A stretch of 64,000 bases of DNA, from contig NZ_JAHCSH010000003.1 of assembly GCF_018474005.1 (NCBI RefSeq), positions 434,001-498,000 on the forward strand, given 5' to 3'. Made by a program: the position numbers and the translations under genes. Under the pieces are notes generated by a model. That model was not told where the DNA came from. It ran no database searches and saw only the letters and a list, made by a program, of their open reading frames with translations. Origin of the DNA: Curvibacter sp. CHRR-16 (GTDB lineage Bacteria; Pseudomonadota; Gammaproteobacteria; Burkholderiales; Burkholderiaceae_C). This document shows positions 1 through 64,000 of the stretch, one piece after another (the stretch's first letter is position 1; every line of letters starts with the position of its first letter).

Positions 1-663
1 GCCACTGTGCCGGCGCTGCAAAAACGCATGATTCGCATGGCGCGTGAGCACGACAAAGTGGTGATTACTGCTACGCAGATGATGGAATCCATGATCACTA
101 ACCCAGTGCCCACGCGGGCGGAGGTCAGCGACGTAGCCAACGCCGTGCTTGATGGAACCGATGCGGTGATGCTGTCTGCGGAAACGGCTTCGGGCAAATT
201 CCCACTGGAAACGGTGATTGAAATGGCCAATATTTGCCGCGAAGCGGAGAGTAGCGAGCAGGTGCAACTGGATGCTGACTTCACGGGTAAAACCTTCGAG
301 CGCATCGACCAATCTATCGCTATGGGTGCGCTGTTCACGGCCTTTCACATGGGGGCCAAGGCCATTGTGGCCTTGACCGACAGTGGATCGACCGCGCTGT
401 GGATGAGTCGTCACCGTATCCATGTGCCGATTTACGCCCTCACGCCCAAGGTGGCAACGCAGCGCCGCATGGCTTTGTACCGCAATGTGCGCCCGCTGCT
501 AATGAGCACCAGTTCGGATCGTGATACCGCGCTGGCTGATGCGGAAAACCATCTCAAAACCCGTGGCATTGTGCAGTCGGGGGACATCTATGCCATCACC
601 TGCGGTGAACCCATGGGGGCACCGGGTGGCACCAATATGCTCAAGATCTGCAAAGTCAGCTAG
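1..663 (+). CDS. pyk: Pyruvate kinase, C-terminal part (5' end outside window)
   Basis: The reading frame is open from base 1, so the gene starts before the window; about 220 C-terminal residues are present. Pyruvate kinase transfers phosphate from phosphoenolpyruvate to ADP in the last step of glycolysis, in the cytoplasm. The visible part contains the highly conserved barrel segment TATQMMESM, followed by [23 protein letters not shown] and ETA, and then the C-terminal allosteric domain ([12 protein letters not shown] onwards). It ends in TAG, and a 105-bp gap separates it from fba, another glycolytic or gluconeogenic gene on the same strand. Family assignment is secure from the motif; which isozyme (PykA or PykF type) cannot be told from this fragment. 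Confidence 0.97.
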
Positions 664-768
664 GCCCTCTTCTTGCATACAGCCAGCAGGGCGGGGCGCT
701 AGAATTGCGAGAGTTACAAGGCGGTTACATGCTCGCCTAGCTGGTTTTATCAACTTCAGGGGTTATTC

Positions 769-1833
769 ATGGCATTAGTGTCGATGCGCGAGTTGCTGGA
801 TCACGCAGCACAAGAGGGATATGGCATCCCGGCATTCAACGTCAACAACTTAGAACAAGTGCAGGCCGTCATGTCGGCTGCGGCAGAGGTCAATGCTCCT
901 GTCATCTTGCAGGCCTCTGCCGGTGCGCGCAAATACGCTGGTGAGAGCTTCATCAAGCATTTGGTGCAAGCAGCCGTAGAGGCTTACCCCCACATTCCCG
1001 TTGTGATGCACCAAGACCATGGCCAGTCTCCCGCTGTGTGCCAAGGCGCTATTGATTTGGGCTTCTCCTCCGTCATGATGGATGGCTCACTCAAGGAAGA
1101 CGGCAAAACCCCTTCCAACTACGATTACAACGTGCAAGTCACCCGTACCGTGGTCGACATGGCCCACAAGCTGGGTATCACCGTCGAAGGGGAGTTGGGC
1201 TGCTTGGGTAATCTGGAAACGGGTGACGCGGGTGAGGAAGACGGCATTGGCGCCGAAGGCAAGCTGGACCATAGCCAGATGCTGACCGATCCCGAAGAGG
1301 CGGCCCAGTTTGTTAAAGCTACGCAGTTGGACGCACTGGCTATTGCCATTGGCACCAGCCACGGTGCTTATAAGTTCAGCCGCCCACCTACTGGCGATAT
1401 TTTGGCTATCAGCCGCGTCAAGGAAATCCACGCGCGCATTCCCAACACCCATTTGGTGATGCACGGCTCCTCCTCGGTTCCGCAAGACCTGCTGGCGCTT
1501 ATCAACCAGTACGGCGGCAAGATGAAGGAAACCTACGGTGTGCCCGTGGCGGAAATCCAAGAAGCCATCAAACACGGTGTGCGCAAAGTCAACATCGATA
1601 CCGACATTCGCTTGGCCATGACGGCTGCTGTGCGCAAATTTTTGGTGGAGAACCCCGACAAGTTCGATGCCCGCGAATGGCTCAAGCCTGCCCGCGAAGC
1701 GGCCAAAGCAATTTGCAAGCAGCGTTATATTGAGTTTGGCTGTGAAGGCCAAGCAGGCAAGATAAAAGGCTACAGCTTGCAAGACATGGCTTTGCGTTAC
1801 GCAGCAGGACAATTGCAGCAAGTCGTTAACTGA
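769..1833 (+). CDS. fba: Class II fructose-1,6-bisphosphate aldolase
   Basis: A 354-residue zinc-dependent aldolase that cleaves fructose 1,6-bisphosphate to glyceraldehyde-3-phosphate and dihydroxyacetone phosphate, or makes it in gluconeogenesis or the Calvin cycle. Zinc and catalytic segments are visible: HQDHG (around residue 83), EGELG (around 141), the glycine-rich GTSHGAYKF, and HGSSSVP. The length and the [12 protein letters not shown] insertion match the Calvin-cycle subtype common in Betaproteobacteria rather than the E. coli FbaA type. The start is preceded by AGGGG at a suitable distance. It follows pyk, so a glycolytic gene pair is likely, although the 105-bp gap could hold its own promoter. 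Confidence 0.97.
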
Positions 1834-1861
1834 CTGCTGAGATACGCGAGACAATGCGGGC

Positions 1862-2197
1862 ATGAGTCCGCATTGGTTATATCTCGCCGCTGCCATAGCA
1901 GCCGAAGTGCTTGCAACATCCGCCCTGAAAGCAGCGCAGGGCTTCACCCAACTTTGGCCTTCCGTGATCGTCGTCGTCGGTTATGGCGTGGCCTTTTATT
2001 GCTTGTCGCATTCCTTGCAGGTAATTCCCATGGGCGTGGCCTATGCCATTTGGTCTGGCGTGGGGCTGGTGCTCATTGGCATCGTCGGTTGGTTGCTGTA
2101 CGGCCAAATCCCTGACGCGGCCGCCTGCGCGGGCATGGCTTTGATTGCCGCAGGCGTTTTGGTCATCAACCTGTTTTCTGGCACAGGCCAGCATTGA
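1862..2197 (+). CDS. Small multidrug resistance (SMR) efflux protein
   Basis: A 111-residue protein with four predicted membrane helices, the standard size for EmrE/SugE-type exporters, which work as dimers exchanging protons for cationic drugs or guanidinium compounds. The essential membrane glutamate is present in helix 1 (AAEVLATSALK, Glu15), and helix 3 has the family pattern GVAYAIWSGVG. The spacing of helix 1 and the SALKAAQGF segment favour the EmrE/QacE branch over SugE (Gdx), but the substrate cannot be read from sequence. It begins 28 bp after fba and ends 9 bp before the HD-GYP gene, so it is probably cotranscribed with that gene. Confidence 0.9.
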   Translation: MSPHWLYLAAAIAAEVLATSALKAAQGFTQLWPSVIVVVGYGVAFYCLSHSLQVIPMGVAYAIWSGVGLVLIGIVGWLLYGQIPDAAACAGMALIAAGVLVINLFSGTGQH

Positions 2198-2206
2198 GGG
2201 GCGGTC

Positions 2207-2929
2207 ATGAATGCAGATTTGGTGGGCAAACTGCTGACCCACGAGCAAGAGCAGGCCACTTTGGGTACGTTGCAACTATTGGGTGCGGCCATCGCCAAAC
2301 GCGATTGCAACACGGCAGCGCATAACTGCCGCGTAGCCTCCTACGCAGTGCGGTTGGCACGCCTAGCGGGCTTGACCACACCTACTATTCAAAGCTTGGT
2401 CAAGGGTGCGTTTTTGCACGACGTGGGCAAGATAGCGATTGCCGATGGCATTTTGTTCAAACCGGGAAAGTTGGATGCGGACGAGTACGCCGTCATGCAA
2501 ACCCATGTGCAGCATGGGGTGGATATCTTGAGCAAAGTAGCCTGGTTGGACGACGCGGTAGAGGTGGTGCGTTGTCACCACGAGCGGTTTGATGGCAGTG
2601 GTTATCCGGCAGGTTTGCGGGGGGAGGCCATTTCGGCGAGTGCACGTGTATTGGCTATTGCCGACTCATTCGACGCCATAGTGTCACGCCGCCCTTACCA
2701 AGAGGGTTTGCCTTTGCAAGACAGTTTGCGCGTGTTGGCCGATGGGGATAGGCGCAGCAGTGCAGACGGGGTGCACCCCACGGGGGGACAGGGCAACTTT
2801 GACCCACATTTGTTGGCATTGTTTCTGCGCCACGCGCCTGCGTGGTATGCAGAGATCGCTGCGCAGTCCGATAGCGCGATCTTGGCAGGTATGCCCCAGC
2901 AGTTGGCGGATTTCTTGCCCGCAACCTAG
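2207..2929 (+). CDS. HD-GYP domain phosphohydrolase
   Basis: A 240-residue protein built almost entirely of an HD-GYP domain, the family that hydrolyses cyclic di-GMP (some members act on cGAMP). Metal-binding motifs appear in order: HNCRVASYAVRLA, FLHDVGKIAIAD (the HD pair), a further conserved His in MQTHVQHG, RCHHERFDGSGYP (the GYP signature), and IADSFDAIVSRRPYQ. No receiver, PAS or membrane domain is attached, so its input would have to come from its N-terminal 30 residues or a partner. Odd point: about 15 extra residues (roughly DRRSSADGVHPTGGQ) lie between the last helix and the usual FDP motif. The start is supported by GAGGGG just upstream. Confidence 0.85.
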   Translation: MNADLVGKLLTHEQEQATLGTLQLLGAAIAKRDCNTAAHNCRVASYAVRLARLAGLTTPTIQSLVKGAFLHDVGKIAIADGILFKPGKLDADEYAVMQTHVQHGVDILSKVAWLDDAVEVVRCHHERFDGSGYPAGLRGEAISASARVLAIADSFDAIVSRRPYQEGLPLQDSLRVLADGDRRSSADGVHPTGGQGNFDPHLLALFLRHAPAWYAEIAAQSDSAILAGMPQQLADFLPAT

Positions 2930-2948
2930 TAGGCGTAACAGGCAACCC

Positions 2949-2974
2949 TCAACCCCTGTGGACTTAAGGGTTGA
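2949..2974. terminator. Possible hairpin between convergent genes
   Basis: TCAACCC and GGGTTGA form a 7-bp perfect stem around a 12-base loop in the gap between the converging HD-GYP gene and the ABC ATPase gene. There is no T-run on either side, so a role as intrinsic terminator is uncertain. Confidence 0.3.
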
Positions 2975-2981
2975 ACGGTAT

Positions 2982-4082
2982 TCAGGCCAGCACGCGCAGC
3001 GCACTCACCGGTAAATGCGCCCACAGTGTCTGCCCCACATCCAGCGCTAGCGTGTCGGCTTGGTTGAGCAAATCCACCACCAAAGCAGCCTCATCAGTGC
3101 TGTGGGGTGTGCTGTGTTGCCAATCCAGTTGCACGCGCAACAATGCGCCCAGCATTTGGGTGCTGCGCACGCGCACAGGCAGGTTGTTGCTCAAACCAGT
3201 GTCGCTGGGGTCTTGACTGTGCAGGCGCACGGCCTCAGGGCGAATGCCCAAGTCCACCGTGGTGGTGTTGGGGCTGCTGGCTGTGCTGGTGGCTTGTAGC
3301 ACGTGGTCGCCAGAGCCGCTCACGGCAAAGTGTCCTTCTTGTCCAGCTACGCGTTGGGCACTGAGCAGGTTCATGCGGCCCAAGAAATTGGCCACAAAGC
3401 GCGTTTGCGGCTGGTTATAGAGCGTTGCGGGGCTGCCAATTTGCTCAATGCGACCGGCTTGCAGCACGGCAATGCGGTCAGACACCGCCATGGCCTCTTC
3501 TTGGTCGTGCGTCACGAACACGGTGGTCATGCCCAAGCGTTGTTGCAGGGCGCGAATTTCGTCACGCAGGCTCACACGGGTGTGGGCATCCAGCGCAGAG
3601 AGCGGCTCGTCCAGCAGCAGCACTTGCGGCTCCATGGCAATGGCCCGTGCCAAGGCGACGCGTTGCTGCTGGCCGCCCGAGAGTTGGGCGGGGTAGCGCT
3701 TGCCAAAGCGCTGCAGTTGCACCAGTTCCAGCATTTCTCCGACACGGCGTTGGATGAATTGGCTATCGCGCTTTTTCACGGTCAAGCCAAAGGCAATGTT
3801 TTGTTCCACCGTCATGTTGGGAAACAGTGCGTATTGCTGGAACACCATGCCCACATTGCGCAGGCGCGTGGGCAGGTGGGTGACTTCTTGTCCGTTGAAA
3901 TGGATGCGCCCGCTGTCGGGTTGTTCAAAACCCGCCAGCATGCGCAGCACGGTGGTTTTTCCACAGCCCGATGGGCCCAGGAAAGTCATGAACTCGCCTT
4001 GGGCCACTTCCAGTGAAAAATCGGGCACAACGGTGTGCCCGGCAAACGATTTGGTGAGGTGATCGACGGTAATGCCAGCCAT
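2982..4082 (-). CDS. ABC transporter ATP-binding protein (Fe3+/polyamine/phosphonate type)
   Basis: A 366-residue ATPase energising the importer encoded upstream. Walker A (GPSGCGKTT), signature (LSGGQQQR), Walker B with D-loop (VLLLDEPLSALD) and H-loop (VTHDQEEA) are all intact, followed by a C-terminal TOBE-like regulatory region of about 130 residues. This layout is typical of PotA/FbpC/PhnT-type ATPases. The start was chosen at MAGITVDHL, 5 bases after the permease stop; a longer in-frame extension upstream only overlaps the permease gene. It is the last gene of the four-gene minus-strand operon. The substrate is unassigned. Confidence 0.92.
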   Translation of the reverse strand: MAGITVDHLTKSFAGHTVVPDFSLEVAQGEFMTFLGPSGCGKTTVLRMLAGFEQPDSGRIHFNGQEVTHLPTRLRNVGMVFQQYALFPNMTVEQNIAFGLTVKKRDSQFIQRRVGEMLELVQLQRFGKRYPAQLSGGQQQRVALARAIAMEPQVLLLDEPLSALDAHTRVSLRDEIRALQQRLGMTTVFVTHDQEEAMAVSDRIAVLQAGRIEQIGSPATLYNQPQTRFVANFLGRMNLLSAQRVAGQEGHFAVSGSGDHVLQATSTASSPNTTTVDLGIRPEAVRLHSQDPSDTGLSNNLPVRVRSTQMLGALLRVQLDWQHSTPHSTDEAALVVDLLNQADTLALDVGQTLWAHLPVSALRVLA

Positions 4083-4087
4083 GGTGC

Positions 4088-4918
4088 TTAGTGGGTCTGT
4101 GAATCGGTATGACGGTTGCTTGCGCGGCGCTGCAGCGCGTGGGTAAGCCATTGGGCCAAGCCCATGCAGGCCCAAGTGATGGCAAAGGCCACGATGGTCA
4201 GGGCGGCCGGTTCGTAGGCTTTGTTGGCACCTACCAGCTGCAGGTAAGGGCCCAATGCCGGGCGATCCAGCAGGCTGGCAATGGTGAATTCGCCCATCAC
4301 GATGGCAAAGGTCAGGAAGGAGCCCGACAGCAGCGCCGAGGCGATGTTGGGCAAAATCACCCGCCACAGGGTGAGCATGGGGCTGGCGCCTAGGGTTTGT
4401 GCAGCCTCGGTAAGCAAGCGCACATCCAGTGTGCGCATGCCGGTGTCCACTGCCCGGTACATGTAGGGCATGGACAGCGTGGCCATGCCCGCAGCCAGCA
4501 GCAAATTGGTACTCCAGTCGGCATCGGTCATGGGTAGCCACGAACTGCTGTTGTACAGGCGCAGGTAACCAAACACGATGACGATAGCGGGCACCACCAA
4601 AGGCAGTAAGGTGATGAATTCGACAATCGGTTTCATGGCTGGGGCTTTCACATGCACCCAGTACGCGGTGGTGGGAATGAGCAATAAGCCAATCAGCACG
4701 GCTGCCAAGGCCACCAGCGCCGAAAAGCCCATGGCCTGCGCAAACAAGGGGTCGCTGAGCACCGCCACATAAGCGTCAAAGCTGTATTCGCCCCGGCGCA
4801 TACGCAGGCTAAATTCCACAGTGGCCACCAAAGGCACAACAAAAAACAGGGCCATCACGGCAAACACCAGCCACGCCATGGCACGTGCGGTGTTGAAGCG
4901 GCGAGTCGGGGAGTTCAT
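4088..4918 (-). CDS. ABC transporter permease 2
   Basis: A 276-residue inner-membrane permease of the binding-protein-dependent transport family, with about six membrane helices. The cytoplasmic loop that docks on the ATPase is visible as EAAQTLGASPMLTLWRVILP (the EAA motif). It overlaps the stop of the preceding permease by four bases (ATGA), indicating translational coupling. With the partner permease it would form the heterodimeric channel. The family (PotB/PotC, FbpB, PhnU/PhnV-like) does not fix the substrate. Confidence 0.9.
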   Translation of the reverse strand: MNSPTRRFNTARAMAWLVFAVMALFFVVPLVATVEFSLRMRRGEYSFDAYVAVLSDPLFAQAMGFSALVALAAVLIGLLLIPTTAYWVHVKAPAMKPIVEFITLLPLVVPAIVIVFGYLRLYNSSSWLPMTDADWSTNLLLAAGMATLSMPYMYRAVDTGMRTLDVRLLTEAAQTLGASPMLTLWRVILPNIASALLSGSFLTFAIVMGEFTIASLLDRPALGPYLQLVGANKAYEPAALTIVAFAITWACMGLAQWLTHALQRRASNRHTDSQTH

Positions 4919-5781
4919 CGTGTCCTCCTATCGGCGTGCATGCGCAGCAGCATGTAGCCTGCATTGGCAGCACCGGTAATGAACACCATACCCAGCGCCA
5001 TGGCATAGCCCAGATGGGGGTTGTGCAGCACATCACCGCGAATCTGCGCATACAACAAGATAGGCATGATGTTGAGTGAACTACCAGTCAGGGCATAGGC
5101 TGTAGCAATGGCACCAAAGGCATTGGCAAACAACAGCAGGGTCGCGCCCAATATGCTGGGCCACAACACGGGGAGCGCGATGCGCCGCCAAAAATCCAAC
5201 GCGGTGCCGCCCAGCGAGGTGCAGGCTTCGCGCCATTCGGTGCGCAAACCTTCTAGTGCCGGGCTGATGATGAGCACCATGAGCGAGATTTGAAAGTACG
5301 AATACGTCAACACCAAGCCCACAAAGCTGAGCAGATTGAAGCCCGAGCTGTAGAGATTGAAATCGAACCATGTGCGCAGCAGCACTGTGACCAAGCCCAT
5401 GCGTCCCAAAGTCGACAAAAAGGCAAAAGCCAGTGGAACGCCTGCAAAGTTGGACGCTACCCCGCAGAAGGTCATGACAGCAGAGCGTAGACCAGTGGGC
5501 AAACCACCGTGTACCAGCGCCCATGCCAGCAGGGTGCCCAATATGGCCGAGGAAACGGCTGATGCAATGCTCACGCGCAAGCTGATGGCGTAGGCGTCCA
5601 TCACGTTGCGCTCACCCAGCGCTGCGATATTGGCCAAAGTGAAATGACCCTGCTCATTGGTGAACGAACCTACCAACAGGTAGACCGTGGGCAGAAGCAG
5701 GAATAGCGCCGCAAATAGGAAAAAAGGGCCTCCGCGCCAGAGGCCCTCCCACACGGAGTGGGTTGGAATGCGTGGACGCAT
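4915..5781 (-). CDS. ABC transporter permease 1
   Basis: A 288-residue permease with about six membrane helices and an EAA-type loop (EACTSLGGTALDFWRRIALP). Its ATG follows the stop codon of the binding-protein gene directly (TAAATG), and its stop overlaps the next permease, so the three genes are tightly coupled. The pair of distinct permeases plus one ATPase plus one periplasmic protein is the layout of iron(III), polyamine and 2-aminoethylphosphonate importers. Confidence 0.9.
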   Translation of the reverse strand: MRPRIPTHSVWEGLWRGGPFFLFAALFLLLPTVYLLVGSFTNEQGHFTLANIAALGERNVMDAYAISLRVSIASAVSSAILGTLLAWALVHGGLPTGLRSAVMTFCGVASNFAGVPLAFAFLSTLGRMGLVTVLLRTWFDFNLYSSGFNLLSFVGLVLTYSYFQISLMVLIISPALEGLRTEWREACTSLGGTALDFWRRIALPVLWPSILGATLLLFANAFGAIATAYALTGSSLNIMPILLYAQIRGDVLHNPHLGYAMALGMVFITGAANAGYMLLRMHADRRTR

Positions 5782-6885
5782 TTACTTGACAGATGCGCCT
5801 ACAACTTGATCCCACTGCTTGGTGATCGTTTCTTTGGCCGCGCCTTGTTCATCCAATGTGGGGAACACGGCTTTGCTGTAAGCAGCTGCGGGGGGCAACT
5901 TGGCCAGAGACTCTTTGGTGAACTTGTTGCCCTTGACCATCTCGTCAAAGCGAATGGGGTGGCAGTAACCGTTGAGCAAGCCTTGCTGGCCTTCGTCTGA
6001 GTATAGGTATTCCAACCACAGTTTGGCGGCGTTGGGGTGGGGGGCGTAAGCACTGATGGCTTGGGCATACAGGCCTGCTACCACGCCGGATTTGGGTACT
6101 ACCACTTCCACCTTGGGGTTGCCTTTGAGGGCATCGCGGTCAGCCAAGGCGTTGTAGTCCCAGCGGATGATGATGGGGGTGGTGCCTTGCGCCAAAGAGG
6201 CGGCCTTGCCAATCACGGGTACGAAGTTGCCCTTTTTATTCAGGTCGGAGAAGAACTTCAAACCAGCGGCAGCGGCTTTGCTGGCGTCGTTGGTGGTGGA
6301 TAAGCCAGCGGCGTACACGCCTTGGATGGCTTGGTTGGCGCTGCGGGGGTCACCAGCCAATGCCACTGCATTGTTGTATTCGGGCTTGAGCAAGTCAGCC
6401 CAGTCTTGCGGCACTTTTTTCACCAAATCGGTATTCACTTCAAAAGCCAGCACGCCGTAGTAGTCACCAGTCCAGTAGCCTTCTGGGTCTTTGGCGCTAG
6501 CGGGGATGCTGTTCCAAGTAGCTACCTTGTACGGTTGGATCAGACCAGCCGCTTTGGCAGCCGGGCCGAAAGACAAGCCGACGTCGATGGTGTCAGGGGC
6601 TTGGGGGCCTTTGTTGTCTTTGTTGGCCTTGATAGCTTCCAGTTCATCGCCAGAACCAGCATCGGGGTTCAGTTCGTTGACCTTGATGCCGTACTTGGCC
6701 TTGAATGCGTCGATGATGGGGCCATAACCGCACCAGCTGCGGGCCAACGCGATGACGTTGAGTTGGCCTTCGGCTTTGGCAGCGTCAATCAGCTGCTTGG
6801 ACTGTGCCCATGCATTCGAAGTCGTGGCCAAAACGGCGATGGCTACGGCGGAAAGTTGGGCAATTTGTCTCGGTGCGATAGTCAT
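5782..6885 (-). CDS. ABC transporter periplasmic substrate-binding protein
   Basis: A 367-residue secreted protein with a classical signal peptide (charged start, hydrophobic stretch, cleavage after NAWA, near residue 27). It belongs to the extracellular solute-binding superfamily related to AfuA/PotD/PhnS. The conserved C-terminal block with LWLEYLYSDEGQQGLL and GYCHPIRFDEM is present. A strong AAGGAAG ribosome site precedes ATG. First gene of the importer operon; the 160-bp region upstream should hold its promoter. The ligand (ferric iron, polyamine, phosphonate or a small organic acid) cannot be read from the sequence. Confidence 0.88.
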   Translation of the reverse strand: MTIAPRQIAQLSAVAIAVLATTSNAWAQSKQLIDAAKAEGQLNVIALARSWCGYGPIIDAFKAKYGIKVNELNPDAGSGDELEAIKANKDNKGPQAPDTIDVGLSFGPAAKAAGLIQPYKVATWNSIPASAKDPEGYWTGDYYGVLAFEVNTDLVKKVPQDWADLLKPEYNNAVALAGDPRSANQAIQGVYAAGLSTTNDASKAAAAGLKFFSDLNKKGNFVPVIGKAASLAQGTTPIIIRWDYNALADRDALKGNPKVEVVVPKSGVVAGLYAQAISAYAPHPNAAKLWLEYLYSDEGQQGLLNGYCHPIRFDEMVKGNKFTKESLAKLPPAAAYSKAVFPTLDEQGAAKETITKQWDQVVGASVK

Positions 6886-7046
6886 ATTGGCTTCCTTTGC
6901 TAGAAAAAATGACAGTGTTCATGCCATCTGTGACATTGCAAAGTCTGTGCCATTACGCTTTCATGACACGCTAACGCTTACCCTGAGTGCGACGTGTCGC
7001 AATCAGGCAAGTGAGCCGAGAAACTTTGTTGTAGGAAACCTTGCCT

Positions 7047-8234
7047 TTAGGCTTGGGCACTGGCTATCACACCACCGCCCAAGCACACATCGCCGTCGTA
7101 CAGCACGGCCGATTGGCCTGGCGTGACCGCCCATTGAGCTTGGGGAAACTGCAGTGCAAAGCCTGCAGTGCGCTGGCTATTTTCGACTGCTGCATTCTGG
7201 TGCGTATCGTGGACGGCCATGAGGCAGGGGGCATCGGCTTGGCGGTAGCGGGTCTTGGCCGCGATGCGCAACGGCGAGCCATCGGCTGCGGCAGGGGGGT
7301 CGCCTGCTATCCAGCTCGCGTCCAGCGCTTGTAGCTGGTGGCTTTGCAGCCAAGGGTGTTCGTGGCCTTGCACCACCCACAGGGTATTTTTTTCCACGTC
7401 TTTGCGCGCCACAAACCACGGCTGGTGCTCGCCGCCGCCACGCGCTGCGCCTTTGGGTTTGACGCCGCCTATGCCCAAGCCTTGGCGCTGGCCCAGCGTG
7501 TAAAAAGACAAGCCCACGTGCTGGCCAATCACGCGGCCGTGGGCTTTATCCCCTGCGGGGGGCGTCGCGTCACGGATGGGGCCAGGCTCCTTTTGGATGT
7601 AGCGATTGAGGAACTCGCGGAACGGGCGTTCGCCAATGAAGCAAATGCCAGTGCTGTCTTTCTTCTTGGCGTTGGGCAGGCCAATCTCGGCGGCAATGCG
7701 GCGTACCTCGGTCTTGTGCAGCTCGCCCACAGGGAACAGCGTTTTGCTTAGCTGCGCTTGGTTGAGGCGGTGCAAGAAGTAGCTCTGGTCTTTGCTTGGG
7801 TCTAGGCCTTTGAGCAATTCGTGTTTGCCGGTTGGCGCGTTGAATCGCACGCGGGCATAGTGGCCGGTGGCTATCTTCTCTGCGCCCAGTCGCATGGCGT
7901 GATCCAAGAAGGCTTTGAACTTGATCTCGGCGTTGCACAGGATGTCTGGGTTGGGCGTGCGCCCGGCTTGGTACTCGCGCAAAAACTCGGCAAACACGCG
8001 GTCTTTGTACTCGGCTGCGAAGTTGACGTGCTCAATCTCGATGCCCAGTACATCGGCCACGCTGGCCGCGTCCAGAAAATCCTGACGGCTGGAGCAAAAC
8101 TCGCTGTTGTCATCGTCTTCCCAGTTTTTCATGAAAATGCCCACCACATCGTGGCCTTGTTGCTTGAGCAAATGGGCGGTCACGGCGGAATCCACCCCGC
8201 CACTGAGTCCGACGACGATACGCTGTTTGGTCAT
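7047..8234 (-). CDS. mnmA: tRNA-specific 2-thiouridylase
   Basis: A 395-residue enzyme that sulfurates U34 of Lys, Glu and Gln tRNAs, receiving sulfur from the Tus relay. The N-terminal PP-loop SGGVDS binds ATP. The two redox or catalytic cysteines lie in [12 protein letters not shown] and [12 protein letters not shown]. The length is slightly above the E. coli enzyme (about 368) because of small insertions in the C-terminal beta-barrel region. A NUDIX gene lies 56 bp upstream in the same direction, as nudJ precedes mnmA in E. coli, which supports both assignments. Confidence 0.97.
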
Positions 8235-8260
8235 AAACTTATTTTACTGGGCAAAATGGC

Positions 8261-8309
8261 CTGCGCAGCCCATGCAGCAAGCTGTGGTAGCTATAAAATT
8301 GATAGCACT
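8261..8309 (-). repeat. Copy 1 of ~50-bp dispersed repeat (end of nudJ)
   Basis: Read on the minus strand this segment begins AGTGCTATCAATTTTATAGC and shares its palindromic core (GCTAT, 6-7 bases, RTAGC) and the later GGGC(T/G) block with three other copies in leuS, benE and srkA. Here it supplies the last residues (SVLSIL) and the TAG stop codon of the nudJ-like gene and continues into the intergenic gap before mnmA. It is the most diverged copy. Confidence 0.6.
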
Positions 8310-8740
8310 GAATCCAGCGGCAAGCGGCGTCCTGCCAGGTAGTCTTGGATGCCACGCAGCACCAAGGGTGAGCGCAGGCGGTGGGTGTTAGCGTGTATGT
8401 CGACCAAACTCAGCCAGTGGATCGCCACGATACCGATGTCCAGACCCAAGTGCGGATTGGGGGCGCCGACGCTGCCGCAGTAAGTCAGCCGCAGGTAGGT
8501 GATGTCTACCGACTTGCACCACAAATAAATACCCACTAAGGCTGTTGGCGTGAAGGGATGGGCGGTCTCTTCCATCACCTCGCGCTGACAGGCCGCAAGC
8601 GGCGTTTCGCCATACTCTAGATGGCCTGCTGGATTGTTTAAGCGCAAGCCCTCGCTGGTGTGCTCTTCCACCAGCAAAAAGCGGCCCTCCCGCTCAATGA
8701 TGGCAGCTACGGTGACATGGGGTTTCCAGCGTTCGGTCAT
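8291..8740 (-). CDS. nudJ: NUDIX hydrolase, NudJ-like
   Basis: A 149-residue NUDIX protein. The full Nudix box (Gx5Ex7REUxEExGU) is visible in GHLEYGETPLAACQREVMEE starting near residue 43. Such enzymes hydrolyse nucleoside diphosphates linked to another moiety; NudJ of E. coli acts on HMP-PP and nucleotides. The start at MTERWKPHVTV fits the family; a longer open frame upstream is not needed and would overlap the divergent mtnN gene. Its position directly upstream of mnmA matches the E. coli nudJ-mnmA order. The C-terminus is formed by a dispersed repeat. Confidence 0.85.
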   Translation of the reverse strand: MTERWKPHVTVAAIIEREGRFLLVEEHTSEGLRLNNPAGHLEYGETPLAACQREVMEETAHPFTPTALVGIYLWCKSVDITYLRLTYCGSVGAPNPHLGLDIGIVAIHWLSLVDIHANTHRLRSPLVLRGIQDYLAGRRLPLDSVLSIL

Positions 8741-8783
8741 GGGGTTGATTATGAAAGGCCTTGCCTTGGGGTAAGCTGCGCCG

Positions 8784-9554
8784 ATGCAAACAAACACTAT
8801 TGGCATCGTCAGCGCCATGGCCGAGGAATTGGCCGCCTTGCAAGCGCAGTTGGAGCATTCGCACACCGTCACCCTGGCCGGGCGGCAGTTCCACTGGGGC
8901 CAACTGGGGGGGCAGTCGGTCTGCTTGGTGCTGTGCGGTATCGGCAAGGTGGCAGCAGCCAGTACCGCCACGCTGCTGCTGGGCCACTTTGGTGTCGCGG
9001 GCATCGTCTTTACCGGTGTGGCAGGTGGTTTGGCCGAGCAGGTCAACATTGGCGATGTGGTGGTGGCCAACGCACTGCTGCAACACGACATGAACGCCGA
9101 GCCGCTGTTCCCGCGCTGGGAGATTCCACTCACTGGCATCGGCCGTTTTGTGGCCGATGCCCATTGGCACCAAGCCCTGTGGGCGGCCACCACGCATGTG
9201 CTGGCCGAGCAGCCCGTGCGCACCTTGGCAGGCCGCAGCCTGTCGGCTCGCGCCTATGCGGGTTTGGTTATCAGTGGGGATCAGTTTGTGGCGTCCGCCC
9301 ACGCGTCAAGCGCCTTGCGATGCGATTTGCCCGATGCTTTGGCGGTGGAAATGGAAGGGGCTGCCTTGGCCCAGGTTTGCCATGACTGGGGCAAGCCCTG
9401 CGCGGTGCTGCGCACCATTTCGGATCGGGCCGATGACGATGCGGCCGTGGATTTTCCGCTGTTCCTGCGTGAAGTGGCAGCGGTGTATGCCCGCGACATC
9501 GTGCTGCGCTTCCTCTGGAGAGAGGCCCCTAAATTGGTAGGCAATCAGGGTTAA
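8784..9554 (+). CDS. mtnN: 5'-methylthioadenosine/S-adenosylhomocysteine nucleosidase
   Basis: A 256-residue member of the MTA/SAH nucleosidase (Pfs) family, which removes adenine from methylthioadenosine and S-adenosylhomocysteine in the methionine salvage and activated methyl cycles. Diagnostic segments: AMAEEL near the N-terminus (first catalytic Glu), FTGVAGGL, SGDQFV, VEMEGAALAQV (substrate-binding Glu) and RTISDRADDDA (catalytic Asp). It is about 20 residues longer than the E. coli enzyme, mostly in the middle. It is transcribed divergently from nudJ-mnmA with a 43-bp gap. Confidence 0.93.
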   Translation: MQTNTIGIVSAMAEELAALQAQLEHSHTVTLAGRQFHWGQLGGQSVCLVLCGIGKVAAASTATLLLGHFGVAGIVFTGVAGGLAEQVNIGDVVVANALLQHDMNAEPLFPRWEIPLTGIGRFVADAHWHQALWAATTHVLAEQPVRTLAGRSLSARAYAGLVISGDQFVASAHASSALRCDLPDALAVEMEGAALAQVCHDWGKPCAVLRTISDRADDDAAVDFPLFLREVAAVYARDIVLRFLWREAPKLVGNQG

Positions 9555-9624
9555 CGCACATGGGGCCGTCAGTTGGGTACAAGACAATGGGCAGCGAGTT
9601 ACTGCGAATAACTGGAGACAAGCA

Positions 9625-11298
9625 ATGACAGAGAAGGCATGGTTGAAGAGCTACCCACCGGGGGTGCCCACTACCATCGATATGGGCCGCTACAAGTCTG
9701 TGGTGGATGCGCTGGAGCAAGGGTTTGCGCAGTTTGGTGGACGCGCGGCCTACAACTTCATGGGCAAGGAACTGACCTATGCCCAAGTGGACAGCCAGAG
9801 CCAAGTGTTCGCTGCTTATTTGCAGGGACTTGGTTTGACCAAGGGTGACCGTATAGCGGTAATGATGCCCAACTGTCTGCAGTACCCAGTGGCCGTGTCG
9901 GCCATTTTGCGCGCCGGTTTTGTGGTGGTGAATGTCAACCCACTCTATACCGCACGCGAGTTGGAGCACCAACTCAAAGACGCGGGTGCCAAAGCCATTG
10001 TCATCATGGAAAACTTCGCCCAGACGCTGGAGAAGTGCATTGCCGCCACGCCTGTACAGCACGTGGTGTTGTGCGCCATGGGCGACCAACTGGGCTTGCT
10101 CAAAGGCGCCTTGGTCAACTACGTGGTTCGCCATGTCAAAAAGCTCGTGCCCGAGTTCAGCTTGCCCAAAGCGGTGCGTTTTAACCAAGCTTTGTCTGCG
10201 GGGGCTGGTAAGGCGTTCCAAAAGCCCACGCTCAAAATGGACGATGTGGCGGTGCTGCAGTACACCGGCGGCACCACGGGCGTGCCCAAAGGCGCTGTGC
10301 TGCTGCACAGCAACCTGATTGCCAATTTGCTGCAAATGGATGCGTGGATTCACCCCACGCTGGGTGAGCTGGAAACACGCCAGCAAACCACCATGGTGTG
10401 CGCACTGCCGCTCTACCATATCTTTGCTTTCACGGTGTGCTTCTTGCGCTCGGTGCAAGCCGGGAGCAAGGTGCTACTCATTCCCAATCCCCGCGATTTA
10501 CCTGCCGTGCTCAAGGAATTGAGCAAGCACCCAGTGCATATCTTCCCAGCGGTCAACACGCTGTTCAATGCCTTGGCCAACCACCCAGACTTCCACACCG
10601 TGGATTGGTCCAAGTTGGTGCTGTCTTTTGGTGGCGGCACAGCGGTGCAAAGTGCCGTGGCCAAGCTCTGGCTGGAGAAAACGGGCTCGCACATTTTGGA
10701 AGGGTATGGCTTGAGCGAAACCTCGCCGGTGGCCAGCGCCAACCCCGTGACGGCAGAAATTCACATGGGTGGCATTGGTTTGCCTGTACCCGGCACCGAC
10801 TTCAAGCTGTTGGACGATGAAGGCCACGAAGTGGCACCGGGCCAGAGTGGCGAGATCGCCATCAAAGGGCCACAGGTTATGGCGGGCTACTGGCAGCGTC
10901 CCGATGAAACAGCCAAGGTCATGACGCCCGATGGCTACTTCAAGAGTGGCGACATTGGGGTCATGGACGAGTTGGGTTTCTTCAAAATCGTTGACCGCAA
11001 AAAGGACATGATTTTGGTCAGCGGCTTCAACGTCTATCCCAACGAGTTGGAAGACGTGGTGGGGCGTATGCCGGGTGTGATGGAGTGCGCTTGCGTGGGC
11101 GTACCCGATGCCAAGTCCGGCGAAGCGGTGAAGTTGGTGATCGTGAAAAAAGACCCCAACCTCAGCGAAGAGCTGGTGCGCACCTACTGCAAGGAAAACC
11201 TCACGGGCTACAAACAACCCAAGGTGGTGGAGTTCCGCACCGAACTGCCCAAAACCCCTGTGGGCAAGGTGTTGCGCCGCGAGTTGCGCGAAAAGTAA
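9625..11298 (+). CDS. fadD: Long-chain fatty acid-CoA ligase
   Basis: A 557-residue adenylate-forming enzyme that activates fatty acids to acyl-CoA via acyl-AMP at the inner membrane for beta-oxidation or phospholipid synthesis. The AMP-binding P-loop YTGGTTGVPKGA, the A5 motif GYGLSETSP, and the C-terminal hinge and A10 lysine region (TPVGKVLRREL) are all present. Length and motifs match FadD. ATG is preceded by GGAGAC. It stands alone between mtnN and the convergent corA gene. Confidence 0.93.
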   Translation: MTEKAWLKSYPPGVPTTIDMGRYKSVVDALEQGFAQFGGRAAYNFMGKELTYAQVDSQSQVFAAYLQGLGLTKGDRIAVMMPNCLQYPVAVSAILRAGFVVVNVNPLYTARELEHQLKDAGAKAIVIMENFAQTLEKCIAATPVQHVVLCAMGDQLGLLKGALVNYVVRHVKKLVPEFSLPKAVRFNQALSAGAGKAFQKPTLKMDDVAVLQYTGGTTGVPKGAVLLHSNLIANLLQMDAWIHPTLGELETRQQTTMVCALPLYHIFAFTVCFLRSVQAGSKVLLIPNPRDLPAVLKELSKHPVHIFPAVNTLFNALANHPDFHTVDWSKLVLSFGGGTAVQSAVAKLWLEKTGSHILEGYGLSETSPVASANPVTAEIHMGGIGLPVPGTDFKLLDDEGHEVAPGQSGEIAIKGPQVMAGYWQRPDETAKVMTPDGYFKSGDIGVMDELGFFKIVDRKKDMILVSGFNVYPNELEDVVGRMPGVMECACVGVPDAKSGEAVKLVIVKKDPNLSEELVRTYCKENLTGYKQPKVVEFRTELPKTPVGKVLRRELREK

Positions 11299-11313
11299 TC
11301 GCGCACCGTCCCA

Positions 11314-12303
11314 TCAGCGTAGCCAGCCGCGCTTGTAGAAGTACCACATCGGTACCAGCGCGCTGGCCACCATCATGGCCACCGTGTAGGGGTAGCTCCA
11401 GCCGCCCAAAAATTCCAACTCGGGAAACTTCAGGTTCATGCCATACACGCTGGCCACCAGCGTCGGCGGCAGCAGGGCCACGCTGGCCACCGAGAAAATC
11501 TTGATGATCTTGTTCTGGTTGATATTGATGAAGCCCACGGTGGCATCCATCAAGAAATTGATCTTGTCGAACAAGAACGCGGTGTGCGAGTCCAGCGAGT
11601 CGATGTCACGCAGAATTTGGCGGGCTTCTTCAAACTGCTCAGTGCTGAGCATTTTGGAGCGCATCATGAAGCTCACTGCACGGCGTGTGTCCATCACGTT
11701 GCGGCGGATGCGGCCACTCATGTCTTCATGGCGGGCAATGGCCGCGAGCGCTTCGCCCGCAATCGCGTCGGTCACGTTGCCCGAGAGCACTTTCTTGCTC
11801 ACCTTGTCCAAATCATCGTAAATGCCTTCCAAGGTGTCGGCCGAATATTCGGCATCGGCATCGAACAGCTTGAGCAGCACGTCCTTGGCATCTTCCAGCA
11901 AGCCCGGTGCGCGGCGTGCGCGCATGCGCAGCAGGCGAAATACCGGCACATCCTCGTCGTGGATGGAGAACAGCACCCCCTTGCTGCGCAGGTTGGGGTT
12001 GGTCATGTTCAGAATAAAGGCCACGCGCACGGTGTGCGGCTCATCGTTGTCGGCAATCAAAAAGTCGCCACGGATGTGCACATCGCCGTTGTCCTCGGCG
12101 TAAAAGCGGGCCGATTCCTCAATGTCCTCGTCCATCACATCGTCGGGAATGGACAGGCCGTAATACTGCTTAACCCAGCGTTTTTCTTCGGGTGTGGGGG
12201 ACTCCAAGTCCACCCAGATTGGGCTGAAACGGGACAAGTCTTCCAAGGATTCGATTTCCTCTTGGAAGAGACGGCCGTTGGCCAATGTAAAGATGTTGAG
12301 CAT
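11314..12303 (-). CDS. corA: CorA-type magnesium/cobalt transporter
   Basis: A 329-residue pentameric divalent-cation channel of the inner membrane. The long, charged alpha/beta and helical N-terminal cytoplasmic domain is followed by two C-terminal membrane helices. The pore signature YGMN is present (VYGMNLKFPEL), and the protein ends with a basic tail (FYKRGWLR). An AGGAG lies 7 bases before the ATG. The preceding 120 bases on this strand contain a series of hairpins, which suggests control at the RNA level. Convergent with fadD, 15 bp apart. Confidence 0.95.
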   Translation of the reverse strand: MLNIFTLANGRLFQEEIESLEDLSRFSPIWVDLESPTPEEKRWVKQYYGLSIPDDVMDEDIEESARFYAEDNGDVHIRGDFLIADNDEPHTVRVAFILNMTNPNLRSKGVLFSIHDEDVPVFRLLRMRARRAPGLLEDAKDVLLKLFDADAEYSADTLEGIYDDLDKVSKKVLSGNVTDAIAGEALAAIARHEDMSGRIRRNVMDTRRAVSFMMRSKMLSTEQFEEARQILRDIDSLDSHTAFLFDKINFLMDATVGFININQNKIIKIFSVASVALLPPTLVASVYGMNLKFPELEFLGGWSYPYTVAMMVASALVPMWYFYKRGWLR

Positions 12304-12440
12304 GGCTCACTCCTGAATCATGGTGTCTGCAAAGCGGCGAGTGGGGTTGGGGCTGCTTTCAACCCCAGGCAGACCAGGAGCTGAAAGCTACCGACTAGGG
12401 TAGGTTTCCAAGGAGCTTTCTCCAGTTACATCGAAGCCGC
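12304..12440 (-). promoter_or_regulatory. Hairpin-rich 5' leader of corA (candidate cis-regulatory RNA)
   Basis: Three hairpins are visible directly. TGGGGTTG (12342-12349) pairs with CAACCCCA (12360-12367), an 8-bp perfect stem that is extended by an outer pairing of 12325-12330 with 12369-12374. CTACC/GGTAG pairs at 12388-12403, and GGAG/CTCC at 12412-12423. On the coding strand a four-codon reading frame (ATG ATT CAG GAG TGA) overlaps the corA ribosome site. It does not match a riboswitch consensus I can recall with confidence, so regulation by magnesium or translation is inference. The remaining bases up to the hpf promoter region show nothing else. Confidence 0.4.
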
Positions 12441-12540
12441 CATTATTGCACTTGGAGCGATGTGCAAAGGCGTTTCATCTGGTGGATTTGCACTCTCTCT
12501 GCGATTAACCAGAGATGTTGCAGTGCCATACAAAAAATCG

Positions 12541-12570
12541 TTGCCCGGCGGCCCAAAACGGGTGCATAGT
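12541..12570 (+). promoter_or_regulatory. Possible sigma-70 promoter of hpf
   Basis: TTGCCC, 18 bases, then CATAGT preceded by a TG gives a weak extended minus-10 promoter about 55 bases before the hpf start. hpf needs its own promoter here because rpoN, its usual upstream neighbour, is absent and corA is divergent. Confidence 0.3.
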
Positions 12571-12625
12571 GGGGCTGCAGGCAATGGCTTGCACCGTAGT
12601 TAAACGAGCGTTTTTGGAGGTATGT

Positions 12626-12958
12626 ATGAACCTGACAATCAGCGGACACCACCTGGAAGTAACTCCTGCACTGCGCAGCTATGTCACTTCCAAACTGGAC
12701 CGCATCATTCGCCATTTCGACCAAGTGGTGGATGTCAAGGTACTGCTTACAGTAGAGAAACAAAAGGAGAAGGAGAAACGCCAACGCGCTGAGTGCACTA
12801 TTCACGTCAAAGGCAGTGACGTGTTTGCCGAGAGCGCACACGAGGACTTGTATGCCGCCATCGATGAGCTGGTGGATAAGCTGGACCGCCAAATCGTGCG
12901 CCACAAGGACAAGTTGCAAGACCATCACCATGCTGCGCCCAAGCGCATGATTGCTTGA
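12626..12958 (+). CDS. hpf: Ribosome hibernation-promoting factor (short HPF)
   Basis: A 110-residue ribosome-associated protein (beta-alpha-beta-beta-beta-alpha fold) that blocks the decoding centre and promotes 100S ribosome dimers in stationary phase. The family start [20 protein letters not shown] and the [19 protein letters not shown] helix are clear. The start was chosen at the ATG 7 bases after TTGGAGG; upstream in-frame codons lack family similarity. It is followed by an intrinsic terminator and then ptsN and hprK, the conserved betaproteobacterial order; rpoN, which normally precedes it, is replaced here by divergent corA. Confidence 0.95.
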
Positions 12959-12984
12959 TCACAGCCGCTTATCGTGCTGCTACG

Positions 12985-13010
12985 ACCGCCCTTAGCAGGG
13001 CGGTTTTTTT
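12985..13010 (+). terminator. Intrinsic terminator after hpf
   Basis: ACCGCCC and GGGCGGT form a 7-bp GC-rich stem with a 6-base loop, followed by a run of T (13004-13010). It lies between the hpf stop and the ptsN start, so the two genes are probably separate transcription units or only partly cotranscribed. Confidence 0.9.
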
Positions 13011-13021
13011 CTGTGCATAAT
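13011..13021 (+). promoter_or_regulatory. Extended minus-10 promoter element for ptsN
   Basis: The sequence TGTGCATAAT, directly after the hpf terminator, is a near-consensus extended minus-10 box. It lies so close to the ptsN ATG (13034) that the transcript would have a leader of only about 5-10 bases, and no Shine-Dalgarno sequence is visible before that ATG. Confidence 0.45.
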
Positions 13022-13033
13022 CGCGCCCACACC

Positions 13034-13504
13034 ATGAACCGCCTAGCTTCCATCCTTTCCGACACCCAGGTACTCGCACAGGTTGACGTGACGAGTAAAA
13101 AGCGCGCTTTTGAGGAAGTGGGCTTGCTGTTTGAAAACCTCCACGGCTTGAGCCGTGCGTTGGTGACGGACAGCTTGTTCTCCCGGGAGCGATTGGGCTC
13201 TACCGGCTTGGGCCACGGAGTGGCTATTCCCCACGGTCGAATCAAAGGGTTGAAGTCGCCCATGGCGGCTGTGTTCCAGTTGGCCAGCCCGATAGGCTTT
13301 GATGCGCCCGATGATGCCCCCGTGCGGTTGATGATTTTTTTGCTGGTGCCAGAGGCCGCTACGCAAAAGCACCTAGAAATTTTGTCGGAAATTGCCGAAT
13401 TGCTCAGCGACGGTCAGTTGCGTGAGCAACTTATCAACAGCAACGATTCAGCAAACCTCTACGAACAAATTTGCGCTTGGCAACCCGCCCAAGCGCGTGT
13501 CTGA
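13034..13504 (+). CDS. ptsN: PTS IIA-like nitrogen regulatory protein (EIIA-Ntr)
   Basis: A 156-residue cytoplasmic phosphoprotein, the last carrier of the nitrogen PTS (PtsP-NPr-EIIANtr), which regulates potassium, nitrogen and envelope functions. The phosphorylated histidine is in GVAIPHGRI (around residue 69). The start was placed at MNRLASIL; an upstream in-frame start would run through the terminator hairpin and is implausible. There is no evident ribosome site, consistent with a very short leader. hprK follows after 18 bases. Confidence 0.94.
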   Translation: MNRLASILSDTQVLAQVDVTSKKRAFEEVGLLFENLHGLSRALVTDSLFSRERLGSTGLGHGVAIPHGRIKGLKSPMAAVFQLASPIGFDAPDDAPVRLMIFLLVPEAATQKHLEILSEIAELLSDGQLREQLINSNDSANLYEQICAWQPAQARV

Positions 13505-13522
13505 CACAGAGCTACCGCCTCC

Positions 13523-14473
13523 ATGAAAGCCGCCGTAGTCAGCGCAGATGCCCTGTTTGAAGAGTTTCGGGGCTATTTGCGCTGGGAATGGATTGCGGGT
13601 TTGGGGGCCTCAGAGCGCCGGTTTGATGAAGTAGCCATCAAGGCTGCTCGCTCCAGTGCGGATTTGGTGGGGTATCTCAATTACATCCACCCCTACCGTG
13701 TGCAAGTGCTGGGCGAACGTGAAATTGCTTACCTAGGCAATGCCACAGCAGAAGACGCCGCACGGCGCATCTCCCGCATTGTCACCTTGGAACCGCCAGC
13801 TATTGTTTTGGCAGATGGCCAGCCAGCGCCAGAAGCCTTGGTGTCCATGTGCGAACGGGCGCAAATCCCCATGTTCGCAACCAAAGAGTCCTCGGCTTTT
13901 GTCATCGACATCTTGCGTGCCTATTTGTCCAAGCACTTTGCCGATCGCATTTCCATGCACGGCGTGTTCATGGATATTTTGGGCTTGGGTGTACTCATCA
14001 CCGGTGAATCGGGCTTGGGCAAGAGCGAGCTAGGCTTGGAGTTGATTTCACGCGGTAACGGCTTGGTGGCTGACGACGCAGTGGACTTGTTTCGCATCAA
14101 TCAAACCACTATTGAGGGCCGCTGCCCAGAGCTCTTGCAGAATCTGCTGGAAGTGCGTGGCATTGGTTTGCTCGATATTCGAGCCATTTTTGGCGAAACC
14201 GCGGTACGCCGCAAAATGCGCCTCAAACTCATCGTCCATTTGGTGCGCAAAGAGACCTTGGAGCGTGAATACGAGCGCTTGCCCTACGAGCCGCTGACCC
14301 AAGACATTTTGGGTGTTCCTGTGCGCAAGGTGGTGATCCAAGTGGTTGCAGGCCGCAACATTGCGGTGCTGGTAGAGGCGGCGGTGCGCAACACCATTTT
14401 GCAGTTGCGCGGCATCGATACCTACCAAGAATTTGTCGAGCGCCACCGCCGCGCTATGGAAAAAGGCCTCTGA
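13523..14473 (+). CDS. hprK: HPr kinase/phosphorylase
   Basis: A 316-residue bifunctional enzyme that phosphorylates and dephosphorylates Ser46 of HPr-type proteins. The Walker A loop [15 protein letters not shown], the segment ADDAVD with catalytic residues, and the family signature [18 protein letters not shown] are all present. In Proteobacteria it accompanies an incomplete PTS and controls regulatory outputs rather than sugar uptake. The stop codon TGA lies in the loop of the terminator hairpin that follows. Confidence 0.97.
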
Positions 14474-14486
14474 CGAGGCCTTTTTT
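14461..14486. terminator. Bidirectional terminator between hprK and fur
   Basis: GGCCTC and GAGGCC form the stem, with TGAC as loop. It is flanked by AAAA on the left and TTTTTT on the right, so both the hprK transcript (plus) and the fur transcript (minus) would end in a stem plus U-run. The hprK stop codon forms most of the loop. Confidence 0.88.
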
Positions 14487-14496
14487 GTGGGGGCGT

Positions 14497-14934
14497 TTAT
14501 TCGTTGCTTTTGTTGCGGTGCTCGCACTTGCCGCCGCGCGTACAGTGGGCGTACAGGCTCAATGCGTGATCGGCAATGGCAAAACCACGCGTTTTGGCGA
14601 CGGCTTGCTGGCGTTTTTCAATCTCGGCGTCGTAGAACTCTTCCACTCGGCCACAGTCTAAGCAGACCAAGTGGTCGTGGTGCTGGCCTTCGTTGAGCTC
14701 GTACACCGCCTTACCACTCTCGAAGTGGTTGCGACTCAGAATACCTGCTTGTTCAAATTGCATCAGCACCCGGTACACCGTGGCCAAGCCAATATCCGAG
14801 CGCTCGTCGAGCAAGACGCGAAAAACATCTTCGGCCGTCATGTGGCGTTGTGAACCACGCTGAAAAACCTCCAGTATTTTCAGGCGGGGGACGGTGGCTT
14901 TGAGGCCGGTGCTTTTGAGTTCTTGAATGCTCAT
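14497..14934 (-). CDS. fur: Ferric uptake regulator
   Basis: A 145-residue iron-responsive repressor. The N-terminal winged helix ([14 protein letters not shown] onwards), the regulatory metal segment [16 protein letters not shown] and the structural CxxC are present; a second C-terminal Cys-containing tail ([10 protein letters not shown]) is also seen. The start was placed at [17 protein letters not shown], which matches Fur N-termini. It is transcribed divergently from bamE with a 74-bp shared promoter region, a conserved arrangement in Betaproteobacteria. Confidence 0.97.
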
Positions 14935-15008
14935 GGTAATTCTTTGCTGGCTAAGGGCTTGGGGGCTGCTCGGTACAATGGAACAATCATATCCTCTGGA
15001 TTTCAGAC
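14935..15008. promoter_or_regulatory. Divergent fur/bamE promoter region
   Basis: Only 74 bases separate the two starts. TACAAT (14974-14979) is a good minus-10 for bamE, and on the other strand TATGAT (14985-14990) is a good minus-10 for fur; neither has a convincing minus-35. The two boxes lie 5 bases apart, so the promoters would overlap. I do not see a clear 19-bp Fur box. Confidence 0.4.
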
Positions 15009-15548
15009 ATGCAGCTTCTTCGCAATGCTTCACTCGTGGCCTGTGCCGTGGCACTGGTGGCCTGCGCCTCGGTAAAAGACCAAGCCCTAGACCTGAGCAA
15101 ACGCGTGGAGCCCTACCGCATCGACGTGGTGCAGGGCAATGTGGTCACGCGTGAACAACTCGCCGCTGTGCAAGTGGGCATGACCCGCAACAACGTGCAA
15201 GACATTCTGGGCAGTCCTTTGCTCACCAGCGTATTCCACGGTAATCGCTGGGACTATGTGTTTACCTTTCGCCGCCAAGGTGCACCTGAGCAATCGCGCC
15301 GTGTAACGGTGTGGTTCAAGGGGGACAAAGTAGACAGCATCGATGCCGACGCCTTGCCCAGCGAAAACGACTTTGTAGCCACTCTCAAGTCGCTGCAGGT
15401 CAAAGGGCCACTGCCTGAGCTCACAGCGCCATCGGACAAGCTGCCAGCTCGCAATACCGAGCCAAGCAACACCACTAGCACCAGCAGTACCGACACTGTT
15501 GCCGCCCCCAGCAAGGCCTATCCGCCGCTGGAACCTGTTTCCCAATAA
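15009..15548 (+). CDS. bamE: Outer membrane assembly lipoprotein BamE
   Basis: A 179-residue lipoprotein with a lipobox (LVACAS, Cys at about position 20), a small component of the BAM complex inserting beta-barrel proteins in the outer membrane. The BamE core is recognisable: [34 protein letters not shown] and [12 protein letters not shown]-terminal extension of about 60 residues rich in Ser, Thr and Pro is beyond the core and probably disordered. It is divergent from fur and followed by dapB after 12 bases. Confidence 0.95.
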
Positions 15549-15560
15549 AGGAGTTTTTTC

Positions 15561-16370
15561 ATGACCCACCGCATCGCTATTGCCGGTGCGTCCGGCCGCA
15601 TGGGCCGTATGCTGATTGAGGCTGTCATGGCCACCGATGATTGCAGTTTGGCTGGCGCTTTGGGCTTGCCTGGTTCGTCTGAAATTGGCCAAGACGCTTC
15701 CGCCTTTACGGGCCAAGCCAGTGGTGTGTTGGTTCAGTCAGATGTGCGTGCAGGTCTGCAAGGCGCGCAAGCCTTGATCGACTTCACCCGTCCTGAAGGC
15801 ACGCTGGCGCACTTGGAGGTGTGCCGTGCGCTGGGTGTAGCCGTGGTCATTGGCACCACTGGCTTCACCCCCGAGCAAAAGGCGCAGATCGAAGAATACG
15901 CCAAGCACATCCCCATCATGATGGCTCCCAACATGAGCGTGGGCGTGAACGTCACGCTCAAGCTGTTGCAAATGGCTGCCAAGGCGCTGTCCACAGGCTA
16001 CGACATCGAAATCATTGAAGCGCACCACCGCCACAAGGTGGATGCGCCATCGGGCACTGCGCTCAAAATGGGTGAAGTGATAGCCGAGGCCATTGGCCGC
16101 GACCTGAAAGAGTGCGCCGTCTACGCCCGCGAAGGCGTGACGGGTGAGCGCGATCCATCGTCCATCGGTTTTGCCACCATCCGTGGTGGTGACATCGTGG
16201 GCGACCACACCGTGCTCTTTGCCGGTACCGGTGAGCGCATCGAGATCAGCCACAAATCAAGCAGCCGCGCCACCTACGCCCAAGGCAGCTTGCGCGCCGT
16301 GCGTTTCTTGGCCGACAAGAAAAGCGGGCTGTACGACATGTTCGACGTACTGGGCTTGCCCAAAAACTAA
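15561..16370 (+). CDS. dapB: 4-hydroxy-tetrahydrodipicolinate reductase
   Basis: A 269-residue NAD(P)H-dependent reductase of the diaminopimelate/lysine pathway. The N-terminal nucleotide loop [15 protein letters not shown], the catalytic [16 protein letters not shown] region (His-His and Lys) and the C-terminal [17 protein letters not shown] segment are all typical. A strong AAAGGAG ribosome site precedes the ATG. It lies between bamE and exbB in an apparent operon. Confidence 0.97.
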
Positions 16371-16381
16371 AGGCCCGCACC

Positions 16382-17074
16382 ATGCCCACCTCCTTGCTGC
16401 ACGGCGACGCCCTGAGCTGGGTGGTGGCTTTGCTGCTGTTGCTGGCCTCCATTTCCAGCTGGTTCCTGATTGTCTGGAAGGCATGGACGCTGTGGCAGGT
16501 AGAGCGCGGTCTGCGCCGCAGTACAGCCGCGTTTTGGCTGGCCGCCGATTGGGCCAGCGCTGAGCGCGCCGCTCAGTTGTGGGATGGCGAGCTGGTATTC
16601 ACACCATTGCTACAGGCCCTGCAGTTGGGCCATGTCCAGCAGCTCGGTGGACAAGCCGATGCCACTGTGCAGCGCACGCGCCAGTTGCGCAATGCCTTGA
16701 CAGCGGTGCAGCAGCGCCTGCGCTGGGGGCAAACGTGGTTGGCCACTGTGGCCACCACCGCGCCCTTTGTTGGCTTGCTGGGCACCGTCTGGGGCATCTA
16801 CCACGCGCTGCTGGGCTTGTCCGGCGGGCAGGTGCAGGGCATTGGCCAAGTGGCAGGCCCGGTGGGCGAGGCACTCATCATGACGGCGTTTGGCTTGCTG
16901 GTGGCCATTCCTGCTGCACTGGGCTACAACTTGCTGGGCCGTTGGGTGGCGCAGCTAGAGAGCACCCTTGATGGCTTGGCCCATGACCTGTTGGCTTGGG
17001 CACCATCTGCCAACATGGCACAAACAACGCAAACACCACAAACGGCAACAGATACTGCCGTGGACAAGGCATAA
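16382..17074 (+). CDS. exbB: ExbB/TolQ/MotA-family proton channel protein
   Basis: A 230-residue inner-membrane protein with three predicted helices. The proton-channel segments APFVGLLGTVWGIYHAL and GEALIMTAFGLLVAIPAALGYN identify the ExbB/TolQ family, which powers TonB- or TolA-dependent processes using the proton gradient. It precedes an exbD-like gene by 3 bases, so the two form a motor pair. No tonB gene follows, so whether it serves TonB or another partner is open. Confidence 0.9.
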   Translation: MPTSLLHGDALSWVVALLLLLASISSWFLIVWKAWTLWQVERGLRRSTAAFWLAADWASAERAAQLWDGELVFTPLLQALQLGHVQQLGGQADATVQRTRQLRNALTAVQQRLRWGQTWLATVATTAPFVGLLGTVWGIYHALLGLSGGQVQGIGQVAGPVGEALIMTAFGLLVAIPAALGYNLLGRWVAQLESTLDGLAHDLLAWAPSANMAQTTQTPQTATDTAVDKA

Positions 17075-17077
17075 GCC

Positions 17078-17506
17078 ATGGCTTTGGGGCGTTTTAGTAG
17101 CCAAGCCAAAGAGGGGGCTGCTCCCCCTGCGCTGAGCGACATCAACATGACGCCCTTGATTGACGTGATGTTGGTGTTATTGGTGATATTTTTGGTCACA
17201 GCGCCCCTCATGCTCAGCAGCTTGCGGCTGCAGTTGCCCCGCACCGATGCGGTGGCATCGACGGCCAGCAACCCGGTGCTGCGCGTGGAGTTGGACGCGC
17301 AAGGTCGCCTGTGGCTGAACCAGCGCGCCACTACTTTGGCCGATTTGCAGCAGGCCATGCAAGCCGCTGCGGGCAGCGATGCCAACACCGAAGTGCAATT
17401 GCACGCCGATGCCAGCGTGGCCTATGGCCGCGTGGCCGAAGTGATGGGCTTGGCCAATAAGTCGGGTTTGAGCCGCATCGGATTCGTCGCGGTACGCAAG
17501 CCCTGA
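17078..17506 (+). CDS. exbD: ExbD/TolR-family transport protein
   Basis: A 142-residue protein with one N-terminal membrane helix and a periplasmic domain. The helix carries the essential aspartate (INMTPLIDVMLVLLVIFLV). It forms the motor with the adjacent exbB product. Its last 85 bases overlap, in antisense, the 3' end of the mocR-like gene on the other strand. Confidence 0.92.
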   Translation: MALGRFSSQAKEGAAPPALSDINMTPLIDVMLVLLVIFLVTAPLMLSSLRLQLPRTDAVASTASNPVLRVELDAQGRLWLNQRATTLADLQQAMQAAAGSDANTEVQLHADASVAYGRVAEVMGLANKSGLSRIGFVAVRKP

Positions 17507-18906
17507 GCCAATAGCGCAAAACGCGCTTGCAAATACTGGCTCAACTGCGGATGCTGGCTAAACGCCACATTGAAGCGGATGTGCCGATCAAACGCATGGC
17601 TGCTGGAAAAAGCCGATCCTTTGGCCAGCACGATGTGGTTGCTGTAAGCGTCTTGCAGCAGCACATCCATGTCCACCCCGTCGGGCACCCGTCCCCACAA
17701 AAAAATGCCCCCAGCGCCCGGGTGGTCTAGGGCAATGCCTGCCTCTTGCAGCAGCCGGGTGCTGTGCACACGGGCTTTGTGTATGCGTGTCTGCAAGCGT
17801 GCCAAGTGTTTGCGCCAGCGTCCGGCGGCCAGCACTTCCAGCATCACGTATTCGTTCAGCGCCCCGCATGTCATGACCGAGCAGATTTTTTCCCGCAGCA
17901 GGGCTTTGAGTAGCGCAGGCTCTGCGGCCAGATAGCCCAAACGCACGCTGGGGCTGAGCGCCTTGCAAAAGCTCGAGTAGTAGATCACCCCTTCCAAACC
18001 CGCCAAACTGGCTAGGCGCGGCGTGTGCCCGGCATAAAAATGCCCATGCACGTCGTCCTCTGCCAGCAGCAGTTGGTGTTGGCGTGCCAGTACCAGCAGT
18101 TGGTGCAAGTTGGCTGCGCTGCTGCTCCAGCCAGTTGGGTTGTGCAGTGCGGTTTGCACAAACAGCAGGCGCGGGCGGTGCTCTATACAGGCCGCTTGCA
18201 GTTGTTCCACATCCAGTCCGTCGGGCGTGCGGCGGATGGGGATGGGGCGCAGGCCTTGCTGGCGCAGCCGCTCCAGCATCAAAAAATAACCGGGGTCTTC
18301 CACCAGCACCGCATCACCCGCTTGGGCAAAGGTGCGGCAGATCAGGTCGATGGAGTGGGTAGCGCCATAGGTGGTCATGATGCGGCCAGCGTCCACGGGC
18401 ACACCTGTGTCGCGCAGCAGGCTGGCAATGTGCTCTCGCAGCTCCAGCAGGCCCTGCGGTGGGCAGCGCGAGGCCATGCCGGCAGGGCTTCTGGCCAGTG
18501 CACGCTGCACGGTGGTGGCTGGTATGGCATCGGCCAACCACGCAGGCGGGAGCACCCCACTGCTGGCCAGCAGCATGCCCGGGCGCAGGTCATTGGCTTG
18601 TTGGGCCAGCCACACGCCGTCTTGCATGTCGCCGGCTTCCAGCACGCTGGCATCGCCATCGTGTGGGGGCTGCTGCGCACGCACAAAATACCCTGCCGTG
18701 CCACGCGATTCGATCAAACCCAGCGCCATCAGGCGGTCGTAGGCCAGCACCACGGTGTTGGGGCTCACGGCCAACTGCCCTGCCAATTGGCGAATGGAAG
18801 GCAAGCGGCTCGCTGCGGGCAACAGCCCGCCCTGCACCAACTGGCGCAAACGCTGCTCTATCTGGTCACTGAGCGGCGTGGTGGATTGGCGGTCTATGGC
18901 AATCAT
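17422..18906 (-). CDS. MocR-type GntR regulator with aminotransferase domain
   Basis: A 494-residue fusion: an N-terminal GntR winged helix (SRLPSIRQLAGQLAVSPNTVVLAYDRL, about 30-75) and a C-terminal fold-type I aminotransferase domain. The PLP lysine is in the SFCKALSPSVRLGY motif and the PLP-ring contact region is TALHNPTG. MocR proteins usually act as PLP-sensing regulators of neighbouring genes. It starts 23 bp after the lysE-family gene, so the two are probably cotranscribed and it may control that exporter. Its stop lies inside the convergent exbD gene. Confidence 0.9.
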   Translation of the reverse strand: MIAIDRQSTTPLSDQIEQRLRQLVQGGLLPAASRLPSIRQLAGQLAVSPNTVVLAYDRLMALGLIESRGTAGYFVRAQQPPHDGDASVLEAGDMQDGVWLAQQANDLRPGMLLASSGVLPPAWLADAIPATTVQRALARSPAGMASRCPPQGLLELREHIASLLRDTGVPVDAGRIMTTYGATHSIDLICRTFAQAGDAVLVEDPGYFLMLERLRQQGLRPIPIRRTPDGLDVEQLQAACIEHRPRLLFVQTALHNPTGWSSSAANLHQLLVLARQHQLLLAEDDVHGHFYAGHTPRLASLAGLEGVIYYSSFCKALSPSVRLGYLAAEPALLKALLREKICSVMTCGALNEYVMLEVLAAGRWRKHLARLQTRIHKARVHSTRLLQEAGIALDHPGAGGIFLWGRVPDGVDMDVLLQDAYSNHIVLAKGSAFSSSHAFDRHIRFNVAFSQHPQLSQYLQARFALLAQGLRTATNPMRLKPDLLAKPITSATRP

Positions 18907-18929
18907 GGGGCCAGCTTAGCGCATTGCTT

Positions 18930-19553
18930 TCACCACCAAAAGCCTATGGCCAACCACACCAGCAAGGCGGCCATAAGCGCATTGAACCAGCGTTGCTTGC
19001 GCGGCTCTTGCAGTTGTTGGCGCAGCAAGGTACCAAACAAGGCCCAGACCGATGTACAAGGAAAGCCAACCGCAAAACCCAAGCTGCTTAGCAGCAAGGT
19101 GGCTGGTAGCAGCCCCATGTCACTGGGAGTGAATACGGTAGCAACTGTGACCGCGCGCACCCAGCTCTTGGGGTTGATGGCCTGAAAGCCCAAGCCCTGC
19201 CAAAACGACAAGGGTTGCACCGCCCGGCCTGCCTGCAGCGTAGCCCGGCTTAATTGGTAGGCCAAATAGAGCAAATACAGCGTGCCACCCACGCGCAGCC
19301 CCGTTTGCAGCCAGGGGTAGAGCACAAAAAGCTGCCCCAGCCCCAAGCAGCACAGCAGGGTGAGCAAGGCCACCCCTGTGCAGTTGCCCAGTATTTGGGG
19401 CACGGCACGGCGATAGCCAAATTGCGCCCCGGTGTTGGTCAGTAGCACATTGTTGGGGCCGGGCGTGATGGACATGACCATGCAGTACGTGAGAAAAGGC
19501 AGCAGGGCCGAGGCCGTGACAAGGGTGCTAGACAGGGGCGGGAGTGTGGGCAT
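18930..19553 (-). CDS. LysE/RhtB family amino-acid exporter
   Basis: A 207-residue inner-membrane protein with about six helices. The family signature SITPGPNN lies near the N-terminus and GFQAINPKSW in the middle. Such proteins export amino acids or related metabolites. The start was set at MPTLPPLSS, which gives the standard family length; the 30-codon in-frame extension upstream is judged not translated. It precedes the MocR-type regulator in the same direction and is divergent from leuS across about 160 bp. Confidence 0.88.
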   Translation of the reverse strand: MPTLPPLSSTLVTASALLPFLTYCMVMSITPGPNNVLLTNTGAQFGYRRAVPQILGNCTGVALLTLLCCLGLGQLFVLYPWLQTGLRVGGTLYLLYLAYQLSRATLQAGRAVQPLSFWQGLGFQAINPKSWVRAVTVATVFTPSDMGLLPATLLLSSLGFAVGFPCTSVWALFGTLLRQQLQEPRKQRWFNALMAALLVWLAIGFWW

Positions 19554-19713
19554 GATAGTGTTCCAAGCAGGGGAAAAGGACACGATCCCTACCTTAAAAC
19601 CGCAGGCCGCCAGTACCAAGATGCACGCAAGCGCTGTCTGCACTGCACTGTATCAGCGTGCTTGCAGGTACAACGGCGGGCGGCACAGAGGCCGCACCCC
19701 CTAAAATCGCGGG

Positions 19714-22434
19714 ATGCAAGACAAATACCAGCACACCGACGTCGAAAAAGCAGCCCACGCGCACTGGGCACAGCCTTTGTGGAATGGTCGCAGCGCCTAC
19801 CGCGTGACCGAAGACCAGAGCAAGAACAAGTTCTACGCCTGCTCCATGCTGCCCTACCCCTCGGGCAAGCTGCACATGGGCCACGTGCGCAACTACACCA
19901 TCAACGACATGCTCACGCGCTACCTGCGCATGAAGGGCTACAACGTTCTCATGCCCATGGGCTGGGACGCGTTTGGTCTGCCTGCTGAAAACGCCGCACT
20001 CAAGAACAAAGTACCGCCAGCGAAGTGGACGTACGAGAACATCGCCTACATGAAAGGCCAGATGCAGGCCATGGGCTTGGCCATCGACTGGAGCCGCGAA
20101 GTCGCGACCTGCCAGCCCGAGTACTACAAGTGGAACCAGTGGTTGTTCCTCAAGATGCTGGAAAAAGGCATTGCCTACCGCAAGACCCAGGTGGTGAACT
20201 GGGACCCGGTGGACCAAACCGTGCTGGCCAACGAGCAGGTGATCGATGGCCGCGGCTGGCGCACCGGCGCGCTGGTGGAAAAGCGCGAGATTCCCGGCTA
20301 CTACCTCAAGATCACCGACTACGCGCAAGAACTGCTCGACCACGTGCAAGTGGGCAACGACAAAGCCACCCTCCACGGCTGGCCTGAGCGCGTGCGCCTG
20401 ATGCAAGAAAACTGGATCGGCAAGAGCGAAGGCGTGCGCTTTGCGTTCAAGCACGACATCCAAGGTGCCGATGGCGAGTTGATTCAGGGCGGCAAGCTCT
20501 ATGTGTTCACCACCCGTGCCGACACCATCATGGGCGTGACCTTCTGCGCCGTAGCGCCCGAGCACCCGCTGGCTGCCCACGCGGCTGCCAGCAACCCTGC
20601 GCTGGCAGCCTTCATCGACGAATGCAAGACCGGCGGCACCACCGAGGCCGAGCTGGCCACGCAAGAGAAGAAGGGCCAACCCACGGGCTTGTACGTCACC
20701 CATCCGCTGACAGGCGGCAAGGTGCAGGTGTGGGTGGGCAACTACGTGCTCATGGGCTATGGCGACGGCGCAGTGATGGGCGTGCCCGCGCATGACGAGC
20801 GCGACTTTGCGTTTGCGCTGAAGTACGGTATTGAGATCAAGCAGGTCGTCGCAGTGGAAGGCGAAACCTTCTCGTTGCAAGGCTGGGCTGATTGGTATGG
20901 CGACAAGCAGCGCGCGGTGACAGTGAACTCCGGCAAATACGATGGTTTGGCCTACAAGGATGCGGTCGATGCCGTAGCAGCCGACTTGGCCGCCCAAGGC
21001 CTAGGCGAGAAGAAAACCACCTGGCGCTTGCGCGACTGGGGCATTAGCCGCCAGCGCTACTGGGGCACGCCTATCCCCATCATCCACTGCGAGGAGCACG
21101 GCGCCGTGCCGGTGCCTGAGAAAGACCTGCCCGTGGTGCTGCCCGAGGACTGCGTGCCCGATGGCAGCGGCAACCCGCTGGTCAAGCACGAAGGCTTCCA
21201 CGCCGGTGTGGTTTGCCCCGTGTGCGGCAAACCTGCGCGCCGCGAGACCGACACCATGGACACGTTTGTGGACTCTAGCTGGTACTACATGCGCTACTGC
21301 GACCCGACCAACGCGGACGCGATGGTGGCCGATGGTGCCCAGTACTGGATGCCCATGGACCAGTACATCGGCGGGATTGAGCACGCCATCCTGCACTTGC
21401 TGTACGCCCGTTTCTGGACCAAGGTGATGCGCGACTTGGGGCTGGTGAAGGTGGACGAGCCGTTCCAGAAGTTGCTCACCCAGGGCATGGTGCTCAACCA
21501 CATCTACAGCCGCCGCACCGCCAAGGGCGGCAAGGAATACTTCTGGCCGCACGACGTGGAGCATGTGCTGGACGCTGGCGGCAAGATTGTCGGTGCCAAG
21601 CTCAAGAACGCGGTGGACAGTGCCGATGGTCTGCTGCCCGTGGGCACGGCCATCGACTACGAGGGCGTAGGCACCATGTCCAAGTCCAAGAACAACGGCG
21701 TCGATCCGCAGGTGCTGATCGAGCAGTACGGTGCCGACACCGCGCGCCTGTACACCATGTTCGCCGCACCGCCCGAGGCTACGCTGGAGTGGAACGATGC
21801 CGCCGTGGAAGGCAGCTACCGTTTCCTGCGCCGTGTATGGAACTTTGGCCACAAACTGTCTGCTATGGATTTTGTAGCGGCTCAAGCAAGCGTGGCGGGC
21901 GCTACAAGCCTGAATGATGTGCAGTTTGGCCAAGAGGCCAAGGCCTTGCGTTTCGAGGTGCACAGCATCTTGAAGCAGATCGACTTTGACTACCAGCGCA
22001 TGCAATACAACACCGTGGTGTCCGGTGCCATGAAGCTGCTCAACGCGCTCGAAGGCTTCAAGGCCACCGACAGTGCGGGTGCTGAAGTAGTGCTGATCGA
22101 GGGCTTTGGCATCCTGTTGCGCTGCCTCTACCCCGCCACCCCGCACCTGAGCCACGCACTGTGGTCGGAGCTGGGCTACGCCGGTTCGTTGGGCGACATT
22201 CTGGATGCCGCTTGGCCACAAGTGGATGCGCAAGCCCTGGTGCAAGACGAGATCGAGTTGGTGCTGCAAATCAACGGCAAGCTGCGCGGCGCTGTGCGCG
22301 TGAGCGCCGATGCCGATAAGGCCACCATCGAAGCCGCTGCCTTGGCCCACGCCAGTGTGGTGGCGCAGGCCAACGGCGCTGCCCCCAAGAAGGTGGTGGT
22401 GGTGCCGGGTCGCTTGGTCAACGTGGTGCTGTGA
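19714..22434 (+). CDS. leuS: Leucyl-tRNA synthetase
   Basis: A 906-residue class I aminoacyl-tRNA synthetase. The HIGH-type motif is in [14 protein letters not shown], the CP1 editing domain occupies about residues 220-420, and the KMSKS loop is [13 protein letters not shown]. An unusual stretch in the anticodon-binding domain (about residues 716-732, [14 protein letters not shown]) is encoded by a dispersed repeat that also occurs in benE and srkA, and accounts for part of the length over the E. coli enzyme (860). It is followed by lptE with a four-base overlap (GTGA). Confidence 0.98.
21859..21909 (+). repeat. Copy 2 of ~50-bp dispersed repeat (inside leuS)
   Basis: Starts TCTGCTATGGATTTTGTAGC and continues with GGCTCAAGCAAG and TGGCGGGCGC. 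It is nearly identical in pattern to the copy in benE (49559-49609) and is read in the same frame, encoding [14 protein letters not shown]. The palindromic core is GCTAT-RTAGC. Confidence 0.75.
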
Positions 22435-23018
22435 GCATGAAGGCCGTGCAGCACCCCGCTCCCGATGCGACCCGCCAGCATCCCTCTGGTTCAGGCCGCG
22501 TGCGCCGTGCGTGGGTCACACGCCTGTGCATGCTGGTGGCAGTGCCCGTGGTGCTGCAACTGGCAGGCTGCGGTTTTGCACTGCGCAAAGAGCAGACCTA
22601 TGCGTTTGACACAGTGGGTCTCAACCCTGCTAGCAGTGCTTTGGCGCAAGAACTGGCTGTGTACCTCAAGTCACGGGTGCGGCCCGTTGTGGCCGGGGCC
22701 GACAAGCCGCAGGCCACCATCGATATCCTGACCGAGGATCAAAACCAAACCGTGGTGGGAACCACTTCGACGGGGTTGGTGCGCGAGTATTTGCTGCAGC
22801 TCGATGTGCGTTTTCAGCTGCGCAACGACAAAGGGCAGGTGGTGCTTGGCCCACTCAAGCTCTGGCAGCAGCGCTACATGAGCTATTCGGAAACCACTGC
22901 CGGGGCCAAGGGGGAAGAGGCCAACTTGCTGTTCAAAGAAATGCGGCAAGACATAGCGCAACAAATTCTCTACCGCTTGGCTGCTGTTCACACGCTGAAC
23001 GTGGTCGATCCGGACTGA
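22431..23018 (+). CDS. lptE: LPS-assembly lipoprotein LptE
   Basis: An outer-membrane lipoprotein of about 195 residues that plugs the LptD barrel and helps deliver lipopolysaccharide to the surface. A lipobox is visible ([10 protein letters not shown]), followed by the family start [17 protein letters not shown] and the helix [13 protein letters not shown] near the C-terminus. The GTG start overlaps the leuS stop; an ATG two codons later is equally possible. The stretch before the lipobox is longer than usual, so the true start could also be the Met just before [11 protein letters not shown]. leuS-lptE-holA order is conserved. Confidence 0.9.
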
Positions 23019-23042
23019 CCCGCTTTTTCGCCCAGCCAGCGT

Positions 23043-24128
23043 ATGCAAATTGCAGCCAACCAGCTAGCGCGGCACTTGCAAGGAGGGGTGCGCCCCTTGT
23101 ACGTGCTGCATGGTGACGAAGCCTTGCTGCAGCAAGAAGCCGCGGACGCCATCCGCCAAGCGGCCCGCGCCCAAGGCTATACCGAGCGCACCGTGCACAC
23201 CGTGGCGGGTGCCCACTTTGACTGGAGTCCGGTGCTGGCCGCAGGCGGTTCGCTCAGCCTGTTTGCCGACAAGCAGATCGTGGAGATCCGCATTCCCAGC
23301 GGCAAGCCCGGCAAAGACGGCAGCGTGGCTCTGCAGCAGGTGGCCCAAGACGCTGTGGGCAACGACAGCACCCTCACCGTGGTGGTGCTGCCGCGCTTGG
23401 ACAAAGCCACCAAGAGCACGGCATGGTTTGTGGCGCTGGAGCAAAACGGCGCCAGCATCCAGCTCGACACGCTGGAGCGCGCTGCCTTGCCCAACTGGAT
23501 TGCCCAGCGTTTGGGTGCCCAAGGCCAGCGCGTGGAAGCGGGTGAGGCTGGGCAGCACACGCTGCAGTTCTTTGCCGACCGGGTGGAGGGCAACTTGTTG
23601 GCCGCGCACCAAGAGATCCAGAAGCTGGCTTTGCTCTACCCCCCTGATCAGCACCCGGTACTGACGTACGAACAAGTAGAACAAGCGGTGCTCAATGTGG
23701 CACGCTACGACGTCTTCAAGCTCAGCGACGCGGTGCTGGCAGGCCAGCTGGCACGGGTGCAGCGCATGCTCGACGGGCTGCAAGCCGAAGGTGAGGCCGA
23801 GGTGTTGGTGCACTACACACTGGCCGAAGACATCCGTGCCTTGCAGCGCGTCAAGCTGGCTTTGCAAAGCGGCAAGCCCATGCCCATGGCCTTGCGCGAG
23901 AACCGCATATGGGGCAACAAAGAGCGTTTGTTCGAGCGCCTGTTACCGCGCTTGGAGGCTAGCCAAGTGAGCCAGTGGCTGCAAGCGGCGCACGCAGTCG
24001 ATGGCATCGTCAAAGGACTCAAGCGTCCCGATTGGCCACTCGATGGCTGGCAAGCCCTGCACCAACTGGCGCAGCAGGTGTGCCAAGCCTGCGCACAGGC
24101 TTTGCAGGGCAAAGCACAGCGCAGCTAA
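23043..24128 (+). CDS. holA: DNA polymerase III subunit delta
   Basis: A 361-residue clamp-loader subunit that opens the beta sliding clamp. The start MQIAANQLARHL and the segment LYVLHGDEALLQQEAADAIR are typical of HolA, as are the ASLVAEL-like interior (here YDVFKLSDAVLAGQLARV) and the C-terminal helical collar. It lies 24 bp after lptE. In related genomes proA commonly comes next; here a convergent accessory operon begins 20 bp downstream instead. Confidence 0.94.
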   Translation: MQIAANQLARHLQGGVRPLYVLHGDEALLQQEAADAIRQAARAQGYTERTVHTVAGAHFDWSPVLAAGGSLSLFADKQIVEIRIPSGKPGKDGSVALQQVAQDAVGNDSTLTVVVLPRLDKATKSTAWFVALEQNGASIQLDTLERAALPNWIAQRLGAQGQRVEAGEAGQHTLQFFADRVEGNLLAAHQEIQKLALLYPPDQHPVLTYEQVEQAVLNVARYDVFKLSDAVLAGQLARVQRMLDGLQAEGEAEVLVHYTLAEDIRALQRVKLALQSGKPMPMALRENRIWGNKERLFERLLPRLEASQVSQWLQAAHAVDGIVKGLKRPDWPLDGWQALHQLAQQVCQACAQALQGKAQRS

Positions 24129-24147
24129 GACCCACCAGTCCCCAGCG

Positions 24148-25185
24148 CTAGTCAGTAGCCATGGCGCGCTGGGTGACAAGCCACGCTTGCAGGCGTTGGT
24201 TGAACAGCGCCACATCTTCAATCTGGGGAATATGGCCAACGCCCTGCAGTACATCCAAGGTGCTGTGCGGTACTAAGCGGTGCAGTGTTTGGGCTTGCTC
24301 CAGCGGTGTGACGCTATCCAAGGCCCCCCACATGATGTGCAGCGGCATGCGAAGGCGCTGCCACTGCTGCGCTTGTTGGCTGGCGTTGCCATGGTCGTCA
24401 AAGGCGAATTGGTAGGCCCAATCGCCCAAACTGGCGCTGTATTGGCGCACCCGAAATGGCTGTTGGTAAATAGCGGTTCGCTCCGGGGTAACGACCTCGG
24501 TGCGGGCGACAAATTGGCTCAGCCAGTAGCTGCTCAGACTGGGTTGCAGAACCACGCTGGCCACCATGGCGCTGCGCAAAGAGCGTAGCGCCAGCAGCGT
24601 TTGCGCAGCGCTCCCAGACGCTGGTTTGCTCGGTGCTGGTGGGCTTTCTTGCAGTCCCAAAGCGGCATCGACCAATACCAAGGCGCGGACCTGCTCGGGT
24701 GCGCGCATCGCCAACTCGGCCGCAGGGCCTCCACCATACGAATGCCCCAGCACGATGGCGGGTGGCAACTGCAAATGGCGCAGCAGTGCGGCCAAGCGCT
24801 GGGCCTGCGCTGGGCGTGAATAGTCGCGGTTAGCGGGTCGCGTGCTAAAGCCAAAAGGTGGTAAATCCACTGCGATGACGCGGTAGCCCGCTTGCACCAT
24901 GGCGCTGGTGTTGCTCACCCAGGTGCCACTCCATGCCCCGGTGCCGTGCACCAGCAGCATGGGCGGGTCTTGGGGATTGCCGAACTCTTGCACGTACACA
25001 TCGACATCATGGGCGGCAACCCAGCGTCCTGGTGGTGCCGCTTGCTGGGGCGTTTGGTCTTCGCGCCAGAGCGTGCCAGCCCAAGCGATCAAGAACAACT
25101 CCAGCACTAGCCACAGCAGCAGAGCGAGGCTGTAGCCGAGCCAGCGCCAAGGCTGGGTGGTGAGGTACGAGCCGATGCTGCGCAT
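24148..25185 (-). CDS. Membrane-anchored alpha/beta hydrolase
   Basis: A 345-residue protein with an N-terminal membrane helix (about 13-32) and an alpha/beta hydrolase domain. The oxyanion segment LVHGTGAWSGTW, nucleophile elbow GHSYGG and C-terminal catalytic His (GVGHIPQIED) are intact, so an active hydrolase or lipase is likely. The start at MRSIGSYL follows a GGGAGC ribosome site. It is the last gene of a six-gene minus-strand operon, 16 bp after the unknown secreted protein. The substrate is unknown; context suggests a lipid or ester. Confidence 0.85.
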   Translation of the reverse strand: MRSIGSYLTTQPWRWLGYSLALLLWLVLELFLIAWAGTLWREDQTPQQAAPPGRWVAAHDVDVYVQEFGNPQDPPMLLVHGTGAWSGTWVSNTSAMVQAGYRVIAVDLPPFGFSTRPANRDYSRPAQAQRLAALLRHLQLPPAIVLGHSYGGGPAAELAMRAPEQVRALVLVDAALGLQESPPAPSKPASGSAAQTLLALRSLRSAMVASVVLQPSLSSYWLSQFVARTEVVTPERTAIYQQPFRVRQYSASLGDWAYQFAFDDHGNASQQAQQWQRLRMPLHIMWGALDSVTPLEQAQTLHRLVPHSTLDVLQGVGHIPQIEDVALFNQRLQAWLVTQRAMATD

Positions 25186-25201
25186 AGCCTGTGCTCCCGC
25201 T

Positions 25202-26299
25202 TCAGTAGTCAAAAATGTGCTCGACAGGCACCCTCGCTGCTTGCCACTGCCGCAGGTGCTGGCTGAGGGATGCAACGGGCACCATCAACGCCACCCGTTG
25301 CCCTTGATTACCCGTGATGATGGGTTGGCTGAACAAGGTCTGCACATCCGCTGGTGCCTGCCAAGTGCGTGGCACCAAGAGGCTGACCAAAATGCTGCCG
25401 TTGTTGCCGGCAATGCGCTCTAGCTGCACGCCGTGCTGTGCCAAGTACTGGGCGTAGTGGGTAAAGGCTTCGTAACGCGGAACCGTCAGCAGGGTTTGGC
25501 CATCGTCCCAGCGTTGCAGTACCTGAACGTCGGGCCACTGTGGGTCTGCTGCCGGCAGCGTGCCTCGGGCAATCACGGCGGTGGTGGGCAAGGGAGCGTC
25601 GTACACGCTGTGCGTACCCAGTGTGATGAGCTGGGCGTAGAGCATTTTCACGGTGTACTCGGTGCTCAGTGCGAATTTGCGCTCCCACTTGCGCAAGGGG
25701 GCGTCACCCCACCAACCCGTCTGGCTCCACAGGCGCTGCAGCGGTGCTGCAAAGTCAAACTCGTACCAAGGCCGCACCCGAATGAAGTCCACGTACTCTT
25801 GGGCCACTTGGGCACCTAGGCGATCCTCTGCCGTTGCGTTGCTGGCGGTGCTTTCGGTCAGACGCCCCACCAGGCTCTCGTAGGCGCTGCGAATAGCGTA
25901 TTCCACCGTGGTGCTAACCCCAATGACCATGATCATCAGGTGATAGCCTGGGTTGGGTGCCATGTCGCGGCGCTGGCTTTCGCGCGTGACGCTGGCGTAG
26001 CTCCCCCACAACTGCCCGATATGTCCCCACCAAGGGAACTGGCTCGGGGCGTTGGCGGCAGTCCACTGCGCGAATTCGTTGGGGCTAAAGACCAAAAACC
26101 ACTCCGGAAAGGTCAACAGCGTTTGCTCTGCGCCGCGCACATGCTCGGCAGGTGTGCTGCCCACCGCAAGTGCTTGGGTAGGGGCTTGGGGTGGTGCGCT
26201 TGGGGTGCTTTGGGCGGCGCAGAGCGAAGTCCACAGCAGGCTGAACAGGCTCAAACAGCCAACCCACAGCCATGGGCGAAAGCGGTGCAATGGTGTCAT
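25202..26299 (-). CDS. Conserved hypothetical exported protein
   Basis: A 365-residue protein I do not recognise. It has a signal peptide (LWVGCLSLFSLLWTSLCAAQ, cleavage near residue 23). The mature part is rich in Trp and aromatic residues, with the notable stretch FPEWFLVFSPNEFAQW near residue 65 and a hydrophobic segment (YHLMIMVIGVSTTVEYAIRS) that may be a membrane or core helix. ATG is preceded by GGAG and overlaps the stop of the upstream FAD-methyltransferase gene by four bases (ATGA), so it is translationally coupled to it and probably works with it. Confidence 0.75.
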   Translation of the reverse strand: MTPLHRFRPWLWVGCLSLFSLLWTSLCAAQSTPSAPPQAPTQALAVGSTPAEHVRGAEQTLLTFPEWFLVFSPNEFAQWTAANAPSQFPWWGHIGQLWGSYASVTRESQRRDMAPNPGYHLMIMVIGVSTTVEYAIRSAYESLVGRLTESTASNATAEDRLGAQVAQEYVDFIRVRPWYEFDFAAPLQRLWSQTGWWGDAPLRKWERKFALSTEYTVKMLYAQLITLGTHSVYDAPLPTTAVIARGTLPAADPQWPDVQVLQRWDDGQTLLTVPRYEAFTHYAQYLAQHGVQLERIAGNNGSILVSLLVPRTWQAPADVQTLFSQPIITGNQGQRVALMVPVASLSQHLRQWQAARVPVEHIFDY

Positions 26300-28554
26300 G
26301 CTGCAGCTCCTGTTTGGGTGCTGGTTTTGCAAAACAGCAGCAGCACGTTGTCCGACGGATCATTGGCCTGCACCAAACGCATGCCTTGGTCGTGCAGGCC
26401 GTGCGCTGCCAAATAGTCCACCCACTGGGCCACACTGCGGAAATGCCGCAGTTCTTGCGCATTGGTTTCCCAGCTTTCGCCCAGCCCGGCGTTGAAAACG
26501 GCGTGGATCAGCGACACGAAGGTGTGCATGGCCGGATCGCGCACATCGTGCTCGCGCAGCACAAACAAACCACCTGGGCGCAAGACCCGCACGATGGAGC
26601 GGACAAAGGGATCGAGTTTGTCCAATGGGCAGTGGTGCAGGCCGATGTAGCAGGTCACCATGTCCACACTGGCATCGGCAATGTGCACTGGCAGGGGCTC
26701 GTACTGGGCCATGGGGACGTACTGCCCTATGCGGCGCAACCCACCGCGCTCGGCAATGTCCACGGGCGAGTTGGTAATGGCTTGCTCGTTGACCAAATAC
26801 ACCGGCCCACGGATCGCCAACTGTTGGCGCAGCGTGCTGATGTAGCGCCCTGTGGTTCCCAGTTCTAAGTAGCCATTGATCTCCTTGCGTGGCCCCAGCA
26901 GCGCCAAGGTTTGTCGCGCCATTTCGCGTTTTTGCTTGAACAGGGCTGGCAAGGCCAAGCGCACATCGGCCAAAAAGGGCTTGAGCTGTGCTTGTTCGCG
27001 CTGTAAGCGGCGGTAAATGGCCTCGTCGTTGCCCAGTTCACCCGTGAGTTTTTTGATCAGTGTGTGGTAGCGATCTTCGGGGTAGAGGCGGTAGATGTTT
27101 TGCAAAAACAAATACAGCTTGTCGTGCCACAGGGTATCGTCCAGCACGCGGTGGAACTCCCCATCGCCTGTGGCGGCGGGCTGGCTCGGTGGCGAATCGG
27201 GGGCACCCACTGTGGGGGCGTAGTACTTGTCCCACAACACGTTGCGCAAGCGAAATGCCGGGTCGTACTGTCGCTTGAGGGCAAACAGTGCCTGCGCTCC
27301 GGGATATGCGGAATGGAATTGGGCATGCGTGGCATGGGGTTGGTAAGGCAGGTAGTAGGTGCCCCCGCAGCGCAGTACCGCATCAATGAGTTCGCGCGTC
27401 CATACGCCCACCCGGTTGATGGCGTTGTCGCGCGTGCGCTGCTTGTAATAGAGCACAAAGGCAAAGGTCTCGCCACGGGCCCAAGCCATCAAGGCACCGC
27501 TGTCGGCCAGGGCATGCCGGATAGAGATGTTCAGCACATTGACCCGGTGGCGTTGCAGTATCTCGGCCATCAGTGGCACAAATGCGTCGAACTGGTCTAC
27601 GGGCACAAAGTACTCTTGCAGCACATAGGTGGTGTGGTGGCGCGAGATGGGTTCTAGCTCGGCGGCGTCATAACTGGCCTCGAAGTTGCGCCAGTGCACT
27701 TTTTTGCGCAGGAATAGCAGTGGGTCGATGATGTGCTCACGCCGCCACTTGCCCAGTGGAGTCTCCGTGATGGCCCACAGAAAGTAGCGTTCCAGCGGGT
27801 AGTCACGCCCGCCGCTGTGCAAACGGCGGGGCTCCGTGACGGGCTCGTCGGTATGCACCCACGTCACCGCATGCACCTTGTTGTAATGTGGTGGGTACAG
27901 GTCAGCGTTGTGGAATACCGCTTCGCGCTGCGGCCGCACCATTTGTTTGAAGTAGGCCAAGTAGTCGGCTGTGCGCAGCGTGCGGTGGGTACGCAGTACT
28001 TTCACGTTGTCGGCCAACTCCAACTCGGCTTCCACGATGATGCCCAAGCCACCATAGCCACCCACCACGCCGTAAAACAGCGCGCTGTTGTGGCTGGGTG
28101 AGGCGTCTTCAATGCGGCCATCGGCCATGACCAAGCGGATGTGGCGCACAGACAAAATCACCGGCCCCAAACCCATGTAGCGGCCATGCACGTTCACACT
28201 CAGTGAGCCGCCCACCGTGAAGTTGGCGTAGGTTTGCATGATCTTGACGGACAGGTCATGTGGATCGATGAAGCGCTGGATATCGCACCACCGAATACCC
28301 GCTTGCACGCGGATGGTTTTGCTCTGGGGTGAGAAAGAAATCACTTGGTTCAGGTGCCGCATGTCGATGTGCAAGCTGCCGGGGCTGGCGGTTTGCCCAC
28401 CCATGCTGAAGTGCCCGCCACCCACCGATATAGCCCCGTTGGCGCGCTGCACGGCCTGCACCACCTCGTCCACGCTGCGTGGTTGGCTAATGGCCCACAC
28501 CGGCACAGGGTTGAGGCGGGTGACATCGTTCACGATCAAAGTAGAAGTGCTCAT
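26296..28554 (-). CDS. FAD-linked oxidase fused to a SAM-dependent methyltransferase
   Basis: A 752-residue two-domain protein. Residues about 1-480 form a FAD-binding type 4 (PCMH) flavoprotein related to sugar-lactone oxidases: VGGGHFSMGGQ, GGSLSVNVHGR and GGYGGLGII are the FAD-loop segments. Residues about 540-750 resemble a class I methyltransferase: YLELGTTGRY in place of motif I, VDMVTCYIGLHHCPL as motif II and VLRPGGLFVLREHD as motif III. The start was chosen at the second ATG because AGGAG lies 6 bases before it; the first ATG abuts the AGGAG. Lies between DUF805 (36-bp gap) and the secreted protein. Joint oxidation and methylation of one substrate is inference. Confidence 0.85.
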   Translation of the reverse strand: MSTSTLIVNDVTRLNPVPVWAISQPRSVDEVVQAVQRANGAISVGGGHFSMGGQTASPGSLHIDMRHLNQVISFSPQSKTIRVQAGIRWCDIQRFIDPHDLSVKIMQTYANFTVGGSLSVNVHGRYMGLGPVILSVRHIRLVMADGRIEDASPSHNSALFYGVVGGYGGLGIIVEAELELADNVKVLRTHRTLRTADYLAYFKQMVRPQREAVFHNADLYPPHYNKVHAVTWVHTDEPVTEPRRLHSGGRDYPLERYFLWAITETPLGKWRREHIIDPLLFLRKKVHWRNFEASYDAAELEPISRHHTTYVLQEYFVPVDQFDAFVPLMAEILQRHRVNVLNISIRHALADSGALMAWARGETFAFVLYYKQRTRDNAINRVGVWTRELIDAVLRCGGTYYLPYQPHATHAQFHSAYPGAQALFALKRQYDPAFRLRNVLWDKYYAPTVGAPDSPPSQPAATGDGEFHRVLDDTLWHDKLYLFLQNIYRLYPEDRYHTLIKKLTGELGNDEAIYRRLQREQAQLKPFLADVRLALPALFKQKREMARQTLALLGPRKEINGYLELGTTGRYISTLRQQLAIRGPVYLVNEQAITNSPVDIAERGGLRRIGQYVPMAQYEPLPVHIADASVDMVTCYIGLHHCPLDKLDPFVRSIVRVLRPGGLFVLREHDVRDPAMHTFVSLIHAVFNAGLGESWETNAQELRHFRSVAQWVDYLAAHGLHDQGMRLVQANDPSDNVLLLFCKTSTQTGAAA

Positions 28555-28590
28555 GCTCATCTCCTGGCGCTTATCGCTGCTTATTACTGT

Positions 28591-28950
28591 CTATTGCACG
28601 GTCAAAAAATCGCCGTGCTGGGCCTGTGGATTGGGCCCCCAGCGATTGCTTTGTGCATCGCCTTGGCGGCAGGCCAGTTGCCAGAGCAGCCACAGCGCCC
28701 CTCCTACCGGAACCACCACCACGGCCAGCCACCAGCCGCTGTAGTGGCGGTCGTGCAAGCGTCGGGCGCACAGGCAAACCAATACCCACACAACAGGGGC
28801 ATTGATCAGCCATGTAGTCCAGCCATTGACGGGGATGGCAAGCCCTTCCCACAGGGCATAAAACAGTCCCCACAGCAGGGCGCTCTGCAGCCAAAAACCA
28901 CCGCGTGACAGGCGTCCTTTCGCACTCAAAAACTGTCTCATCATCATCAT
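28591..28950 (-). CDS. DUF805 family small membrane protein
   Basis: A 119-residue protein with three or four predicted helices and the DUF805 features: an N-terminal KGRLSRGGFWLQSALLWG segment and the RRLHDRHYSGWW motif. The function of this family is unknown. Its ATG overlaps the acyltransferase stop by four bases (ATGA), after AAGGAGCA. It starts with four Met codons, an ATG run whose exact start cannot be decided. Confidence 0.82.
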   Translation of the reverse strand: MMMMRQFLSAKGRLSRGGFWLQSALLWGLFYALWEGLAIPVNGWTTWLINAPVVWVLVCLCARRLHDRHYSGWWLAVVVVPVGGALWLLWQLACRQGDAQSNRWGPNPQAQHGDFLTVQ

Positions 28951-30857
28951 TGCTCCTTGTGCATCAATTGGTCGATTTGCTGGCGCAGCGTGGGCAGCGT
29001 CAGCCCTTGGGGTACTAGGGCAGCACCCACTTGCAAATTCACCCGGTTGAGCCATCCGCGGCGCAGGGGTTTGACCATGGCGGTGGGGTTGCTGCCAACC
29101 AGCTCGATGCGGCTGAAGAACGATCCCCACAAGCCCTGCAAAGCCATGGGAATGACAGGTGCAGGGTGGCTCTCGATGATCTTCATGATGCCGCCTTTGA
29201 ATTCCTGCATATGCCCATCGCGGGTAATGCCTCCCTCGGGAAATATGGCCAACAAATCCCCTTGCTCCAGCACCCGCTGGGCCGCTGCAAAAGCCGCTTC
29301 ATAGGCCTGCGGGTCTTCGCTGCGCGGGGCAATCGGTATGGCCTTGAGCAAGCGAAACAGCCAGCCCAGCACCGGGGTTTTGAAGATGCGGTGATCCATC
29401 ACAAAGTAAATGGGGCGGGGGCTGGCCCCCATCAGCAGCACTGGGTCTACAAAGCTCACATGGCTGCAGGCCAAGACCGCTGCGCCCGTGGCGGGTATGT
29501 GCTCTTGGCCACGCACCGCAAAGCGGTACACGCAGTGCGAGAGCACCCAGGCCAAAAACCGCAGCAGGTATTCCGGCACCAGCAAGAAGATGTAGGTGGC
29601 CACCACCGCATTGGCCAAGCCCACCCACAAGAAGACTTGCGACACGCTGAACTGCAGCGACAGCAGCAAGCCGGCTAAGAGCGAGCTGGCGATCATGAAC
29701 AAGGCATTGAGGATGTTGTTGGCTGCGATGATGCGGGCGCGGTGTGTGGCAGGGCTGCGCATTTGGATCAAGGCATACATGGGCACGCTGTACAAGCCCG
29801 CGCACAGGCTGAGCAGCAGCAAATCGACCAGCACACGCCAGTGGGCATGCACCGCCAAAAACGCTGTCACATCCATGGTGGGGGCTGGTGGCAATTGGCT
29901 GGCCGCCCAGTACAAGTCGATAGAGAACACGCTCATGCCGATTGCCCCCAGAGGCACCAAGCCAATCTCCACTTGGTGGCGGCTAAGTTTCTCGCACAGC
30001 AAAGAGCCCGTGCCAATACCCAGTGAAAACACCACCAAAAGCAGCGATGCCACTTGCTCGTTGCCGTGCAGAACGTCTTTGGCAAAGCTGGGGAACTGGC
30101 TCAGAAATACCGCGCCAAAGAACCACATCCAGCTAATGCCCAGCAGCGAGCGAAACACGGACAGCTGGCTGCGCGCCACTTGCAAGTTGCGCCATGTCTC
30201 ACTGATGGGGTTCCAGTTGATGCGCAGGTTGGGGTCAGTCGCGGTCATCTGCGGCACAGCCTGCACGCACAAGCGGCCCAGCACGGCCAAGGCCAAGCAG
30301 GCCCACGCCACCCACTGGGCACCCACTTCGGGCATGGCGATGAGCAAGCCCCCCGCCACATTGCCCAACAAGATGGCCACAAAAGTGCCCATTTCCACCA
30401 GCCCATTGCCGCCGGTGAGTTCGTGCTGCTGCAGCACTTCGGGCAGGTAGGCGTATTTCACCGGGCCAAACAGGGTGGAGTGCACCCCCATCAGCAGCAC
30501 ACACACCAACAACACCCCCACGCTGTGGCTGTAAAAGCCCCATGCCGCCAGCGCCATGAAGGCAATCTCCAAGTTTTTGATGGCGCGCATCATGGTGGCT
30601 TTGGGGTATTTGTCGCTCAGTTGCCCGCTGGTGGCACTGAGCAGCACAAAGGGCAAGATGAACAAGGCCCCAATGACCAAACCGGCCATGCTGGCGGGCA
30701 GCCAGTCCACGCTCATTTGGTAGGTGACCATGACGGTCAACGCAAACTTGAACAAGTTGTCATTGCACGCCCCCAAAAACTGGGTGCCAAAGAACGGGGC
30801 AAAGCGCCGCTGCGTGAGCAGGGCAAATTGACCAGAGCTGTGGGGTTGTTCGCTCAT
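28947..30857 (-). CDS. MFS (LplT-like) transporter fused to 1-acyl-glycerophosphate acyltransferase domain
   Basis: A 636-residue fusion. The N-terminal 400 residues form a 12-helix major facilitator domain resembling the lysophospholipid transporter LplT (FFGTQFLGACNDNLFKFAL at the start). The C-terminal 200 residues form a PlsC-type acyltransferase with the catalytic HxxxxD (CSHVSFVDPVLL) and FPEGGITRDG. In E. coli, LplT and the acyltransferase-synthetase Aas are separate and flip then reacylate lysophospholipids; here flippase and acyltransferase are joined and the ligase is absent. The start at MSEQPHSSG overlaps the ceramidase-like stop (ATGA). Likely role: lysophospholipid repair or lipid remodelling. 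Confidence 0.88.
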   Translation of the reverse strand: MSEQPHSSGQFALLTQRRFAPFFGTQFLGACNDNLFKFALTVMVTYQMSVDWLPASMAGLVIGALFILPFVLLSATSGQLSDKYPKATMMRAIKNLEIAFMALAAWGFYSHSVGVLLVCVLLMGVHSTLFGPVKYAYLPEVLQQHELTGGNGLVEMGTFVAILLGNVAGGLLIAMPEVGAQWVAWACLALAVLGRLCVQAVPQMTATDPNLRINWNPISETWRNLQVARSQLSVFRSLLGISWMWFFGAVFLSQFPSFAKDVLHGNEQVASLLLVVFSLGIGTGSLLCEKLSRHQVEIGLVPLGAIGMSVFSIDLYWAASQLPPAPTMDVTAFLAVHAHWRVLVDLLLLSLCAGLYSVPMYALIQMRSPATHRARIIAANNILNALFMIASSLLAGLLLSLQFSVSQVFLWVGLANAVVATYIFLLVPEYLLRFLAWVLSHCVYRFAVRGQEHIPATGAAVLACSHVSFVDPVLLMGASPRPIYFVMDHRIFKTPVLGWLFRLLKAIPIAPRSEDPQAYEAAFAAAQRVLEQGDLLAIFPEGGITRDGHMQEFKGGIMKIIESHPAPVIPMALQGLWGSFFSRIELVGSNPTAMVKPLRRGWLNRVNLQVGAALVPQGLTLPTLRQQIDQLMHKEQ

Positions 30858-31690
30858 TGCGCAGTCTCCTTGAGGTGTCGGGCATTCTGCATGACGCTCT
30901 GCAGCGCCTGCACAACAGGCCATGCAGCGGCTGCAGCACACACGTGCTTGAGGGTGTGTCCAGCTACCCACCCATCCAGGGCATGCCACAGCAGATGGTC
31001 ACCCCACTCGCACAGTTTGGCCAGCGTATAAGCCAGCACCACCCAGTGCCACGCCACACGCCAGCCTGCGCACTCTGCATGGCCGGGTGTGGGCTTGCAT
31101 GCCAAGAGCAAGGCCACCATGCCACCGCCTTGCAGCAGCACCCACAGCAGCAAGTCGCCATGGGCGTACCACGACCACAGTGCAATGGCTCCCAGCAGCA
31201 GCGCACCGACGGCAACGCCATAGCCAGCGTGGGCTGCAGACAGTGCACTGCGACGGGGCCACCATTCATAAGCCCACAGACCCAGCAAGCCTGCAAAGGG
31301 CAGCACCATGCCCAAGCGATCGAGCAGCAGCCCTGCGTCGTTGGGCATCCAGTGGTAGTAGCCTGAACCCAGTGCGGTAGCCACCAAACCAGCAAAAAAC
31401 AGCCCGCAACCATGCACCACAGGGCGTGCCAGCGCTGCGTGATGCTGCACCCTACGCAAGCACAGCAGGCCCCAAACGCCCATGATGGCAAAGGGCAGAT
31501 TGCTCAACACATCGGCTATATGCGGTATGCCTAGCCAGGTGCGTTGGTCGGCAAACTGGTGGTAGTGCTCGTACTGCGGAAGCACCGGGGCACTGCGTGC
31601 GCCCAGCAGCAGCGCGAATGTCGCCAGCACTAGCAACGCCAACGGCGTCCAGTGGCTGGTGCGGGGTAAAGCGGGGTGTTTGAAGGGCAT
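30854..31690 (-). CDS. Ceramidase-like (CREST superfamily) membrane hydrolase
   Basis: A 278-residue membrane protein with about seven helices. It shows features of the alkaline ceramidase/CREST superfamily: HIADVLSNLPFAIMG, an HW-containing motif followed by Asp (GYYHWMPNDAGLLLDRLGM), and a C-terminal HTLKHVCAA with two His, consistent with a Ser/His/Asp zinc site. Such proteins hydrolyse amide-linked lipids; the bacterial substrates are not generally known. The start at MPFKHPALPR follows AAAGGA; a 16-codon upstream extension is rejected. First gene of the operon, divergent from the XRE regulator. Confidence 0.8.
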   Translation of the reverse strand: MPFKHPALPRTSHWTPLALLVLATFALLLGARSAPVLPQYEHYHQFADQRTWLGIPHIADVLSNLPFAIMGVWGLLCLRRVQHHAALARPVVHGCGLFFAGLVATALGSGYYHWMPNDAGLLLDRLGMVLPFAGLLGLWAYEWWPRRSALSAAHAGYGVAVGALLLGAIALWSWYAHGDLLLWVLLQGGGMVALLLACKPTPGHAECAGWRVAWHWVVLAYTLAKLCEWGDHLLWHALDGWVAGHTLKHVCAAAAAWPVVQALQSVMQNARHLKETAQ

Positions 31691-31804
31691 ACCAATCCTT
31701 TCCTTATCAACAGCAGCACTGTGGGCGTGGATGCGCAAAAAAGGATTGTTTAAAGCTGCTAGATTGATTTTGGAATACGATGGGTATCAAAAAAGGATAC
31801 TTTT
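31691..31804. promoter_or_regulatory. Divergent promoter/operator region with CAAAAAAGGAT repeats
   Basis: CAAAAAAGGATTG (31736-31748) and CAAAAAAGGATAC (31788-31800) are direct repeats 52 bases apart, and CAATCCTTT (31693-31701) is an inverted copy of AAAGGATTG. The two outer copies also serve as ribosome sites for the divergent genes, so part of the similarity could be coincidental. The central copy has no such role and is the best candidate operator for the adjacent XRE-type regulator. Confidence 0.45.
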
Positions 31805-32536
31805 ATGGCCGCAGCCACCGAACTGGTACAGGCTTTGAAGCAGGAGCTCAAAGCCGCCCGCATGACCTACGCCGATCTGGCCCAGCAGCTTGGCATGGCC
31901 GAGAGCAGCGTCAAGCGCATGCTGGCCAAAGGCGATATGCCGCTGTCGCGCGTCGATGCCATTTGCCGTGTGCTGCGCTTGGATTTCGCCGATCTGGCCC
32001 GTCGCGTGGCCGACGCCCAGCCCTTGTTGCAACAACTTGGCCATGAGCAGGAAAAACTCTTGGTCACGGATCGCAAGCGTTTGCTCGTCGCCATCTGCGT
32101 GCTCAGCCAGTGGACCTTGGAGCAAATGTTGGCTACCTACCGCCTTACCGAGGCGGAGTGCGTGCAGCACCTCACGCAACTTGACCGCATTGGTGTCATT
32201 GAGTTGCGTCCACTCAATCGTTACCGCCTCAAGTTGGCCAAAACCTTTCGCTGGCGTCCCCATGGGCCTGTGATGGCGTATTTCCGCGAGCATGCTTTGC
32301 TGGACTATTACAGCGGCAGTTTCGATGGCCCTGCTGAGGGCTTGATGCTGGTGCATGGCAGCATCAGCCACAGTCTGGCACCCGCATTTTTGGAGCGCTT
32401 GCAGCGTGTAGCGCAAGACTATGCACAACAGCACTTGGCCGATCAGCGTTTACCCGAAGACGCCCGCAGCGGCTACACCCTGCTGCTGGGCATGCGCCGC
32501 TGGGTATTTTCGGAGTTTGCTGATCTCATGCGCTAG
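31805..32536 (+). CDS. XRE-family transcriptional regulator
   Basis: A 243-residue protein. The N-terminal helix-turn-helix is of the Cro/CI type (MTYADLAQQLGMAESSVKRMLAKGDMPLSRVDAICRVL, about 20-57). The remaining 180 residues form an uncharacterised C-terminal domain (TEAECVQHLTQLDRIGVIEL looks like a second winged-helix-like segment) that may sense a ligand. It is divergent from the six-gene ceramidase-like operon with 114 bp between, so it is the obvious candidate regulator of that operon. Confidence 0.85.
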   Translation: MAAATELVQALKQELKAARMTYADLAQQLGMAESSVKRMLAKGDMPLSRVDAICRVLRLDFADLARRVADAQPLLQQLGHEQEKLLVTDRKRLLVAICVLSQWTLEQMLATYRLTEAECVQHLTQLDRIGVIELRPLNRYRLKLAKTFRWRPHGPVMAYFREHALLDYYSGSFDGPAEGLMLVHGSISHSLAPAFLERLQRVAQDYAQQHLADQRLPEDARSGYTLLLGMRRWVFSEFADLMR

Positions 32537-32549
32537 GCCTGATGACGCG

Positions 32550-33137
32550 ATGGCCAATCCTCAGCACAATGGGGGTATGAGCCAAGCCAGTCTCCAGCGA
32601 GCTAGCGTTAGGATTAACCACATTACTATCCGTTTGCACTACTTGCATGACGGGCAGTGGCACATGGTGCGAGCGCAACGCTGGAACGCAACGGGTTTTT
32701 GCTTTTTCTACGACCAGCCTTTGCCACTGGGGCTGCTTCCATTCAAACGCAGCTTGCAGCATTTCGACGGTGAGCTGGTTTGGACTAGCGTGCAGCAAGA
32801 CCCACTGCAAGTGTTGGAAATGCTGGTCAATGAACAAATTCACCAGTACGTCCAGTCGTTGCACGACCAGCCGGTACTGCAAGGGCGATTGCTCCAACTC
32901 GCGCGCGTGCATGGCATGGTCGATGACAAGCGGCGCGTATTGGCATCGTTGGGCGTCAAGGTGACAGAGCAACAGTGGCATCAGCAACTGGCCAATCGCA
33001 TGGCCCAGCCTTTGTACCAGTCGGGTGTACATGTGCGCTCTGCTGTGTGGAAGGAGATCGTGCACGAAGCCAACAAGGTGGCTGGCGTGGTGCAGGACTT
33101 GGGTAACTGGCCCGGTTTCGGCGATAGCGCACAGTGA
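32550..33137 (+). CDS. Conserved hypothetical protein upstream of creB
   Basis: A protein of about 195 residues that I do not recognise. It is soluble, with no signal peptide or membrane helix. The segment VRAQRWNATGFCFFYDQPLP followed by PFKRSLQHFDGELVW is faintly reminiscent of a PilZ-like fold (R, then N/D-x-S/T-G-F), but the match is too weak to assign. The start is uncertain: ATG at 32550 has a poor ribosome site, and ATG at 32577 has GGGGG only one base away. It ends 21 bp before creB and may be cotranscribed with it. Confidence 0.65.
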   Translation: MANPQHNGGMSQASLQRASVRINHITIRLHYLHDGQWHMVRAQRWNATGFCFFYDQPLPLGLLPFKRSLQHFDGELVWTSVQQDPLQVLEMLVNEQIHQYVQSLHDQPVLQGRLLQLARVHGMVDDKRRVLASLGVKVTEQQWHQQLANRMAQPLYQSGVHVRSAVWKEIVHEANKVAGVVQDLGNWPGFGDSAQ

Positions 33138-33158
33138 GCCTGGTACACAATCCAGTTC

Positions 33159-33905
33159 ATGACTGCGAAACCCCGCATCCTCATTGTTGAAGACGAATCT
33201 GGCATTGCCGATACTTTGCAGTACGTGTTGTCTACCGACGGTTTTTCGCCCGTGTGGGCCAGTACCGCACACGATACCATAGCCCAGTTCAGTGCAGAGC
33301 CGCCAGCGCTGGTGGTGCTCGATGTCGGCCTGCCCGATCTCAACGGTTTTGAACTCTTTCGCCGCTTGCAAGGCCTGCCCGGTGGCAGCCACGTGCCCAT
33401 GCTGTTCTTGACCGCTCGCAGCGATGAGATTGACCGTGTAGTGGGCTTGGAGTTGGGGGCGGATGACTACATCGCCAAACCCTTCTCCCCGCGCGAGCTA
33501 GTGGCGCGTGTGCGCACCATATTGCGCCGCAGTGCTCGTTTGGCCGCATCCAGCGCAACTGCAACCGTGCCAGCGGTGCCAACACCCGCTAGCAACCCCG
33601 CCATCTGGGCGCTTGATGAAGAGCGCTACCAAATCCGCTTTTACGGCAAGCTGCTGGAGCTATCCCGCTACGAATACGGCGTGCTGCGCCTGCTGGTGCA
33701 AAAGCCCGGCCGCGTCTACACCCGCGATGAACTGCTGCTGCAGGTCTGGGGTGGCGACAACGACAGCTTTGACCGCACGGTAGACGCCCACATCAAAACC
33801 CTGCGCGCCAAGCTCAAGGCCGTAGCACCCACGCTGGAGCCTATCCGCACCCTGCGCGGCACGGGCTATGCGCTGAACGAAGAACTGCCCGCCACTGCGG
33901 CATGA
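33159..33905 (+). CDS. creB: Two-component response regulator CreB
   Basis: A 248-residue OmpR-class regulator. The receiver domain (about 5-118) has the acidic pocket (VEDE), the phospho-acceptor Asp55 (VVLDVGLPD) and the Lys of IAKPFSPREL; the winged helix (about 145-240) contains RYEYGVLRLLVQKPGRVYTRDELL and the end RGTGYALNE. CreB identity rests on the typical CreC partner, a four-base overlap (ATGA) with creC, and a perfect CreB-type TTCAC operator 3 kb downstream. In E. coli and Pseudomonas CreB binds tandem TTCAC repeats and responds to carbon source or cell-wall stress. Confidence 0.9.
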   Translation: MTAKPRILIVEDESGIADTLQYVLSTDGFSPVWASTAHDTIAQFSAEPPALVVLDVGLPDLNGFELFRRLQGLPGGSHVPMLFLTARSDEIDRVVGLELGADDYIAKPFSPRELVARVRTILRRSARLAASSATATVPAVPTPASNPAIWALDEERYQIRFYGKLLELSRYEYGVLRLLVQKPGRVYTRDELLLQVWGGDNDSFDRTVDAHIKTLRAKLKAVAPTLEPIRTLRGTGYALNEELPATAA

Positions 33906-35350
33906 GCAAAAGAAGCCGCATCTTCTTAGGCTTGCTGCTCATCTACGCAGTGGGCATGGCCTTGGTGCTGTACCGCGTGGTGGCAGACCTAGACCCGCGC
34001 TACCGCGAGTCCGCCGAAGAGTCATTGGTCGAAACATCGCAAATACTGGCCAGTTTGGTCGAGCAAGACGAGCGCGATGGCGCCATCGACACGGCCCGAC
34101 TGGACAGCCTCTTTAAGGCCAGTTACGCGCGCGAGTTCGACGTACAAATTTTCAACACCCGCAAAGCCCATGTCGAATTGCGCGTCTATGTCACCGACAA
34201 GCACGGCGCGGTGCTGTACGACTCTACAGGGCAGGCACAGGGGCAAGATTTTTCGCAATGGCGCGATGTTCGCCTCACCCTGCAAGGCGAATACGGAGCC
34301 CGCACCACGCTGGACATACCCGGCCACCCCGACTCTGCTGTCATGTACGTGGCCGCCCCCGTACGCAGTGCCACCAGTGGCGAGATCATCGGCAGCCTGA
34401 CCGTGGGCAAGCCAGTGCAGAGTTTTGGCCAGTTTGTGGTGGCAGCACGCAGCCGCACGCTGTACGCGGGCCTTCTCTCCGTGCTGGCCGTGCTGGTGCT
34501 GGGTGTGACGGTTTCGGTATGGCTGGTGCGGCCCTTTGGCCTCACTGCCGACTTTGTGCGCTATGTGAAGGCCCAGCCGGGTTTTCACCCCGGCCGCCTG
34601 CTGCGCCGCGCCTGGGATTTGCTGCGCGCTGCGTTTGACGAAATGCGCGACGCCCTGGCCGGGCGCAACTACGTGGCCGACTATGTGCAGACCCTCACAC
34701 ATGAAGTGAAAAGCCCGCTGTCCGCCATCCGCGGCGCGGCCGAGCTGCTGCAAGAGCCCATGGAAGAAGCGCAACGCCAGCGCTTCCTTACCAACATCCA
34801 GCGCGAGACCCAGCGCATCCAAGAGATGGTGGACCGCATGATGGAGCTCACCGCACTGGAAACCCGCCGCGTGCTGGACAACGTGCAACCCGTGCCACTG
34901 CGCCCCCTGCTGGAAGAACTGGCCCATGCCAGCCAAGGCGTGGCCACGCAGCGTGGCATCCGCATCAGCGTGCAAGCCGAGGCCGACGCCACCGTGGAAG
35001 CCGACCCCTTCTTGCTGCGCCGCGCCGTGAGCAACCTGCTGGACAACGCCCTGGACTTCTCCCCCCAGGGCGGCACTATCGAACTTGGTTTGGCGCTAAA
35101 TGGCCGCTGGGCCCAGATCAGCGTGCGCGACCAAGGGCCGGGCATTCCTGCGTACGCGCAAGACAAGGTGTTTGAGAAGTTCTATTCGCTCGCGCGGCCG
35201 CATTCGAAGAAGAAAAGCACGGGGCTGGGGCTGAGCTTTGTGAAAGAGATTGCTTCGCTGCACCGGGGGCGTATTGAATTAAGCAATCGGCCAGAGGCTG
35301 AAGGCACTGGCGCTGCTGCCACCCTGTGGCTGCGCACGCGTCAAGGCTAA
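33902..35350 (+). CDS. creC: Sensor histidine kinase CreC
   Basis: A 482-residue inner-membrane sensor kinase. There is one N-terminal helix (about 7-27), a periplasmic sensor domain to about residue 185, a second helix (186-210), then the catalytic core. Phospho-acceptor His267 lies in TLTHEVKSPLSAIRGAAELL. N box NLLDNALDF, G1 DQGPGI, F region FEKFYS and G2 GLGLSF are all intact. The length matches CreC (about 474). No creD follows; the next genes are a toxin-antitoxin pair and a decayed duplicate of its own 3' end. Confidence 0.92.
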   Translation: MSKRSRIFLGLLLIYAVGMALVLYRVVADLDPRYRESAEESLVETSQILASLVEQDERDGAIDTARLDSLFKASYAREFDVQIFNTRKAHVELRVYVTDKHGAVLYDSTGQAQGQDFSQWRDVRLTLQGEYGARTTLDIPGHPDSAVMYVAAPVRSATSGEIIGSLTVGKPVQSFGQFVVAARSRTLYAGLLSVLAVLVLGVTVSVWLVRPFGLTADFVRYVKAQPGFHPGRLLRRAWDLLRAAFDEMRDALAGRNYVADYVQTLTHEVKSPLSAIRGAAELLQEPMEEAQRQRFLTNIQRETQRIQEMVDRMMELTALETRRVLDNVQPVPLRPLLEELAHASQGVATQRGIRISVQAEADATVEADPFLLRRAVSNLLDNALDFSPQGGTIELGLALNGRWAQISVRDQGPGIPAYAQDKVFEKFYSLARPHSKKKSTGLGLSFVKEIASLHRGRIELSNRPEAEGTGAAATLWLRTRQG

Positions 35351-35363
35351 GCCCGGCAGATAC

Positions 35364-35651
35364 CTAGCGTTTCAGCTGCGTGTAGAAATTTTCATGCGGC
35401 CCCACGGCCAGCAGAACCAGCTCTGTGGGCTTTTTCTTGTCTGGCCGCAAGCTATACGCCAGCAAAGTTTCTTGCGCGTTCATTTTGAACTTGTAGACAA
35501 ACACCTCAGCCAGATCGCCCCGCTTTTCTATGCCCAAGCTAAGGTCTGCAGCGACTGCCCGAATCGCCGCATCCAGCACCTTTTTGTCTTTGGCATGGAG
35601 CTTCTTGGCAATGCGTGTGAAAGACGGAGTGGCAACGACGTTCAAAGCCAC
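35364..35651 (-). CDS. RelE/ParE-family toxin-like protein
   Basis: A 95-residue basic protein with the fold pattern of RelE/ParE toxins: ATPSFTRIAKKLHAKDKKVLDAAIRAV, then LAEVFVYKFKMN and LLAYSLRPDKKKPTELVLLAVGPHENFY. RelE-type members cleave mRNA at the ribosome and ParE-type members inhibit gyrase; which applies here is open. It uses a GTG start 6 bases after the antitoxin stop and in the same frame, so reinitiation is likely. It converges on the creC 3' end with a 13-bp gap. Confidence 0.82.
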   Translation of the reverse strand: MALNVVATPSFTRIAKKLHAKDKKVLDAAIRAVAADLSLGIEKRGDLAEVFVYKFKMNAQETLLAYSLRPDKKKPTELVLLAVGPHENFYTQLKR

Positions 35652-35657
35652 AACGCA

Positions 35658-35876
35658 TCAACCGAACTGATAGGGCTCAGCTTGCCCGGCCTTGGTTTCC
35701 TCCAGCGACAGCATGGTGTCCTGAATCATGCGCAGGGGCATGTCCGGGTTCTCCAGGACGCATTTGCCAATGCGAGCCCAGTATTCAATCTGCTTGGGCA
35801 CTGACCGGTGCTCGGCCGCAGCAGTAGCCTTAGCGTCTTCTACCAATTCGTCCGATAACTTGAGTGCAACAGCCAT
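35658..35876 (-). CDS. ParD-like antitoxin
   Basis: A 72-residue protein with a ribbon-helix-helix-like N-terminus (ALKLSDELVEDAKATAAAEHRSVPKQIEYWARIG) matching the ParD-like antitoxin family, and a C-terminal tail that would wrap the toxin. The start at MAVALKLSD is fixed by GGGAG 7 bases upstream; a 24-codon upstream extension would run through the promoter. It is the first gene of the pair, as is usual for autoregulated antitoxins. Confidence 0.82.
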   Translation of the reverse strand: MAVALKLSDELVEDAKATAAAEHRSVPKQIEYWARIGKCVLENPDMPLRMIQDTMLSLEETKAGQAEPYQFG

Positions 35877-35900
35877 TTGAAACTCCCATTGGATGGGGGT

Positions 35901-35929
35901 ATTTTGCCGCAGAATGCAACCTTTTGCAA
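35901..35929 (-). promoter_or_regulatory. Promoter of the toxin-antitoxin operon
   Basis: On the minus strand TTGCAA, a 17-base spacer and CAAAAT form a plausible sigma-70 promoter 25 bases before the antitoxin ATG. Two tandem GGTTGCA repeats 10 bases apart overlap the minus-35, a likely site for antitoxin autorepression. Confidence 0.5.
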
Positions 35930-36092
35930 CCAGGTATGGAATGGTCATTGAATTAAAGCCACTGAACTTAGTATCGGCAAGCCTTCGGGAACTACGGTGA
36001 ACTGGCGAATGCAGGCTGACGGCATGTCAACTTGACGGCACCTTCGGTAGCGACCTGAGTGGAGCGGCTGCACGATGCACCTACCAAACATG

Positions 36093-36295
36093 AGAATCCC
36101 CTGCTATACGCAGGACAAGGTGTTTGAGAGGTTCTACTCACTGGCGCGACCGCACTCCAAAAAGAAAAGCACGGGGTTGGGGCTGAGCTTTGTGAAAGAG
36201 ATTGCTTCTCTGCACCGGGGGAAGGTGGAGTTGGGAATACGCCAGAGGCGGAAGGCCCGGGTGCATGCGCGGTCCTTTGGTTGCCGCGAAGTGCA
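36093..36295 (+). pseudogene. Truncated, frameshifted duplicate of the creC 3' end
   Basis: Bases 36093-36232 align without gaps to creC 35141-35280 at roughly 80-85% identity by eye, including the stretch encoding QDKVFERFYSLARPHSKK and the G2 box GLGLSF. Shortly after (near 36240) one base is missing relative to creC and the reading frame shifts, so the last codons no longer correspond. Nothing upstream of the F-box region is present. With the intact creC it brackets the toxin-antitoxin genes (35351-36092), which suggests insertion at the creC 3' end or recombination with a diverged creC allele. The rest of the 535 bp between the antitoxin and OLD genes holds only the TA promoter. Confidence 0.85.
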
Positions 36296-36411
36296 GAATA
36301 GCGTTTCAACTAGGTCCGCTTTGCGGCGATAACTGACTGTGATAGACCGCAGCAAATATGCCAACTCCGCCGCATAGCTGACATCCCTTTCTCTTGTAGT
36401 GCTGGCGTGGG

Positions 36412-38280
36412 CTACTGAGCTTGAAACCCCGGGAGTTTTTTGTGGACTACTGTATTTACATTCTCGTCAGCGCCAATGTCGAAAGGAAAAGACTCTCGCT
36501 TGAAGAGCGAGGAGGCGATATCAACCTTAATCCGAAGAGTCTTTTCGTCTGAGCAATTATTTAGGATGAAAACCCCGGCATGCGAACCAATAGTCGCTCT
36601 CGCGATTGCGTTCAATTGTTCATCAGTGGTATTCGGCGCCATCGTCAGAAAAGCGGCACTCAATGCAGCACCAAGCTTAGGGCGAAGTAGGAGGTCTTCA
36701 TCGACGCGGTGATTTGGCGCAACGAGTGTTAGCGCTTTGAGTACGTCAGCATAGTTGCTCTCGAGGTCGCTTGGCTCTGAGGAGTCAAATTTTGCTGCCA
36801 CTGCTGCCGCACGATCAGGTTTGCTCTTGTCTGATACTCCATCGTCGTAGTAGTTTTCGATCGCTCCGCGCGTGAGAAAAAAACATCCCAGTCTGGAGAG
36901 CGCTTCGAGAAGCACCAGATATCGAGTTCGTAGACCAGATGCATCTGCAACCGCAGATTCATCAAAAGAGTTTGGCTTCGTTAACAGGCGCGCAAGAGTA
37001 ACCCGTCGAACGCTCGGCGACTTCGAACCACTGCTGGACCAGTCGTCGTACGCACTCGCGGCCGCGTCGACTGCAGTCTCGTGCTTAGTGATGAACTTCG
37101 ACAAGTCAACGCGCAAGTCTCCGTCGAGGTCCGCGAGCGATGTTCGCCCGATACTTTGAGCAACCGATGATGCGTCTGGAAGGTCACTGAAGTCTCGGAC
37201 CAGAGTGTTGTCATCTGCTAAAGCATCCAAATCTGCGAGTACGGCAACGTGCTTGCCCATCAATCGAAAGAGTTTCGCGACTTCCGGAAACTCGCCTTTA
37301 CCTGTAACTGGGAGAATCTGTGCATTGCGAGCCAGAAGTCGTTGGTTCATGCGACTTGCGAGTTGTGACGCGATGATTTCGTCGCTGGGCCCCTCCACCA
37401 AAAGCACGCGCTCAGCGAATACCGCCATACGGTGGGTGGCGCTAAGTCGGGCCATCAGTGCTGAGAGCTTGGATCGTTTAAGTATCTCGTCGCTTGCATC
37501 GACTTGCGCGGGAGCTCGAAGAGCCGAACTAAAGAAAGCGATTGATGGCAACTCACTCAGTGAGCGGAACTGCATTAGAGCCGCCGAATGTGTTGCAATG
37601 ACAATCAGTTTCTTACCTGGGTCGATAGGATCTCCCGCGACACGTTGCATCTCCTCAAGAACGAATGCCTGATGCTGAGGATGCAGTGATATTTCAGGCT
37701 CATCTATCAGAAGTGCGCCGATGTCATCATTGTGGATGGCGGCCAGTAGAGCAATCAGTTGGAGAACTCCACTTGCTTCATGGTTTGCCGCGTACGGGCT
37801 ACCACCCAGCATCGGAGAAATCGCAACCGTCAGTCCAGCTTGCGACCAATTTAGTTCGATGCTTCGATCGAACAATTGTTGCAGTCGTGCCTCAACCTTA
37901 AGGCGTAAATCTGCTCTTTGATTAAGTGCTAGCAAGACACCGGTGATTGACTCCAGATTCCACCACTGACTTTGAAAGCCGATATGGCCAACGGCTGCAT
38001 CCTCTAGGGGAATGTAGCTTGGATTGTCAACCGCCGATCGGAATCGCTCCATCGGACTGGTTCGCCCTGCTGCGAGTAAAAGGACCTTGCGTCCCGTATC
38101 CGAGATGCCCCGCACCGATGCAACGGCACTCTTGATCGCACGCAGTGCGCGTGTTTTGCCAGTACCGTTCGGGCCTACCAGAGTAGTCAGCCCTCGTTGA
38201 ACGAAGACGGTACCCTGATTGGGGGACTGCCCAATCAAATTGATACTGACCTTCAAAGGCCAAGCCTGCTCAACTGACAT
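36412..38280 (-). CDS. OLD-family ATPase with TOPRIM nuclease domain
   Basis: A 622-residue protein with an N-terminal ABC-type ATPase and a C-terminal TOPRIM domain, the layout of class 1 OLD (overcoming lysogenisation defect) nucleases. Walker A GPNGTGKT is at 36-43, Walker B LLIDEPEISLHP at 191-202, and the switch His in VIATHSAAL. TOPRIM acidic residues are Glu297 (LLVEGPSDE) and the DxD pair Asp350/Asp352 (VLADLDALADD). Family members defend against phage. Base composition and codon use look clearly less GC-rich than the neighbours, suggesting recent acquisition. A strong GGGAGG precedes ATG. No UvrD-like GajB partner is adjacent. Confidence 0.88.
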   Translation of the reverse strand: MSVEQAWPLKVSINLIGQSPNQGTVFVQRGLTTLVGPNGTGKTRALRAIKSAVASVRGISDTGRKVLLLAAGRTSPMERFRSAVDNPSYIPLEDAAVGHIGFQSQWWNLESITGVLLALNQRADLRLKVEARLQQLFDRSIELNWSQAGLTVAISPMLGGSPYAANHEASGVLQLIALLAAIHNDDIGALLIDEPEISLHPQHQAFVLEEMQRVAGDPIDPGKKLIVIATHSAALMQFRSLSELPSIAFFSSALRAPAQVDASDEILKRSKLSALMARLSATHRMAVFAERVLLVEGPSDEIIASQLASRMNQRLLARNAQILPVTGKGEFPEVAKLFRLMGKHVAVLADLDALADDNTLVRDFSDLPDASSVAQSIGRTSLADLDGDLRVDLSKFITKHETAVDAAASAYDDWSSSGSKSPSVRRVTLARLLTKPNSFDESAVADASGLRTRYLVLLEALSRLGCFFLTRGAIENYYDDGVSDKSKPDRAAAVAAKFDSSEPSDLESNYADVLKALTLVAPNHRVDEDLLLRPKLGAALSAAFLTMAPNTTDEQLNAIARATIGSHAGVFILNNCSDEKTLRIKVDIASSLFKRESFPFDIGADENVNTVVHKKLPGFQAQ

Positions 38281-38444
38281 GTAACCTCCCTTGTCTCTCT
38301 TTTTAGATAGCTAAATCACCTGATTGATTCTGCCTGTAGTTCTTGGATCCGCTAGCGCCGAATTCTGCTTTACTCCGAAAGCCATCGCTCGAAAGGCGCG
38401 AGGCGTATGGCAGCAACCAGCTTGCAGAAGACATTGGCGCCCCC

Positions 38445-38471
38445 TTCACCCCGTTTTCACTCAGACTTCAC
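38445..38471 (+). promoter_or_regulatory. Triple TTCAC array: candidate CreB-binding cre tag
   Basis: TTCAC occurs at 38445-38449, 38456-38460 and 38467-38471, each separated by exactly six bases, an 11-bp period placing all three on one face of the helix. The published CreB site in E. coli is TTCAC-N6-TTCAC, so this is one and a half to two overlapping sites. A TTGACT minus-35-like hexamer lies 23 bases downstream at 38494-38499, with no good minus-10, as expected for an activator-dependent promoter. It lies 90 bp upstream of the VIT/vWA gene. Confidence 0.8.
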
Positions 38472-38560
38472 ACAAGCCCCTAGCCCCTTCAAATTGACTT
38501 CTCGCTCGGGCGGGATGCTCTCTCCACCGTGCATGCGTGCACATCGACTGGAGAAGCTTC

Positions 38561-40702
38561 ATGGCATTGGCCACCCCCCTTAGGGCTGCACAGCAAGCCC
38601 TTTTTCAGCAACCCAACACAGCCGGGCAGTCTGCCCGCGTTACCCGCATACCGGCGGCGCTGTCCCGCTGGTTGGGGGCCACTGCAGCGGCGGCAGTGTG
38701 TTTTGTGGGTTTGACTTTGCACCCACCAGTGCATGCCCAAGACTTGGATGCCGCGCCGCGCCAAAAGACCGAAAGCCCCTATTTCTTCGTCAAGAGTGAT
38801 GACCCAGCGCTGGATCAGCTACCGCTCAAGTCCACCCAGGTGAATGTGAAGGTCAGCGGCGTGATTGCCGACGTGACCGTGGTGCAGACCTACAAGAACG
38901 AAGGCCAGCGCGCCATTGAGGCCAAGTACGTGTTTCCCGGCTCCACGCGCGCCGCGGTGTATGGCATGAATGTGCGTCTGGCGGATCGCCTGATCACCGC
39001 CAAAATCCGCGAGAAGCAGCAAGCCAAGATCGAGTACGACGCGGCCAAGCAAGAGGGCAAGACCGCCGCGCTGCTGGAGCAGCACCTGCCCAATGTGTTT
39101 CAGATGAACGTGGCCAACATCATGCCGGGTGACGACGTGAAGGTGGAGCTGCGCTACACAGAGCTGTTGCTGCCCACGGATGGCAAGTACCAGTTCGTCT
39201 TCCCCACCGTAGTGGGCCCACGCTACAACAGCCCGCAGAGTTCGCAGGCCAACGCCACCTGGGTGGCCCAGCCTTATCTGCCCAAGGGTAAGAGCACGCC
39301 TACCAGTGCTGCTGCACCAGCCTTGGATATCCACGTGGCGCTCAACACCCCGGTGGCGGTGAAAGAGGTGCGCTCTAGCTCGCACAGCATCAAGACCTAT
39401 ACAGAGCAAGGCGGCGCTACGGTGGTGGGTTTGACCCCCAGTGAAGAGCCCGTCAATAACCGCGACTTCATCCTGGATTACCGCCTAGCGGGCGACAAGA
39501 TAGAGAGCGGCGTGATGCTCTACAAGGGCAAGGACGAGAACTTTTTCCTCGCCATGGTGGAGCCACCCAAAGCCCCGCCCGCCACGGCCATCACCCCGCG
39601 TGAGTACATCTTTGTGGTGGACATCTCGGGCTCCATGCACGGCTTTCCACTGGACACGGCAAAGGGTGTGCTGCGCGAGCTGATTGGCGGCCTGCGCCCC
39701 AGCGACACCTTCAACGTGCTGCTGTTCTCGGGCAGCAACAGCTTCCTGAGTCCGCAGTCCGTGCCCGCCACCAAGGCCAATATCGATCAGGCCATCCGCA
39801 CCATCGACCAACAAGGTGGCGGTGGCAGCACCGAGCTGATCCCGGCGCTCAAGCGCGTGTACGCCCAGCCCAAAAACGCCGACACCTCGCGCACCGTGGT
39901 GGTGGTGACCGACGGCTATGTGACCGTGGAGCGCGAAGCCTTTGAGCTGGTGCGCAATAACCTCTCCAGCGCCAATGTGTTTTCGTTCGGCATTGGCTCC
40001 AGTGTGAACCGCCACCTCATGGAAGGCCTGGCCCGTGCGGGCATGGGCGAACCCTTCATCATCACCAAACCAGAGCAAGCGGCCGAACAAGCCAAACGCT
40101 TCCGCCAAATGATCGACTCCCCCGTACTCACCAATGTGAAAGTGCGTTTTGAAGGCTTGGACGTGTACGACGTGGAACCCCGCCAGTTGCCTGACCTGCT
40201 GGCCCAGCGTCCGCTCGTCGTGTTTGGCAAATGGAAGGGTGAGGCCAAGGGCGCGCTGGTGGTCGATGGCAATACGGCCAACGGCCCGCTGCACATGGCC
40301 TTGCCCATAGACGCCAGCAGTACCAAAGACACCGCTGCACTGCGCCAGATGTGGGCACGCCACCGCATTGCAGAGCTGAGTGACCAAGAAGCCATGCAAG
40401 GAGGCGATGCCATGCGCCAAGCCATTACCGATTTGGGGCTGCAATACAGCTTGCTGACCCAGTACACCAGCTTTTTGGCGGTAGACCAAGTGGTGCGGAA
40501 CAAAGCCGCATCCGACACGCCCAGCGTGAACCAAGCATCCCCCTTGCCTGAGGGCGTGCAAGAGACCGCGCTGGGGGCCGAGGTGCCCAGCACGCCTGAG
40601 CCAGCCACTTGGGGAGCCATGTTGGTAACGCTGTCTGTTTTGGCCCTGCTGGTGCGCCATCGCCGCCGTGCAACCCGTTGCTCCAACCACTTCACACGCT
40701 AA
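38561..40702 (+). CDS. VIT and von Willebrand A domain surface protein with PEP-CTERM anchor
   Basis: A 713-residue exported protein. The N-terminus is a long signal sequence with a hydrophobic segment near 38-58 and cleavage near HAQ60. A VIT (inter-alpha-trypsin inhibitor type) domain covers about 85-210, with VTVVQTYKNEGQRAIEAKYVFP and the central ALLEQHLPNVFQMNVANI. A von Willebrand A domain at about 348-520 has an intact MIDAS (Asp354, Ser356, Ser358). The C-terminus is a sorting signal: PEP at 679-681, a helix at 685-698, then RHRRR. The start at MALATPL follows GGAG; an upstream GTG is less likely. The exosortase gene begins 2 bases later. Probably anchored or released at the outer surface. 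Confidence 0.93.
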   Translation: MALATPLRAAQQALFQQPNTAGQSARVTRIPAALSRWLGATAAAAVCFVGLTLHPPVHAQDLDAAPRQKTESPYFFVKSDDPALDQLPLKSTQVNVKVSGVIADVTVVQTYKNEGQRAIEAKYVFPGSTRAAVYGMNVRLADRLITAKIREKQQAKIEYDAAKQEGKTAALLEQHLPNVFQMNVANIMPGDDVKVELRYTELLLPTDGKYQFVFPTVVGPRYNSPQSSQANATWVAQPYLPKGKSTPTSAAAPALDIHVALNTPVAVKEVRSSSHSIKTYTEQGGATVVGLTPSEEPVNNRDFILDYRLAGDKIESGVMLYKGKDENFFLAMVEPPKAPPATAITPREYIFVVDISGSMHGFPLDTAKGVLRELIGGLRPSDTFNVLLFSGSNSFLSPQSVPATKANIDQAIRTIDQQGGGGSTELIPALKRVYAQPKNADTSRTVVVVTDGYVTVEREAFELVRNNLSSANVFSFGIGSSVNRHLMEGLARAGMGEPFIITKPEQAAEQAKRFRQMIDSPVLTNVKVRFEGLDVYDVEPRQLPDLLAQRPLVVFGKWKGEAKGALVVDGNTANGPLHMALPIDASSTKDTAALRQMWARHRIAELSDQEAMQGGDAMRQAITDLGLQYSLLTQYTSFLAVDQVVRNKAASDTPSVNQASPLPEGVQETALGAEVPSTPEPATWGAMLVTLSVLALLVRHRRRATRCSNHFTR

Positions 40703-40704
40703 CC

Positions 40705-41547
40705 ATGTCGTCCCTCATGCAAAAACCACGCTTCGTGCAGTTTGGGGTTGCCATAGACCGCGTGCCGCAGTGGCGCTGGTTGGCGCTCTTAGCACTGGCC
40801 TTGTGGCCCACTTGGTGGTGGATGGTGCAGCGAATGGTCGATGGCTCTGACGATCCACTGGGCGCGCTGGCCTTGGCCGCACTGGCTGTGCTGCTGTGGG
40901 GGCATCGCCGCCAGTTGCGGGCAGCGCCCCGGTTGGGCTTGCAGGCCACTGCCCTCATGGGGGCAGTGCTCACCACCGTCTTACATGGTCAGTGGCCTGA
41001 TTTGTTGGTGGGCTTGGTCAGTCTGCTGGCCTTGGCCATGGGTTTACTGGCCTTTTTGCCTACACGGGTGGCTGTAGCGCCGGTGGTGGGCTTGTCGGTT
41101 TTGTCTTTGCCGCTGTTGGCCTCGCTCCAGTTTTACGCAGGTTTCCCTCTGCGCGTGGTTACGGCCGAGGTCAGCGCTTGGGTGCTGTCCTTGGTCCATA
41201 GCGTGGAGCGCACTGGCAGTAGCTTGGTGGTGGATGGGCAGCTCATCATCGTCGATGCCCCGTGCTCGGGCGTGCAAATGGTGTGGCTGGGTTATTTCAC
41301 CGCTTGCACGGTAGCGCTGACGGTGGGGCTTGGCAATCGCAGTTTTGTACTGCGCTTGCCCGCAGTCAGCAGCTTGGTGCTGCTGGGCAATGTGGTGCGC
41401 AACACCGCGTTGGTGGGCTTGCAAGCAGGGGGTGTGCATGTGTCCTCTTGGGGGCATGACGCCATAGGCCTGCTGGTGTTGGCGGCTGTATGCACAGGCA
41501 TTGCTGCGGCCATGGGCGCATTTGCTGGCCGGGAGACGGTGGTATGA
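40705..41547 (+). CDS. Exosortase/archaeosortase-family transpeptidase
   Basis: A 280-residue polytopic inner-membrane protein with about eight helices. The invariant catalytic residues are all present: Cys187 in DAPCSGVQM, Arg232 in GNVVRNTAL and His251 in SWGHDAIGLL. Exosortases cut PEP-CTERM signals and pass the protein on for envelope attachment. Here the enzyme sits directly after the only visible PEP-CTERM protein, so it is probably dedicated to it. The start is 2 bases after the VIT gene stop; its own stop overlaps the EpsI-like start (ATGA). I cannot assign a named subtype from sequence alone. Confidence 0.93.
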   Translation: MSSLMQKPRFVQFGVAIDRVPQWRWLALLALALWPTWWWMVQRMVDGSDDPLGALALAALAVLLWGHRRQLRAAPRLGLQATALMGAVLTTVLHGQWPDLLVGLVSLLALAMGLLAFLPTRVAVAPVVGLSVLSLPLLASLQFYAGFPLRVVTAEVSAWVLSLVHSVERTGSSLVVDGQLIIVDAPCSGVQMVWLGYFTACTVALTVGLGNRSFVLRLPAVSSLVLLGNVVRNTALVGLQAGGVHVSSWGHDAIGLLVLAAVCTGIAAAMGAFAGRETVV

Positions 41548-42098
41548 ACCTGTTTGCCAACCTTTTTGTGAACCGTGTGCTGCACAAAACCCTGTGGGCC
41601 GTGCTGCTGCCTGTGTGCGCGCTGTGGGGGCTGGCGCAGGCGGTAGGGCATCGCCACACGGATGCAACGCCATCGGCTCGCTCAGTGGCTGAGTGGCCAA
41701 GTCACTGGCAAGGCCAAGCGCTGCGGCCCTTGGCATTGAGTGATGTGGAGCAGCGCTTTGCCCAGCACTTTCCGGGTACGGTGACGCGCCTCACTACAGG
41801 ATCGCAGGTGCTGGTGCTGCGCACGGTCGGCAAGCCGACCCGCATGCTGCACCCCGCCACGGATTGCTACCGCGCATTGGGCTATCGCATCCACAGCGAG
41901 CAGTTGGAGCGGCAAGCGGCAGAGCAGTTGTGGCGCTGCTTTGTGGCCGAGCGCGCTGGCCGCCAAGTGCGTGTGTGCGAACGCATAGAGGATGCGCAAG
42001 GCCACGGCTACACCGATGCCTCGGCTTGGTATTGGGCTTCCATCGTGGGGCAGTCCACCGGCCCATGGTTGGCCTACACGGTGGCCACCCCGTTGTAG
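41544..42098 (+). CDS. EpsI-like exosortase-associated protein
   Basis: A 184-residue protein with one N-terminal membrane helix (about 13-33) and a periplasmic domain. HPATDCYRALGYRI resembles the H-x-P-x-x-C-x-x-x-G-W/Y block of EpsI (DUF3485) proteins that accompany exosortases, and the C-terminal YWASIVGQSTGPWLAYTVATPL is hydrophobic. Similarity to EpsI is partial, so the assignment rests mainly on position: it overlaps the exosortase stop by four bases. The role of EpsI proteins is not settled; help in processing the cleaved product has been proposed. Confidence 0.7.
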   Translation: MNLFANLFVNRVLHKTLWAVLLPVCALWGLAQAVGHRHTDATPSARSVAEWPSHWQGQALRPLALSDVEQRFAQHFPGTVTRLTTGSQVLVLRTVGKPTRMLHPATDCYRALGYRIHSEQLERQAAEQLWRCFVAERAGRQVRVCERIEDAQGHGYTDASAWYWASIVGQSTGPWLAYTVATPL

Positions 42099-42126
42099 TG
42101 CTGCGCTACGGATGAAGGACGATGCC

Positions 42127-43422
42127 ATGTATCTCCCAAAACACCGTGTTACCCGCAGTTTGTTGCTGCTTGGGGTGGTGTTGATGCTGGGGCTGGGTGG
42201 GTTGTTGCTGGGAGCCCGTGCCCTGCTGCGACCCGCAGCGGGTGATTGGGCCACTACGTTGCACCTAGGCCCGGTGCGCATGGAGGTGGGGGTGGCTGCG
42301 CTGGTTCGGTGGGGTACTGCCCCGTGGGTGGCTAGGCAGTTGCACGGGCGCAGCGTGCCAACACGCTTGGGCCCAGTGCGCATGGCATGGGACGAAGCCA
42401 GCCAGCAGCTAAGCCTGCAATGCCAGCCCTGCACGCTGCGCAGCAGCAGTTGGGGTGGGCAGCCTTTGCGCTTGGATAGCGTCGTCATGACTGTGCAGCG
42501 CCATGCCCATGTGCTGCACGGCACTGTGCGCAGTGGGGCGGTGCGGGCTGCATGGCATGGCAATTTGCAGGCCAGTGGACTAGAGCTGCATATCGATGTG
42601 CCCGAGACGCCATTGGCCGATGGCTATGCCTTGTTTGCCAGCGTGATTCCTGAAGTAGCCCGTGTGCGCATTGGCGGTACTTTTGCACTCCAAGCCACAT
42701 TGCAATTGCCCAGCAAAGTGCTGCGTCTGCAGCCGCGTATCAACGCCATGGTGGTGCGCGGATTGGGCACCGAGGCCTGGGGGCAAGCGCGCAGCCAGTG
42801 CAGCCGTGCATTGCCTGCGCCATTTGCACGGGCAGACCTCTCTACCAGCAGTGTGCTGGCCCGCGCCGTATTGGCCGCCGAAGACCAGCGCTTTTACGAG
42901 CACCCCGGCTATGACTTGGTGGAAATGGCCAAGGCGTTGCAGCGCAACCAAGACAGCGGCGCTACTGCGCCGCGTGGTGCCAGCACCTTGTCGCAGCAGG
43001 TGGCCAAGCTGCTCGTTACCGGTGGCGAGCGCTCGCCCGTGCGCAAGTTGCGCGAACTACTCTATGCGGTGGAAATGGAGCAAACCATGGGCAAGGCGCG
43101 CATCTTGCAGTTGTACCTGTCGCACGCTCCATGGGGGGCAGGGGTGTGTGGCGCGCAGGCGGCTGCCCATGCCTATTTTGGTTTGCGGGTGGATCAGATC
43201 AGCCCTGCCCAAGCGGTGTGGCTGGCCGCCATGCTGCACAACCCCACGCTAGAGGCCCAGCGTTGGCACCAGAGCGGGCGTATCAACTTGGAACGTGCCC
43301 AATGGGTGGCCTCGGCTGTGCGTGGTTTCTCACCCAGAAAACGGGCGCAGTTGTTCGAAGCCCTGCCGCAGCTTTTTCTTGACTTGCAGCAAAACACCCT
43401 GCGTCCAGTAGGCGCAGAGTAA
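42127..43422 (+). CDS. GT51 peptidoglycan glycosyltransferase with long N-terminal domain
   Basis: A 431-residue protein with an N-terminal membrane anchor (about 10-30) and a C-terminal GT51 domain (about 245-410). GT51 motifs are AAEDQRFYEHPG with catalytic Glu252, GASTLSQQVAKLL, RKLRELLYAVEMEQTMGKARILQLYL and VWLAAMLHNP. It lacks a transpeptidase domain. Monofunctional MtgA proteins have about 240 residues; here about 200 extra residues (35-240), apparently beta-rich with repeated L/V-x-L patterns, separate the anchor from the enzyme. The start was fixed by AAGGA 7 bases upstream. It follows the EpsI-like gene by 28 bp and ends the exosortase cluster. It would polymerise lipid II into glycan strands. 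Confidence 0.88.
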   Translation: MYLPKHRVTRSLLLLGVVLMLGLGGLLLGARALLRPAAGDWATTLHLGPVRMEVGVAALVRWGTAPWVARQLHGRSVPTRLGPVRMAWDEASQQLSLQCQPCTLRSSSWGGQPLRLDSVVMTVQRHAHVLHGTVRSGAVRAAWHGNLQASGLELHIDVPETPLADGYALFASVIPEVARVRIGGTFALQATLQLPSKVLRLQPRINAMVVRGLGTEAWGQARSQCSRALPAPFARADLSTSSVLARAVLAAEDQRFYEHPGYDLVEMAKALQRNQDSGATAPRGASTLSQQVAKLLVTGGERSPVRKLRELLYAVEMEQTMGKARILQLYLSHAPWGAGVCGAQAAAHAYFGLRVDQISPAQAVWLAAMLHNPTLEAQRWHQSGRINLERAQWVASAVRGFSPRKRAQLFEALPQLFLDLQQNTLRPVGAE

Positions 43423-43455
43423 GCACCATAGCAACCCGAAGGAGAGGAGAAAACC

Positions 43456-44478
43456 ATGGTGCAAAAGATGAAGGCCGCTGTTGTGCATGAATTTGGCAAA
43501 CCGCTGGCCATTGACGAAGTGGACGTGCCCGAGGTGCCCGATGGGCAGGTGCTGGTCAAGGTGGTGGCCTCTGGCGTGTGCCACACCGACCTGCACGCTG
43601 CCGATGGCGACTGGCCCGTTAAACCCGCGCTGCCCTTTATTCCCGGCCACGAAGGCGTGGGCTTTGTGGCGGCGGTGGGCAAGGGGGTGAAGCACCTCAA
43701 AGAAGGCGACCGCGTGGGCGTGCCATGGCTGCACACCAGCTGTGGCTGCTGCGAGCACTGCATGGGCGGTTGGGAAACCCTGTGTGACCACCAGCAGATG
43801 ACGGGCTACACCGTCAACGGCGGCTATGCCGAGTACGTGCTGGCCGACCCCGGCTACGTGGGCCATTTGCCCGACAACTTGGAATTCGCCCCCGCCGCCC
43901 CGGTGCTGTGCGCCGGTGTCACGGTCTACAAAGGCCTGAAAGTGCTCGACTGCAAGCCCGGTGACTGGGTGGCCATTTCCGGCATTGGTGGTTTGGGCCA
44001 CATGGCGGTGCAGTACGCCAAGGCCATGGGCTTTCATGTGATTGCGGTGGATGTGGCCGAAGACAAGCTGGCCTTGGCCCGCGAGTTGGGGGCGGATGTA
44101 GCGCTCAACGCCGCCACCCAAGACGTGGTGGCCGAGGTGCAGCGCCATGTGCGCGGGGCCCACGGGGTGCTGGTCACGGCGGTATCGCGCTCGGCCTTTG
44201 CGCAGGGCGTGGGCATGCTGCACAAGCGCGGCACCATGAGTTTGGTCGGCTTGCCGCCCGGCGGTTTTGAGTTGCCCATTTTTGACGTGGTGCTCAACGC
44301 CAAAACCATACGCGGCTCGATTGTGGGCACGCGGCTGGACTTGCAAGAAGCCCTGCAGTTTGCGGGCGAAGGCAAGGTGCGCTCGCACTACAGCACCGAC
44401 AAGCTGGACAACATCAACAGCATCTTTGCCAGCATGAAACAGGGCCACATCGACGGCCGTGTGGTTTTGGAGCTCTAG
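43456..44478 (+). CDS. adhP: Zinc-dependent alcohol dehydrogenase
   Basis: A 340-residue medium-chain dehydrogenase that interconverts primary alcohols and aldehydes with NAD. Catalytic zinc ligands are the Cys in GVCHTDLHAADGDWPVKP and the His in PGHEGVGFV; structural zinc ligands are the four cysteines of CGCCEHCMGGWETLC. The coenzyme loop is GIGGLGHMAVQYAKAMG. The sequence strongly resembles AdhP/AdhA-type ethanol-active enzymes. A very strong GGAGAGGAG precedes the ATG; a second Met four codons on (MKAAVVHEF) is the usual AdhP start. The 33-bp gap from the GT51 gene leaves open whether it is cotranscribed. Confidence 0.93.
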   Translation: MVQKMKAAVVHEFGKPLAIDEVDVPEVPDGQVLVKVVASGVCHTDLHAADGDWPVKPALPFIPGHEGVGFVAAVGKGVKHLKEGDRVGVPWLHTSCGCCEHCMGGWETLCDHQQMTGYTVNGGYAEYVLADPGYVGHLPDNLEFAPAAPVLCAGVTVYKGLKVLDCKPGDWVAISGIGGLGHMAVQYAKAMGFHVIAVDVAEDKLALARELGADVALNAATQDVVAEVQRHVRGAHGVLVTAVSRSAFAQGVGMLHKRGTMSLVGLPPGGFELPIFDVVLNAKTIRGSIVGTRLDLQEALQFAGEGKVRSHYSTDKLDNINSIFASMKQGHIDGRVVLEL

Positions 44479-44493
44479 TGAGAGAATCGGGGG

Positions 44494-45774
44494 ATGAACG
44501 CATTCAACGTCGCTGAATATTCTTTATCCCTCGGTTCCAAGGCCAAAGTCGCCTCTGCGCTCATGGCCAAAGCCTCCACGGCTAGCAAAAATGCCGCGCT
44601 CAAGCGCTTGGCCCAGTTGCTGCGCGAGCAAACCGCTGCGCTGCAGGTGGACAACGCCAAAGACATCGAGCGTGCCGTGGCCGCTGGCCTGTCCGCGCCC
44701 ATGGTCGATCGCCTCAAGCTCACCCCCAAAGTGCTGGAAACCTGCGCTCAAGGCTGCGAGCAACTGGCCGCCATGCCTGATGCGATTGGTGAAATCATCG
44801 GCATGCAGCAGCAGCCCAGCGGCATCCGCGTGGGCCAAATGCGCGTGCCCATTGGCGTGTTTGGCATGATTTTCGAGAGCCGCCCCAATGTGACCATTGA
44901 GGCAGCCAGCCTGTCCATCAAGAGCGGCAATGCCTGCATTCTGCGCGGTGGCTCTGAAGCCATCGACTCCAACCGCGCCCTGGCCCGCTTGGTGCGCCAA
45001 GCTTTGGCCGATAGCGGTCTGCCCGAAGACGCCGTGCAGCTAGTGGACACCACCGACCGCGAGGTGGTGGGGCAACTCATTGCCATGCCCCAGTTTGTGG
45101 ATGTGATCATCCCCCGTGGCGGCAAGGGCCTGATCGAGCGCATCAGCCGCGACGCCAAGGTGCCCGTCATCAAGCACTTGGATGGCAACTGCCACACCTA
45201 TGTGGACGACGCCTGCGACCTTGACATGGCCGTTACGGTAACGGACAACGCCAAAACCCAAAAGTACAGCCCCTGCAATGCCAGCGAAGGCTTGCTGGTG
45301 GCGCGCTCCGTGGCGGCTGCCTTTTTGCCCCGCATCGGCGCGGTGTTCGCCGCCAAAGGCGTGGAGATGCGCTGCGATGCCGATTCCAAGGCCATTTTGT
45401 CCAGCGTAGCCGGTGCCAAGCTGGTCGATGCCACCGAGCAAGACTGGTACGAGGAATACCTGGCCCCCGTCATCAGCATCAAGGTGGTGGCGGGTGTGGA
45501 CGAAGCGATTGCCCACATCAACCACTATTCCAGCCACCACACCGACGCCATCCTCACCACCAACCACGTGCACGCCCAGCGCTTTTTGCGCGAGGTGGAT
45601 TCGGCCAGCGTTATGGTCAATGCCAGCACGCGCTTTGCCGATGGGTTTGAGTTCGGTCTGGGGGCCGAGATCGGCATCAGCACCGACAAATTCCACGCCC
45701 GTGGCCCGGTGGGCATTGCGGGCCTGACCTCGCTCAAGTACGTGGTACTGGGCCAGGGCGAAGTTCGTACCTAA
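44494..45774 (+). CDS. proA: Gamma-glutamyl phosphate reductase
   Basis: A 426-residue NADPH-dependent enzyme of proline synthesis that reduces glutamate 5-phosphate to the semialdehyde. The motifs [18 protein letters not shown] and [15 protein letters not shown] are diagnostic, the catalytic Cys is in [13 protein letters not shown], and [21 protein letters not shown] is the C-terminal signature. In many Burkholderiales proA directly follows holA; here it lies 20 kb away with an accessory block between. Confidence 0.97.
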
Positions 45775-45790
45775 TCACTGGAAGCACCCT

Positions 45791-47089
45791 ATGGTTCCCC
45801 ATTTGGCAACGGCCCTGACGGGGCCTATCAACGAGCTGGAGCAGCGCATTTTGGACTGCATGCCAGCCATCGAGCGCTGGTTCCGCTTGGAGTGGATGGA
45901 GCACACGCCACCGTTTTACACCGCGGTCGATGTGCGCAATGCGGGCTACAAGCTGGCCCCGGTGGACACGCATTTGTTCCCCGATGCGTGGCATTTGCTC
46001 AGCGAATCCATGATGCCGCTGGTGGTGCAAGCGGCCCAAGCCGCGGTGGAAAAAATATGCCCCGAAGCGCGCAATCTGCTGGTGGTGCCGCGCAGCAGCA
46101 CGCTGGACGCCGGGCAGTTGGCCAACTTGGCCCAGCTGCGCCGCGTGTTTGCACAGGCGGGCTTGCACGTGCGCATGGGTTCCATCAGCCCCGATTTGAA
46201 TGCCCCGCGCGAATACACCCTGCCCGATGGCGACAGCATCACGGTGGAGCCTGTGTTCCAGCAGGGCGGTCGCCTGATGCTGGCGGACTTTGATCCGTGC
46301 ACCATCTTGCTCAACAACGACTTGCGCGCTGGTGTGCCGGGCATTTTGGAAGACCTGCACACCCAGTTCTTGTTGCCCCCCCTGCATGCAGGCTGGGATA
46401 CCCGCCGCAAGAGCCGCCATTTGGCCAACTACGATGAGGTGACCAAGCGCTTTGGCAAGCTCATTGGCGTAGACCCTTGGCTCATGACCACACTGTCGCA
46501 AGGTTGCGGTGTGGCCGATATCCGCCAGCCACGCGATGTGCAGCAGCTCACCGACCAGGTGGCCGATTTGCTCGTCAAACTGCGCCGCCGTCACAAAGAA
46601 TACGGCGTGGAGGAGGAACCCTATGCCGTGCTCAAGGCCGACAACCGCACGGCGGAAAACGCCATCATTTGTGTGCGCGACGCGCAAGAGGTGGCCCAGC
46701 GTTTGGCCCAGTTAGCACCCCAGTGCTCCAAGCGCGCCGAAGGCTCGCCACTGGAGTGGCTGGTGCAAGAAGGTGTGATGACCTGCGAGCGCTTGCACGG
46801 TGCCGTAGCAGAGCCTGTGGTGTACATGATGGACCGCTACGTGGTCGGTGGTTTTTACCGTGTGCATCCCGGTCTGCAACCCACGGATGGGCTGGTGGTG
46901 CCTGGCCATGCGACGGTGCCGCTGTCGTTTGAGCACAGCACGCAACTGCCCAAAACCGGGGTCAAACCTGGGGCCAGCGCACCCAACCGTTTTTACATGT
47001 ACGGCGTGATTGCCCGCTTGGCCATGCTGGCTGCCAGTTACGAGTTGGAAGCGACTGACCCGCAGCTGGAGCTGCTAGAGGCACAATAG
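45791..47089 (+). CDS. gshA: Glutamate-cysteine ligase (Acidithiobacillus-type GshA)
   Basis: A 432-residue enzyme for the first step of glutathione synthesis. It is not related in size or motifs to E. coli GshA (518 residues) but matches the shorter family first described in Acidithiobacillus ferrooxidans, common in Betaproteobacteria: the start with [21 protein letters not shown], the segment [16 protein letters not shown] and the C-terminus with [22 protein letters not shown]. gshB lies downstream at 50267 behind two transporter genes on the same strand, supporting the assignment. Recognition is from memory of the family. Confidence 0.88.
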
Positions 47090-47136
47090 CGATCCCTTTT
47101 AGAACGGAAGCTGGGCCAACAGGCCCGGTCTGCAGT

Positions 47137-49005
47137 GTGAATTCGTCCAAGTCTTCTCTGGCGGCGCTTACCTTGGGTGCCATAGGTGTGGTGTATGGCG
47201 ACATTGGTACCAGCGTGCTGTATGCGCTCAAAGAAGTGTTCGGCTCTGGCCACGTGCCTTTCACGCCGGACAACGTCTACGGCATCTTGTCCATTCTGTT
47301 CTGGACGCTGACCTTCATCGTCTCGCTCAAATACGTGGTGCTGGTGCTGCGCGCTGACAACGCGGGCGAGGGTGGCTTGATCGCCATGCTGGCACTGGCC
47401 TCGCAGGCCGTGAAAGACAAACCCCGGCTGCGCCACATGTTGCTGCTGGTCGGGGTCTTTGGCACCTGCTTGTTTTATGGCGATGGGGTGATTACCCCGG
47501 CCATTTCGGTGCTGGGTGCGGTGGAAGGCTTGGAGGTGATCGCACCCCAGTTCCACAAGGGCGTGGTGCCCATCACGGTGCTGATTTTGGTGGCCTTGTT
47601 TGCGGTGCAAAAGCGCGGCACGGCGGGCATTGGGCGCTTTTTTGGCCCTATCACACTGGTGTGGTTCTTTGTGCTGGCGGTGCTGGGCGTGGTGCACATC
47701 CTGGATCACCCGGTCATTTTGTGGGCGCTCAATCCCAGCTACGCCCTGACCTTTATTTGGAACAACCCCGGCATCACCTTCATTTTGCTGGGTGCCATTG
47801 TGCTGTGCGTCACGGGGGCTGAAGCCCTGTACGCCGACATGGGGCACTTTGGCAAAAGGCCCATCCGCTTGGCTTGGTTCAGCGTGGTCATGCCCTCGCT
47901 CACGCTCAACTACTTTGGCCAAGGCGCTTTGCTGCTGCAAGAGCCCGAAGCCGTGCAAAACCCGTTTTTCCGCATGGCCCCCGATTGGGCGCTGGTGCCC
48001 TTGGTGATTTTGGCCACCATGGCGGCGGTCATCGCCTCGCAAGCGCTGATCACCGGCGCGTTCAGCGTCACCAAGCAGGTGATTCAGTTGGGCTATTTGC
48101 CGCGCTTGAACATCATCCACACCAGCGCACGCGATGCGGGGCAGATCTACATCCCCTTTGTGAACTGGGCACTGTGCGTGGCCATCGTGCTGGCGGTGGT
48201 CACCTTCAAGTCATCGAGCAACTTGGCTGCGGCGTATGGCATTGCGGTGTGTACCGATATGCTCATCACCACGGTGCTGACCTTCTACGTCATCCGCTAT
48301 GGCTGGAAGTACCCGCTCTACCTGTGCTTGGCCTCTACCGGTGTGTTTTTGGTGGTGGACACGGCGTTTTGGGCGTCCAACCTGCTCAAGCTGCTCGATG
48401 GCGGTTGGTTCCCCTTGCTCATTGGCGGTCTGGTCTTCTCGCTCATGATGACGTGGAAAGATGGCCGCCGCTTGCTCAATGACAAGATGCGCGCCGATGC
48501 ATTGGACTTGTCCAGCTTTTTGGAGGCCGTCTTTGTCAGCCCGCCCGCGCGGGTGGAAGGCACAGCGGTCTTTTTGTCCGCCGAGCTGGGCATCGTGCCC
48601 AATGCGCTGCTGCACAACCTCAAGCACAACAAGGTGCTGCACCAAGTCAACCTGTTTGTGACCGTGCGCAGCCACGAGGTACCGTGGATTGGGCTGGATA
48701 AGCGCATCCAGATTGAATCGCTGGGCCATGACTGCTGGCAAGTGGTGCTGCACTACGGTTTCAAGAACGACATGGACGTGCCCAAGGCGCTGGAGCACAT
48801 CCGTGGCCATGGTTTTGACTTCAACGCCATGACGACCAGCTACTTCCTATCGCGCGACACCGTGGTGCCCACGCTGGGCGAAGGCATGGCGCCGTGGCGT
48901 GAAAAGCTGTTTGCCCAAATGCACCGCAATGCGGGTGCGGCAGCGGACTTCCTGAACCTGCCCAATAACTCGGTGGTTGAACTGGGCTCCAAGATAGAAA
49001 TTTGA
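47137..49005 (+). CDS. kup: KUP-family potassium uptake protein
   Basis: A 622-residue inner-membrane K+/H+ symporter with 12 helices and a C-terminal cytoplasmic domain of about 170 residues. The family start [23 protein letters not shown], the acidic [17 protein letters not shown] and [20 protein letters not shown] are unmistakable. It uses a GTG start (47137). It lies between gshA and benE on the same strand; in several bacteria glutathione gates potassium efflux, but a link here is only suggestive. Confidence 0.96.
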
Positions 49006-49009
49006 CCCC

Positions 49010-50248
49010 ATGCGTGTGACCCCCCAGCGCTTTTGGCGTGACCTGAGCTTGTCCACCGTCAGCGCAGGCTTTGTCGCCGTGCTGGTGGGCATCACCTCCA
49101 CCATTGCGCTGGTGTTCCAAGCCGCCCAGTCGCTGGGTGCCAGCCCTGAGCAAATGGCTTCGTGGATATGGGCACTGGGGCTGGGCATGGGCTTGGCCAC
49201 GCTGCTGCCGTCGCTGTGGTGGCGTATGCCCGTCATGGTGGCGTGGAGTACTCCGGGTGCGGCGGTGCTGGCCACGGCGGCGGCGCAAAGTGGCTTTACC
49301 TTGCCGCAAGCCGTGGGGGCCTTCATCGCCAGCGCCGCGCTGGTCATGCTGTGCGGTGCCACGGGCTGGTTTGAACGCGCCATGCGCTTCATCCCCATGC
49401 CCTTGGCATCGGCCCTGCTCGCGGGCGTGTTGGCGCGCTTTGGCCTGTCGGCAGTCGGGTCGGTTTCCTCCGCCCCCGTGCTGGTGTTGCTCATGGTGGG
49501 TGCTTATTTGGCTGGGCGGCGTTGGTTGCCGCGCTACGCGATACCGCTAGCGCTCTTGTCTGCTATGCTTTTTGTAGCTGCTCAAGCAATGCTGGCGGGC
49601 TCTGCAGGCCAAAATGGCTTGCAAAACTGGAGCGCTGGTTTGGCTTGGCCTGTGTGGGTTACACCGCAGTGGAGCTGGCATGCCATGGTGTCCATGGCCT
49701 TGCCGCTGTTCGTGGTGACCATGGCCTCGCAAAACCTGCCGGGTGTGGCCACCATCCGCGCCACGGGCTTTGAGGACAAGCGCGCCCAAGGCGGCGAGGC
49801 GGGCATTCCGGTATCGCCCATGATCACCGTGACGGGCCTGACTACGCTGCTGCTGGCCCCCTTTGGTTGTTTTTCCTTGAGCCTGAGCGCTATCACCGCC
49901 GCCATTTGCATGGGGCCCGAAGCGCACAGCGACCGCCTGCGCCGCTACACCGCATCGGCTATGTGCGGGTTTTTCTACATCACGGTGGGCTTGTTTGGTG
50001 GGGCGGTCATCAGCCTGCTGCTGGTTCTGCCCAAAGAATTGGTCGCCACCATTGCGGGCTTGGCCTTGCTGGGCACCATTGCCAACGCCTTGCAAATGGC
50101 GCTGGCCGACGAACACCGGCGCGAAGCGGCCATCATCACCTTTTTGGTGACCTTGAGCGGTGTCGTGGTAGCTGGTGTGGGCTCTGCCTTTTGGGGCATA
50201 GTGGCGGGATTGGTGGCGTTGGGTGTGAGCCGTTTGCACCGCACCTGA
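49010..50248 (+). CDS. benE: BenE-family benzoate/H+ symporter
   Basis: A 412-residue membrane protein with 10-12 helices of the benzoate:proton symporter family. Family segments include GFVAVLVGITSTIALVFQAAQSLG at the start, MPVMVAWSTPGAAVLA, and MASQNLPGVATIRATGFE. No benzoate degradation genes are nearby, so the substrate may differ. Residues about 184-200 (SAMLFVAAQAMLAGSAG) are encoded by a dispersed repeat that also occurs in leuS and srkA. It begins 4 bases after kup. Confidence 0.9.
   Translation: MRVTPQRFWRDLSLSTVSAGFVAVLVGITSTIALVFQAAQSLGASPEQMASWIWALGLGMGLATLLPSLWWRMPVMVAWSTPGAAVLATAAAQSGFTLPQAVGAFIASAALVMLCGATGWFERAMRFIPMPLASALLAGVLARFGLSAVGSVSSAPVLVLLMVGAYLAGRRWLPRYAIPLALLSAMLFVAAQAMLAGSAGQNGLQNWSAGLAWPVWVTPQWSWHAMVSMALPLFVVTMASQNLPGVATIRATGFEDKRAQGGEAGIPVSPMITVTGLTTLLLAPFGCFSLSLSAITAAICMGPEAHSDRLRRYTASAMCGFFYITVGLFGGAVISLLLVLPKELVATIAGLALLGTIANALQMALADEHRREAAIITFLVTLSGVVVAGVGSAFWGIVAGLVALGVSRLHRT
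49559..49609 (+). repeat. Copy 3 of ~50-bp dispersed repeat (inside benE)
   Basis: Starts TCTGCTATGCTTTTTGTAGC and continues GCTCAAGCAATGCTGGCGGG. It differs from the leuS copy by few bases and is read in the same frame (SAMLFVAAQAMLAG). It has a palindromic core GCTAT-RTAGC. Confidence 0.75.
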
Positions 50249-50266
50249 GAACAAGGAGTACACGGT

Positions 50267-51217
50267 ATGGATATTTTGTTTGTCGCCGATCCATTGGAGA
50301 GCTTCAAAACCTACAAGGACACCACCTTCGCCATGATGCGCGAGGCCCAAGCACGCGGCCACCGCATCCATGCCTGCGAGCCGGTGGATGTGCTGTGGAG
50401 CCAGGGCGCTTTGGTCAAAGCGCGCGTGCGTTCCATCACCCTCACCCTCACCGGGCAAGACGATGCGTGGTTCACCGTCTCGGCCACCGATGTGCGTTCG
50501 CTCAGCAGTTTTGACGCCGTGCTGATGCGCAAAGACCCCCCCTTTGACAGCGAGTTTTTCTACGCCACCCACTTGCTCGAACAAGCCGAGCGCGAGGGTG
50601 CCAAGGTGTTCAACAAGCCTGCGGCCCTGCGCAACCACCCCGAAAAGCTGGCCATTTTGGAGTTTGCCGAGCACATTGCCCCCACGCTGGTCACACGCAG
50701 CGCGCAGGCTATCCGCGACTTCCATGCCGAGCACCACGACATCATCCTCAAGCCGCTCGATGGCATGGGTGGTATGGGCATTTTTCGGATGAAGGAAGAC
50801 GGCCTGAATCTGGGGGCCATCATCGAAACCCTGAACCAAGACGGTGCCCAAACCGTGATGGTGCAGCGCTATCTGCCCGCTATTGCCTATGGCGACAAGC
50901 GCGTGCTGCTCATCGACGGCGAACCCGTGCCGTTCTGCTTGGCCCGCATCCCACAGGGCGGCGAGGTGCGTGGCAACTTGGCCGCTGGGGGCAAAGGCGT
51001 GGCGCAAGAGCTTAGCGAGGCCGATTGGCGCATCGCCCGTGCTTTGGCCCCCACGCTGGCCGCGCGTGGCCTGCTGCTGGTGGGCTTGGACATCATTGGC
51101 GACAAGCTCACCGAGATCAACGTCACCAGCCCAACCTGCTTCCAAGAAATCACCCAACAAACCGACTGCAACGTCGCCCAACTGTTTATTGATGCGCTAG
51201 AGCGCCACTGTTTATAA
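50267..51217 (+). CDS. gshB: Glutathione synthetase
   Basis: A 316-residue ATP-grasp ligase that adds glycine to gamma-glutamylcysteine. The start FVADPLESFKTYKDTTFAMMREA, the ATP-grasp lysine region ILKPLDGMGGMGIFR and the C-terminal DIIGDKLTEINVTSPTCFQEI are typical of bacterial GshB. It lies 18 bp after benE and completes, with gshA 3 kb upstream, the glutathione pathway in this window. Confidence 0.97.
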   Translation: MDILFVADPLESFKTYKDTTFAMMREAQARGHRIHACEPVDVLWSQGALVKARVRSITLTLTGQDDAWFTVSATDVRSLSSFDAVLMRKDPPFDSEFFYATHLLEQAEREGAKVFNKPAALRNHPEKLAILEFAEHIAPTLVTRSAQAIRDFHAEHHDIILKPLDGMGGMGIFRMKEDGLNLGAIIETLNQDGAQTVMVQRYLPAIAYGDKRVLLIDGEPVPFCLARIPQGGEVRGNLAAGGKGVAQELSEADWRIARALAPTLAARGLLLVGLDIIGDKLTEINVTSPTCFQEITQQTDCNVAQLFIDALERHCL

Positions 51218-51227
51218 GCCAACTTGT

Positions 51228-51608
51228 ATGAGCCAACTGCCTGCCCATTCCGAAAGCTTGCCGCAGTATCCGGTCGATCAGCAGCTCAAGGCCTACAACG
51301 CGCGTGATATCGACGCTTTTATGCCATGGTGGGCCGATGACTGCCAGTACTACGCTTGGCCCAGTACCTTGTTGGCCGATGGGGCGCAGGCCATTCGCGC
51401 ACGCCATGTGGAGCGCTTTTTAGAGCCGGACTTGCATGGCCAGCTCTTGCACCGCATCGTGCTGGGGCAGATGGTCATTGACCACGAAACCGTGACGCGC
51501 AATTTCCCCGAGGGCAAGGGTGAGGTGGATGTGGTCTGCATCTACCAAGTGGAGCAGGGCAAGATCACCAAGGCCTGGTTTCAATTGGGCGAGCGCCGCT
51601 TGCTCTAG
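51228..51608 (+). CDS. NTF2-like (SnoaL/steroid isomerase-like) protein
   Basis: A 126-residue cone-shaped NTF2-like protein. The features are an N-terminal helix VDQQLKAYNARDIDAFMPWWADDCQYY, then strands ending VDVVCIYQVEQGKITKAWFQLGERRLL. It is soluble and without a signal peptide. The fold includes isomerases and ligand binders, and no catalytic set can be assigned. It starts 10 bases after gshB and precedes a LysR gene by 21 bases on the same strand, so it may be the tail of the gshB transcript. Confidence 0.8.
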   Translation: MSQLPAHSESLPQYPVDQQLKAYNARDIDAFMPWWADDCQYYAWPSTLLADGAQAIRARHVERFLEPDLHGQLLHRIVLGQMVIDHETVTRNFPEGKGEVDVVCIYQVEQGKITKAWFQLGERRLL

Positions 51609-51629
51609 GCGCGCTACAGGAGCATTGCC

Positions 51630-52526
51630 ATGGATACCTTGCTCAGTCTGCGCGTGCTCGATACGGTGGCGGAGCTGAAAAGTTTTGGCGCGGCTGCTGA
51701 GCGCCACAGCATGTCGCCTGCTATGGTCACCAAGCATGTGAAGCACATCGAGGCGCGTGTGGGGGCTCGCTTGCTCAACCGCACCAGCCGCAATGTGAGC
51801 CTGACCGAGGCCGGCGCTTTGTACTTGCAGCGCATGCGCCCTTTGCTGGGTGGACTCGATGAGGTGGAAGCCCAGCTATCGCAAAGCGTGATTCGCCCAT
51901 CGGGTACTTTGCGCGTGAGCCTGCCAGTGTGGATGGCCAACCAAGCTTTTGCCAAACTCACTGCGCAGTACAAGCAGCGTTGTCCCGATGTATTGCTGGA
52001 GTTGGATTTCAACCCCCGCCCGGTGGGCTTGGTGGAGGACGCTTTCGATTTGGCTATCCGTGTCAGCATGTCCCTCGAACCGGGACTGATTGCGCGCAAG
52101 CTCGGTGATATCCAATTCCGCTTGGTTGCTGCGCCCGCGTGGCTGCAGCAGCACGGGCATCCTGCTGGGCTAGCGGATTTGGATGGCGCTCCTTTCTTGG
52201 CCTATACCCAAGTGGCGCGCGATGGGCGGGTGCGTTTGCAGACAGAGCAAGGCCCGCACGAAATCCAATTCCACCCCGTTTTGCTCTCTAGCAATGAGGC
52301 ACTGCTGATGCACGCCGCTATGGAGGGCATGGGCTACAGCTTTATGCCGCATTGGTTGGTCGATGGTGACATTGCCGCAGGCCGACTCGTGCACGTGTTG
52401 CCCGATCTGGTGCGCCCATCGATACCCTTGTCAGCGGTGTACCCGGATCGCAGTTTTTTGCCGGCCAAGGTGCGCAGTTTTCTGGACTACTTGGCGCACA
52501 GTGGTTTTCCTGGCGCGGGCGATTGA
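51630..52526 (+). CDS. LysR-family transcriptional regulator
   Basis: A 298-residue LTTR. The winged helix-turn-helix is at 1-60 (LLSLRVLDTVAELKSFGAAAERHSMSPAMVTKHVKHIEARVG), followed by a periplasmic-binding-like effector domain. Like many of the CrgA/DmlR subgroup it reads IEARVGARLLNRTSRNVSLTEAG. It lies upstream of, and in the same direction as, the SnoaL-like and GST genes across 158 bp, so it could regulate them. An AGGAGC precedes the ATG. Confidence 0.9.
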   Translation: MDTLLSLRVLDTVAELKSFGAAAERHSMSPAMVTKHVKHIEARVGARLLNRTSRNVSLTEAGALYLQRMRPLLGGLDEVEAQLSQSVIRPSGTLRVSLPVWMANQAFAKLTAQYKQRCPDVLLELDFNPRPVGLVEDAFDLAIRVSMSLEPGLIARKLGDIQFRLVAAPAWLQQHGHPAGLADLDGAPFLAYTQVARDGRVRLQTEQGPHEIQFHPVLLSSNEALLMHAAMEGMGYSFMPHWLVDGDIAAGRLVHVLPDLVRPSIPLSAVYPDRSFLPAKVRSFLDYLAHSGFPGAGD

Positions 52527-52684
52527 CGCCACGCAATCCATTTGATCGTTTACTGTTGGTAAATTCATGCTTGAAAAAACAGTGGATGATTTCTTGCTGG
52601 AAACCCCATATCGTTCAGGTTCTGGCCAAGAGGTTTGATTGAACAGACTGCGGCTTTAACCCACTCAACATTGAGGAGTCCGCC

Positions 52685-53170
52685 ATGAAAGCTACCATCG
52701 TTGCCAAAGCACTGATTGCTGTTGCATCTGTTGCGTTCATTGCCCCATCGGCAATGGCCCAGCAAACGCAAAAAGAAAAGATTCGCCTTTTCTACGACGC
52801 GTTCGAGAAGTCTGACGCCAATTTGCTCGACAAAGTATTGGCCCCCAACTGGGAAGACATTCCCATGAACCCCGGACAAGGCCCCGGCCTGGCGGGTTTC
52901 AAGCCACTGGTTCCCCAGTACGCCAAGGTTTTTGCCAACATGAAAATGACCAATGAAGACGTCATTGAAGAAGGCAACAAGGTGGTGGTGCGTTCCACTT
53001 TTGAAGCCACCAACATCGGCAGCTTTGCAGGTTTTCCTGCCAAGGGCCGCAAAATCAAGCTCATGACCATCGATATCCACGAGTTCAACAAAGACGGTCT
53101 GGTGGCCAAAACATGGCACGTGGAAGACTGGTTTGGTGGTCTCTACCAAATGGGCGCTTTCGATAAATAA
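52685..53170 (+). CDS. Exported SnoaL-like (ester cyclase family) protein
   Basis: A 161-residue secreted protein with a signal peptide ending PSAMA (about residue 25) and an NTF2/SnoaL-like domain: IRLFYDAFEKSDANLLDKVLAPNWEDIPMNPGQGPG, then FEATNIGSFAGFPAKGRKIKLMTIDIHEFNKDGLVAKTWHVEDW. This subgroup is annotated as ester cyclase by similarity to polyketide cyclases, but its activity here is unknown. The 158 bp upstream contain AT-rich sequence and presumably the promoter, with no clear consensus. A GST gene follows after 18 bases. Confidence 0.85.
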   Translation: MKATIVAKALIAVASVAFIAPSAMAQQTQKEKIRLFYDAFEKSDANLLDKVLAPNWEDIPMNPGQGPGLAGFKPLVPQYAKVFANMKMTNEDVIEEGNKVVVRSTFEATNIGSFAGFPAKGRKIKLMTIDIHEFNKDGLVAKTWHVEDWFGGLYQMGAFDK

Positions 53171-53188
53171 ACACCAAGGACTTAGATC

Positions 53189-53797
53189 ATGAAACTGTAC
53201 TTCGCGCCTGGCGCTTGCTCTCTGGCTGTTCGCATTGCATTGCTGGAGGCCGGCATTCCTTTCACCTCCACCCAAGTGGATTTGATGGCCAAAACCTACG
53301 ACAACGGTGCTGACTACCGCGCCGTCAATGCCCAAGGCTCCGTGCCTGTGCTGGAGCTGGACAATGGCGAACGCGTGACCGAAGTGGCCGCTATCTTGCA
53401 ATACGTGGCTGACCAAGCCCCCGCTGCAGCGCTGGCTCCTGCCCAAGGCAGCTTTGCCCGTGTGCGCTTGCAAGAGACGCTCAACTTCATCGCCAGCGAA
53501 ATCCACAAAGGCTGGAGTCCCCGCTTCAACCCCACTTTTGACGATGCGACCAAGGCATTCTTCACGGAGCGTTTGGTGAGCAAATACGCTGTTTTGAATG
53601 CCCGTCTGGACAAGACCACCTGGGTCAATGGCGAAACCTTTAGCGTGGCCGATGCATACCTGTTCGTGACTTTGCTGTGGCGCAACTTCATCCCAACCGA
53701 GCTGCCCGGACAAACTGCGCTGGATGCCTTTATGCAACGCATGATGGCGCGCCCCGCTGTGCAACAAGCCTTGGCTGCCGAAGGCTTGGTGAAATAA
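53189..53797 (+). CDS. gst: Glutathione S-transferase (beta class)
   Basis: A 202-residue protein of the bacterial beta-class GST family. The start KLYFAPGACSLAVRIALLEAG includes the characteristic cysteine at position 10, which bonds glutathione. The cis-proline QGSVPVLEL and the acidic-box region VTEVAAILQYV are present, followed by an all-helical C-terminal domain. It conjugates or reduces electrophiles using the glutathione made by gshA/gshB nearby. It is cotranscribed with the SnoaL-like gene and followed by an 11-bp inverted repeat. Confidence 0.93.
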   Translation: MKLYFAPGACSLAVRIALLEAGIPFTSTQVDLMAKTYDNGADYRAVNAQGSVPVLELDNGERVTEVAAILQYVADQAPAAALAPAQGSFARVRLQETLNFIASEIHKGWSPRFNPTFDDATKAFFTERLVSKYAVLNARLDKTTWVNGETFSVADAYLFVTLLWRNFIPTELPGQTALDAFMQRMMARPAVQQALAAEGLVK

Positions 53798-53818
53798 GCG
53801 TCTGCGGTCGCTGTGGGT

Positions 53819-53845
53819 GAGGGGCAGGCTTTGCGCCTGCCCCTC
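53819..53845. terminator. Bidirectional hairpin between gst and the MFS gene
   Basis: GAGGGGCAGGC pairs perfectly with GCCTGCCCCTC around a 5-base loop, giving an 11-bp GC-rich stem between two convergent genes; the MFS stop codon lies at its right edge. No long T-run follows on either side, so termination may be weak or hairpin-driven. Confidence 0.6.
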
Positions 53846-55013
53846 AGTCCTTCCAGCGCAAGCCCAGCGCGGTGGCGGTAGCGGCAATACACAAAGCCAC
53901 TACTCCCACCCACCCCCACACGGCATACAGCTGGCTGGCAAGCGCAGAGCCTAGCGCCATGCCCAAGAACATGCCAGTCACCAGCAGCGCATTGAGGCGG
54001 CTGCGGGCCGCCGTTTCCAGCTTGTAAATGCTGGTCTGGTGGGCGACCAAGGCGATTTGTGTCCCAAAGTCAAACAGCACCGCCACTGCAGCGATAACGA
54101 CCAACTGCCCCCCCGTTGGCAAACCAGCCGCCAGCAGCAACGCGACAAAAGAGCCTGTGCTGATCAGCACCCCCCAGCGCACAACGTAATGGGGGGTGCG
54201 CCGGTCTGCCCATTTGCCAGCCCAAGGGGCTGCCAGCGCACCGGCAGCACCAGCCAACCCAAAGGCTCCGGCGGCGGCACTGCCCAAGTGGTGGTGCTGG
54301 CCCAAATAAATAGCCAAAGTGGACCAAAAAGCGCTGAAAGCTACCGACAAAGCAGCTTGCGCCAGCACGGCTTTGCGCAGGTCGGTGTAACGCAGCCACA
54401 GCCCCCAGAGCGAAGCCAGCAAAGCCCCGTACGTTAGCTTTGAATGCACTGGAATGTGCGGTAAGCCCCGCGCGCACACCACCCCAACCACCAGCACCAA
54501 GGTGGACGCCACGCCAAAAGCAGCGCGCCAGCCCAAAGCTTGGCCCAGCAGGCCGCTAAACACCCGTGACAGCAAGATGCCCACAAACAAGCCCGTCATC
54601 ACCCGTCCTACCACGTGGCCACGCTCAGAATCGGCGGCCAGCATGGCAGCAGCAGGAACTATGTCTTGCGCCAGTGTGGCCAGCAAGCCTGTGACCAAAG
54701 CCGTCAGCCACAGCGCGTGGATGCCCGGTGCCACGGCGGTGGCAAGCAAGGCCAAAGCCAAGCCAATGGCCTTGCCACCAATGAGCAAGCGCCTATCCCA
54801 CCTGTCGCCCAAGGGAATCAGGAAAAAAATGCCGCTGGCATAGCCCAGCTGCGTCAGCGTGGGCAGCAGCCCCACATCGGTCGAGGCCACATGCATATCC
54901 AGTGCGATGGTGTTGAGCAGCGGCTGGCTCAGGTACAGGGTGGATGCGCCCAAGCCGGCTCCAGCAGCCAGCAGGGTCACCAAGGATGGGGAAGGGGTAT
55001 GGGTCATAGCCAT
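53844..55013 (-). CDS. MFS transporter, DHA1 drug/metabolite exporter type
   Basis: A 389-residue protein with 12 predicted helices. Motif A between helices 2 and 3 reads GDRWDRRLLIGGKAIGLAL. It resembles the YfcJ/arabinose-efflux and drug exporters of the DHA1 group. The start was set at the first of two ATGs (MAMTHTPSPS), which has GAGAG 4 bases upstream; the open frame extends a further 117 codons that do not look protein-like. It is divergent from a LysR gene across 66 bp. Confidence 0.88.
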   Translation of the reverse strand: MAMTHTPSPSLVTLLAAGAGLGASTLYLSQPLLNTIALDMHVASTDVGLLPTLTQLGYASGIFFLIPLGDRWDRRLLIGGKAIGLALALLATAVAPGIHALWLTALVTGLLATLAQDIVPAAAMLAADSERGHVVGRVMTGLFVGILLSRVFSGLLGQALGWRAAFGVASTLVLVVGVVCARGLPHIPVHSKLTYGALLASLWGLWLRYTDLRKAVLAQAALSVAFSAFWSTLAIYLGQHHHLGSAAAGAFGLAGAAGALAAPWAGKWADRRTPHYVVRWGVLISTGSFVALLLAAGLPTGGQLVVIAAVAVLFDFGTQIALVAHQTSIYKLETAARSRLNALLVTGMFLGMALGSALASQLYAVWGWVGVVALCIAATATALGLRWKD

Positions 55014-55079
55014 TATTCTCTCGGTGCATGCAATATGTGTGTAGTACGATGAATTGCATAATTTCCATACGTTCAACGC

Positions 55080-56033
55080 ATGACTGCCGACATCAACCTG
55101 GATAGATTGGATTTGCTGCGCACGCTGGTGTGCATCGTGGAGTCCCGCAGCCTGACGGGGGCCGCACAGGTGCTGGGAACCAGCCAGCCAACGGTCAGTC
55201 GCAGGCTCAAGCAATTGGAGCGCTATTGGGGCATGCAACTGCTGCAGCGCTCTACCCATTCCCTGCAGCTCACGGTTGATGGTGAGCGTTGCTACCAGCA
55301 GGCCAAAGATTTGCTTGAACAGTGGGCAGCCATGGAGGCTTCGTTGCGTGGCAGCCTTTTGCAATTGCAGGGGCGCTTGCGCGTGCGTGTCCCCACGGTT
55401 TTTGGGCAGGAAAAATTGATTCCGGCCCTAGGCGGCTTTATGCGCCAGCACCCGCAGGTGGTGGTGGAGTGGTATCTGAGCGATGGCATGCCGGACTTTG
55501 TGGCCGATGGCATCGACTGCTGCATCCGCGTGGGTGAGGTGCATGCGCCGCATGTGGTGGCAATCCGCATGGCCTGGATAGACCGCATCGTGGTGGCCGC
55601 CCCCAGTTTCTTGCACCAGCACACACTGCCCAATGCCATGGGGCCAGCGGACGTGCAAGACTTGCCGTGGCTGGCCATGGACACGTTTTACCGCCACACC
55701 GTGCAGCTCAGGCAGCGCCAGACAGGTGCCACGCACAGCATTGACATTCGCCCTTGTCTGGTCACGGACAACCTGCACACCCTGTGCAATGCCGCAGTGC
55801 AGGGCTTGGGGCTGGCCGTTGTGTCAGCGTGGGCGGTGGCTGAGCATTTGCACAGCCAGCGTTTGGTGCAGGTGCTTCCAGATTGGTATGCGGCCCCCTT
55901 GCCCTTGAGCTTGGTCTACCCGCACAGCCCATTTCCGGCTGCGCGGCTCAAGGCTTTCATCAGCAGCATGCGCGAGCACTTTCCCATGGTCGAGGGGATG
56001 CTGCCGCCCGATACCCCACAGGAGGGGGGCTAG
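55080..56033 (+). CDS. LysR-family transcriptional regulator
   Basis: A 317-residue LTTR with winged helix at about 5-65 (LLRTLVCIVESRSLTGAAQVLGTSQPTVSRRLKQLERYWG) and an effector-binding domain. It is divergent from the MFS exporter gene. The 66-bp shared region includes the imperfect palindrome GAATTGCATAATTTC (about 55049-55063), a plausible LysR site. It probably controls the exporter, as is common for such pairs. Confidence 0.9.
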   Translation: MTADINLDRLDLLRTLVCIVESRSLTGAAQVLGTSQPTVSRRLKQLERYWGMQLLQRSTHSLQLTVDGERCYQQAKDLLEQWAAMEASLRGSLLQLQGRLRVRVPTVFGQEKLIPALGGFMRQHPQVVVEWYLSDGMPDFVADGIDCCIRVGEVHAPHVVAIRMAWIDRIVVAAPSFLHQHTLPNAMGPADVQDLPWLAMDTFYRHTVQLRQRQTGATHSIDIRPCLVTDNLHTLCNAAVQGLGLAVVSAWAVAEHLHSQRLVQVLPDWYAAPLPLSLVYPHSPFPAARLKAFISSMREHFPMVEGMLPPDTPQEGG

Positions 56034-56050
56034 CCACACTGCGGTTGGTT

Positions 56051-56899
56051 TCAGGCGGCGGCTGGCGCAGCCGCGTCTACCGGTGGATTGACCCAATGCG
56101 TGGGCGGGCAGTGCTTGACCACCGCTGACTGGCCATCCACGAAAGCGCGCAACTCGCCGTTTTGCATCGCCACCCACGGTTCGTTCACGGTCAGGGGTTC
56201 GGTGGTGATGATGACTTGGCGGTCTTCGGGGCTGTTGAGCTTGGCCAAGTCCACGGCCACATCTTCGTCGCGCATTTGCACCTCTGGGAAGGGCGGCTGG
56301 CGCAGCACGTACTGCAGCTTGGTGGTGGCGTGCGCCCACAGGGCTTCGCCGTTGCTGAGCAAGAAGTTGAAGGTGCCGTAGCAGGAAATTTGCGGCACCA
56401 GTTCGGCCAAGGTGTGCGTCATTTCCTGTACCGACGGCATGCTGGCGTGGGCTTTGTTGAGCTCTTGCAAAAGCCAGCAGAAAGCGCGTTCACTGTCGGT
56501 GCTGCCGACGGGGTGAAAATGCGAGTGCAAGTTGGGTTGGTAATTCTTCAAGTCGCCATTGTGGGCGAACACCCAGTAGCGGCCCCACAGCTCGCGGGTA
56601 AAGGGGTGGCAGTTTTCCAGCGTGACCGCGCCGATGGTGGCCTTGCGCACGTGGGCAATCACGTTGTGGCTCTTGATCGGGTAGGTTTTGAGCATCTGCG
56701 CAATGGGCGAAGTGGCCGCACTCTGCTTGTCCATGAACTGGCGGGCGCGGCGGCCTGGCTGATCACCCTCGGACTCGAAAAACGCGATGCCCCAGCCGTC
56801 GGCATGGTGGTCGGTGCAGCCGCCACGCTGGGTGAAACCGCTGAAGCTGACGGTTAGACTGGCGGGCAAATGGCTGTTCATGCCGAGTAGCTGACACAT
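56051..56899 (-). CDS. Class II glutamine amidotransferase (YafJ-like)
   Basis: A 282-residue single-domain Ntn-type amidotransferase. The nucleophile Cys2 follows the initiator Met (MCQLLGMNS), and the segments HHADGWGIAFF, HVRKATIGAVTLENCHPF and FAHNGDL form the glutaminase site. No synthase domain is attached, so the acceptor of the ammonia is unknown; YafJ-like proteins are uncharacterised. Its stop is 18 bp from the converging LysR gene. Confidence 0.9.
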   Translation of the reverse strand: MCQLLGMNSHLPASLTVSFSGFTQRGGCTDHHADGWGIAFFESEGDQPGRRARQFMDKQSAATSPIAQMLKTYPIKSHNVIAHVRKATIGAVTLENCHPFTRELWGRYWVFAHNGDLKNYQPNLHSHFHPVGSTDSERAFCWLLQELNKAHASMPSVQEMTHTLAELVPQISCYGTFNFLLSNGEALWAHATTKLQYVLRQPPFPEVQMRDEDVAVDLAKLNSPEDRQVIITTEPLTVNEPWVAMQNGELRAFVDGQSAVVKHCPPTHWVNPPVDAAAPAAA

Positions 56900-56948
56900 A
56901 GAAGATGCTCACATCTTGGAAACAACGACAGGAAAATTCTACAGCGTC

Positions 56949-58550
56949 ATGAAGGGTTTACGACTTTCTGCTAAAGCAAGTTTTTTGCTATTGCTTATCA
57001 CGCTGCTGCATGTGGGCTTGGGCGTTGTCATGGGCTTGTCGGTCGATGAGGCGCATTACCTCTTGTATGCCCGCCATCTTGATTGGAGCTATTTTGACCA
57101 CCCACCGCTGGTGGGGTGGGTGCAGTGGCCCCTGGTAGCGCTGGGCGCACCCGTGGGGTTGCTGCGTGTGTTGCCAGCTTTGTGCTGGTTGCTCACGGCG
57201 TGGGGTGTGTACCACTTGGCGCTGCGTTGGGCCCGTGCGGCAGACCCGGATGCGGGTGACGCCGCGGCTGCGGGCATGTGGGCTTTGCTGGCCTTGGCTT
57301 TGGCCCCGCTGTTGCACGTGCTGGCTGTTGGCATGCTGCCCGATACCTTGCTCATGGCGCTGCTGGTGGGCTTGCTGGCCCAAGTGTGGAGTTTGCTCGA
57401 TCCTCGCCAAGTCCAGCGCTGGCCAGCCTGGTTGCGCCTAGGGCTGTTGCTGGGGCTGGCAGGTTTATCCAAATACACCGCTGCGTTTGCGTTGCTACCC
57501 ATAGCGGCGGTGCTGTTGTACCAGCACGGCTGGGCGCTGCTGCGCCGCCCGGCGCTGTGGGCCGCTTTGCTGCTGGCGGCTGTCTGCATTGCGCCGGTGC
57601 TGGCTTGGAATGCTGCCAACGACTGGGCCTCTTTCCGCTACCAGTTGGCGCATGGCAAAGGCAGCCACTGGCAGGTGCTGGAGTTGGTGCGTTTTGTGGT
57701 GCTGCAAGTGCTGCTCTATGGCCCTTTGCTGTGGGCTGCATTGCCGGGCTTGTGGCACAGCCGTCGTGCCAGTGCGGTGCCTGCGGATGGCGCTGCAGCA
57801 GTGCCCTTGCGCAAACTGCCCTTGTGGGCGCTGGGCATGGTGGGCGTGTGGCCGTGGTTGCTGCTGGCCTACATGGCTGGCGGTGGCTCCAGTTTGCCGC
57901 ATTGGACAGCGCCGAGTTGGGTGGTTCTGGCCCCGGTAGCTGGGTGGGCCTTGAGCCGCTGCACAGGCTGGCGACGCACGCTGTGCAGCGCGCTGGTGCT
58001 GGTGCAGCTGCTGTGGTTGTTGGTCTTGCTGGGCCTCACGCTGAGCGCTGGGCGGCCCTTGCTGGCGCGCAGCGATGCTTGGCCCGCCACGCCAGCCAAC
58101 CCCTTTGCCGACTTGTATGGCTGGGACAGTGCGGGCCAGCATGCCTTGCAACTGGCGCAGCAAGAAGGCTTGACCAGCGTGAGCGTGCAAAACTGGACAC
58201 TGGCCAGCCGCATCGCTTGGTATGGCGCGCCGCTGCCCGTGCATGTGCTGGCACCGGGCCAAAGCCAGTTTGACTGGTGGAGCACACCGCTGCGCAGCGA
58301 CGAAGCGACGCTGCTGCTGGACTGGTCACACATGGCCTATGAAGTGCCGCTGCGCACAACCTTGCCACCCGGTGCCGATGCTGCCGCAATAGCGGCCAAC
58401 AGTAGCGAGCCCGGGGGCTTTACCAGCTGCCGTATGCTTGACGAATGGACCGTGCGCCAAGCGGGCTTGCCGCTGTCGCGTTTTCGTTTTTGGGCTTGCA
58501 AGGGCTGGGCGGGTGTTCCCCAACCACGTCTGACACCCACTGGACAGTGA
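56949..58550 (+). CDS. GT39-family (ArnT/PMT-like) membrane glycosyltransferase
   Basis: A 533-residue inner-membrane protein with about 11-12 helices and a periplasmic C-terminal domain of about 120 residues. The first periplasmic loop carries the family motif LSVDEAHYLLYARHLDWSYFDHPPL, whose Asp-Glu is catalytic. These enzymes transfer a sugar from a polyprenyl-phosphate donor to lipid A, protein or another lipid. The ATG at 56949 was chosen; a TTG 11 codons upstream extends the frame but lacks a ribosome site. It overlaps the PAP2 gene by four bases (GTGA), suggesting donor recycling or linked lipid modification. Confidence 0.87.
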   Translation: MKGLRLSAKASFLLLLITLLHVGLGVVMGLSVDEAHYLLYARHLDWSYFDHPPLVGWVQWPLVALGAPVGLLRVLPALCWLLTAWGVYHLALRWARAADPDAGDAAAAGMWALLALALAPLLHVLAVGMLPDTLLMALLVGLLAQVWSLLDPRQVQRWPAWLRLGLLLGLAGLSKYTAAFALLPIAAVLLYQHGWALLRRPALWAALLLAAVCIAPVLAWNAANDWASFRYQLAHGKGSHWQVLELVRFVVLQVLLYGPLLWAALPGLWHSRRASAVPADGAAAVPLRKLPLWALGMVGVWPWLLLAYMAGGGSSLPHWTAPSWVVLAPVAGWALSRCTGWRRTLCSALVLVQLLWLLVLLGLTLSAGRPLLARSDAWPATPANPFADLYGWDSAGQHALQLAQQEGLTSVSVQNWTLASRIAWYGAPLPVHVLAPGQSQFDWWSTPLRSDEATLLLDWSHMAYEVPLRTTLPPGADAAAIAANSSEPGGFTSCRMLDEWTVRQAGLPLSRFRFWACKGWAGVPQPRLTPTGQ

Positions 58551-59437
58551 TCGTGCTGAATCGTTTGTTCGCTTTTTTATCTGCCGCTACAGTGACCCCA
58601 TCGGCGCAAGAGTGCGCCCGCGACCCCATAGCCAACGCGCCATCGTGGCATGTGCTGTGGCTGGTGCCGCTGGGGCTGTTGCTGGGCGCGCCTTTGTGGC
58701 TGCATTGGTTGGAACCCGGCATGTTTTTGGCCATCAACGGCTGGGGCGCTGCGTTGCCTGCGGCCTGGTGGGTGGCTTGGTCGGATATTGGCAATGCCTG
58801 GATGGTGCTGGCCGCCAGCGCCCCCTTGTTGCTGCTGGCACCGCGTTTGCTGTGGGGCTGGCTGTGTGCGGCACCGTTTGCCATGGTGCTGGCGCGCTTG
58901 GGCAAGGATTTGATAGAGAGCCCGCGCCCCGCTGCGGTGGTGGACAACAGCCAAATGCGCGTGGTGGGCGAGTGGCTGCACAACGTGTCCATGCCCTCGG
59001 GCCACACCCTGACGGCCTTTGCCGTGGTGGGCGGCATCTACTTTGCACTGCCTGCACTGCGCCGCTGGCGCTATGGTTGGCTGTGGTTGCTGGCGGGCAT
59101 GACGGGGTTGGCCCGCATCGCTGTAGGGGCGCACTGGCCCGGTGATGTGGCGGTGGGGGCCTGCCTGGGCCTGCTGGCCGCCGTGCTGGGGCACCGCTTG
59201 TTGCTGGTGCGCATGGGGCCGCAGTGGCTGCAAGCGCGCCACTGGGGGCTGCGGGCGGTGGCGGCGCTCATGCTGGTGGCGGTGTACATCATGCTGACCG
59301 ACGAGATCGACTTCCCCGACAACGCTCTGTACGAGCACGTGCTGGCGGCGTGGGCCAGCCTGTGGCTGCTGGCTTATGGCTGGCGTGTGGTGGTGTTGGG
59401 CCGCATCGACAGGGCTAAGCGGCTCAAAGCCTCATAA
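58547..59437 (+). CDS. PAP2-family membrane phosphatase
   Basis: A 296-residue membrane protein whose three phosphatase motifs are visible: KDLIESPRP (K-x6-RP), MPSGHT (PSGH) and RIAVGAHWPGDVAVG (R-x5-H-x3-D). Members dephosphorylate undecaprenyl-pyrophosphate, phosphatidylglycerophosphate or lipid A. The start is GTG overlapping the GT39 stop, or a second GTG two codons on. Coupling to a polyprenyl-phosphate-using transferase fits carrier recycling. Its 3' end overlaps the convergent DUF2520 gene by 64 bp. Confidence 0.87.
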   Translation: MIVLNRLFAFLSAATVTPSAQECARDPIANAPSWHVLWLVPLGLLLGAPLWLHWLEPGMFLAINGWGAALPAAWWVAWSDIGNAWMVLAASAPLLLLAPRLLWGWLCAAPFAMVLARLGKDLIESPRPAAVVDNSQMRVVGEWLHNVSMPSGHTLTAFAVVGGIYFALPALRRWRYGWLWLLAGMTGLARIAVGAHWPGDVAVGACLGLLAAVLGHRLLLVRMGPQWLQARHWGLRAVAALMLVAVYIMLTDEIDFPDNALYEHVLAAWASLWLLAYGWRVVVLGRIDRAKRLKAS

Positions 59438-60300
59438 GCCGCACCAGCATCGGCATTCCACTGGCTGACGCTGGCCGCTTGCGCGGCAATGTGGGCGGTA
59501 TCGCCCCGGGCCGCAGGGCCGGTGAGTGCGCCTACGGGGCCCAAGGCCAGCACGTTGTCCACGGCGTTGCGCAGCAAGCGCTCGCGCAGTCCCGGCAGGG
59601 CCTCTGGCGGCACGCCACTGGCCAGCCAGGCTTGCTCGGCCACCTGCTGCAGCACGGGCACAAAGTTGGTGGCAAACACCGCCGCTGCGTGGTAGAGCAA
59701 TTTGTCGTGCGCGGCCACGGTGCAGCAGCATGCGCCCAAGGCTTCTAGCAGCCCAGCCAGGGTGGCGCAGGCGCTGGGGGGGCCTTCTAGTGCACACAGC
59801 GTGCCCGCAAATTGCGCTTTGGCGCGCTGCACATCGGCAAAACTCAAAATAGGGTGGGCGCTGGCCAACTGCAGTGAGGGCTGCTCTGAGGCTAGGGAGC
59901 CTAAAGCAAGCATGGCCGTGCTGGCTTGCGCGCCGCTGCAGTGCCACACCACAGTGGGCTGGGCCGGGTGCTGCGCTGCATGCCTTGCCAAATGGCCGGT
60001 CAGAGGCGCTGCCAGTTGTGCCGCTACGGTGGCTATTTGCGCATCGGGCACGGCCAGCAGCCACAGATCAGCCGGGCGCATGGTGGCGATGTGCTCCACC
60101 GCATGGCCGCTGCCTATGCTCTGGCAAGCAGCTTGGGCACTGGCCAGGCTGCGTGTACACACGTCTTGCACTTGCACCAAACCGTGGCTGTGCCACAGCC
60201 CGGCCAAGGTTTGGCCGACTTTGCCAGCGCCAATCAGGTTGAGCGTGGCTTGCTGGGAACGCTTCACAGGCGTGGGCTGGGTTTGCTTTGGGCTTTCCAT
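59374..60300 (-). CDS. Rossmann-fold and DUF2520 domain protein
   Basis: A 308-residue protein with an N-terminal NAD(P)-binding Rossmann fold (LNLIGAGKVGQTLAGLWHSHG, about 20-40) and a C-terminal all-helical DUF2520 domain (TNFVPVLQQVAEQAWLASGV onwards), resembling pyrroline-5-carboxylate reductase and 6-phosphogluconate dehydrogenase. The substrate is unknown. It overlaps the upstream PAP2 gene by 37 bp on the same strand and the convergent PAP2 gene by 64 bp in antisense. The start at MESPKQTQPTP is the first Met before the fold. Confidence 0.85.
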   Translation of the reverse strand: MESPKQTQPTPVKRSQQATLNLIGAGKVGQTLAGLWHSHGLVQVQDVCTRSLASAQAACQSIGSGHAVEHIATMRPADLWLLAVPDAQIATVAAQLAAPLTGHLARHAAQHPAQPTVVWHCSGAQASTAMLALGSLASEQPSLQLASAHPILSFADVQRAKAQFAGTLCALEGPPSACATLAGLLEALGACCCTVAAHDKLLYHAAAVFATNFVPVLQQVAEQAWLASGVPPEALPGLRERLLRNAVDNVLALGPVGALTGPAARGDTAHIAAQAASVSQWNADAGAAYEALSRLALSMRPNTTTRQP

Positions 60301-60935
60301 TCGGCGCGGGTGTGGGGTTTGTCGCGGCCCGACAGCAGCAGGGCGATGCGCACTTCCAATTTGCGGGTGGGGACGTAGGTGGCCGCCGGGCTGTGCAGCG
60401 AACCCAGCAGCACCAGCGGGGCCAACAACAGGGCGGGGTGGCGCAGTGGTGCTGGCGGCAGGCGGTACAGGGTGCGCAGCGTAAAGCCGCTCACCAGCAG
60501 GCCCAGCAGCCAGCCGGCCAGCGCTTCGCTGGGTGTGTGGGCCCGCAGTTCCACGCGCGAAAAAGCCACCAGCATGGACAGCATGCCGCCCAGCAGGGCA
60601 GGCAAGTAGCGAGAGCCGCGTGGCCAGCGGTACAGCGCAGCAGGCCACGGCAGGCTGTGGGTGAGCAGTGGCAGCACGGCCGCAGCCAGCATGGAGTGGC
60701 CGCTAAAGCCCGTGAAGTCGATGGCGCGTATGCCCCAGCCCCAGCCCAAAAAAGCGATTTTGCTCGCCAGCGTGAGTGCGCTGCACGCGAGCAAAGCCGG
60801 CACAAAGTGGGCCACCGCGCTGCGCGCAGCGCCAAACCACCATCCCCATAGCAGCAGGGCGCTGGCAGGCAGCAGCAAACCGCTGGTGCCCCAGTAGGTA
60901 ATCGTCCACCAAGAGAGATCGTCCAATGCGTCCAT
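60264..60935 (-). CDS. PAP2-family phosphatase, second copy
   Basis: A 223-residue membrane protein with PAP2 motifs 2 and 3: TGFSGHSMLAAA (SGH) and SRVELRAHTPSEALAG. In motif 3 the usual Asp of H-x3-D is replaced by Glu, and motif 1 (K-x6-RP) is not evident beyond KIAFLGWGWGIR, so catalytic competence is uncertain. It lies between srkA (4-bp gap) and the DUF2520 gene (overlapping) in a three-gene minus-strand operon. Confidence 0.8.
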   Translation of the reverse strand: MDALDDLSWWTITYWGTSGLLLPASALLLWGWWFGAARSAVAHFVPALLACSALTLASKIAFLGWGWGIRAIDFTGFSGHSMLAAAVLPLLTHSLPWPAALYRWPRGSRYLPALLGGMLSMLVAFSRVELRAHTPSEALAGWLLGLLVSGFTLRTLYRLPPAPLRHPALLLAPLVLLGSLHSPAATYVPTRKLEVRIALLLSGRDKPHTRAEWKAQSKPSPRL

Positions 60936-60939
60936 AGCG

Positions 60940-61971
60940 TCAGACTACCAGAGCCGGTTCGTGCATGGCTTCTATTTGGGCATGCAGTTGTTGCGTTTGG
61001 TTGCGCCAATAGTCGCTGCTGCCAAACCACGCAAAGGTTTGTGCAAATGCCGGGTCACCCCAGCGGCGCGCCAGCCAAGCGCTGTAGTGCAGCAGGCGCA
61101 GGGTGCGCAGCGGCTCAATGAGCACCAACTCTTGGCGCGGAAAGGGGCGCACCTGCTCGTAGCCGTCCAGCAAGCCGCAGAGTTGTTCGGTGCGCTGGCG
61201 GCGCTCGCCGCTGAGCAGCATCCACAGGTCTTGCATGGCCGGGCCCATGCGGCAGTCGTCCAAGTCCACAAAGTGCGGGCCACCGGTTTGGCCAGCGGGG
61301 GCGGCATCGGGTGGTGTCCACAAAATATTGCCCGCATGGCAATCGCCGTGCAACCGGATATAAGTGGGAAATGAGCCGCTAGAGCCCGTCAGTAAAGCTT
61401 GGCCAGCTATGAAATTGATAGCATCTTGGGCGGCGCTTTGCCAGTCGCTGCGCACGTCCAGCGGCACCATGTCGTGCTCCAGCAGCCATTGCACGCTGTC
61501 TATGCCCAGCGTTTGCAGCGTGGTGCTGGGGCGGTGGACGAAGGCGCGGCGCTCGCCCACGCTGTGCAAGCGGGCAATGAAGCGCCCTGTCCACTCCAGC
61601 ACCTCGAAGTCATCCAGCTCGGGGTAGCGGCCACCGCGCAAGGGGCTGACGGCAAAGGCAAAACCGCCGTGGTGGTGCAGGGTTTGGCCGTGCAGCACCA
61701 CGGGGGCGACCATGGGCACTTCGGCAGCGGCCAGTTCCAGCGCAAAGTCGTGTTCCTCTTGTATCTGGGCATCGCTCCAGCGCGCGGGGCGGTAGAACTT
61801 GGCTACGACGCTGGGGCCGTCCTCCAGTTGCACCAAGTAGACGCGGTTTTCATACGACGACAGCGGGTAGAGCCGCCCATCGCCGCGCAGGCCCACGCTG
61901 TCCAAGGCATCGAGAACCAAGTCGGGCGTGAGGGCGTCAAAGGGGTGGGGGCTGGGGGAGTCGGTGCGCAT
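60940..61971 (-). CDS. srkA: Stress response kinase A
   Basis: A 343-residue aminoglycoside-phosphotransferase-fold kinase of the YihE/SrkA family, which protects E. coli and Salmonella during envelope and oxidative stress. The N-terminal FDALTPDLVLDALDSVGLRGDGR and GRLYPLSSYENRVYLVQLED are typical, as are the catalytic HGDCHAGNILW and the metal-binding FVDLDDC. Residues around DAINFIAGQALLTGSSG are encoded by a dispersed repeat and lie in a loop just before the catalytic motif. It is the first gene of an operon with PAP2 and DUF2520 genes. Confidence 0.93.
   Translation of the reverse strand: MRTDSPSPHPFDALTPDLVLDALDSVGLRGDGRLYPLSSYENRVYLVQLEDGPSVVAKFYRPARWSDAQIQEEHDFALELAAAEVPMVAPVVLHGQTLHHHGGFAFAVSPLRGGRYPELDDFEVLEWTGRFIARLHSVGERRAFVHRPSTTLQTLGIDSVQWLLEHDMVPLDVRSDWQSAAQDAINFIAGQALLTGSSGSFPTYIRLHGDCHAGNILWTPPDAAPAGQTGGPHFVDLDDCRMGPAMQDLWMLLSGERRQRTEQLCGLLDGYEQVRPFPRQELVLIEPLRTLRLLHYSAWLARRWGDPAFAQTFAWFGSSDYWRNQTQQLHAQIEAMHEPALVV
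61375..61425 (-). repeat. Copy 4 of ~50-bp dispersed repeat (inside srkA)
   Basis: On the minus strand it reads GATGCTATCAATTTCATAGC, then TGGCCAAGC and GACGGGCTCT. It aligns end to end with the leuS and benE copies and is read in the same frame (DAINFIAGQALLTG). The core is again GCTAT-RTAGC. Confidence 0.7.
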
Positions 61972-62086
61972 ATAGCCTGCAATTGTGACCCTTGCATTGC
62001 CCCTTCATGACAAAGTGGATTTGGTTCCAAGGTTTTATGCCCCTGTGCCAGCATGCACACGCATTTTGCACAACCTAGGAGTATTT

Positions 62087-62548
62087 ATGCACAAGACGAT
62101 GACAGTGGCGGCGTTGGCGGTTTTGGCTACTTTGGCGACTGGCGCGCAGGCCAAGAGCGAGGCATGCCGAGCCACCAATGACAAGGAAATCGCGGCCTTG
62201 TTTGACCGCTGGAATGCTTCCCTGCAAACCGGCGATGCGCACAAAGTGGTGGCCAACTACGCCAAAAAATCCATTTTGTTGCCCACGGTGTCCAACCAAC
62301 CGCGCCTGACAGCAGAGGAAAAGCTGGACTACTTTGAGCACTTTTTGCAGCGCAAGCCAGTGGGCACCATCGACATGCGCAATATCGAAATTGATTGCAA
62401 CACCGCCGTGGATGCCGGCTTGTACACCTTCAAGTTTGGTGACGGCAGCAGCGTCAAAGCGCGCTATACCTACACCTACAAGTGGAATGGCAAACAGTGG
62501 CTGATCACCAGCCACCACTCTTCAGCCATGCCCGAGGCGGTCAAATAA
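62087..62548 (+). CDS. Exported SgcJ/EcaC-like (DUF4440) protein
   Basis: A 153-residue secreted protein: the signal peptide ends near GAQAK (about residue 21), followed by an NTF2-like ketosteroid-isomerase fold (NDKEIAALFDRWNASLQTGDAHKVVANYAKKSILLPTVSNQPR, then KWNGKQWLITSHHSS). Named SgcJ/EcaC in databases by remote similarity; the activity is unknown. Two cysteines (in EACRA and IDCNT) could form a disulfide in the periplasm. The start is fixed by TAGGAG 6 bases upstream. It is divergent from srkA with a 115-bp gap. Confidence 0.85.
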   Translation: MHKTMTVAALAVLATLATGAQAKSEACRATNDKEIAALFDRWNASLQTGDAHKVVANYAKKSILLPTVSNQPRLTAEEKLDYFEHFLQRKPVGTIDMRNIEIDCNTAVDAGLYTFKFGDGSSVKARYTYTYKWNGKQWLITSHHSSAMPEAVK

Positions 62549-62583
62549 ACCTTGGCGCTGGTGGGCAGTGCAGCGCTCATGCG

Positions 62584-64000
62584 CTAACCAATCGGCCCCG
62601 CATCATCGCTGCCAGCAGCGGCCTCGCCTGGGGCGCGCTGGCGTTCACTCAGGCGTTCAAACGGCAACTGCTGTTTGACCAAAATGATGGTGCAGGGTGC
62701 TTCCATGGCCACTTTGATGGGCACCGTGGCCACAAAACGCTGGGTTTTCAGGCCATGCGTGGCCGCGCCCATGACGATCACACTCACGTTGTTGCCGTGC
62801 GCGTAGTCCAGCAGGGCTTGGGCGGTGTCGTTGCTCTCTAGCACGTGGTAGGAGGTTTGGTGCCCCGATAAGTCCAGCGGCTCGGCCCACTGGCGCAGCT
62901 TGCTCAAGAAGCGGCGGTGCACCAGCGTTTCGCTCTTGCTGGCATCGGTGCTGCTGGTCAGACCCGGCGATATGACGGTGACGCAGGCCAAGCGCGCGCC
63001 GGGCCGTGTGCCCATGGAGCGGGCTACCGCTTGGCGCAGCGAATACAGCGTGGCATCGCTCACGTCTTGGTGTGGCACGGCCACCATGACGATGGGCACT
63101 TCCTCAATCTGCTGCGCCGCCATGGGGCTGGGTTGGTAGTGCATGCCCGCAGCCCGCAGCCAACGCATGAAGTGCACGCGAAACGGTGTGCCTTCGGTGT
63201 GCGTACCGCGCCGCGTCACGTGCACTTGGCTGGGGTTGGCCAAGTCGAACGCCAAATGCGCAGCCGAGGGGTAGCGCTTGGCCGCTTCGGGCTCTAGGCA
63301 GCGCAGGACGATTTCTTGCAGCCAAGCGGGAATGTCGGGCCGCAGGCGGCGCGGCGGCACCGGGTCCATCCACAGCCGTTGGCGCAAGCCGCCCATGGTG
63401 GTGGGCGCGCCAAAGGGCAGTTCTCCGGTGCACAACTGGTAGAGCATGACGCCGATGGCGAACACATCGCTGCGCGGGTCGCCGCGCACACCCACCACTT
63501 GCTCGGGCGCTATCCACGCGGGCGAGCCGATGGCTTTGCGCAGTTGTTCGGCCAGCAGGTCGGGAAACTGGGCGTGGCAAGACAGGCCAAAGTCCAGCAG
63601 CACGCCGCTGCCGTCTGGGCGTATCAGCACGTTGGCAGGCTTCAAGTCCAGGTGCACCACGTTTTGTTGGTGCACGGCGTGGGCAGCGCGGGCGGTGGCG
63701 AGTCCCAAGCGGGCGATCTCGTCCACCGTGATGGCTTGGCGCTGGTTTTGCGCTTCCTCCAGCCATTCGTCCAGTGTGCGGCCGCTGATGTACTCCATGA
63801 CCAAATACGGCACGCGCAGCAAGTCGCCAGCAGCCACAAAGCGGGGTGTGTGCGGGTCATTCAGGGCCTGCATGATTTGGCATTCCACTTCGAAGCTGAC
63901 GATGTTCTCGGCCCCGTCGCCCGCGGTCATGCGCGGCACTTTCATGGCCATGTCAAAGCCCGGGCCGGGCCTGCCATCGCTGTAGTGCACGCGGTAAATG
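62584..64000 (-). CDS. Serine/threonine protein kinase fused to universal stress protein domain (5' end outside window)
   Basis: At least 471 residues; the frame stays open to the window edge, so the start lies beyond it. The N-terminal kinase domain has the ATP-binding Lys (AMKVPR), catalytic HLDLKPANVL, DFGLS and the SPAWIAPEQV segment. A linker of about 50 residues leads to a C-terminal UspA-like domain (about the last 150 residues), with VPIVMVAVPHQDVSDATLYSLRQAVARS and SVIVMGAATHGLKTQRFVATVPIKVAMEAPCTIILVK. The glycine pattern G-2x-G-9x-G(S/T) of ATP-binding Usp proteins is not clear, so this domain may not bind ATP. It could link phosphorylation to stress sensing. Confidence 0.9.
   Translation of the reverse strand, partial: IYRVHYSDGRPGPGFDMAMKVPRMTAGDGAENIVSFEVECQIMQALNDPHTPRFVAAGDLLRVPYLVMEYISGRTLDEWLEEAQNQRQAITVDEIARLGLATARAAHAVHQQNVVHLDLKPANVLIRPDGSGVLLDFGLSCHAQFPDLLAEQLRKAIGSPAWIAPEQVVGVRGDPRSDVFAIGVMLYQLCTGELPFGAPTTMGGLRQRLWMDPVPPRRLRPDIPAWLQEIVLRCLEPEAAKRYPSAAHLAFDLANPSQVHVTRRGTHTEGTPFRVHFMRWLRAAGMHYQPSPMAAQQIEEVPIVMVAVPHQDVSDATLYSLRQAVARSMGTRPGARLACVTVISPGLTSSTDASKSETLVHRRFLSKLRQWAEPLDLSGHQTSYHVLESNDTAQALLDYAHGNNVSVIVMGAATHGLKTQRFVATVPIKVAMEAPCTIILVKQQLPFERLSERQRAPGEAAAGSDDAGPIG

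Follow-up and report, generated by a model that had tools for sequence, protein, structure and literature searches.

A likely CreB-activated envelope operon centred on exosortase XrtQ in Curvibacter sp. CHRR-16

Sorting of PEP-CTERM proteins was first described through exopolysaccharide genes. The PrsK–PrsR system combines an exosortase and EpsI with two-component regulation and with a promoter box conserved at PEP-CTERM genes; sigma-54 and PrsR are reported to act there, on many targets and alongside genes for exopolysaccharide (PMC1569441, PMC9850573). In the proteobacterial dedicated sortase system, a VIT/vWA target goes with a class GN sortase that processes it, and dedicated two-component regulators are encoded nearby. 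A further point of comparison is the CreBC–CreD regulon; to our knowledge, little is known about the function of CreD itself. The sequence TTCACN6TTCAC located 5' of creD has been reported as critical for CreB binding (PMC4689548). Mutants of PBP4 activate CreBC, with creD rising 25–60-fold (PMC2654508), and the E. coli pair has been described as responsive to carbon source and oxygen (PMC3962086). In Stenotrophomonas, creD is reported to have risen when creBC was inactivated, and CreB is thus not necessarily an activator everywhere (PMC4689548). A Burkholderia CreB-type regulator is discussed in the available portion of PMC5192318, which there makes no reference to an exosortase or CreD.

In the open-licence literature no articles on exosortase Q were found, the term "XrtQ" retrieved engineering or physics papers alone, judged by title, and no paper among the matches listed dealt with both CreBC and exosortase. 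Exosortase and "vault protein inter-alpha-trypsin" were mentioned together solely in connection with biotin synthesis in Riemerella. No earlier report of a CreBC-switched exosortase operon was found in this literature; the pairing of VIT and XrtQ may already be known to the curators of the family model NF012182.

The window analysed here, a stretch of 64,000 nucleotides from Curvibacter sp. CHRR-16, harbours creB–creC (33159–35350) upstream of genes for a VIT/vWA protein, an exosortase, an EpsI-like protein and a GT51 enzyme (38561–43422). The features are as follows.

33159–33905, plus strand: creB response regulator (NF008296, 299.8 bits, cut-off 273)
33902–35350, plus strand: creC sensor kinase (NF008312, 578.2 bits, cut-off 356), overlapping creB by 4 bases
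38445–38471, plus strand: triple CreB tag, with TTCAC half-sites at 38445, 38456 and 38467
38488–38503, plus strand: weaker TTCAA-N6-TTCTC pair, with the same 11-base step as the triple tag
38561–40702, plus strand: VIT/vWA protein (PF08487, PF13768; TIGR02595 above cut-off)
40705–41547, plus strand: exosortase XrtQ (NF012182, 372 bits, cut-off 270), with C187, R232 and H251
41544–42098, plus strand: EpsI-like accessory protein, weakly matching the C-terminal part of XrtT
42127–43422, plus strand: GT51 peptidoglycan polymerase (PF00912, 143.9 bits), with a beta-rich N-terminal domain containing invariant C99 and C102

A preliminary description, made from the letters of this DNA, had recognized creB–creC and a tightly packed gene set linked to them. 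Both regulators lie above their family cut-offs, and the coordinates and spacing are as described: the VIT gene stops at 40702 and the exosortase gene starts at 40705, the latter stops at 41547 with the EpsI-like gene starting at 41544 (an overlap of 4 bases), and the EpsI-like stop at 42098 is followed by the GT51 start at 42127. The order VIT–Xrt–EpsI–GT51 is kept in 116 of 123 loci. Given the observed gene content and order, the conserved promoter tag, the unvarying catalytic triad, the association with creC and the distribution of creD, it is likely that 38561–43422 is a CreB-activated envelope operon comprising all four genes.

Like the dedicated sortase system, the locus combines two-component regulators with a nearby VIT/vWA target, from the same superfamily, and an enzyme to process it. 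It differs in that the target scores under the cut-off of the sortase-target family (TIGR03788, 435.9 versus 551.65), the enzyme adjoining it is an exosortase and the regulators are CreBC: creB and creC reach only 124.3 and 121.5 bits with the models of the dedicated pair (TIGR03787 and TIGR03785, cut-offs 335.7 and 612.2). The XrtQ operon departs from the PrsK–PrsR system in having a CreB tag at its promoter, a peptidoglycan polymerase among its genes and probably a single target.

By its score the exosortase falls clearly within the named NCBIfam family XrtQ (exosortase Q), and the full Cys187/Arg232/His251 triad recognized at the outset is unchanged in all 125 aligned sequences. A search of the PDB (E up to 1) gave no sequence relative. 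In a class-wide draw of 274 genomes (E up to 1e-20), XrtQ exceeds the cut-off in the genome of the window alone, with one further weak match of 139 bits (G456). As XrtQ is nearly absent from this draw, the system looks largely confined, at a sampling of 274 genomes, to the bacterial family of the window. A second exosortase is encoded in the source genome: XrtB (334.9 bits) and an EpsI of type B (273.3 bits), both above cut-off, lie beside a WecB/TagA-type glycosyltransferase (L086). Here too an exosortase is followed by an accessory gene, the difference being that the accessory gene of the XrtQ operon matches no EpsI model. Since the other PEP-CTERM proteins of the genome have XrtB with its own EpsI, XrtQ probably has one substrate; the many targets lacking an exosortase of their own, which would have spoken against the system as first proposed, were not encountered. 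XrtQ is the sole exosortase in 24 of the 47 genomes with a full or partial copy, and 21 of these 24 have 0–2 PEP-CTERM matches; the remaining three, 70–89% complete, have 3, 4 and 8.

The predicted XrtQ substrate is the VIT/vWA protein, whose two domains were confirmed by profile search. Its N-terminus appears signal-type by eye and its C-terminus shows the PEP-CTERM layout of PEP motif (VPSTPEP), hydrophobic helix and basic tail of arginines (RHRRR). The profile match is marginal: TIGR02595 gives 17.5 against a cut-off of 16, and PF07589 gives 19.8 for the protein alone, under its cut-off of 20.7, and 24.7 in the genome scan. The preliminary description had read this end as PEP-x(2)-W, helix and RHRRR. 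The TPEP, helix and basic tail stand, TPE[PA] being retained in 122 of 124 relatives, but the W is not invariant and is swapped in many of them.

The EpsI-like label requires similar qualification. The 4-base overlap with the exosortase gene is present, but the EpsI models TIGR02914 and PF11984 find no match in 41544–42095 at E up to 0.01, both matching the EpsI of L086 elsewhere in the genome, and the label derives solely from a match of 33.3 bits to the C-terminal part of XrtT. The structural model shows a single helix at the N-terminus plus a beta-rich domain (mean pLDDT 91.2), and nothing in the PDB matched it at E up to 0.001.

Control by CreBC had been proposed on the basis of a triple tag, and TTCAC-N6-TTCAC-N6-TTCAC is indeed present ahead of the VIT gene, whose promoter thus bears the TTCACN6TTCAC signature of the CreBC regulon. 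Five perfect matches exist in the source genome: two, overlapping, at the VIT promoter and three inside open frames, one of which is the ribosomal protein S20 gene. Across 79 related loci (80 less L052, which lacks VIT at a contig edge) the tag is perfect in 76 and has one mismatch in 3, always oriented to VIT and at a median of 57 bases ahead of the extrapolated VIT start. The 1.51 Mb of these loci contain 91 perfect tags, every one at the VIT promoter, versus none in 2012 control windows, 60 of which have a tag with one mismatch. Among 44 sample genomes, 39 have a perfect tag and 3 a tag with one mismatch, the remaining two being unscored because VIT is interrupted by a run of N (L096) or the contig ends (L104). 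L136–L138, which have no VIT–Xrt pair, were left out of the tag count, and L001–L005 and L086–L091 out of the scans; near-identical records were kept, and some sample genomes duplicate genome-contig records (for example, G071 = L047). Conservation across 24 genus representatives peaks on TTCACnCnGACTTCACACA, this box standing far above its flanks. The TTCAA-N6-TTCTC pair is weakly conserved in the same representatives and is possibly a promoter-proximal CreB site. The presence of the tag before the four-gene set in nearly every relative examined makes it likely that the operon is switched by CreB, a proposal that passed this test of tag conservation.

The link with creBC was surveyed in 299 genomes of the window's bacterial family, one of mostly environmental bacteria; this set overlaps in part with the genome-contig loci. 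creC is present in 44 of 45 genomes with XrtQ versus 77 of 254 without, phylogeny being handled by a genus tally alone, which gives 25 of 26 genera with XrtQ versus 39 of 115 without. The co-occurrence expected from the preliminary description is therefore found. Three genomes of the same genus as the source (G125, G217 and G287) are listed without creC, XrtQ and GT51. Regulators of the PhoB/OmpR type often bind 11-base direct repeats, and binding of CreB at this promoter is itself a prediction. Use of the tag by another regulator of this type, with creBC co-occurring through shared ancestry, is nevertheless highly improbable, as creD carries the same tag and the lone XrtQ genome without creC is only 76% complete. 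Furthermore, the motif is identical to the CreB tag in the literature (PMC4689548).

The regulator pair and the tag are shared with the CreBC–CreD regulon, the tag being found also on creD promoters of the family. The output here is instead an exosortase operon, and a genome search found no creD in the source genome. The absence of creD noted initially is not general: creD occurs in 18 of 44 creC genomes with XrtQ, versus 73 of 77 without, and among creC genomes creD and the XrtQ operon show a near-complementary pattern. Of 40 creD promoters fetched from the family, 39 were scored (L173, with its start outside the stretch, was dropped): the tag is perfect in 21, has one mismatch in 15 and two in 3, one of the 15 (G114) lying on the wrong strand at −373. 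This resemblance, at a similar distance from the gene, together with the position of VIT directly after creC in many loci, would fit a purely positional link, whereby the operon was inserted at the usual site of creD and its promoter is a relic of the old creD tag, CreBC having no particular connection with exosortase sorting. We regard this as very unlikely, because conservation drops sharply on either side of the box, and creD adjoins VIT divergently in 49 of 79 loci, where the perfect tag faces VIT. A point against the proposed control by CreB is that none of these 49 loci has a perfect tag pointing at creD, the best having 1 mismatch in 1 locus, 2 in 31, 3 in 15 and 4 in 2. Control by CreBC, as opposed to a positional link, passed a test of persistence, the VIT tag being perfect in three genomes with a distant creC, at about 23 kb (G255), 38 kb (G267) and 43 kb (G091).

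The fourth gene was correctly described as a GT51 peptidoglycan polymerase, the domain being confirmed by PF00912, although the protein scores 135.9 with TIGR02070 (monofunctional peptidoglycan transglycosylase), against a cut-off of 182.65. With its model (mean pLDDT 89.0), Foldseek matched 16 structures at E up to 0.001, all of them GT51 enzymes. The N-terminal part gave only weak matches to beta-barrels, and an initial guess of an AsmA-like fold was dropped. Within the 299 genomes, this N-terminal part is found in 44 of the 45 with XrtQ and otherwise just in G118, G129 and G266, all three with creC. Such a distribution, and the lack of an exopolysaccharide gene among the four, argue against a conventional exosortase operon serving the matrix or biofilm under CreBC as a regulator of carbon or growth state, with the GT51 protein acting outside wall repair. 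PEP-CTERM systems have been tied to exopolysaccharide genes (PMC1569441) and the E. coli pair to carbon source and oxygen (PMC3962086), and this alternative is unlikely rather than remote.

If the operon is indeed CreB-activated, CreC would sense cell-wall damage, a signal borrowed by analogy from Pseudomonas, and phosphorylate CreB, which, on binding the tag, would activate the four genes as one transcript. XrtQ, a likely dedicated enzyme, would then cut the VIT/vWA protein at its TPEP tail, with the assistance of the EpsI-like protein, and the substrate would presumably end as a surface protein. The GT51 protein would polymerize new peptidoglycan strands, and the operon as a whole would probably help to repair the damaged envelope, as an alternative or additional output of CreBC beside creD. 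The CreBC-controlled, one-target exosortase operon of the preliminary description survived the comparative tests (co-occurrence, tag and accounting of XrtB). The lack of creD applies to the source genome and does not extend to the whole system, and the W of the sorting motif is not conserved.

More tentatively, CreBC could act in this family through either of two outputs that substitute for one another: CreD, or a VIT/vWA protein processed by an exosortase and accompanied by its own peptidoglycan polymerase. We consider this possible, though somewhat less than an even chance. If true, an exosortase would be a working part of the cell-wall-damage response, outside the exopolysaccharide setting. 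If creD and the XrtQ operon are alternatives, their comparison would point at the function of CreD and the purpose of CreBC. With a single predicted substrate, one enzyme and one promoter, likely driven by CreB, the operon offers a small and tractable system.

In two genomes (G129 and G266) GT51 and creC are kept without creD and without XrtQ, which indicates that the link with CreBC can persist without the exosortase. Conversely, G035 has XrtQ without this GT51. Across 47 genomes there are 226 perfect tags versus 81 control matches, which suggests that further CreB targets exist in other genomes.

The putative CreBC-exosortase module comprises six plus-strand genes, tightly packed, with a low-GC island after creC:

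33159-33905, plus strand: creB, profile match over the family cut-off
33902-35350, plus strand: creC, profile match over the family cut-off
35364-35948, minus strand: ParE-like toxin and ParD-like antitoxin pair (PF15781, PF11903), between creC and the operon
36412-38280, minus strand: OLD-type ATPase-TOPRIM protein, best PADLOC families Old and GajA
38561-40702, plus strand: VIT/vWA gene, VIT and vWA domains confirmed by family searches
40705-41547, plus strand: exosortase of family XrtQ, far over the cut-off
41544-42098, plus strand: EpsI-like gene, 33.3-bit match to the XrtT C-terminal part
42127-43422, plus strand: GT51 gene, GT51 family match

EpsI is described as adjoining EpsH or joined to its C-terminus (PMC1569441). 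The name is only a resemblance for 41544-42098, because the C-terminal part of XrtT is the sole match of this gene, and EpsI models gave no match to it at E up to 0.01.

The promoter of the VIT/vWA gene carries TTCAC half-sites at 38445, 38456 and 38467, which amount to the published CreB tag (PMC4689548) twice over. The whole genome contains five perfect tags: these two and three within open frames, one of which falls in the gene for ribosomal protein S20. Among 80 related loci picked by exosortase alone, the VIT gene was found in 79; its promoter tag is perfect in 76 and has one mismatch in three, always on the VIT strand and at a median of 57 bases from the extrapolated VIT start. All perfect tags in the 1.51 Mb of these loci lie at the VIT promoter, and 2012 random control windows from the same loci and the sample loci yielded no perfect tag and 60 with one mismatch. 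A further 44 sample genomes, which share records in part with the 79-locus set, gave 39 perfect tags and three with one mismatch, while two could not be scored. When 24 genus representatives were aligned on the tag, conservation peaked at TTCACnCnGACTTCACACA, with weaker TTC steps further on, at ∼32 and ∼43 bases, a pattern that would fit tandem sites for a PhoB-type regulator. The 47 genomes where XrtQ is full or partial contain 226 perfect tags, against 81 control matches; CreB may have targets beyond VIT and creD in other genomes.

In the 79 loci, creC lies upstream of VIT on the same strand in 68, on the opposite strand in one, and is absent from 10, four of which span just 2.5–3.2 kb upstream. 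In three sample genomes (G255, G267, G091) creC and VIT share a contig but lie ∼23, ∼38 and ∼43 kb apart, and the VIT tag is perfect. The gene creD is adjacent and divergent to VIT in 49 loci, where a perfect tag points towards VIT in all 49 and towards creD in none. Most Variovorax loci of this type show a half-conserved minus-strand site, with two mismatches, facing creD. Where creD lies far from VIT in XrtQ genomes, its tag has at most one mismatch in 9/9 fetched. Of 40 creD promoters fetched out of 93 creD genomes, 39 were testable: 21 tags were perfect, 15 had one mismatch and three had two.

The same 299 genomes were scored for XrtQ (over cut-off, 45 genomes), creC (121) and creD (93). 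The proposed association of the exosortase with creBC is borne out: creC occurs in 44/45 XrtQ genomes versus 77/254 others, the latter including two with fragmented XrtQ (G118, G148) and one with a piece (G027) (Fisher 5.8e-19, uncorrected for phylogeny). The sole exception, G104, is 76% complete; counted per genus, creC is present in 25/26 with XrtQ versus 39/115 without. The expected lack of creD holds in part: 18/44 genomes with XrtQ and creC have creD, fewer than the 73/77 creC genomes without XrtQ. The XrtQ operon with its CreB tag and creD show a near-complementary distribution. Only four creC genomes lack both creD and full XrtQ: G118, G148 (fragments), G129 and G266, the last two retaining the GT51 gene. 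In G129 (locus L136) the order is creC, a perfect tag, a short frame identified by eye, and GT51; this arrangement of creBC, tag, frame and GT51 is a naturally pared-down form of the module. The N-terminal part of GT51 is found in 47/299 genomes, namely 44/45 with XrtQ (not G035) plus G118, G129 and G266, and VIT proteins above 400 bits occur in 44 genomes, every one with full or partial XrtQ. In G015 and G126, the same VIT family has a second member, encoded far from XrtQ.

The preliminary description envisaged a one-target system whose substrate ends in PEP-x(2)-W, a helix and a basic tail. The PEP-CTERM signal of the VIT/vWA protein is marginal in family searches; the sorting tail consists of VPSTPEP, a helix and arginines, with TPE[PA] conserved in 122/124, and the tryptophan is often replaced. 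XrtQ is not the sole exosortase of this genome: a second, XrtB, has genes for EpsI type B and a glycosyltransferase of WecB/TagA type next to it, and at E up to 0.001 the genome shows three further PEP-CTERM matches (five in all at 0.01). XrtQ, full or partial, is the only exosortase in 24 of the 47 genomes that carry it; PEP-CTERM matches there number none in 13, one in six and two in two, while the other three assemblies, 70–89% complete, have 3, 4 and 8. Genomes with a second exosortase have 0 to 36.

XrtQ, CreBC, VIT proteins and GT51 are each already known singly. Two described systems come closest: the dedicated sortase system, for which the window genes score below both the target and the regulator cut-offs, and the control that PrsK-PrsR exerts over PEP-CTERM genes (PMC1569441, PMC9850573). 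Literature searches found no report of an exosortase operon that bears a conserved CreB tag and is near-complementary to creD. PBP4 mutants of Pseudomonas activate CreBC (PMC2654508); after this precedent, CreC would sense wall damage, and binding of CreB~P to the tandem tag would increase operon expression. The predicted course for the VIT/vWA protein is export, cleavage by XrtQ with help from the EpsI-like protein, and placement in the envelope; GT51 would polymerise glycan strands. We infer every functional step of this mechanism, the observed part being facts of sequence.

Within the island, the OLD-type gene lies in a stretch of ∼53% GC, compared with ∼62% around it, and has the look of a defence gene that was inserted here. 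Two copies of the creC 3' end (35147-35269 and 36100-36221, 88.6% over 123 bases) flank the toxin-antitoxin pair and may be a scar left by the insertion. In the GT51 protein, C99 and C102 (42421-42432) form an invariant C-x2-C in a beta-rich N-terminal domain with no clear fold match; the two cysteines might form a disulfide or bind a metal.
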